IMG/VR virus record: IMGVR_UViG_3300035228_001909
Location: 1 to 28,233 of that record
Strand: one strand, 5' to 3'
Origin: a virus
Length of the DNA: 28,233 nucleotides
How positions within the stretch are numbered: position 1 is the stretch's first letter; each line of letters begins with the position of its first letter. The position numbers and the translations under genes are program-made. A model generated the notes under the pieces. That model was not told where the DNA came from. It did no database searches and worked only from the letters and a program-made list of their open reading frames with translations. This document shows, one piece after another, positions 1-28,233 of the stretch.

Positions 1-74
1 ATGCTTTTAAGGTAGAGTTGATAGAGACCGTAAAGGAATCTACCCCTGAGTGTTTCTGGGACGCACACGACTGA
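1..74 (+). CDS. 3' end of an unknown protein (partial)
   Basis: An open frame enters from the left edge (first full codon at position 3) and ends at TGA 72-74. The last 23 codons encode a peptide ending in CFWDAHD. The composition is protein-like and the next gene follows with its own SD, so this is probably the C-terminus of a real gene. Too little is visible to name the product. Confidence 0.45.
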   Translation, partial: AFKVELIETVKESTPECFWDAHD

Positions 75-115
75 AGGAACGGGGATTAAAAACCCTAACT
101 TCAGGAGACTGACAA

Positions 116-283
116 ATGAACACACTTAATCTGATCAAAAAGCAGATCCAAAAAGCATCTGCACTGCATGACGCACAAGTTCTTCACACCTCATATCGTG
201 GTGTTGAGTATGCTACTCGTTGTGTAGAAAATAAAGAGTCCCATGGCACATTCTGCTATCGTGGACGTACTTACGTTAAGTAA
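116..283 (+). CDS. Small DUF4278-like protein (55 aa)
   Basis: This is a 55-residue basic protein. Its second half shows two YRG motifs, TSYRGVEY near residue 28 and FCYRGRTY at the C-terminus, the pattern of the DUF4278 family found in cyanobacteria and cyanophages. Function is unknown. The start ATG at 116 has an AGGAG at 103-107, 8 nt upstream, which decides the start. The gene is followed at 307-331 by a rho-independent terminator, so it closes the transcription unit entering from the left. No membrane segment or signal peptide is visible. The family assignment comes from motif recognition only. Confidence 0.75.
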   Translation: MNTLNLIKKQIQKASALHDAQVLHTSYRGVEYATRCVENKESHGTFCYRGRTYVK

Positions 284-306
284 GTTTCTTTATTGATAGA
301 TTGTCT

Positions 307-331
307 GAGGGGTTGCCACCCCTCTTTTTTT
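307..331 (+). terminator. Rho-independent terminator
   Basis: A 7-bp GC-rich stem (GAGGGGT 307-313 with ACCCCTC 318-324), a 4-nt loop (TGCC) and a run of seven T (325-331). It lies 24 nt after the stop of the small DUF4278-like gene. Its loop and right arm overlap the -35 element of the next promoter. Confidence 0.88.
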
Positions 332-341
332 GTACTATAAT
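313..341 (+). promoter_or_regulatory. Sigma70-type promoter overlapping a terminator
   Basis: TTGCCA (313-318), a 17-bp spacer and TATAAT (336-341) form a near-consensus host sigma70-type promoter. The predicted start is near 347-349, just ahead of the ATG at 365. The -35 hexamer lies inside the terminator hairpin and the T-run is in the spacer. It should drive the block that begins with the 58-aa protein and runs towards thyX, phoH, 33 and 59. Confidence 0.75.
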
Positions 342-364
342 GTGTAAGTATATCTAAGTTGCAG

Positions 365-541
365 ATGGAAAGAGAGAAGTTAAAGATACTCTTAAGTAAG
401 TTGAGGCATTTGGTCGTAGAGATTGAGTCTGAAGTTTACTCTGATGATCAACCATATACTTCTTCTTATGATGGGTTCTCCTCTGCCCCTCTAGTAGGAG
501 ATTATGATGAAGTTTATGCCGACGATGAGTCCTGTGAGTAA
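365..541 (+). CDS. Small acidic conserved-type cyanophage protein (58 aa)
   Basis: First gene after the sigma70-type promoter. The N-terminal ~25 residues are predicted helix with Leu/Lys/Glu (MEREKLKILLSKLRHL). The rest is strongly acidic and rich in Tyr, Ser and Asp, ending DYDEVYADDESCE. An in-frame TTG lies two codons upstream, but ATG 365 is preferred. No clear SD is present, consistent with a short leader. The 3' end overlaps the start of the next gene. I do not recognise a domain. An acidic early phage protein could bind a host protein, but nothing in the sequence demonstrates that. Confidence 0.6.
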   Translation: MEREKLKILLSKLRHLVVEIESEVYSDDQPYTSSYDGFSSAPLVGDYDEVYADDESCE

Positions 542-1094
542 TTGGTACCATAGATATTTGAATCTTCCTTTTACTATTAGTCCTCTTAGTATTTTTAAAG
601 AGGAAGGCAAGACAATAAAGCACTTCTATATTAATGATTATCCAATCTATCCAGCGGAAGATTGGTTTAATGATTTAGGTATTATTCTTGCATTGAAGGA
701 GGTTTTTTATACCCCACCCAATTCAAAGATTCCTATTCATACTGATCATGGGCGGTATACTCATCATGCAAAGATTAATATCACTTGGGGTCCTGAAGAA
801 GGCGTGATACAATGGTGGAAGTCTGACAAGACTTACAGGAAAAAAATGCTTGGTTATGCGAGTGCAACTTCAGAGTTCCACGATAATCTTTGGGCTAATG
901 AAGAAGATTGTGAGTTTTTGTATGAAGCAAACACAAATAAACCAAGTTTAGTAAACATTGGTATGCTTCATGGAACTAATAACCCTACAAGTAGGGGACG
1001 CTGGACACTATCTTTGGTTCCCCAGGATCAAGGAGGTAAATTCATTCACTGGAACAGTGCATTAGAAATTTTTAAAGATTATTTGGAGTATTAA
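507..1094 (+). CDS. 2OG-Fe(II) oxygenase-like protein
   Basis: About 195 aa. The central part carries an H-x-D motif (IHTDHG, about residues 77-82) followed by a beta-rich stretch (AKINITWG). About 75 residues later come a distal histidine (GMLHGTNN) and an arginine-containing strand (GRWTLSLVP). The H-x-D...H...R order is that of the double-stranded beta-helix of 2-oxoglutarate/Fe(II) dioxygenases, which are abundant in cyanomyoviruses. The substrate cannot be told from sequence. ATG 507 is chosen because AGGAG (496-500) lies 6 nt upstream. ATG 504 and ATG 525 are alternatives, and all overlap the preceding gene. The stop abuts the thyX start. A cupin-fold protein without oxygenase activity is the main alternative. 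Confidence 0.65.
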   Translation: MKFMPTMSPVSNWYHRYLNLPFTISPLSIFKEEGKTIKHFYINDYPIYPAEDWFNDLGIILALKEVFYTPPNSKIPIHTDHGRYTHHAKINITWGPEEGVIQWWKSDKTYRKKMLGYASATSEFHDNLWANEEDCEFLYEANTNKPSLVNIGMLHGTNNPTSRGRWTLSLVPQDQGGKFIHWNSALEIFKDYLEY

Positions 1095-1730
1095 ATGAGT
1101 GCAAAATTGATTAGTGTAACTCCTGATGCGGAGAAGCAGATTGCATACTGTGCCCGTGTCTCAAACCCCAAGAACCAGGAGAACGATAGTTTTGCTGGTC
1201 TCCTTAAGTACTGTATTAAACATCGTCACTGGAGCATATTTGAGCACGCATTTATGACGGTAGAACTAAATACATCACTGGCAGTGGCAACTCAAGTGCT
1301 TCGTCACCGTTCGTTCACATATCAACAGTTTTCGCAACGATATGCTGATAGTAAGGAACTTCAATTAGAAATTCCTATTCCAGATCTTCGTCGTCAGGAT
1401 ACAAAGAATCGTCAAAACTCTATTGATGATATTAATCCCCGCGATAAAGCATACATGGAGGCTATGATTGAGAATCACTTCAAGCAAAGTCTTGAAGTTT
1501 ATAATGCACTACTTGATAAGGGTGTGGCAAAGGAATGTGCTCGTTTTGTGCTCCCACAAAATACACAAACCAGACTCTACATGAGCGGAAATATTCGGTC
1601 ATGGGCACATTATTTGGATTTGCGTACTGCAAATGGTACACAAAAGGAACACATGGAACTTGCTGAAGACATTCGTGCCATCTTCATTGAGCAGTTTCCA
1701 ATTATCTCAGAAGCATTGGAGTGGAATTAA
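1095..1730 (+). CDS. thyX: FAD-dependent thymidylate synthase ThyX
   Basis: A 211-aa protein with the ThyX signature RHRx7S at residues 70-80 (RHRSFTYQQFS), followed by QRYAD. The family uses FAD, NADPH and methylenetetrahydrofolate to convert dUMP to dTMP. Downstream residues include a conserved-looking ECARFVLPQNTQTRLYMSGN segment, which in the family contributes to dUMP/FAD binding. Length matches the usual 210-250 aa. The gene begins directly after the preceding stop, and its own stop overlaps the next ATG by one base (TAATG), indicating translational coupling. It probably supplies dTMP for phage DNA replication in a cyanobacterial host, whose own thymidylate synthesis also uses ThyX. Confidence 0.96.
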   Translation: MSAKLISVTPDAEKQIAYCARVSNPKNQENDSFAGLLKYCIKHRHWSIFEHAFMTVELNTSLAVATQVLRHRSFTYQQFSQRYADSKELQLEIPIPDLRRQDTKNRQNSIDDINPRDKAYMEAMIENHFKQSLEVYNALLDKGVAKECARFVLPQNTQTRLYMSGNIRSWAHYLDLRTANGTQKEHMELAEDIRAIFIEQFPIISEALEWN

Positions 1731-1978
1731 TGGCAACATACCCTGTAAAGCACCAGGAGACTGGCGAAACTAAAGAAGTTGTCATGAGTATTCATGACTG
1801 GGATAAGTGGAGTGAAGATAATCCAGATTGGCAAAGATATTATACGCCAGACAATGCCCCATTATTGGGACTTGAAGTTGGTGAATGGAGGGATCGTTTG
1901 ATTAAACAGAAACCAGAATGGAATGAAATCCTCCACAAAGCATCTAAAGCGCCTGGATCTATAGTCACAAAGATCTGA
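1730..1978 (+). CDS. FmdB-like small phage protein (82 aa)
   Basis: The start ATG overlaps the thyX stop (TAATG). The sequence has the layout of phage FmdB-like proteins: an N-terminal beta hairpin (TYPVKHQETGETKEVVMSI), a D/W-rich helix with the phrase EDNPDWQRY, and a C-terminal region WRDRLIKQKPEWNEILHKASK. The cysteines that make the zinc ribbon in cellular FmdB are absent, so it should not bind zinc that way. An in-frame GTG three codons upstream is possible but would lie inside thyX. Role is unknown. The family call rests on overall resemblance and is moderate. Confidence 0.6.
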   Translation: MATYPVKHQETGETKEVVMSIHDWDKWSEDNPDWQRYYTPDNAPLLGLEVGEWRDRLIKQKPEWNEILHKASKAPGSIVTKI

Positions 1979-1980
1979 TT

Positions 1981-3114
1981 ATGTTTATCCTTGGAATTAA
2001 TATTTCTCACCATCCATCAATTGCATTGGTTGAAGATGGTAAGGTGATCTACTACATGGAGGATGATCGTTACAATGGTATCAAAGAAGAAGAATGGTTA
2101 CGTGGTAGTATGATGCGGTGTCTTATGGACATCGTTAGATATACTCGCCACTTAGAACATATTACATTCTCTTCTTACGGTAAAGTTGATGGAATTAATA
2201 CTTATGATTATCCCGATTGTGATATTATTCAGGATGTGAAGGATAATCTTGGTAGGTATGGAATTACTTTTGGGGACTCTCATTACTATTGGGAGCATCA
2301 TCTCTACCATGCATGTAACGCATTTTATGGTTCGGGGTTTGATGATGCAGCAGCACTTGTTTTAGATGGTGGTGGACATTATTTTAATGACTACATCCCC
2401 CTTAGAGAATCTGAATCGATGTATAAGTTCTCTGATCATCAGATAGAACTTATCAAGCAGGTGTATACTCCTCAAGCAGATTGTTTTAAAACCAAATCTA
2501 AACCCATTCTTGTGGATGATAGGTATGTTTTATCTCCAACTGCTAGTTGTGGGTGGATTTTCAATAGCATTATGCAGATTACTGGCATCAATAGTGCTGG
2601 TAAGTTGATGGGAATCTCTCCGTATGGTGATGCAAGTAAGGCGTGTACCTCTGATTGGTTTCTTTATGATGAACCTACTGACACTTGGATTACCGATAAT
2701 CAAACCATATTAAATAGTTACAGGAGATGCTATGATGATCCAATGTTAGATCCTGCGGAATATTACAACCCAGAATTTGATTTTGATCTCATTGCAAACT
2801 TGACTAAAAAAGCGCAGGATGAAACTAGGAAGCATACTATTCGTCTTATCAGATCTCTTCTTAAAAAAGTAGAAACGAAAAACTTAGTACTCTCTGGTGG
2901 ATACTTTTTAAACTGCGTTAATAACTATGAATACTCCAAAGAATTCCCCGATATAAATTTTTATATTGATCCTATTGCACATGACGGGGGAACATCAATT
3001 GGTGCTGCTATGTACTTATGGCACCACATTCTAAATAAAAATCAATCTACTGAACCTTTATCCGTATGGCAAGAAAGAGAAAGTCTGACTTACAACCAAT
3101 CGGCGTTGGTATGA
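1981..3114 (+). CDS. Carbamoyltransferase (NodU/CmcH/TobZ family), N-domain only
   Basis: A 377-aa protein of the O-carbamoyltransferase family. Visible motifs are the N-terminal ASKHA strand (MFILGINISHHPSIALVEDG), the metal-binding type signature EHHLYHACNAFYG (about 105-117), the phosphate loop-like VLDGGGH (127-133), GGYFLNCVNN, and the late HDGGTSIGAAMYLW. These belong to the Kae1-like domain, which transfers carbamoyl to an acceptor hydroxyl. The protein ends there. The C-terminal YrdC-like domain that makes carbamoyl-adenylate in full-length members (about 550 aa or more) is missing. Cyanophage homologues are thought to modify sugars or other metabolites, but the acceptor is unknown. 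The 3' end overlaps phoH by 49 nt. Confidence 0.88.
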   Translation: MFILGINISHHPSIALVEDGKVIYYMEDDRYNGIKEEEWLRGSMMRCLMDIVRYTRHLEHITFSSYGKVDGINTYDYPDCDIIQDVKDNLGRYGITFGDSHYYWEHHLYHACNAFYGSGFDDAAALVLDGGGHYFNDYIPLRESESMYKFSDHQIELIKQVYTPQADCFKTKSKPILVDDRYVLSPTASCGWIFNSIMQITGINSAGKLMGISPYGDASKACTSDWFLYDEPTDTWITDNQTILNSYRRCYDDPMLDPAEYYNPEFDFDLIANLTKKAQDETRKHTIRLIRSLLKKVETKNLVLSGGYFLNCVNNYEYSKEFPDINFYIDPIAHDGGTSIGAAMYLWHHILNKNQSTEPLSVWQERESLTYNQSALV

Positions 3115-3836
3115 CCGCTAAACATATGAGCGCCAAACAAATGAAGAGACGTAAACCAATCAACGCTGAATTTCTTTTAGATGTTGATCCTCTTACTGAG
3201 AATCAAGAAAAACTTTATGATTCTTTTGATGAGGATAAAAACATTGTTGCTTATGGTTGTGCGGGAACAGGTAAGACTTTTATTACATTCTATAATGCTC
3301 TGAAGAATGTTCTTGATGAGAACTCACCCTATGAGAAGATCTACATCGTTCGTTCTTTAGTTGCTACTAGAGAGATTGGATTCCTTCCTGGAACTCATGA
3401 GGATAAGGCAGATATCTATCAGATTCCCTATAAGAACATGGTAAAATACATGTTTCAGATGGAATCTGATTCTGATTTTGAGATGTTGTATGGCAATTTG
3501 AAGACACAAGGGACTGTAAGTTTCTGGTCTACCTCATTCCTCAGAGGAACTACTCTAGATAGAGCAATTATTATCGTTGATGAATTCCAAAACTTGAATT
3601 TTCATGAACTTGATAGTATAATTACTAGAGCAGGGGAGAATACTAAAATTATGTTCTGTGGTGATGCAACTCAAACCGACTTGCAAAAAACCAATGAGCG
3701 AAATGGTATAATTGACTTTATGAAGATTCTTAGAGTAATGCCATCGTTTGACATCATTGAGTTTGGTCTTGATGATATTGTCCGATCAGGTCTCTGTAAA
3801 GAATATCTGTATGCAAAACACGAATTAGGTTTTTGA
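3066..3836 (+). CDS. phoH: PhoH-like P-loop ATPase
   Basis: A 256-aa ATPase with Walker A GCAGTGKT (64-71), Walker B IIIVDEFQN (168-176) and the downstream GDATQTDL sensor-like motif (199-206). These features define the PhoH family, common in marine phages. In bacteria phoH belongs to the phosphate-stress regulon, but its role in phage infection is unsettled. The start at 3066 lies inside the carbamoyltransferase gene. It is preferred because the N-terminus it adds (MARKRK...) resembles cyanophage PhoH. ATG 3111, overlapping the upstream stop, is the shorter alternative. The stop overlaps the next gene as TGATG. Confidence 0.95.
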   Translation: MARKRKSDLQPIGVGMTAKHMSAKQMKRRKPINAEFLLDVDPLTENQEKLYDSFDEDKNIVAYGCAGTGKTFITFYNALKNVLDENSPYEKIYIVRSLVATREIGFLPGTHEDKADIYQIPYKNMVKYMFQMESDSDFEMLYGNLKTQGTVSFWSTSFLRGTTLDRAIIIVDEFQNLNFHELDSIITRAGENTKIMFCGDATQTDLQKTNERNGIIDFMKILRVMPSFDIIEFGLDDIVRSGLCKEYLYAKHELGF

Positions 3837-4513
3837 TGTTTAATCATGTTGATTTGAATCTCCCTGCTCTTACTAGGGAGACCATTGATGGAGTTCGCTA
3901 TTACAATGTTCCAAATAATGAGGAATTATTAAAGCTCGTATCAATTACATCTGTAACTAGTCATAAAAATCGTGATATTTTTATTAACTGGAGAAAAAAA
4001 GTTGGTGATGCTCACGCAAATAAAGTAACTAAACAATCTACCAGTCGTGGTACAGATACTCATACTCTTATTGAGTACTATCTAAAAAATCAAGATTTAC
4101 CAAAAGTCCAACCACTATCAGACTACTTATTCAAGATTTCTAAACCTGATTTAAAAAGGATTAGTAATATTCACGCTCTGGAAAGTTCTCTATATAGTAA
4201 GGTTCTTGGTATCGCTGGGACTGTAGACTGTATTGCCGAATTCGACGGCGAGTTGGCAATTATTGATTTTAAAACCTCAAAGAAACCAAAACCAGTAGAA
4301 TGGGTTGAGCATTATTTTGTTCAATGTATGGCATATGGATGTATGCTATATGAACTTACTGGAATATCTGTAAAAAAACTAGTCATTATTATGACATGTG
4401 AGAATGGAGAATGTGTGATTTATGAAGAGCGAGACAAAGCCAAGTACATTGAGTTACTGCAAGAGTACATTAGAGAATTTCTTAACTACAAACTGGAGAC
4501 CTATGCCCAGTAA
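3836..4513 (+). CDS. PD-(D/E)XK nuclease (RecB/MGME1-like exonuclease)
   Basis: A 225-aa protein with the ordered motifs of RecB-type PD-(D/E)XK nucleases: RGTDTH (71-76), a glutamate in ALESSLYS (about 116), GTVDCIAEF (128-136) supplying the catalytic Asp, IIDFKTSKK (142-150) supplying the D-x-K core, and QCMAYGCML (163-171). This arrangement resembles cyanophage exonucleases and mitochondrial MGME1. It probably trims or degrades DNA during replication, recombination or host genome breakdown. The ATG overlaps the phoH stop (TGATG), and the 3' end overlaps gene 33 by 11 nt. It lies beside genes 33 and 59, consistent with a DNA-metabolism role. Confidence 0.87.
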   Translation: MFNHVDLNLPALTRETIDGVRYYNVPNNEELLKLVSITSVTSHKNRDIFINWRKKVGDAHANKVTKQSTSRGTDTHTLIEYYLKNQDLPKVQPLSDYLFKISKPDLKRISNIHALESSLYSKVLGIAGTVDCIAEFDGELAIIDFKTSKKPKPVEWVEHYFVQCMAYGCMLYELTGISVKKLVIIMTCENGECVIYEERDKAKYIELLQEYIREFLNYKLETYAQ

Positions 4514-4772
4514 AACCGAAGATGAATTTGAAAAGGTACTGGAGAAAAAGTTTTTTTGTCCCACTAAGTTTGCTCAAGAGATTGAATACTTAGTGAGAGA
4601 TAACATTGAGATGAACTATATTGAGGCTATCATTCACTTTTGTGAGTGTAATAGCATTGATCTAGAGTCAGTTCCTAAACTAATCTCTAAACCACTCAAA
4701 GAAAAGATTAAGTGTGATGCAACGGAGTTGAACTTCCTTAAGCGAACCTCCAGGGCAAAATTGATCTTTTAA
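4503..4772 (+). CDS. 33: Late transcription coactivator gp33
   Basis: An 89-aa protein with the cyanophage gp33 pattern. The middle segment resembles MNYIEAIIHFCECNSID, followed by KLISKPLKEKIKCDA and ELNFLKRTSR at the C-terminus. In T4, gp33 bridges RNA polymerase and the sliding clamp so that gp55-RNAP fires late promoters. The C-terminal hydrophobic/basic tail would be the clamp/RNAP contact. It starts 11 nt before the stop of the nuclease gene and is followed after a 60-nt gap by gene 59, the T4 order (33-59-32). T4 gp33 is 112 aa, so this is a compact version. The late motifs in this window are its expected targets. Confidence 0.82.
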   Translation: MPSKTEDEFEKVLEKKFFCPTKFAQEIEYLVRDNIEMNYIEAIIHFCECNSIDLESVPKLISKPLKEKIKCDATELNFLKRTSRAKLIF

Positions 4773-4832
4773 TTGAGAAAAAGTCGGAAAATTTATCTCT
4801 GGGAAAATTACGTGAAAACCCTTTTTGTTAAA

Positions 4833-5420
4833 ATGACTCCCTTTGATGTATATAAAACTTATCTGGGATTGAAGAACCACTTCACAAAAGATAAATACGA
4901 CTACCACAGATATAATGGTAAGACTCGTGCTTCCCTACAGTCCTTCTATAAGAGGAAGGATCGATATTGGTTTGAGAAGATGAGTCGTCAGAAGAATGAT
5001 CAAGAAGTTGTTAACTTCTTTGTATCGAATTTTGTGGAATCCACAGATGCTGGTTCTATGTGGATTGGTCAACTTATTCGTGAGGGTGAATCCACTTACA
5101 ATTCATGGAAGAGGCGTAATGAGTCATTGAGTTACGTTTTTAAAAATGAGTCTAGAGACCTTTTTTGTGAATATGATGTTGAGGACGTTTTTGACTGTAC
5201 TTCTGGACATCCACCACTTCTTAAAAAACATTTAAGTGGTGATATTTGTGTCGAGACGTTGGTGATATATAATCGCATTTTTCAGTTCAGTACGGATTTT
5301 GATAAAAAACTGCAAGATCCTATTTGGGAGCAAGTCTCCAAAAATATTAAGAAGTATAATTCCTTCCTAAATATTGATATCTCCAAATTTAGAAGAATTT
5401 TAAAAGAGTGTGTTTTATGA
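4833..5420 (+). CDS. 59: Helicase loader gp59
   Basis: A 195-aa protein starting MTPFDVYKTYLGLKNHF, followed by KYDYHRYNGKTRAS and KRKDRYWFEKMSR. These match the N-terminal HMG-like domain of T4 gp59, which loads gp41 helicase on gp32-coated forks. The frame is open to a TTG at 4773, but no start there has an SD, and the family begins at this MTP-type methionine. The stop codon overlaps the next ATG (ATGA). It sits between genes 33 and 32 as in T4, with a DUF1825 gene inserted before 32. Confidence 0.85.
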   Translation: MTPFDVYKTYLGLKNHFTKDKYDYHRYNGKTRASLQSFYKRKDRYWFEKMSRQKNDQEVVNFFVSNFVESTDAGSMWIGQLIREGESTYNSWKRRNESLSYVFKNESRDLFCEYDVEDVFDCTSGHPPLLKKHLSGDICVETLVIYNRIFQFSTDFDKKLQDPIWEQVSKNIKKYNSFLNIDISKFRRILKECVL

Positions 5421-5755
5421 CATTTTTTGACTCCGAGATGGTAAGGGCAGAAATTGTCTATATCAACGATCTCCAAGAAAAGCTGTATAAAAATATGTTT
5501 AATTTTTATCAGATGGATAAAGATGATAAACTTTCACATGTTGAACTTTTGACTAACCTGATAGACAAGCAAAAAGTCCTATATGCTAGACTGTCTCTAT
5601 CTGATGATCCAGAGGCACAGAAGATGAAGGAAAATATTGCAAAATCTGCTGCTATGTTGGGTATGCCAGATAATGTTGATATGAATATGATTTTTAGTAA
5701 TATGGAAAAACTGGTTGGATATATGAAGGAGCAGGTAGAAGAAAAAGAAATTTGA
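5417..5755 (+). CDS. DUF1825 family protein
   Basis: A 112-aa protein beginning MTFFDSEMVRAEIVYINDLQE, with the central LYARLSLSDDPEAQKMKENI and a C-terminal MLGMPDNVDMNMIFSNMEK. This is the conserved layout of DUF1825, a small helical family typical of cyanobacteria and their phages. No enzymatic motif or membrane segment is seen and function is unknown. It is translationally coupled to gene 59 by an ATGA overlap. Its stop codon is embedded in the -35 hexamer of the gene 32 promoter. Position inside the replication cluster suggests a link to replication or host takeover, by inference only. Confidence 0.88.
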   Translation: MTFFDSEMVRAEIVYINDLQEKLYKNMFNFYQMDKDDKLSHVELLTNLIDKQKVLYARLSLSDDPEAQKMKENIAKSAAMLGMPDNVDMNMIFSNMEKLVGYMKEQVEEKEI

Positions 5756-5780
5756 CAATCATGGGCACTTGCACTATTAT
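5752..5780 (+). promoter_or_regulatory. Sigma70-type promoter of gene 32
   Basis: TTGACA (5752-5757), a 17-bp spacer and TATTAT (5775-5780). The -35 is a perfect consensus hexamer and overlaps the DUF1825 stop codon. The predicted start is near 5786-5788, giving a leader of about 63 nt before the gene 32 ATG. This allows gene 32 to be expressed by host-type RNA polymerase independently of the upstream genes. Confidence 0.82.
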
Positions 5781-5806
5781 AGGTCCGTACTCGCCGCAAG
5801 TGCCCA
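5762..5806 (+). repeat. 11-bp perfect inverted repeat around the gene 32 -10 element
   Basis: TGGGCACTTGC (5762-5772) is exactly reverse-complementary to GCAAGTGCCCA (5796-5806). The 23-nt interval holds the -10 hexamer and the predicted transcription start. It could be a DNA operator, or an RNA hairpin formed only in read-through transcripts from upstream, since mRNA made from the local promoter would contain just the right arm. It is not followed by a T-run, so it is not a terminator. Confidence 0.75.
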
Positions 5807-5849
5807 ATGGGTACACACAAGCCGAATACAAAAAATCCAAGGTAATCTA

Positions 5850-6821
5850 ATGTCTTTCGCAAATCTTAAAAAGCAGTCTTCTCTGGGGTCTTTAACCCAA
5901 AAACTTGTAAAAGAAGTTGAGAAGATGAATAGTAATTCCAGTGGCGGCGATGATCGTCTTTGGAAACCCGAAATGGATAAAACGGGGAATGGTTATGCCG
6001 TTATTCGATTCCTCCCCGCTCCTGATGGAGAAGATCTTCCATGGGTGAAGATGTACTCTCATGGGTTCCAAGGTCCTGGTGGTTGGTACATTGAGAATTC
6101 TCTGACGACTATTGGTCAGAAGGATCCTGTATCTGAGCACAATCGCACCCTGTGGAACAGTGGTATTGATTCTGATAAGGACACTGTTCGTAAGCAGAAA
6201 CGTAAACTGTCATATTATGCAAATATCTATGTTGTAAAGGATCCTGCCAATCCTTCAAATGATGGAAATGTATTTCTCTTCAAATTTGGCAAAAAAATCT
6301 TTGATAAGATTATGGCAGCGATGCAGCCAGAGTTTGAAGATGAGTCTCCGATTAACCCATTCGATCTTTGGGAAGGTGCTAACTTCAAACTGAAAATCAA
6401 GAAAGTTGCAGGTTACTGGAACTATGATTCTTCTGAATTTGATCGTCAGACGCCATTGCTCGATGACGATGATGTGCTAGAAGCTATTTGGAAGAAGGAG
6501 CATCCCCTTGCTGCCATGACTGCTACAGATCAATTTAAGACCTATGAGCAACTTCAGACTCGTCTGGACTATGTTCTTGGTCGTAAGGGTACTCCTCGTC
6601 TCGATCCAGATGTTGAGAATGAGGATAATATGCGGGGTAACTTCACTCCTAGTTTTGGCAACCGCCAAGAGGAGTCTGAACTTCCTACAGAATTGAAGAA
6701 AGATCTTGATAGTCTCTCTTCAAACAGTGGATTTAATTCGCCAGATATTATGGCAAAAAGTCCATCTGGTGATGGTGATGAAGATGCCATGTCATACTTC
6801 CAACGTCTTGCTGAGAGTTGA
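5850..6821 (+). CDS. 32: Single-stranded DNA-binding protein gp32
   Basis: A 323-aa protein. The N-terminus has the LAST-type cooperativity motif (KKQSS, residues 7-11). The core keeps T4 gp32 landmarks such as the short IENSLTTIG, YYANIYVVKDPANPSNDG, FKFGKKIFDKI, WEGANFKLKIKKVAGYWNYD. The end is acidic (GDGDEDAMSYFQRLAES), as in T4, where it contacts partner proteins. It coats ssDNA in replication, recombination and repair. No cysteine is present, so the T4 zinc site is lost. ATG 5850 is chosen to match the family N-terminus. The frame is open upstream across the promoter but that part is non-coding. A strong promoter lies upstream and two terminators follow. Confidence 0.95.
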   Translation: MSFANLKKQSSLGSLTQKLVKEVEKMNSNSSGGDDRLWKPEMDKTGNGYAVIRFLPAPDGEDLPWVKMYSHGFQGPGGWYIENSLTTIGQKDPVSEHNRTLWNSGIDSDKDTVRKQKRKLSYYANIYVVKDPANPSNDGNVFLFKFGKKIFDKIMAAMQPEFEDESPINPFDLWEGANFKLKIKKVAGYWNYDSSEFDRQTPLLDDDDVLEAIWKKEHPLAAMTATDQFKTYEQLQTRLDYVLGRKGTPRLDPDVENEDNMRGNFTPSFGNRQEESELPTELKKDLDSLSSNSGFNSPDIMAKSPSGDGDEDAMSYFQRLAES

Positions 6822-6828
6822 TTATAGT

Positions 6829-9210
6829 TTAACCGTATAAACGAGGGTTATCACCCTTTTTAAGGGATCTGGAGACATAACCTCCAGATCCTTTTTTGTA
6901 TGGCATGATATCTTCAAGATCATTAAAGAGCATACTAAGATATTCTTTTTTAAGAATGTATATGTTTCTTTTATTATTCTCTTTTAGATCTTCGTATTCA
7001 TAATTTGTTATTGGTCTAGATGACAAATTACCTTTAATCTCAATGATGTCATTTGCCACTTCATCAAAGTATACAGTTCCATAAGTAATTCTCTTCCTCC
7101 AGTTATATCCATCGTATCTCCATTCTTGACCATTTTTCTCATATACTTCATCTACTTGTGGAGTATATGTTGGTCCTGGTTTACTAAAGAAGATTTCTGG
7201 CATTGAATTGTACCCTCTTCCTGGATTAGTTATGGTAATCTCTCTTATTTCCCCATTCTCAGCTTTTAGGACAGCCTGTGCAGTGATTGCAGGTAATGGA
7301 TTTTCTATAGTTGCAATTGGGGGAGTTCTATAGTTATATCCACGGTCTTGAATTATAACGTCCTTCACTGATCCATTAAGAATAGTTATATAACCCTTTG
7401 CAGTTCTATGTGGGATTGGTGGTTGAATAGTAACAGATGGGAGTGTGGTAGATGTATACCCAGATCCAGGTTTTGTTACAGTAATATCAAAAATAGTCTC
7501 TGCTCTAGTTCCAACTCCAACAGTGGCTGTTCCCGTCGCTGTTACATCCGTGTCATAGGTATAGATTTTTCTGTTAATTGACCCACCAATAAAGAATAGA
7601 GTTTCAAATGGGTTGGTGAATACGTCCAATGGTGTAGAGTCACCACTAGCAGTTTGAACATTAAGTACACCAAGTAAAGATAGTCCACTAATATCCCAAC
7701 CAGTAGATAATGTTATAACGAATGTTGAATTGTTATCTGTACCACTAACATATAATTTTGTGCCGTCATCTTTGAATGAGAATCCACGAATTGAAGACTC
7801 TGCTGGTTGGCAGATGACAGATACGTTTGCTGTCTGTACTGGAAGTGGGAAGATTGATGTCACATCCCAAGGAACTGTACATTCATATTTTTTGATAGTG
7901 TCTGGGTCTTGAGTGTCAAGAACAAACATATGTTGACCATTATCCTGGAATCTTACGCCTGCAAGTGCAGGGAAACTGACATTACCTGATAATGATGCTG
8001 TTAGAATATCCCATGCGGTGCTAAGATCGTATTGTGCAATTTTATTACCAGCATTAGTTAATCCAGTAACATACATTCTTGTACCATCAGGTTTGAACTC
8101 AACACCTGTAGCATATGTGAAGTTAAGACCACCAGTATTTAAAGTTAGGACATTAACTTGAGATGCAGTATTTGGATCATAACCACTACTCATCTCATAT
8201 TGTTCAATTGTTCCTTGAGTATATGATGCAGCACCATGAGCAGTATAGTAGTATGAACCTGCAGGATCCATGTACCAACCTTCAAAACCACCATCAACAG
8301 TTGCACTACCATTATTAACAAATACAGCACTCTCAATAATGTTTGGAGGTGGTGGGAATGTAACTATGGGTGTGAATGTGTATCCATCACCAGCAGAAAT
8401 AATTCCAACACTTTGAATCGTTCCTCCAGCACCAATAGTTGCTTCAAGGATCGCCGTTTTTGTTGGTGGTGGGTCACTGAAGGTTAATAATGGTTGAAAT
8501 GTATATCCAGTTCCAGCATCAATTACTGTTATAGTACCAATTTCTCTCTCATCTGGTGGAACATTTAGCGTAACGCTGAGTGTCGCTAATCTTGGGTTTG
8601 GTGGCGCTTCAAACGATATTTCTGCAATGTTGGTATATCCAGTTCCTGGATTTGTTATTGTTAGTGTTTTAACTTCACCAGAACCTGGATCATATGTTCC
8701 TGTTGCTGTTGCAAAATCGCCAGGAACTTCTGAGGGCAAAATTATACTTGTATCCATCTCAAGTTCATATTCTGGCGCATTAAAAAATCCTTCATTGACC
8801 TCAACGCCTGACTCTATGATAGTAAATCCATCTCTATTTTTACTTTCTATGGTCTCATAGTGATGAATACCGTTATATAATACTTCATAGTTGCCATATT
8901 TTTCTAAAAGGTGCTTATCAAAAGCGTACTGAGTTTTTGGCCATTCCTCATATACATTTTGTACGTTATTTGCTAATAGAACTATCCAATCTAAAGATGA
9001 GTCTCCATATACTTTGTCGGCAACCTGATCAGGTCTTTCATCACCAACAATACTGTACTTATTAAAGTAACTTACGTTTTGGAATATATCCTCTCTTATT
9101 TTTGCACGCTTAAATAAGTTCTTTGTGACTGTATAGTCATTCAGAGTATTATTCTCAAGGTCTCTTGAGATATATGCAATACTTGGGACGTGAGTAAAGT
9201 AATTAGCCAT
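6829..9210 (-). CDS. 53: Baseplate wedge protein gp53 with large internal beta-repeat insertion
   Basis: A 793-aa protein. Residues 1-115 (NLFKRAKIREDIF, LDWIVLLANN) and about 705-793 (NIYILKKEYLSMLFND, MPYKKGSGGY) match gp53, which in T4 is only 196 aa and completes the baseplate wedge. The roughly 550 residues between are an insertion. Three GxGY repeats (about 188, 232, 274) are followed by four or five propeller-like repeats with FxPDGTxMYVxG cores at 372, 421, 479 and 531, each with a Y-D-LSTAWD-type segment. Then come three more GxGY-type repeats (581, 623, 663). It starts 2 nt after the gene 48 stop, so the two are co-transcribed on the minus strand. The insertion could be a surface-exposed adhesive module. 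This is inference. Confidence 0.88.
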   Translation of the reverse strand: MANYFTHVPSIAYISRDLENNTLNDYTVTKNLFKRAKIREDIFQNVSYFNKYSIVGDERPDQVADKVYGDSSLDWIVLLANNVQNVYEEWPKTQYAFDKHLLEKYGNYEVLYNGIHHYETIESKNRDGFTIIESGVEVNEGFFNAPEYELEMDTSIILPSEVPGDFATATGTYDPGSGEVKTLTITNPGTGYTNIAEISFEAPPNPRLATLSVTLNVPPDEREIGTITVIDAGTGYTFQPLLTFSDPPPTKTAILEATIGAGGTIQSVGIISAGDGYTFTPIVTFPPPPNIIESAVFVNNGSATVDGGFEGWYMDPAGSYYYTAHGAASYTQGTIEQYEMSSGYDPNTASQVNVLTLNTGGLNFTYATGVEFKPDGTRMYVTGLTNAGNKIAQYDLSTAWDILTASLSGNVSFPALAGVRFQDNGQHMFVLDTQDPDTIKKYECTVPWDVTSIFPLPVQTANVSVICQPAESSIRGFSFKDDGTKLYVSGTDNNSTFVITLSTGWDISGLSLLGVLNVQTASGDSTPLDVFTNPFETLFFIGGSINRKIYTYDTDVTATGTATVGVGTRAETIFDITVTKPGSGYTSTTLPSVTIQPPIPHRTAKGYITILNGSVKDVIIQDRGYNYRTPPIATIENPLPAITAQAVLKAENGEIREITITNPGRGYNSMPEIFFSKPGPTYTPQVDEVYEKNGQEWRYDGYNWRKRITYGTVYFDEVANDIIEIKGNLSSRPITNYEYEDLKENNKRNIYILKKEYLSMLFNDLEDIMPYKKGSGGYVSRSLKKGDNPRLYG
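6844..6861 (+). terminator. First terminator after gene 32 (weak)
   Basis: A short hairpin AGGGT (6844-6848) / ACCCT (6853-6857) with a 4-nt loop, followed by TTTT. It lies 23 nt after the gene 32 stop and inside the 3' end of the convergent gene 53. Five base pairs is short, and it may act together with the second hairpin. Confidence 0.5.
6864..6897 (+). terminator. Strong rho-independent terminator of gene 32
   Basis: A perfect 10-bp stem (GGATCTGGAG 6865-6874 with CTCCAGATCC 6882-6891), a 7-nt loop and six T (6892-6897). The T-run is on the plus strand, so it serves gene 32. It lies wholly within the coding sequence of the convergent gene 53 and encodes part of its C-terminus (about GGYVSRSLKK). 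Confidence 0.9.
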
Positions 9211-9212
9211 TA

Positions 9213-10619
9213 TCAGTATCCGATTGGGTGGTTAGCAGCATCGCCTTCGTTATAATCCTTAGCGTAGAGTGGGATGAGTTCCATAAATTGCAATTGCAAA
9301 TCATATGAGAACATAGAACCATCGTTATATGCCATGTACGTCCCATCAGGTGTGTAGTCCACAGTACATGCCTGTAAAGCACAATCCTTAATAAGATTTA
9401 TACCGCTATGCTTTTGTCCTTTTTGGAAGTACTCAAGTTTAAAAATATTTGGTGCTTTTAGGAATAGGTTTGCATCGCTTGTTTTTGGTGCCATGTGGAA
9501 CTTGAAGAACTTAATAATGCTTTTTACTACTTGTGCTTCATCCTCTGATCTTGGCGTCATTTTAAAGTTAAAAGAGAATGCTCTTAACTGGGGACCTTGG
9601 AATAGGAGTTCCGTATTTGGGTTTAGTATTGATCTGCTAGTTCTCGCCATGATATTTGATCCAACTGCTTGACCAGCTATTGAATCTGCGATAGCTTGCT
9701 TTACTGGTCCTGCCTGATCCTTTAATGTCCTTGCTTGGGCAAGTAAAGTGTTTACCCCAGAACTCAGACCATTTGTTACTGCGTCCCTAGCAAGCTCTGC
9801 ACCCGCAGCTTGCATGACATTTAAAGTATCTTCATTCCAACCAACTGCGTTGGAGTCTTGAATACCTCCCTGAATCGGAAGTTGCACGCTTTGCCCGATT
9901 CCTTCTGCACTTCCCTTTTGATATGTTGTACCAAAAGATCCACTCCCAGTATTAAATTTTGATGGGAGATATTTTAGTGCGGTAAATTTAATGTAATCAG
10001 ATTCTCCTCCTTTAGCGCCAACAGGGTATGCTAAATCATCTGTACCTGTTGCAAAGCTTGATACTTTATCTTGATTTGACGCTGTTATGGTTAACGCGCT
10101 TTGAGATCCATCACTATCTGGTAGAGGAGTTTCGTCCTCATTCTCTATCTTAGCATCGGTGACCTTGGCAACTGCTGCTGGTGTTGGTGATTTACCTTCG
10201 GTCTTTAGGGCACTTTTTATGGTGTAATTGCTAACGTTGTTTAATGTTGCCTGAGCGGCATCATTATTTGTTATTTTATCAGCTAACGCCTCTGAGACAG
10301 TAGCTTTAGTTTCATCAGCAAGAACAAATTTACCATCACCTTTTTTTACTGCTATTACTTTAGTTGGATCTATTTTTTGCAACTGACCCAAAAGATTGTA
10401 GGATGATTGATACATCGTTTGCGTTTTAGTTTGTGGATCAACTACGATTTGGTAATTGGTCGTGACCACCCCGCCACTGACGCCACCAAAATCAGCATCA
10501 GATGGTGTGGTTATTCCATGATTTGGCGAAACATAAACCCTGTTAGCTGGATTAGGAACAGTACCTTTACTGCTGTCAAATACGTTTCTCGATAGTTCTA
10601 CATCTGCTGGTGTGGGCAT
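9213..10619 (-). CDS. 48: Baseplate tail-tube cap protein gp48
   Basis: A 468-aa protein. The C-terminal third resembles the tail-tube-fold caps gp48/gp54: NPNTELLFQGPQLRAFSFNFKMTPRSE, then VVKSIIKFFKFHMAP, and near the end YDLQLQFMELIPLYAKDYN. The N-terminal two thirds are low in motifs and Ala/Thr/Asp-rich. In T4, gp48 sits on the hub and caps the central plate before tube polymerisation. An AAAGG lies 10 nt before the ATG. It is preceded by the gp2-like gene and followed by gene 53. gp54 is the main alternative, since the two are paralogous, but adjacency to gene 53 favours gp48. Confidence 0.78.
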   Translation of the reverse strand: MPTPADVELSRNVFDSSKGTVPNPANRVYVSPNHGITTPSDADFGGVSGGVVTTNYQIVVDPQTKTQTMYQSSYNLLGQLQKIDPTKVIAVKKGDGKFVLADETKATVSEALADKITNNDAAQATLNNVSNYTIKSALKTEGKSPTPAAVAKVTDAKIENEDETPLPDSDGSQSALTITASNQDKVSSFATGTDDLAYPVGAKGGESDYIKFTALKYLPSKFNTGSGSFGTTYQKGSAEGIGQSVQLPIQGGIQDSNAVGWNEDTLNVMQAAGAELARDAVTNGLSSGVNTLLAQARTLKDQAGPVKQAIADSIAGQAVGSNIMARTSRSILNPNTELLFQGPQLRAFSFNFKMTPRSEDEAQVVKSIIKFFKFHMAPKTSDANLFLKAPNIFKLEYFQKGQKHSGINLIKDCALQACTVDYTPDGTYMAYNDGSMFSYDLQLQFMELIPLYAKDYNEGDAANHPIGY

Positions 10620-10624
10620 GTTGA

Positions 10625-11257
10625 TTAACCTTTAAAATCTTCGTCGTTTGTACCATAACCTTTGTATATTAATGCTCCACGAAGCATTTTCCTAAAAGAA
10701 CGGTTATTAGTTTTCCAAACATCTGTGATATCAATAGAGCGAGATTTGCCATCTTTAATACTGACAAAATCTTCTATTGGTAAATTAGATGCTGATGTCC
10801 ACTCAGATCTAGCAACGTCTAGTAACAGACCTTTAATTTGACTTATATTATATTTAGATATAGAATTATAGGGCATTGTCAATTTATTACGGCGCATGTT
10901 TGCAACAACCAGTCTTCTTTTTAATGGGTGAATAAAGTGTAAGTTGCAACCTAAAAAAGAAGTTCCCTCAGTTTTAATTACAAATACTAGTGGAAATGGG
11001 TCAAATACTGATATATTATCTTTTTCTGATGAATATTCAAACATGAATAGATGCCCCTGTTTAGGGAATCTTCTAATTAAGTTATCATCTGGATTATCAC
11101 TAGTACGATCCCGCATCTCATCTCTAATAAGACGTTGTGGATCTGCAGCATATCGTTTAGACAGTCTCCTAAATGCTTTTCTATAAAAGAATGGGGACCT
11201 ACCTGCCTCTACGTCAACCTCTAGTTTTAAATCATCAAACAGAGTGTTTTTTGACAT
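10625..11257 (-). CDS. 2: Probable DNA end protector gp2-like protein
   Basis: A 210-aa basic protein containing AGRSPFFYRKAFRRLSKRY near the N-terminus, then GHLFMFEYS, FDPFPLVFVI, FLGCNLHFIHPLKRRLVV and a C-terminal RGALIYKGYG. This pattern recurs in marine T4-like phages, where it is annotated as the gp2 (DNA end protector) family, needed to protect packaged DNA ends and complete heads. The start ATG overlaps the gene 4 stop by one base, and in T4 gene 2 neighbours gene 4. The name rests on remembered family resemblance and synteny. I cannot exclude another small virion protein. Confidence 0.55.
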   Translation of the reverse strand: MSKNTLFDDLKLEVDVEAGRSPFFYRKAFRRLSKRYAADPQRLIRDEMRDRTSDNPDDNLIRRFPKQGHLFMFEYSSEKDNISVFDPFPLVFVIKTEGTSFLGCNLHFIHPLKRRLVVANMRRNKLTMPYNSISKYNISQIKGLLLDVARSEWTSASNLPIEDFVSIKDGKSRSIDITDVWKTNNRSFRKMLRGALIYKGYGTNDEDFKG

Positions 11258-11703
11258 TACTTGATTCCTAATTCGTCTTCGGTTATAATTTTAAATTCAA
11301 GTCGTCTATCTTTACACCATTCTGTTGCAGCTCTCCATTTAGCTTTATTCACTTCATATGTTTTTGCTTCATAGATGAATGATTTTGTCACTTTTTTTGA
11401 CTTTCTTTGTGGTGGTTCAGTTTGTTTTTTGGGTTTTACTTCAATTACGTATGTTTTTGTTGATCCCGTCTTCTCTTTAACTTTTATCAAGAAGTCTGGG
11501 AAGTAGCGATGAACTCTTCCATCAATTGGAGACACATAAGGTATACAAAACTCTTCACTTGCCCACTCCAATATATTTTCATTAAGATCGCACCAAGCAC
11601 AGAATCTACGCTCCCAACTACTTCTACATATGATATTATTGGAGTTCCCTTTATATTTTTTGGGAAAAGAGGGGCGATATCTACTTTTAATACTTTCGTT
11701 CAT
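11257..11703 (-). CDS. 4: Head completion protein gp4 (nuclease-like fold)
   Basis: A 148-aa protein matching T4 gp4 (also gp50/gp65): RYRPSFPKKYKGNSNNIICRSSWERRFC at the N-terminus (given here only as landmarks YKGN, ICRSSWERRFC), then EWASEEF, SPIDGRVHRYFPDF and YVIEVKPKKQT. The spaced E/D...E-x-K residues (PDFLI, VIEVKPK) resemble a PD-(D/E)XK-type endonuclease core, as described for this family. It finishes packaged heads before tail joining. A CTAAATA late motif lies about 38 nt before its ATG on the minus strand. It is the first gene of the minus-strand block 4-2-48-53 and overlaps gene 2 by one base. Confidence 0.9.
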   Translation of the reverse strand: MNESIKSRYRPSFPKKYKGNSNNIICRSSWERRFCAWCDLNENILEWASEEFCIPYVSPIDGRVHRYFPDFLIKVKEKTGSTKTYVIEVKPKKQTEPPQRKSKKVTKSFIYEAKTYEVNKAKWRAATEWCKDRRLEFKIITEDELGIK

Positions 11704-11740
11704 AAAAGTCGGCTACATATATTATGGGAATCCTTAAAGT

Positions 11741-11747
11741 TATTTAG
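11741..11747 (-). promoter_or_regulatory. T4-type late promoter motif for gene 4
   Basis: CTAAATA read on the minus strand, 37 nt upstream of the gene 4 start codon. It has the form of the cyanophage late -10 motif. It lies directly against the ATG of the divergent tail-tube-like gene. Confidence 0.5.
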
Positions 11748-12560
11748 ATGGCAAATCCTATTAATTCTGGCATTAGAATGTCAGACTTAAAGTCCAAGAT
11801 AATGAGACCTTCATTATCATCAGTTTATGGTGTCATAATTAAACAACCACCAGGTCTTAACTTTGAGGGATTTGATGGCCAACTGATGGAATTAACCTGT
11901 GTGGAGGCATCTCTTCCAGGATCTAGTCTTGGAACGATAGACACCAATAGAGATTATCGTGGTGTTATTGAGAAGCACGCATATTCAAAACTATATGATG
12001 ATACTATTGACTTCACCTTTATGGTAACAATGGACCCTGATGACAATCCTCAAAAATCTTATATTCAAATAAAATTCTTTGAAGCTTGGATGAGATATAT
12101 TGTTGGAGAAGATGTTGGTGATAAAGTATTAAAGTCAAAAACCTTTCAATCTACCCTTAGATATCCAATTGAATATCAATCAGATCTTGCTATTATTAAA
12201 TTTGAGAAAGATTTGGGATTTGGTATAACCAAAAAATCAAATATATTGGCATATGAATTTGTTCAGGCATTTCCTAAGTCAATTAGTTCTACTCCCGTCA
12301 GTTATGATGGATCTCAGGTTTTAAAAGTAACAGTGTCATTTACATATACTAGATATTTTGTATCTGATGTTAGTGATCAAATTGATGCAAGTTATATCCC
12401 ACCTAGTCTTCTTAACCCTAATTCTCCTGGTAACCCTGAGTTTGCTGGATTGTATTCCTCAAAGGAATTTAATCTTTCTGGAAAACAATTAGACTTCTTT
12501 AGAAACGTTCCTGACAGCTCAATGTTTGGTTCCACAGCATTCCCCGTAATGGGGAACTAA
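11748..12560 (+). CDS. Tail-tube-fold baseplate protein (gp54/gp19-like)
   Basis: A 270-aa protein with the architecture of T4 tube proteins. An N-terminal loop region ends at MELTCVEASLPGSSL. Then come a strand-rich core (DDTIDFTFMVTMD, FFEAWMRYI) and the late AYEFVQAFPKSISSTPVSYD and VTVSFTYTRYF that recur in gp19 and gp54. It probably initiates or forms part of the tail tube on the hub; gp54 is favoured because it lies with hub genes. It diverges from gene 4 across a 44-nt gap. No SD is seen. A separate gp19 elsewhere in the genome cannot be checked here. Confidence 0.68.
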   Translation: MANPINSGIRMSDLKSKIMRPSLSSVYGVIIKQPPGLNFEGFDGQLMELTCVEASLPGSSLGTIDTNRDYRGVIEKHAYSKLYDDTIDFTFMVTMDPDDNPQKSYIQIKFFEAWMRYIVGEDVGDKVLKSKTFQSTLRYPIEYQSDLAIIKFEKDLGFGITKKSNILAYEFVQAFPKSISSTPVSYDGSQVLKVTVSFTYTRYFVSDVSDQIDASYIPPSLLNPNSPGNPEFAGLYSSKEFNLSGKQLDFFRNVPDSSMFGSTAFPVMGN

Positions 12561-12563
12561 ATA
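12557..12563 (+). promoter_or_regulatory. T4-type late promoter motif for genes 26-51
   Basis: CTAAATA overlaps the stop codon of the tail-tube-like gene, 21 nt before the gene 26 ATG. It matches the form of the other late motifs in the window and has no -35-like hexamer at the usual distance. Confidence 0.5.
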
Positions 12564-12584
12564 AACACATGAATTGATACGTTT

Positions 12585-13304
12585 ATGCCATTACCTATTA
12601 TAGCAGCTCCAACTTATGAACTAGTTCTTCCCTCTACAGGTGAAGATTTGCAGTTTAGACCATTTTTGGTGAGGGAGGAAAAACTTCTTGTTCTTGCATT
12701 AGAGAGTGAAGATCCAAAACAAATAACTACATCAATTAAAACTGTAATTAAGAATTGTATTTTATCAAAAGGTATAAAGGTAGAGACTCTTCCTACCTTT
12801 GATATTGAGTTCTTATTTTTAAATATTCGTGGAAAGTCTGTTGGTGAAGAGATTGAAGTAAATGTTCTTTGTCCTGATGATGAAGAAACCTATGTGCCAG
12901 TGACGATTAATATTGATGATATTGGGGTTAAGAAGACTGAGGGTCATGATAGGTTAATCAAGATTGATGATAGTATTGCTATGGAGATGAAGTATCCTTC
13001 TCTTGAGCAATTCATCAAAAGTAATTTTGATTTTACAGGTGAAAGTACTGTCGAACAGTCATTTGATTTGATCGCTACATGTATCAGTCAAATTATTACC
13101 GAAGATGAGACTTGGGATTTAGATTCTGTTCCTAAGAACGAAGTCACTGCATTCTTAGATCAAATGAATTCTAATCAGTTTAAATTGATTGAGAAGTTCT
13201 TTGATACTATGCCCAAATTGTCACATGAGATTGAAGTTTTTAATCCAACTACAAAAGTTAAAAGCACTGTTGTATTGGAAGGATTATCAAGTTTTTTCGC
13301 ATAG
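12585..13304 (+). CDS. 26: Baseplate hub assembly protein gp26
   Basis: A 239-aa protein with cyanophage gp26 landmarks: PTYELVLPSTGE, FRPFLVREEKLLVLALESED, FDIEFLFLNIRGKSVGEE, NVLCPDDEETY, and a C-terminal helical half. In T4, gp26 (208 aa) acts in assembly of the baseplate hub. No SD precedes the ATG; a late motif does. The last codons are AGT TTT TTC GCA TAG, which form a T TTT TTC slippery site in frame. Ribosomes shifting by -1 there would bypass the stop and continue into gene 51. Similarity in position and logic to tail assembly chaperones such as lambda gpG is inference. Confidence 0.85.
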   Translation: MPLPIIAAPTYELVLPSTGEDLQFRPFLVREEKLLVLALESEDPKQITTSIKTVIKNCILSKGIKVETLPTFDIEFLFLNIRGKSVGEEIEVNVLCPDDEETYVPVTINIDDIGVKKTEGHDRLIKIDDSIAMEMKYPSLEQFIKSNFDFTGESTVEQSFDLIATCISQIITEDETWDLDSVPKNEVTAFLDQMNSNQFKLIEKFFDTMPKLSHEIEVFNPTTKVKSTVVLEGLSSFFA

Positions 13305-13328
13305 CCCTCTCCCATATGGACTTGGAGA
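13277..13328 (+). promoter_or_regulatory. Predicted programmed -1 frameshift signal, gene 26 to 51
   Basis: Three elements appear in the right order. An SD-like GGAAGGA (13277-13283) ends 8 nt before the slippery site. The slippery heptamer T TTT TTC (13292-13298) is in the gene 26 zero frame. A 5-bp hairpin TCTCC (13308-13312) / GGAGA (13324-13328) starts 9 nt after it. After a -1 slip the frame reads CGC ATA GCC CTC TCC CAT and runs directly into gene 51 at ATG 13316, without a stop until 13489. Confidence 0.7.
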
Positions 13329-13489
13329 ATTATTATAAGTTAAACTTTGCTTTACTCCAGTACCATAAATACTCATTAACAGAGATAGAGAATTTAATTC
13401 CATGGGAGCGGGAAGTTTACGTTGAACTCTTGAAGGCTCATTTGGAAGATGAGAAACTAAAGGCACAACAAGCGAATAATAGTACCTAA
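13316..13489 (+). CDS. 51: Baseplate hub assembly protein gp51 (57 aa), likely also made as gp26-51 fusion
   Basis: A 57-aa helical protein (MDLENYYKLNFALLQYHKYS, then LTEIENLIPWEREVYVELL) resembling the small cyanophage gp51. T4 gp51 is a larger factor catalysing hub assembly. There is no SD before ATG 13316, and the region just upstream is the gene 26 3' end. The frame is exactly -1 to gene 26 and is open back through the slippery heptamer at 13292-13298. A frameshift product would be gp26 without its last residue, six linker residues (RIALSH) and gp51. Internal initiation by coupling is the alternative. The stop overlaps the next ATG (TAATG). Confidence 0.8.
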   Translation: MDLENYYKLNFALLQYHKYSLTEIENLIPWEREVYVELLKAHLEDEKLKAQQANNST

Positions 13490-16020
13490 TGGCGAAAACA
13501 CCAGCATTCGTTAAAGAATTTATTCCATACTCCACGATTAAGCAGAATGAGCTTAAGTGGAGCACATATGCTGCTGCCAAGATTACTGAAAATAAAGTTT
13601 TAATATCTCGTGAATTTGGTTTAGATTTTGATAAGGTATATACTACATTCTTAAGGAATTATAGGAAGCACGAAAAAGACTTCCCTCTTTTTATATTAGA
13701 ACGAGGACAGGAGACAACAAAGAAGGATTATGAAAATATTGAGAAGTATGTATTATTTTTGTGGAAATATTACGTTGTAGATAGACCAAAGACTGTAAAG
13801 AAGGCTAAAGCACCTACGGTTACAAAGGTAAAAAAACCAAAGGTAGAAGAATCTTATGACGAGCAAGATATAGATTCAGATAACCCATATGGTGATGATA
13901 TTGACGATCCCCCAATGATGGCGGAGATGGGCAAATCTAAACCTAAAAAGGGTGGTGCTTTATCAAAACCTAAGGCAACAGTATCTAAAACATATGTTCC
14001 TGCAGGACCTTCAAAAGATGACCTACTTGGGGATGCTGCCGAAAAAATTGATCCAAGGATAGCAGAACTTCTTGGATTGCAGGATGGATTTGATCTTTCT
14101 TATGATGATTATCTTACTATTTTAAAGGAGTGGCAAGTAGCTGCTCGACTTAAAAACAGTGCGATATCAACTGAAGATTCCATGTTGATTGATGAAGAGA
14201 GAAAAAGAGTAAAGAGAAAGACTGGTAAGTTTAAGGTAAATGTAAAGAAGGTCAATAAGCCAACAACAAAGTCAGCTGTAAAACCTGTAAAGGGTGCTCT
14301 TCGTGGTGGCCAAAATCAAGCACAACTTCAGATTGCTCCTGGAAAAGATCCAAAGAAGAAGCGTAAAGCATCTCTTGAGGAGAATGTTGCTGCAATAAAA
14401 AAATCTGTTGAAAAGATATTTAAAGTCCTTGAAGGACAATTTAAGGCAATACAAAAGCAGTCAGATAAAGATAGACGTAACAAGCAGAAGAACAAAAGAT
14501 CTAAAAAAGAAGATAATTTAGAAGGAATTCGTCAAGGAATGATGAATCAAGCAAGGAAACTTGCTGCCCCTACGTTTGATTTATTAGATAGAATATTTAA
14601 GTTTATTGGAACGGTTTTGCTCGGAAGAGTAATGATCAAGTTGCTTGATTGGTTGGCAGACCCCAAGAATAAAGATAAAGTTGTAGCACTTGGAAAGTTC
14701 TTACAAGACTGGTGGCCAGTATTATTAAGTGCATTTGTTTTATTTGCAACTCCACTAGGTACATTGATTAGAAGTGTTCTTGCAGGTGTGGTGAAACTAT
14801 CCCTGTTTATGGCAAAGAAGGCCATTCCTGCTCTTGCTGCATTTGCTGCAAAAAACCCTCTTGGAGCAGCAGCCGTTGCAACGGTCGCTGTTGTTGGTGG
14901 CGGAGCATTTCTTGCTTCTCAAATGAATGATTCTGAGAGAGATGATGCAAATGCAAAGGACGATAAATCAACAGTAACTCCTGCAGAAACTAAGGCAACT
15001 GGACAAATGCCTTCTGGATCTCAGTTAATGGGAGAGCAAACACGACAGAGGGGATTCAATGCGTTCTCTGGTGGAGGTAAAATTCCAAAAAGAACTATGC
15101 CTTCTGGCGGAAAGGTAACACAATCCACTGGTAAGAGAGTTAGTGGTGCGGGAAAAGACACTCAGATGATTGTTGCCCAACCTGGTGAAATTGTCATGTC
15201 TAAACCAGCAGTTGATAAGTTTGGAGCACCATTCCTACTTAATCTTAATAAGATGGGTGGTGGAACTAATAAACCAACGTTTAGTAAATTCGGTGACCTT
15301 CAATTCGCTCAAGGTGGCGGTGTTGTTGGTCAGGATTTTGACACGGAAAAAGTGATGCAAACTTTGAGGGACTGTTATATTACTCCCACTGAATTTGGAC
15401 CTCCAGGACCTAATAATCCAAGAATTCAAAACGTAACGAATTGGCTTTATGGAACAGGAGAGAAACTGAATACTGCAGGATTAGATGAATTCCAGGTCGA
15501 GGATTTGAAGAGTGCGAAGAGGAGTTATCCTAAGATAGATCTGAATAGAAGAAGAAAGAATCCTCTCGGTGCTAACCCTGAACAGAAGAAGGAAGAAGAG
15601 AAGAAGAAGGCCAAGGCAAAACCCAGACCGATGGGTCGCTCTGCAGCGAAGATGAGAATGGAGGCGAAGAAGGGGGAAGAAACTGCAATTGAACCACCTT
15701 CTTCTGGCAATAAGGTTTCATCAGCAGCGGCAGCAGCACCAATTAATGGTGTTATCCCAAAGGCATCAAAACCACCAAAACCAACAACTGTTAAACCTGC
15801 TCCTGCAATGTTGGGTAAAGGTAATTTGCCTCCCACTCCAGAACCACCACAACCTAAAATTAATGTTATAAGTGCATCTACTACATCTGGTGCTGGAGGA
15901 CCTAAATCTGCTCCTGGGTCTACTGGTGCTAGGGATTTGCCTACAGATTTTGAAGCATTCTATCAAACAGAAATGAGAATGATGATGCTTGCAATCTATG
16001 GAATTACTGAGGTAGAGTGA
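13489..16020 (+). CDS. 29: Tape measure-type protein (gp29-like)
   Basis: An 843-aa protein directly after the gp26/gp51 pair, where T4-like phages and chaperone-tape measure operons place the tail length determinant. Residues 1-100 are structured. Residues 100-290 are Lys/Pro-rich linker. Residues about 294-350 are a basic coiled-coil (SLEENVAAIKKSVEKIFKVL). About 371 begins FIGTVLLGR, followed by hydrophobic segments to about 485 (AAAVATVAVVGGGAFLAS). About 562 has AQPGEIVMSKPAVDKFG, a phrase common in tape measures. The end is Pro/Ala-rich before a C-terminal amphipathic helix. It likely spans the tail lumen and may insert in the host membrane. It shares its central module with the next gene. 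Confidence 0.7.
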   Translation: MAKTPAFVKEFIPYSTIKQNELKWSTYAAAKITENKVLISREFGLDFDKVYTTFLRNYRKHEKDFPLFILERGQETTKKDYENIEKYVLFLWKYYVVDRPKTVKKAKAPTVTKVKKPKVEESYDEQDIDSDNPYGDDIDDPPMMAEMGKSKPKKGGALSKPKATVSKTYVPAGPSKDDLLGDAAEKIDPRIAELLGLQDGFDLSYDDYLTILKEWQVAARLKNSAISTEDSMLIDEERKRVKRKTGKFKVNVKKVNKPTTKSAVKPVKGALRGGQNQAQLQIAPGKDPKKKRKASLEENVAAIKKSVEKIFKVLEGQFKAIQKQSDKDRRNKQKNKRSKKEDNLEGIRQGMMNQARKLAAPTFDLLDRIFKFIGTVLLGRVMIKLLDWLADPKNKDKVVALGKFLQDWWPVLLSAFVLFATPLGTLIRSVLAGVVKLSLFMAKKAIPALAAFAAKNPLGAAAVATVAVVGGGAFLASQMNDSERDDANAKDDKSTVTPAETKATGQMPSGSQLMGEQTRQRGFNAFSGGGKIPKRTMPSGGKVTQSTGKRVSGAGKDTQMIVAQPGEIVMSKPAVDKFGAPFLLNLNKMGGGTNKPTFSKFGDLQFAQGGGVVGQDFDTEKVMQTLRDCYITPTEFGPPGPNNPRIQNVTNWLYGTGEKLNTAGLDEFQVEDLKSAKRSYPKIDLNRRRKNPLGANPEQKKEEEKKKAKAKPRPMGRSAAKMRMEAKKGEETAIEPPSSGNKVSSAAAAAPINGVIPKASKPPKPTTVKPAPAMLGKGNLPPTPEPPQPKINVISASTTSGAGGPKSAPGSTGARDLPTDFEAFYQTEMRMMMLAIYGITEVE

Positions 16021-16021
16021 G

Positions 16022-18724
16022 ATGGCTATAAGTTCTCAAAAACTTTTACCTCAGACTGGTGGTGGATCCCTTGCAGTAACGAGACCAACTGCAAATCTTG
16101 TTCCTTATAAGAAACCTCCTGGGGGAGCACTTGCAAAGCAACCTGAGGGTAAAGAGGAAAAGGATTCAAAATCTTCATTAGAAGAGAATGTTGTTGAAAT
16201 TAGAGTAAAAACTAAGAAGATCGAGAAGATTATTGGTCGAACCTTAAAACTCAATAAAAAAACCATGAGGTTTGAGGCGAGACAAAATCAGAAAGATCTT
16301 CGTGAGAAGACCGAGAACCAGAAAGAGAAGAAGTTATCTGGTATTAAGATGCCTCAAGGCATCAGTATTCCTAAGATAGGATTCTTAGAAAGACTTAAGG
16401 ATTTTATAGGAACAGTACTTCTTGGTAGAATATTATATCTTCTTGTTGGATCTGCACCACAACTTTTGGGGTTTCTTAAATTTATTGTTCCTATTGGTAA
16501 ATTTATTGCTGATGTTGTAGGTGGACTTACTGATAAATTAATATCTGCAATTGCATTTGGGTACAGAATAAAAACCAAGGTAGAAGAGGTAACTAAAAAT
16601 TTATTTGGAGATGAAGGACTGAAGAAGTTCAAAGACTTTCAAGGGTTCTTCACCAAATTTATGAATTTGGCATTAATTGCAGTGATGATTGCTGGAACTA
16701 CTGCTTCTGATACTGGATTTGGTAGGGGAAGAGATCGAGGTCGTGGTAGAGATTTAAGTGGTAGACGCGCTAGTAGATCTTCTCAGCAAAGATACCGTAA
16801 AAGATTTGGTGATAAAAAGTATGCTGAACGATTTGGTAGAAGAAATTTAAAAAGATTAACTAAAGGTGAGAGTTTAGCAAAACGTGGAGCTCAGGCATCA
16901 AGAGGGGCTCAGAGTGGAGTACAGAAGTTTGTTCAAAAGGGAGTAACTAAAGTCGCAGGTAAAGCTGTTGGCAAAATTGCGGGTAAGATTCCAATTGTTG
17001 GTCCACTGATTGACTTCGGTGTAAGAGCATTTATCTTCAAAGAACCTCTTGGTAAGGCAGCTGCTGCTGCTGTAGGTGCTGCTGCTGGTCAAGCACTAGG
17101 CACATTCCTTGGTGGTGCCATTGGTGGCATTGTAGGATCTGTTGTACCTTTCATTGGAAATCTACTTCTTGGCGGTGCAGGTGCAACAGTCGGTGGACTG
17201 ATAGGTGGCATTATTGGTGATCAGATTGGTGTCAGTTTATATAATGTTATTGCTGGTAAGGAAGATTCTGGTGCCATTGAAGATGCTTCTATAGAAGCAA
17301 AAGCAAAGGGTGGGGTAGTTGGTGAGGAAGAATATGAAGATGCGAGAGAAAAAAGAGCCAGGAATGCTAGGATTAAACGGATAATGCCTAGTAATGACAG
17401 TCACATGAATACCAATGTGGAGGTCGCAAAAAAAGCAAAAGGTAAAAGTGGCAATATCTTTAATAGATTATTTTCATTTATGGCTAGAAGCGCGGAATCA
17501 GTCACTTCATTTGTGAATCCGTTTAAAAAAATTCAGAGTGCCGTAAAGAATCTTAGGCAGAGTAATAGTAATATTATCAGTAAGATAATGGCACTTGGTG
17601 CTGACCTTATTGCAGGTAAAAAACCAGATAATAAAACAATAAAGGATATTGTTGGATCTTTGGTATCTGCCTTCGATGCTGCTGTTCCAGCGCCGATAAA
17701 CCTAGTTAAGGGTATATTTCAAAAATTATCGCAGGGTGGTTATGTTCTTGAGACCCCTCAGCAACAAAATAAAAGAGTTCGGGATTTAACTAAAGTAGTT
17801 GAACGTAAGTTTTTAACTGATATTACTAGAGATACAACACGTACACTAAATGTAATTAAAGGTATTGAAGGTAAAAAGGAGAGTGATGTTGCTACTGGTC
17901 CTGGTGGTCCTGGTGGAACTGGTCCTATTATTCCTGGGACTAGATTACCATCTTCAGGGGCAACATTAAGTGGATCAAATAAACTTTCAGGATTAACTGG
18001 AAATTCTGGAACTGTTGCTTATGGTGGAAATGCTGGATCTAAATTGGATATTTCTTACAGTCCATTTGCACAATCTGATCTTGATGATCAAGCATCCCGA
18101 GGTGGTATTGTAATTACTTCTGGTAAGGGTTTTAGATCTAGTACCAACTCAGACCATAAAGGATATGATGTTGGTGCAGATAGAGGAACACCAATGTATG
18201 CATATTTGGATGGTGAGGTAACTCATGTAAACAGTGCTTTGGGTAGTGCGGCAGATGCTGGGTATGGTTATTGGGTAGTATGGAAAGATTCTGTACATGG
18301 TGCCTATCATTTCTTTGGTCACTTAGATAGACCTCCTGCACTATCTGTTGGTACTAAATTTAAAGCAGGTGCCTTACTTGCTAATGTTGGTGGATCTGGT
18401 AGTGGTAGTCTAACTGCATATGATCCTCATCTACACTGGGAGATATCTACTTCTGCACCTGCTGCAAATGGTCAATTCAGTAGTTATGTTGATCCTGGTC
18501 AATGGATCAATACTCATGGTGCTAAAAAGAATGCTGCACAAGTTGCAACAAATACACCACAAAATCCTGATGCTGTTGCACAGAATGCAAGTTATGAGCA
18601 GGATGGTACAACTGTTGCAATTATTGAGAAGACTAAAGTTATACGAGTTCCTGTTCAGACCAGTAGAGGAACTAAAATGAGACAGCGAGTAGTTCCTGAT
18701 ACGCAAGTTGTATCACCAACTTGA
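16022..18724 (+). CDS. Second tape measure-like protein with C-terminal M23 metallopeptidase
   Basis: A 900-aa protein related to its neighbour: SLEENVVEIRVKTKKIEKI (from about 51) and DFIGTVLLGRILYLLVG (from about 125). Residues about 335-420 are a Gly/Ala-rich hydrophobic glycine-zipper region. Residues about 690-840 form an M23 (LytM-type) endopeptidase domain with HKGYD (H712, D716), YHFFGHL (H763, H767) and the HLH pair (H803, H805), the expected zinc and catalytic residues. It probably cuts peptidoglycan cross-links during DNA injection, replacing the lysozyme of T4 gp5, which is absent from the gp5-like protein here. It starts one nucleotide after the preceding stop. Whether it measures the tail or rides on the tape measure is unknown. 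Confidence 0.8.
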   Translation: MAISSQKLLPQTGGGSLAVTRPTANLVPYKKPPGGALAKQPEGKEEKDSKSSLEENVVEIRVKTKKIEKIIGRTLKLNKKTMRFEARQNQKDLREKTENQKEKKLSGIKMPQGISIPKIGFLERLKDFIGTVLLGRILYLLVGSAPQLLGFLKFIVPIGKFIADVVGGLTDKLISAIAFGYRIKTKVEEVTKNLFGDEGLKKFKDFQGFFTKFMNLALIAVMIAGTTASDTGFGRGRDRGRGRDLSGRRASRSSQQRYRKRFGDKKYAERFGRRNLKRLTKGESLAKRGAQASRGAQSGVQKFVQKGVTKVAGKAVGKIAGKIPIVGPLIDFGVRAFIFKEPLGKAAAAAVGAAAGQALGTFLGGAIGGIVGSVVPFIGNLLLGGAGATVGGLIGGIIGDQIGVSLYNVIAGKEDSGAIEDASIEAKAKGGVVGEEEYEDAREKRARNARIKRIMPSNDSHMNTNVEVAKKAKGKSGNIFNRLFSFMARSAESVTSFVNPFKKIQSAVKNLRQSNSNIISKIMALGADLIAGKKPDNKTIKDIVGSLVSAFDAAVPAPINLVKGIFQKLSQGGYVLETPQQQNKRVRDLTKVVERKFLTDITRDTTRTLNVIKGIEGKKESDVATGPGGPGGTGPIIPGTRLPSSGATLSGSNKLSGLTGNSGTVAYGGNAGSKLDISYSPFAQSDLDDQASRGGIVITSGKGFRSSTNSDHKGYDVGADRGTPMYAYLDGEVTHVNSALGSAADAGYGYWVVWKDSVHGAYHFFGHLDRPPALSVGTKFKAGALLANVGGSGSGSLTAYDPHLHWEISTSAPAANGQFSSYVDPGQWINTHGAKKNAAQVATNTPQNPDAVAQNASYEQDGTTVAIIEKTKVIRVPVQTSRGTKMRQRVVPDTQVVSPT

Positions 18725-18731
18725 TTAAATA
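18724..18731 (+). promoter_or_regulatory. Possible late promoter motif before the gp27-like gene
   Basis: ATTAAATA differs at one position from NATAAATA, lies at the stop of the preceding gene and is 21 nt before the next ATG. It is followed by TAACCAATAA, which recurs in the cp12 leader. Weak evidence. Confidence 0.3.
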
Positions 18732-18751
18732 CTAAGTAACCAATAATCAAC

Positions 18752-20380
18752 ATGCCCACAGCAAATCTAGCAACGAATTCTGGAAATATATCAAAATTTG
18801 AGATATTTTCTAATAAAATTAACGGCAGCAAAGATATCTCTGCGGGTATAGTTGAATGTGATTACTATGAAAGTATACTTGAACCAACAGTAAGGTTTAG
18901 TGTTCTAGTTATGGATAGTGGACATGAAGTTGCTGGTGGATCAAACGCAGTATCTGCAATCCAATATTTAAAGTTGTCTGGATCAGAGAAGGTTCATGTC
19001 AATATTGAGGATGCTTATGGAAATAAGTTAAAATATGAGGGTGATAATTCTCTTTATATTGAGAAGGTCAGGAATGTTACCTCATCATCGGGAGGACTGA
19101 TATATGTTCTTGATTTATATTCAAGAGAAGCAGTTGCTAATAATTTGGCAGCATGTGAAGTTTATCGTAGATTTGATGGCGAGATCAGTGCCACAGCATC
19201 TACTATCGTTAGTGATATATTAAAGTCTGATAAAAATATTATTTTAGATAATACTTCAAATAAATTAAATGTTGAAGGTAGAGGTAAGGAACCATTTAGA
19301 TTAATTGCAGAGATTGCTACAAGAGGCGTATCTTCTAAGTCGGAAAATAGTGCAGGATATTTATTTTTTGAGACATTTGATGGGTATAACTTTAGATCCA
19401 TTGACAACTTATTTGATGATTCTGACGGAGCAAGATCATATATTTACAATAATAGTACTGAATTGCCTGTAGGATATGATGCAAAGATTGTTAGTTTTAG
19501 TGCCGATCAGAGTATAAGCGTATCCAAAAACCTTAAGTCGGGTGGATATGGAACAGTATTGGAGACATCTAATACTTTCACTCATGTATTTAATCCAAGA
19601 GCAAAAGAGATAACGACGGATGAGCAAAAAGTCCATGGTGGATTAGAATTCCCAGAACTATCCAAGGAATTTTTGGATACGTATCAAAGCGTAGTATCTA
19701 AGAGATTTACAAAACAAGATAATGTTGGCAATCTTCCTACAGGATCTGTAGAAGAGCAAGTAGATCAAGCAACAGAACCAAACTTAAAGTTGGATGAAGT
19801 CATACTGCAGAGTGCTATGACTTACAATAAATTATTCAGTTTGAGTATTACTATTGTAGTTCCAGGTGATTATACTTTGAGGGCAGGTTCAATTGTTCAT
19901 GCGGACTTCCCCCAAAAAGATGCTAATATGGACAAAGGAGATGAATTTGATAAAGAGTTGAGTGGACTTTATATTATTGCTGATATTTGTACCCACTTGA
20001 CACAAAAGAATACATTGACTAAAATGAGATTAGTTAGGGATTCTTACGGTAGACAACCAAATAAAAGCACCCAGATTTCTGGAACTCCTATTGCGATGGG
20101 ACAAGAGAGTCCTAAAGGAATATTTGGTTCTCTACGATCTAATCCATTTTCTGAATTTGGTAATACCGATGCAGAGATTGCAAAGAACTTATCAGCAGAA
20201 GAAAGGGATCTTGTTAACCGATGGAATAGTGGTACTTGGGAACCAAATGGAACCACTGATCGCGGCGGAAATGTTATTGATAGAACAAATTCGGGTAATA
20301 ACAACGGATATGATGTCGATTTAGATGCTGGATATGATGATCCCAACTTCAATCCAGATGATTATCTAGAACGATACTAA
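18752..20380 (+). CDS. 27: Baseplate hub protein gp27-like
   Basis: A 542-aa protein with the N-terminal plan of gp27/gpD-like hubs: ISKFEIFSNKINGSKDIS, IVECDYYESILEPTVRFSVLVMD, IEKVRNVTSSSGGLIYVLDLYS. After a central beta region comes LSGLYIIADICTHLTQKNTL with a terminal MRLVRDSYGR, the usual end of the second tube-like hub domain. The last 100 residues are Gly/Asn/Asp-rich and hydrophilic. T4 gp27 is 391 aa; the extra length is mostly this tail. In T4, the gp27 trimer sits between the tube and the gp5 spike, and the gp5-like gene follows here after cp12. The assignment rests on layout and synteny. Confidence 0.72.
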   Translation: MPTANLATNSGNISKFEIFSNKINGSKDISAGIVECDYYESILEPTVRFSVLVMDSGHEVAGGSNAVSAIQYLKLSGSEKVHVNIEDAYGNKLKYEGDNSLYIEKVRNVTSSSGGLIYVLDLYSREAVANNLAACEVYRRFDGEISATASTIVSDILKSDKNIILDNTSNKLNVEGRGKEPFRLIAEIATRGVSSKSENSAGYLFFETFDGYNFRSIDNLFDDSDGARSYIYNNSTELPVGYDAKIVSFSADQSISVSKNLKSGGYGTVLETSNTFTHVFNPRAKEITTDEQKVHGGLEFPELSKEFLDTYQSVVSKRFTKQDNVGNLPTGSVEEQVDQATEPNLKLDEVILQSAMTYNKLFSLSITIVVPGDYTLRAGSIVHADFPQKDANMDKGDEFDKELSGLYIIADICTHLTQKNTLTKMRLVRDSYGRQPNKSTQISGTPIAMGQESPKGIFGSLRSNPFSEFGNTDAEIAKNLSAEERDLVNRWNSGTWEPNGTTDRGGNVIDRTNSGNNNGYDVDLDAGYDDPNFNPDDYLERY

Positions 20381-20386
20381 TAAATA
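20379..20386 (+). promoter_or_regulatory. T4-type late promoter motif for cp12 and the spike genes
   Basis: AATAAATA fits NATAAATA. It overlaps the stop codon of the gp27-like gene and is 34 nt before the cp12 ATG. It should drive cp12 and the downstream gp5-like gene late in infection. Confidence 0.65.
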
Positions 20387-20408
20387 ACCAATAAGTTAAC
20401 CAATAAGT
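20385..20408 (+). repeat. Tandem 12-bp repeat in the cp12 leader
   Basis: TAACCAATAAGT occurs twice in perfect tandem (20385-20396 and 20397-20408), followed by a degraded third copy (TGACCACCAATT). The first ten bases also occur at 18737-18746 in the leader of the gp27-like gene. The repeat falls at or just after the predicted late transcription start. Confidence 0.8.
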
Positions 20409-20420
20409 TGACCACCAATT

Positions 20421-20648
20421 ATGGAAAACATCGAAAGTCATATTGCCAAGGACAAAGAAATTCTTGACAATCCTCTAATTTCTCCTAATCAACGTCGTCA
20501 TATTGAAGGTGAACTGCACGAACTAGAGGAGTATGCGGAACATCATAAGGCAGAGATTGAAGCGGGAGATCATCATGATCCATCACCGCTAGAACTATAT
20601 TGTGATGCTAACCCATCAGAGCCAGAATGTCTGGTCTACGAGGATTAA
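20421..20648 (+). CDS. cp12: CP12-like Calvin cycle inhibitor
   Basis: A 75-aa protein whose C-terminus (from residue 55, SPLELYCDANPSEPECLVYED) closely follows the CP12 signature, including the Cys pair C61/C70 with eight residues between and the terminal VYED. In cyanobacteria, CP12 under oxidising conditions binds GAPDH and phosphoribulokinase and shuts down the Calvin cycle. Cyanophages carry it as an auxiliary gene thought to divert carbon and NADPH to nucleotide synthesis. The N-terminal half is a charged helix without the first cysteine pair of many host CP12s. It lies between the hub gene and the gp5-like gene with its own late motif. Confidence 0.85.
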   Translation: MENIESHIAKDKEILDNPLISPNQRRHIEGELHELEEYAEHHKAEIEAGDHHDPSPLELYCDANPSEPECLVYED

Positions 20649-20653
20649 TATAA

Positions 20654-23452
20654 ATGTCAGCTTTTATTCAGCATCCATATTATGATACGGGAAAGTCCTT
20701 TTTATTCTGGGAGGGAGTTGTTGCGCCTAGAGAAGTTTGGGCAAGAGACGATGAACTTATAGCGGATCGGAAGGATCTTAAAAATTGGGGATATCGGGTA
20801 AAGGCTAGAATAAAAGGTATTCATTCTCCTGATAAAAATGTTCAACCTGATGATCAACTTCCTTGGATTGTAATATCTACTGGAAGTTCTGGATCTGGAC
20901 ATAAGAAGACTGGATTAACTCCAGGAATTACTCAGGGATCTCAGATATTTGGTATGTGGGGTGATCCTGCAAAAAAAGAGGATCCAATTTTTATTGGAAC
21001 TCTTCCTAGTAATGATCAGATTCTTTTGGCTAAGAATCAACCAGATAATAATGGATTTATTCCGTTTAGTGGATATAAGGATTTTGATTTAGTTGGTAGT
21101 TTTTCCATACCTGGTGTAAATGGTAAACCTTTGGAGGGCATGACTGGATATAATATAATGTCACTAAGTGACAAGACAATGGTCAAGGAACCATCATTCC
21201 CTTTATCTAGTCCTACCGAATGTGATAAAGATAATATGAGTTCCATTGGCGTTTACATGAAGGAACTCATTCAAAAAATTGAGAGGGCAACTGACCAGTT
21301 GAATAGTTGGGAGTCTGCTGCTCAATCATGGATTTCCGATAAACAGAAGTGGATTCAAGAAAAAGCATCAGAAGCATCTGAATTTATAGCACTTGCATTA
21401 AAAAATGTATTTAAAGATATTAGGAAGTTTGTTGAAGAACAAATCAACGCAAAAACCAAATTATTAATTGAACTAATTAATCCACCAGATAGAGATAAGG
21501 CAAAGGTTGCAAAAGATGCTCTTATTGAACTGATTGTTTGTTTATTTAACAAAATGATTGGCAACCTTAAGTCACTGGTGGGTAATTTTTTAACTCAGAT
21601 GTTGGATCGTTATATTAATGTTCCCGCATGTGCAGTTCAAAATTTTGTTGCTAGTCTTTTAGGTAACACTCTTGGTGCTCTTGCTGGTGCTATTGATTCA
21701 ATCATCAGCAATATAGCATCTTTACTTGGTGGTGCATTTAGTATTGCAGGATCTATTTTAGGTATTCTTGGTCAGATTGCTGGATTCCTTTCGTGCGAAG
21801 AGAGTCAAGAGTGTCCCGATACGAAGGAATGGAATATTTTTGAAGGTGGATCTCCACCAATGGTGTTGAATCTAGACAGTATTATTAACCAGGCGAAAGG
21901 TCTTGCATCGAGTGCTTCAAGTTTAATTGACATGGATAATATTGCATTGATTGATTTTGGTGGTTTAATCAGTGATGCAGCTAATTCTGTTGGTGGATGT
22001 AATGTTGGTCCCGTCTTCTGTGGACCACCTCAAGTTAATTTCTGGGGTGGTGGAGGATCTGGCGCTAAAGGAAATGCAATCGTTAGTGCTGCTGGAGAAC
22101 TTTTAGGAGTTGATTTGATTGCTGGTGGTCTTGGATATAAAAAAGCACCGAAACTGCAAATCAAGGATAATTGTGGTAAAGGTGGTGGCGTTCGTGCTCA
22201 GGTTATAACTGCTCCTGATGGTGGCATAGATTCTCAAACAGGAGAACCCACACTTAAAGTTGTTCAAGTTGTTATTAAAGATGCTGGTGGTGGGTATCCA
22301 TCGAGACCAGATGGTGATCTTGGTGGGGATGGTAGAGTCTGGGCACCAAGGGATTGGACTGTTGTTAAAAGAGAAGATGGTAGATGGGAAAAGTTCCCTC
22401 CTGGAAAGGATTCTGATATTGAGATTGATTTAAGAGATGGTGATACACTAATAACTCCTGGTGATAGGAGAATTGTTGAAGGGGGAATACCTATTATTGG
22501 TCCTGGAGGTAATGTAACTCCAGGGGCTGATGGTGATACTGGTGGAAGTAGAGTTCCTGCTGGAGAGTCTCAAGAAGATAGACTTTCAAGACTTAGAAGA
22601 ACTACAATTATTCCTGGTACTGGTCCAGGTGGTGCTACTGAGTTTGATGCATTCCCAACATTAGACATTGGAAGTTATCCAACAATTCTTTACTTATGTG
22701 ATATTAATATTGAAAATCATGGCATAAATTATAGTGATGGCGACAAAGTTGTTATTGAACCAAGTAATGGAACCGAACTTATTCCTACATTTGGACCTTT
22801 TGGGGTATTGCAATCACTTAGAATACTCAAAGCGGGTAAAGGGTTTATTGAAAGACCACTTATTTACATTAAGTCTGAAACTGGTTATAATGCAGTATTG
22901 AAACCAGTATTCTGTGTTGAGAGAATTGGTGATGATGTAGACGGTGAAATTCCAGATCAGGATCTTCTTTTTGGTGGAGTTATATCTGTCGTTAATTGTG
23001 TTGGTGTTGTCACTAATAATGAATTTGCGGGTTACATTAATGGGCAACCATATTATGGACCAACGCATAGTCATAAGGGAGTGATGATGCTTGGTGCTGA
23101 GCATACAAGCAGGGCTCATCCTCTTGTTTGGGATACTGCTGCGGATAGTTTAAGTAACTATGATAGTAGATTCCAATGGGTTGGTGACGCTCTACTGCAA
23201 GTTAGAACACCAACAACTTCGACATCACCTGTAGCATCGCAACCTTCACCTGCTCCGTCAAGTTCAAGTACTAGTGAACAGCAAACAACTACAGGACAAG
23301 TGATTACTGGAGGACAAGTGATTACTGGAGGACAAGTTGTAAATAATAATGCACCTTCACCAGTACCTCCAAGTGCTCCTTCACCGTCTCCTTCACCGTC
23401 TCCTTCACCACCATCTCCTTCGCCACCATCAGGTGGTGGCGGTGGATACTAA
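20654..23452 (+). CDS. 5: gp5-like baseplate hub/spike protein with OB fold, no lysozyme
   Basis: A 932-aa protein. Residues about 45-118 resemble the gp5 OB domain (YRVKARIKGIHSPD, LPWIVIST, GSQIFGMW, PIFIGTLP). Residues about 195-270 are helical, and about 320-390 a hydrophobic Gly/Ala/Leu region. From 480 on are Gly-rich beta repeats with GxGY cores (GGLGYKKAP, DAGGGYPSRP, KAGKGFIERP). About 795-825 is His-rich (YYGPTHSHKG, GAEHTSRAHP). The last 75 residues are Ser/Thr/Pro-rich with GQVITG repeats and a PSPSP tract ending in GGGGGY. The T4 glycoside hydrolase domain and triple beta-helix are not seen; the helix appears to be encoded by the next gene. It starts 5 nt after the cp12 stop. Confidence 0.75.
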   Translation: MSAFIQHPYYDTGKSFLFWEGVVAPREVWARDDELIADRKDLKNWGYRVKARIKGIHSPDKNVQPDDQLPWIVISTGSSGSGHKKTGLTPGITQGSQIFGMWGDPAKKEDPIFIGTLPSNDQILLAKNQPDNNGFIPFSGYKDFDLVGSFSIPGVNGKPLEGMTGYNIMSLSDKTMVKEPSFPLSSPTECDKDNMSSIGVYMKELIQKIERATDQLNSWESAAQSWISDKQKWIQEKASEASEFIALALKNVFKDIRKFVEEQINAKTKLLIELINPPDRDKAKVAKDALIELIVCLFNKMIGNLKSLVGNFLTQMLDRYINVPACAVQNFVASLLGNTLGALAGAIDSIISNIASLLGGAFSIAGSILGILGQIAGFLSCEESQECPDTKEWNIFEGGSPPMVLNLDSIINQAKGLASSASSLIDMDNIALIDFGGLISDAANSVGGCNVGPVFCGPPQVNFWGGGGSGAKGNAIVSAAGELLGVDLIAGGLGYKKAPKLQIKDNCGKGGGVRAQVITAPDGGIDSQTGEPTLKVVQVVIKDAGGGYPSRPDGDLGGDGRVWAPRDWTVVKREDGRWEKFPPGKDSDIEIDLRDGDTLITPGDRRIVEGGIPIIGPGGNVTPGADGDTGGSRVPAGESQEDRLSRLRRTTIIPGTGPGGATEFDAFPTLDIGSYPTILYLCDINIENHGINYSDGDKVVIEPSNGTELIPTFGPFGVLQSLRILKAGKGFIERPLIYIKSETGYNAVLKPVFCVERIGDDVDGEIPDQDLLFGGVISVVNCVGVVTNNEFAGYINGQPYYGPTHSHKGVMMLGAEHTSRAHPLVWDTAADSLSNYDSRFQWVGDALLQVRTPTTSTSPVASQPSPAPSSSSTSEQQTTTGQVITGGQVITGGQVVNNNAPSPVPPSAPSPSPSPSPSPPSPSPPSGGGGGY
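23293..23337 (+). repeat. 18-bp tandem repeat coding GQVITG
   Basis: AGGACAAGTGATTACTGG occurs at 23293-23310 and 23311-23328, with a half copy to 23337. It encodes GQVITG-GQVITG-GQV in the low-complexity tail of the gp5-like protein. The perfect DNA identity suggests recent slippage. Confidence 0.85.
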
Positions 23453-23466
23453 CAACATATTAAACA

Positions 23467-24054
23467 ATGTCAGGACCAAAAATACATAACCCAATAGACC
23501 TGGGTAATGATTTCGGACATATTAAATTTGGGCACATAACACCTAAGTATGAATATGCTGGAGTTTTAGTACGTAATGGACATCCAGGTCAAAGTTCTGA
23601 ACATTATATGATGTTCATGTCTTCTGGTGCAATGTCAGGAGGAACTATCAATAGATGTCCAGGTGTTTATCAGATTCATTGTGGTGAAGATCCCGTTGAT
23701 GATACTGCTTTGGTAATTAATGCTGCAAGGGGTGATATAATACTAAAGGCACCGAAGGGTAGAATTCGGTTGGACGCAAAGATGATTGACCTAAAAGCAA
23801 CTGGATTTAACAACCAGAATGGTCATATCAACATTGAGTCTAATGAAAAGATTACCATTAAATCTAAGAATATTGAGGTTAATGGTGATGCTGTTGCCAA
23901 ATTTCTATCGTCTGGAACTTGTGAAATAGTTGGAAGTTCTGCAATGAATTTTTATGGTGGAATTATTGACTGTGTTGACTCTGCTACAACTATTAAACCA
24001 GGTAAAGGAACGTCAACATTTTCATCTCAACAACAAGTAGGAGGTTTTGGTTAA
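23467..24054 (+). CDS. Beta-helix spike-like protein (gp5 C-terminal/VgrG-needle type)
   Basis: A 195-aa protein. Residues about 82-165 consist of short alternating strands with Gly/Asn/Lys turns (ALVINAARGDIILKAPKGRI, MIDLKATG, HINIESNEKITIKSKNIEVNG), the pattern of the triple-stranded beta-helix that forms the T4 gp5 needle. The N-terminal 80 residues include FGHIKFGHITPKYEYAGV and a paired Cys. It follows the gp5-like gene after 14 nt, so the spike appears split into two polypeptides. Its stop overlaps the next ATG (TAATG). Function as the membrane-facing needle is inferred from repeats and position. Confidence 0.65.
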   Translation: MSGPKIHNPIDLGNDFGHIKFGHITPKYEYAGVLVRNGHPGQSSEHYMMFMSSGAMSGGTINRCPGVYQIHCGEDPVDDTALVINAARGDIILKAPKGRIRLDAKMIDLKATGFNNQNGHINIESNEKITIKSKNIEVNGDAVAKFLSSGTCEIVGSSAMNFYGGIIDCVDSATTIKPGKGTSTFSSQQQVGGFG

Positions 24055-24833
24055 TGAGAGTACCTGATTTAGAAATTACAAAGACATTATATGTTGGAAC
24101 AGGTGATCCTAGTATTGTGTTGGGTAAGGGTCCTCTACAGATTAGAGGAGGATCTTTTATGGAGGGTCCATCTATTTTTGGGGCTCTTCCACCATTCTTA
24201 ACAGCGACTGTAATGATTGGTCCATGTCAAAACTCTGACATGATAGTCCCGCCAATTATTCCTGGTGCTCTATGTACGGGGATTAATAACCCATATTCAC
24301 TCGCTGTCACGGGACCAGCAGCATTTTTAGGTGTCATAGACACTGCTCAGAGCATTAATGCTGGGATGAATATTATTGCTCAGGGAGAAGTTATGTCTCG
24401 CTGTGGTGGACATATCCTATCTGCTAAAAAGAACTTTGACATTCCTCATCCAACAAAAGAAGGTTGGAGATTGCGACATACTTGTCCAGAGGGACCAACA
24501 AATGACGTATACATAAGAGGTAAATTGAAGAATAATAATGTAATTGACCTTCCAGAGTATTGGAGGGAACTGGTAGATCCTGATTCAATTACAGTATCCA
24601 TTACTCCAGTTGGAATTCATCAAGATATTATTGTTCATCGGATTGAAGATAATAAGATTTTCCTTAATTCATCAAATACGTTTAGACCTATTAACTGTCA
24701 TTATCATGTTTATGGTGAGAGAGTAGATGGGGAGAGATTAGTTCCAGAATATGAGGGTACAACCCCCGCAGATTATCCAGGTAACAATGATGAATACTCT
24801 GTATCTGGATACCATTATGATACTAAGAGGTAA
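24054..24833 (+). CDS. Virion appendage protein, paralogue A
   Basis: A 259-aa protein. The N-terminal 110 residues are beta/Gly-rich with several Cys (GPCQNSD, GALCTGINN). The C-terminal 145 residues form a domain shared with the next gene: AKKNFDIPHPTKEGWRL, CPEGPTNDVYIRGKL, LPEYWRELVD, SITVSITPVG, HVYGERVDGE, PEYEGTTPADYPG. Such domains end many tail fibre and structural proteins of cyanophages. It probably contributes to the tail tip or a fibre. The exact part is unknown. It is coupled to the beta-helix gene by a one-base overlap. Confidence 0.6.
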   Translation: MRVPDLEITKTLYVGTGDPSIVLGKGPLQIRGGSFMEGPSIFGALPPFLTATVMIGPCQNSDMIVPPIIPGALCTGINNPYSLAVTGPAAFLGVIDTAQSINAGMNIIAQGEVMSRCGGHILSAKKNFDIPHPTKEGWRLRHTCPEGPTNDVYIRGKLKNNNVIDLPEYWRELVDPDSITVSITPVGIHQDIIVHRIEDNKIFLNSSNTFRPINCHYHVYGERVDGERLVPEYEGTTPADYPGNNDEYSVSGYHYDTKR

Positions 24834-24835
24834 TT

Positions 24836-25483
24836 ATGGCAAAATTTATTCCACAGGCAAGTAATACCACGGGATGTGCAGATGAGGGAATTACTGGACC
24901 CTTTTCAAGCAAATATGACTATTTGTTAAAAGCAACAACTGGTGATCCAAATTATCCTGTTGATGCATGTACGCCTTGGATTCATTACAATATATTATGT
25001 GGTAATATTAAGGCAGATGCTATTGTTCAGGCATCAGATATTGTAAGTTCCGCAGTATCCTCTCTAAATGCAAAATCTGCAATTTGGGATGCTAAAAAAT
25101 CATTTGACATTAAGCACCCATCTAAAGAAAATCACCGTCTTAGGTATATTACTCTTGAGGGACCAACTGCAGATGTATATCTTAAAGGTAAATTAGTCAA
25201 TCAATCTTATATTGAACTTCCTTATTATTGGAAGGATTTGGTTGATATGGATAATCTATCTGTCAATCTAACTCCAAACGGACATTGGCAAGAACTATTT
25301 GTTTATAAAATTGAGTGGGGAAATAAAATTATTATTAAAAATAATTCAGGAACTGGTATTAATTGTGATTATGTTGTATTTGGTGAACGTAAGGATACCT
25401 CCAAAAACATTCCTGAGTATGAGGGCTTGACACCAGAGGACTATCCAGGAGATAATAGAGAATATAATATTAATGGTATCTGA
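24836..25483 (+). CDS. Virion appendage protein, paralogue B
   Basis: A 215-aa protein paralogous to the preceding one over its C-terminal ~140 residues (AKKSFDIKHPSKENHRLRY, LEGPTADVYLKGKL, LPYYWKDLVD, NLSVNLTPNG, PEYEGLTPEDYPGDN). Its N-terminal 75 residues differ (NTTGCADEGITGPFSSKYDY). The pair look like a tandem duplication with diverged N-termini, which would let one receptor- or partner-binding domain sit on two mounts. It starts 2 nt after the paralogue A stop, and its stop overlaps the following ATG (TGATG). Confidence 0.6.
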   Translation: MAKFIPQASNTTGCADEGITGPFSSKYDYLLKATTGDPNYPVDACTPWIHYNILCGNIKADAIVQASDIVSSAVSSLNAKSAIWDAKKSFDIKHPSKENHRLRYITLEGPTADVYLKGKLVNQSYIELPYYWKDLVDMDNLSVNLTPNGHWQELFVYKIEWGNKIIIKNNSGTGINCDYVVFGERKDTSKNIPEYEGLTPEDYPGDNREYNINGI

Positions 25484-26157
25484 TGCATCGAGTACATGAA
25501 GCATTCCCTACGATTGTATACCAGGGAATGGTAGAGTGTCATGAAGAGATCAAAAATCATATTGATGAACTTCGTGATTATTGGTTTGACGGATATCAAA
25601 ATGAAAGTCCAGAATATTCTGGAAGAATTTTTGCACATCAAAAAGTATCATGCAAACCGTTTTTTGAAGAACTTCGGCATCATGTAGATAATTACTTTGA
25701 TTATTTGAAAGTTGATCATTCAAAGTTAGACTATCACATCATTAAATCCTGGGTTGGGTATCATAAGGATGATGCCACACCTTCAGTTAAACCTCATAAT
25801 CACAATGCATCTGATTTGAGTTTTGTTTACTATGTAAATACTGGAGAGACATCCGATAGGTTTTGCATTGCTCAAGAAAAAAATCCCAATGAATGCGTTG
25901 GAGATATGTTTACTGAGTCAATTAAGAAAAATCTAATTACTGAATATAACAAGTATAACTGCAATGTTTATGGCATTACACCTATTGAAGGAAGTATTGT
26001 AATTTTTCCAAGTAAGATTGGTCACTTTACTCAAAAGATCTCTGAGAGAAAAGAAGAGAGGTTAGTGATTCCTGGTGATATTAGGGTTACTTTGAACCCA
26101 CAGAATCCAGACTATCATCAAGGATCAACGCATCCTTCTCAGTGGCTGGAACTTTGA
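25483..26157 (+). CDS. 2OG-Fe(II) oxygenase superfamily protein
   Basis: A 224-aa protein. Motifs of the double-stranded beta-helix oxygenases are visible: PHNHNASDLSFVYYVN (H105/H107, D111 region), then EGSIVIFPSKIGHFTQ (distal H181), then IPGDIRVTLN (R201, 2-oxoglutarate contact). The FPS-x3-H phrase is typical of the family related to TIGR02466. It should hydroxylate an unknown target; in tail regions such enzymes are sometimes proposed to modify virion proteins, which is speculative. It is coupled to paralogue B (TGATG), and its last 71 nt overlap the convergent glycosyltransferase-like gene. Confidence 0.78.
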   Translation: MHRVHEAFPTIVYQGMVECHEEIKNHIDELRDYWFDGYQNESPEYSGRIFAHQKVSCKPFFEELRHHVDNYFDYLKVDHSKLDYHIIKSWVGYHKDDATPSVKPHNHNASDLSFVYYVNTGETSDRFCIAQEKNPNECVGDMFTESIKKNLITEYNKYNCNVYGITPIEGSIVIFPSKIGHFTQKISERKEERLVIPGDIRVTLNPQNPDYHQGSTHPSQWLEL

Positions 26158-26872
26158 GTAGTTTATCAGGATCCCCAATCTCAAACAATCTCCTATAATC
26201 TGATGCCCACATTTCATTCCTGAGCATCCAATCCATATCATAATCAAACTTGATATGGTCCTTTCCAATATATCTGTCGATGTATGACTTGATTAGGGTC
26301 TCTCCTAAAGAGACATCTCCCCAATCATTGTCATGCATCTCTTTTATTTTCTCATAAAATTTGAAGTATTGCTTCATCCAGTAACCTTTGCCATGAGCGA
26401 AGTAATCAACATATGAATCTTCTGGTTCGCATGGACCTGGATGGACCTTCCATGCAGGAATAACTATATCTCCATTTTTTATATTGAAGTTCTTTGTTGA
26501 GAAGTCACTTCTGCATTTGATCACTACGTCGTAGTCCTCAGGATTAAATATTGATAGACTTAGATATATGCAGTACCACTGCTTTAGAATTCTATATGAC
26601 CATTCTCTACCGTTAATTTCTAGACCATTTAACTTGAATTCAAATTCTGGTAGGGTCTCTTTATCTCTGAATAAGTAATTCTTAGGTTGATACTCTTTTA
26701 TAATATTGTTTATATCCACTGGAACAATACCAGAACCCATATGTAATTCGGAATAGTTATATGATGAGATATAAACGTCTGCAGAATACTTATCAATGAT
26801 GTTGGATTTGATATTTGGGAGGTGTTGTTCCCAATTTCTCATGTATCCTGTCATTAGCAGTGCAACCTTCAC
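26087..26872 (-). CDS. Glycosyltransferase-like protein
   Basis: About 261 aa from GTG 26872. It begins KVALLMTGYMRNWEQHLPN, then YSADVYISSYNY, and has the central YDVVIKCRSDFS, WKVHPG, and later YDMDWMLRNEMW. The opening strand with a G-x-R-type turn and the VIKxRSD phrase are seen in a family of glycosyltransferase-like proteins in phages and large algal viruses. The sugar donor and acceptor are unknown. The frame is open further upstream to 27025, but that part is antisense to the next gene and is not conserved-looking. ATG 26854 is an alternative start that would lose the first strand. The 3' end overlaps the oxygenase gene. Confidence 0.62.
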   Translation of the reverse strand: MKVALLMTGYMRNWEQHLPNIKSNIIDKYSADVYISSYNYSELHMGSGIVPVDINNIIKEYQPKNYLFRDKETLPEFEFKLNGLEINGREWSYRILKQWYCIYLSLSIFNPEDYDVVIKCRSDFSTKNFNIKNGDIVIPAWKVHPGPCEPEDSYVDYFAHGKGYWMKQYFKFYEKIKEMHDNDWGDVSLGETLIKSYIDRYIGKDHIKFDYDMDWMLRNEMWASDYRRLFEIGDPDKLLKVPATEKDALILDDSLDSVGSK

Positions 26873-26880
26873 AATAAATA
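26873..26880 (+). promoter_or_regulatory. T4-type late promoter motif
   Basis: AATAAATA on the plus strand, 23 nt before the ATG at 26904. It abuts the GTG start codon of the divergent glycosyltransferase-like gene. Confidence 0.6.
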
Positions 26881-26903
26881 GAATCAAACGCCTTATATAA
26901 TTT

Positions 26904-27647
26904 ATGGGAGTTGTAAACGACAAATTGCTTGCCGATAAGGCAATGTACGAATTGCAGCAGGAGAGGTTGCCAAAGAGAATTGGAGTTGCTACTTCTCTTC
27001 GTGATGCTTTTATGAGCCCTGCCAAAACTCAATCATCATCAATACTAACAACTTTAGACAGTATTAACGCTATAAAAACATCTATCCAATCTGCTGGCGG
27101 CAATACTGGATTGTCTTCGGCATCATATGGAACAACTGTATCTTCTGTAACTAGTGTATATGGTAGTGCCGTCACAGGAGTTGCTGTTACAACAGGTTCT
27201 TCATTAGGTGTTGCTGGTGTTGGTACCGCTAATATTGCGTATGGAATAATTAAAAATGATATTGCAGAAATTTATGATTATCCTAAAATAAGTGGAGGCA
27301 ATGTTGGATCTGATTACCCATTTACTGGTGGGTCATACAATACTTTGACTTCATCAAATGTTGGAAGTGGTGTTAGTACTAAATTAACTCAACATGGTGG
27401 ATCTGAAATTGGTAAGGTCTTTGGATACTCTGCTAGTTTGGGTACTCTAGTATCCGATTATAATACTGGTTGGTCTAATATTCAAGGAGAAGAAACTCTT
27501 GCGACCACCACTCAGAGCATGAAAGGTGACTATGAGTTGCAAGTATGGGGATTGGAAAGGCAACTTCAAGAAAATACTGAAAAACTGTCAGAGATTACTA
27601 CTGCTGTCGGTATTGCACGAGACCCTGCGACTGGTGGTCCTTGGTAG
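26904..27647 (+). CDS. Probable virion structural protein (unknown)
   Basis: A 247-aa protein. It has a short helical N-terminus (NDKLLADKAMYELQQERLPKR), a long Gly/Ser/Thr/Val-rich middle (about residues 60-190, for example VTGVAVTTGSSLGVAGVG) and a C-terminal coiled-coil-like helix (LERQLQENTEKLSEITTAV). This composition suits a phage structural or chaperone-type protein, and a late motif precedes it. I do not recognise the family. It is followed by the tRNA operon promoter only 2 nt after the stop. Confidence 0.6.
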   Translation: MGVVNDKLLADKAMYELQQERLPKRIGVATSLRDAFMSPAKTQSSSILTTLDSINAIKTSIQSAGGNTGLSSASYGTTVSSVTSVYGSAVTGVAVTTGSSLGVAGVGTANIAYGIIKNDIAEIYDYPKISGGNVGSDYPFTGGSYNTLTSSNVGSGVSTKLTQHGGSEIGKVFGYSASLGTLVSDYNTGWSNIQGEETLATTTQSMKGDYELQVWGLERQLQENTEKLSEITTAVGIARDPATGGPW

Positions 27648-27649
27648 GG

Positions 27650-27678
27650 TTGACTAATATAAAAATATAAGGTATACT
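27650..27678 (+). promoter_or_regulatory. Sigma70-type promoter of the tRNA operon
   Basis: TTGACT (27650-27655), a 17-bp spacer and TATACT (27673-27678). The predicted start is about 27684-27686, a few bases before the first tRNA. It indicates transcription by host-type RNA polymerase, independent of late control. Confidence 0.8.
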
Positions 27679-27689
27679 ATATGAGTAAC

Positions 27690-27761
27690 GCGGAGTTAGT
27701 TCAGCGGTAGAACGCTATCCTTCCAAGTTAGATGTCGTCGGTTCGATTCCGATACTCCGCT
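27690..27761 (+). tRNA. tRNA-Gly (anticodon TCC)
   Basis: A 72-nt cloverleaf: acceptor GCGGAGT/ACTCCGC with discriminator T, D stem GTTC/GAAC, anticodon loop CTTCCAA, and T arm GTCGG-TTCGATT-CCGAT. The anticodon stem CTATC/GTTAG has one T-T mismatch. CCA is not encoded. It reads GGA/GGG codons; GGA is common in this phage's Gly-rich tail genes. Confidence 0.93.
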
Positions 27762-27786
27762 TACTCTTAGGCATCAATTTTTGTTC

Positions 27787-27870
27787 GGGAGTGTGGCGGA
27801 ATCGGTAGACGCACCAGACTTAAAATCTGTCGGGAGCAATCCTGTGAGGGTTCAAGTCCCTCTTCTCCTA
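27787..27870 (+). tRNA. tRNA-Leu (anticodon TAA)
   Basis: An 84-nt class II tRNA with a long variable arm (within 27830-27845). The anticodon loop is CTTAAAA and the T arm is GAGGG-TTCAAGT-CCCTC. The acceptor GGGAGTG/TTCTCCT has two G-T pairs and one T-T mismatch, with discriminator A. The top pair of the anticodon stem (CCAGA/TCTGT) is C-T. CCA is not encoded. It reads TTA/TTG, matching the AT-rich codon use of the phage. Confidence 0.9.
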
Positions 27871-27921
27871 TAGGAAGGAGTACAAAAGATCTCTGTATAG
27901 AAAGAGCGCCTTCCATCAAAA

Positions 27922-27928
27922 CTAAATA
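27922..27928 (+). promoter_or_regulatory. T4-type late promoter motif
   Basis: CTAAATA, 18 nt before the ATG at 27947, downstream of the tRNAs. Same form as the motifs before genes 4 and 26. Confidence 0.5.
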
Positions 27929-27946
27929 TCTTCAAACGGCAATAGT

Positions 27947-28233
27947 ATGAAACTTAATCTTACTAAATCATACTGCTGGTTTGATCCTATGGCATTGGGA
28001 ACTCCAGAAAGAGTTGTTAAAATGTACTTTATAAATGGTATTCCGTTTACTTGGGATGATTTAACTAAAGAGGAAGAAGCAAAAAGTTCCTTTTATGTAA
28101 TGATTGCAGATGATCATAAAGTCCATTATAATATGGAATTTTTATTTCATTCTTCTGGATACCTAGTAATGGAAGAATGTCATCCATGTTTTTTTGAAAT
28201 GGAATTAGAAAACCCTGAGATACTTGCTGAATT
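27947..28233 (+). CDS. Unknown protein, 5' part (cut by the window end)
   Basis: An open frame of at least 95 codons from ATG 27947 to the right edge with no stop. The product starts MKLNLTKSYCWFDPMALGT and contains FINGIPFTWDDLTKEEEAK and a Cys/His pair in EECHPCFFEME. A late motif precedes it, but no SD is evident. No family is recognised. Codon use resembles neighbouring genes, so it is likely real. Confidence 0.65.
   Translation, partial: MKLNLTKSYCWFDPMALGTPERVVKMYFINGIPFTWDDLTKEEEAKSSFYVMIADDHKVHYNMEFLFHSSGYLVMEECHPCFFEMELENPEILAE

Follow-up and report, generated by a model that had tools for sequence, protein, structure and literature searches.

Does gene 51, which follows gene 26 in this DNA of a marine T4-like cyanophage, encode a protein of its own, or is it the 3′ portion of a longer reading frame that begins in gene 26? 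The window analyzed here is the whole 28,233-nt stretch of an IMG/VR virus record (IMGVR_UViG_3300035228_001909). Very probably, a −1 slip of the ribosome at a T_TTT_TTC heptamer near the end of gene 26 yields the short and long tail assembly chaperones (TAC-N and TAC-NC) of this phage. The layout of the junction, its conservation, the competing explanations and the relationship to known systems are presented in turn.

The features of the junction all lie on the + strand. Gene 26 (12585..13304) encodes the putative TAC-N of 239 amino acids and ends with AGT TTT TTC GCA TAG. The slippery heptamer T_TTT_TTC occupies positions 13292..13298 in the zero frame of gene 26, and the TAG stop codon of this frame is found at 13302..13304. 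An open −1 frame begins 40 nt ahead of the gp26 stop and runs as far as the TAA at 13487–13489 (last coding position 13486), and the −1 reading after the slip is FF-RIALSHMDLENYYK.... The −1 frame extension (gene 51, or TAC-C) spans positions 13298..13489. Its C-terminal family match is to phrog_634 (E = 7e-28), and columns 231–280 of phrog_150 are matched as well. The conventional annotation of gene 51 begins at the first ATG of the −1 frame (13316..13489); many relatives lack this start. The ATG of the 843-aa gene downstream overlaps the gene 51 stop at 13489 (TAATG). The preliminary description had placed the heptamer in the zero frame two codons before the gp26 stop, with gene 51 open at exactly −1 back through it and without an SD sequence of its own. 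The coordinates and spacings were found to be right, the open frame was confirmed in the window sequence, and no SD precedes the ATG at 13316.

The comparison of the junction across relatives that had been proposed in the preliminary description was carried out, and the heptamer and the −1 relation were both kept. TTTTTTC with gp51 at −1 was found in all 79 of the close IMG/VR relatives in which the junction is intact; one further sequence of the 80 close relatives ends at a contig edge within the junction and was left out. A diverse set was assembled from 75 gp26 genes with less than 85% DNA identity, drawn from the Kyanoviridae, the Straboviridae, Sinorhizobium phages phiM7 and phiM9, Stenotrophomonas phage Moby, and one ackermannvirus. 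An in-frame T_TTT_TT[C/T/G], located 2–5 codons ahead of the gp26 stop and with gp51 at −1, is present in 72 of these 75 genes. The last base of the heptamer is C, T, and G in 66, 5, and 1 of the 72, respectively. No stop interrupts the −1 frame across the heptamer, either in the window or in any of the 72 heptamer-bearing representatives. T_TTT_TTC does not vary in the window's clade (36 representatives). T_TTT_TT[C/T/G] and the phase are also kept in highly divergent phages: KVP40, Aeromonas phages PX29 and AS-yj, Cronobacter phage LPCS28, Stenotrophomonas phage Moby, Sinorhizobium phages phiM7 and phiM9, Pelagibacter phage HTVC008M, Methylophilales phage Melnitz, and Acinetobacter phage nACB2.

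A chance origin of the heptamer was ruled out by the rarity of such motifs elsewhere. The window has 3 in-frame copies of T_TTT_TTN among its 8,733 codons, and the bodies of the gp26 genes have 5 among 17,481 codon positions, as against 72 of 75 genes in their last 12 codons. The codon ahead of TTT is AGT, TCT, GAT, AAT, or GGT, which specify four amino acids and end in T without exception (100% observed versus 53% predicted by the genes' own codon usage). The first Phe codon is TTT in all of the genes, where their own codon usage predicts 63%. The joint log10 P for these two features is −36.7 when the genes are treated as independent, a value that overstates the case because related genes are counted in this way. 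The preceding codon varies and yet always ends in T, and it is therefore the nucleotides rather than the peptide that are under selection. Judged by these codon statistics, the nucleotides of the heptamer are constrained where the amino acid varies.

Gene 51 could instead encode a separate small protein that is reinitiated at the ATG at 13316, 11 nt past the gp26 stop, with the heptamer being incidental. Throughout the window's clade this ATG is kept without change, but no SD precedes it, and start codons near the junction are missing from a good part of the diverse set. No ATG occurs up to 24 nt past the gp26 stop in 24 of the 72 heptamer-bearing representatives, and no ATG, GTG, or TTG occurs from the heptamer to the same distance past the stop in 17 of the 72. 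An ATG does overlap the gp26 stop in KVP40, phiM9, Moby, and Vibrio phage K448, and a free gp51 could be made besides the fusion. The −1 reading is nevertheless conserved over the stretch that separates the heptamer from the ATG. In the part of this stretch past the gp26 stop, the −1-frame entropy in the window's clade is 0.99, 0.47, and 1.39 at codon positions 1, 2, and 3, respectively, which is a coding-like pattern. Independent translation of gene 51 would also leave the synonymous constraint on T_TTT_TTC and the fused gp51 of T4 unexplained, and it is considered highly improbable for these reasons. Less probable still is slippage of RNA polymerase on the T run, adding a base in some transcripts to give the same fusion: the run reaches eight T in Melnitz and HTVC008M, but the six T of the window make a short run for a slipping bacterial polymerase, and the run keeps the T_TTT_TTC codon phase and ends in C in 66/72 genes rather than lengthening, in line with the needs of tandem tRNA slippage.

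Ribosomal −1 frameshifting that fuses gp26 to gp51, as first suggested in the preliminary description, is supported by the conserved heptamer, the conserved phase, and the constraint on the nucleotides. Some of the ribosomes translating gene 26 would slip back by 1 nt at U_UUU_UUC, with the P-site tRNA on UUU and the A-site tRNA on UUC. The slipped ribosomes would bypass the UAG codon and continue into gene 51. The two products would be gp26 (TAC-N, 239 aa) and the longer gp26-51 (TAC-NC, about 301 aa), for which the predicted sequence through the junction is ...LSSFF-RIALSHMDLENYY.... The junction peptides of the predicted fusion are those ending in LSSFFR or those starting with IALSHMDLENYYK after R. 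If the two proteins act as lambda gpG/gpGT do, the tape measure protein would be coated by abundant TAC-N and scarce TAC-NC, which would recruit the tail tube subunits and then leave. We infer the slippage in vivo, its efficiency, and the action of the products as chaperones.

Two possible stimulators had been described for the window, and their positions and spacings were reproduced. The SD-like element GGAAGGA is found at 13277..13283, 8 nt ahead of the heptamer. A 5-bp hairpin, UCUCC/GGAGA, is located at 13308..13328 (13308–13312 paired with 13324–13328), 9 nt past the heptamer. In the window neither element stands out from chance. The anti-SD strength of GGAAGGA is −5.5 kcal/mol versus −5.6 kcal/mol for synonymous recodings, and the segment containing the hairpin is no stabler than its shuffles (z = +0.9). 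A strong SD or hairpin was dropped as proof for the window, since neither beats these controls. Both elements are stronger in the relatives. Across the 72 genes the SD-like element is stronger than the recodings (mean z = −1.15), and GGAGGG is common. The hairpins GGUCC-AUAU-GGACC, GAUCC-GGAUC, or GGUUC-GAACC are found near the same place in relatives, about 10 nt downstream, and the variation among them looks like compensatory change. The downstream structures of P-SSM2 (z = −6.3) and S-PM2 (z = −7.0) are very stable. Across the family the slip is likely to be stimulated; in the window the two elements are possible stimulators.

The heptamer is absent from the gp26 homologues of K448, K475, and 207E48.1, ackermannvirus-type phages of Vibrio. 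These genes end with CTT TT[C/T] NNG TAA TG, in which the ATG lies over the stop in the −1 frame. Reinitiation, or a slip of a single tRNA with lesser strength, is a possible alternative mode of expression in the three phages. Further relatives of the K448 type were sought in IMG/VR and none were found. In KVP40, phiM9, Vibrio phage D490, and Moby, the heptamer is present and an ATG also overlaps the gp26 stop, and therefore a free gp51 and the fusion are both possible in these phages. A tentative and rather doubtful scheme is that the T4 superfamily provides for its long chaperone in three ways: by −1 frameshifting, which is the most widespread, by separate short and long genes in the T4 group, and by a TAATG overlap that frees gp51 in the Vibrio ackermannvirus lineage. 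If the last of these held true, the covalent gp26-51 fusion would be dispensable.

Individual sequences with altered genes were also encountered. Within positions 2001–2900 of L001, gp26 is 99% identical to that of the window, but the two gp51 sequences differ widely in their C-terminal half. This divergence just past the frameshift site suggests recombination or chimeric assembly. The T4-type gp51 in L115 and the gp26 in L096 are broken by a stop or a frame change, probably through sequencing error or local mutation.

The family and fold of gp26 were examined using profile searches and a structural model. The gp26 protein matches PF12322 (T4_baseplate, E = 5e-69) and phrog_150 (E = 1e-73). 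The AlphaFold2 model of gp26 has a pLDDT of 84.7. The best three VIA-align rows for this model are 3fgx, 2ob9, and 3klu (YqbN) with Z values of 8.0, 8.0, and 7.2, respectively, followed by a row at 3.6; a Z of 8.0 lies at the limit attained by models that have no clear match. The HK97 tail assembly chaperone (2ob9) was aligned with the gp26 model over 84 residues with an rmsd of 4.0; 3fgx and 3klu, too, are regarded as prophage tail assembly chaperones. The E-values from a Foldseek search with the gp26 model were not significant. No sequence similarity was detected between gp26 and lambda gpG (hhalign probability 0.1), and no meaningful match was obtained for the gp26 profile against PDB sequences. 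For a T4-type gp51 model, no chaperone was among the matches listed by Foldseek and VIA-align.

A gene of the tail-tube family (11748..12560, + strand; PF23849 Phage_TTP_2, E = 4e-13; phrog_45 tail tube, E = 7e-31) is located upstream of gp26, in the place of lambda V. Gene 51 is followed by the 843-aa tail gene (13489..16020, + strand; phrog_35029 of unknown function, E = 4e-51), in the place of the tape measure gene. The order of tail tube, 26, 51, and large tail gene resembles lambda V-G-T-H. The pair had been said to lie just before a tape measure-type gene; a large tail gene is indeed found there, and its identity as the tape measure is weakly backed (phrog_10030, E = 8e-5). The adjoining 900-aa tail protein (16022–18724) contains an M23 peptidase domain at residues 711–811 and has weak tape-measure similarity. 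Either of these two could be the tape measure. Elsewhere in the window, a Nol-like carbamoyltransferase is encoded at 1981–3114 (phrog_1601, E = 4e-54) and is followed by PhoH at 3066–3836. For the proteins gp26 and gp26-51, the best reading is that of a short and a long tail assembly chaperone (TAC-N and TAC-NC, respectively), and this reading is well supported. The lambda G/GT-type pair envisaged in the preliminary description is borne out by the fold matches, the conserved junction, and the fused gp51 of T4, and we infer chaperone activity for the gp26 pair.

Vladimirov, Gautam and Davidson (Virology 2022, 566:9-15) are said to have found frameshifting conserved in several T4-like groups; T4 itself reportedly has a separate gene for each form, 26 for the short and 51 for the long. 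A passage of the PRFect paper (PMC10885494) cites that work for T4-like phages with separate short and long genes, and in PMC12846349 it is the reference given for the poly-T frameshift signals of TAC-N genes in T4-like phages. The 26/51 frameshift system was already described in T4-like phages in 2022, and the window adds one member; the observation is therefore correct but known in kind. The breadth of conservation, the synonymous constraint, and the tests of the stimulators were computed afresh here. G-T frameshifting was earlier described as widely conserved with T4 excepted (PMC5009743), a statement that is now narrowed, as most of the T4-like groups sampled keep the site. The cyanophage gp51 was described by Sullivan et al. 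in 2010 (PMC3037559) as being without the first 200 residues and only about one-fifth (20%) as long as T4 gp51, and the same paper listed Aeh1 as a phage with gp51 missing. The part absent from the short cyanophage gp51 is plausibly gp26, joined by the frameshift, which would account for both descriptions. Gene 51 is unannotated in the records of ACG-2014b, ACG-2014d, ACG-2014j, S-CAM1, P-RSM1, LPCS28, and AS-yj, and its annotation is truncated in P-HM2 and ACG-2014a. The omission or truncation in several cyanophage records is apparently due to the frameshift, and cyanophage records could be corrected with a joined CDS for 26-51.

The protein predicted from the slip was compared with that of T4. 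The T4 gp51 is a single open frame of 249 aa that matches phrog_150, the gp26 family, along positions 13–280 of 282 (E = 3e-84). T4 gp51 is thus a homologue of the entire fusion, and T4 gp26 is one of the short form (PF12322, E = 9e-64). A profile of the computed frameshift products matches all of the T4-group gp51 proteins tested, and the junction is gapless in the alignments that were read against this profile (L112, L113, and L116). The T4 gp51 aligns through the junction, and therefore the predicted slip gives the same kind of protein as T4 makes from one gene without slipping. Transcription of genes 26 and 51 is divergent in T4, with no frameshift, whereas in the window they form a predicted −1-linked pair. 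The slippery site of lambda is G_GGA_AAG, in contrast to T_TTT_TTC in the window. The likeness to lambda gpG/gpGT lies in a short protein with a rare −1 extension near the 3′ end of its gene, predicted in the window, and in a place ahead of the tape measure gene in lambda and of a candidate for it in the window. Neither lambda product remains in the virion (PMC5009743). In the Vandenendeviridae and Andersonviridae, which are other phage families, a chaperone gene that precedes the tape measure likewise has a conserved −1 site of the poly-T kind, with the motif GTTTTT (PMC12846349).
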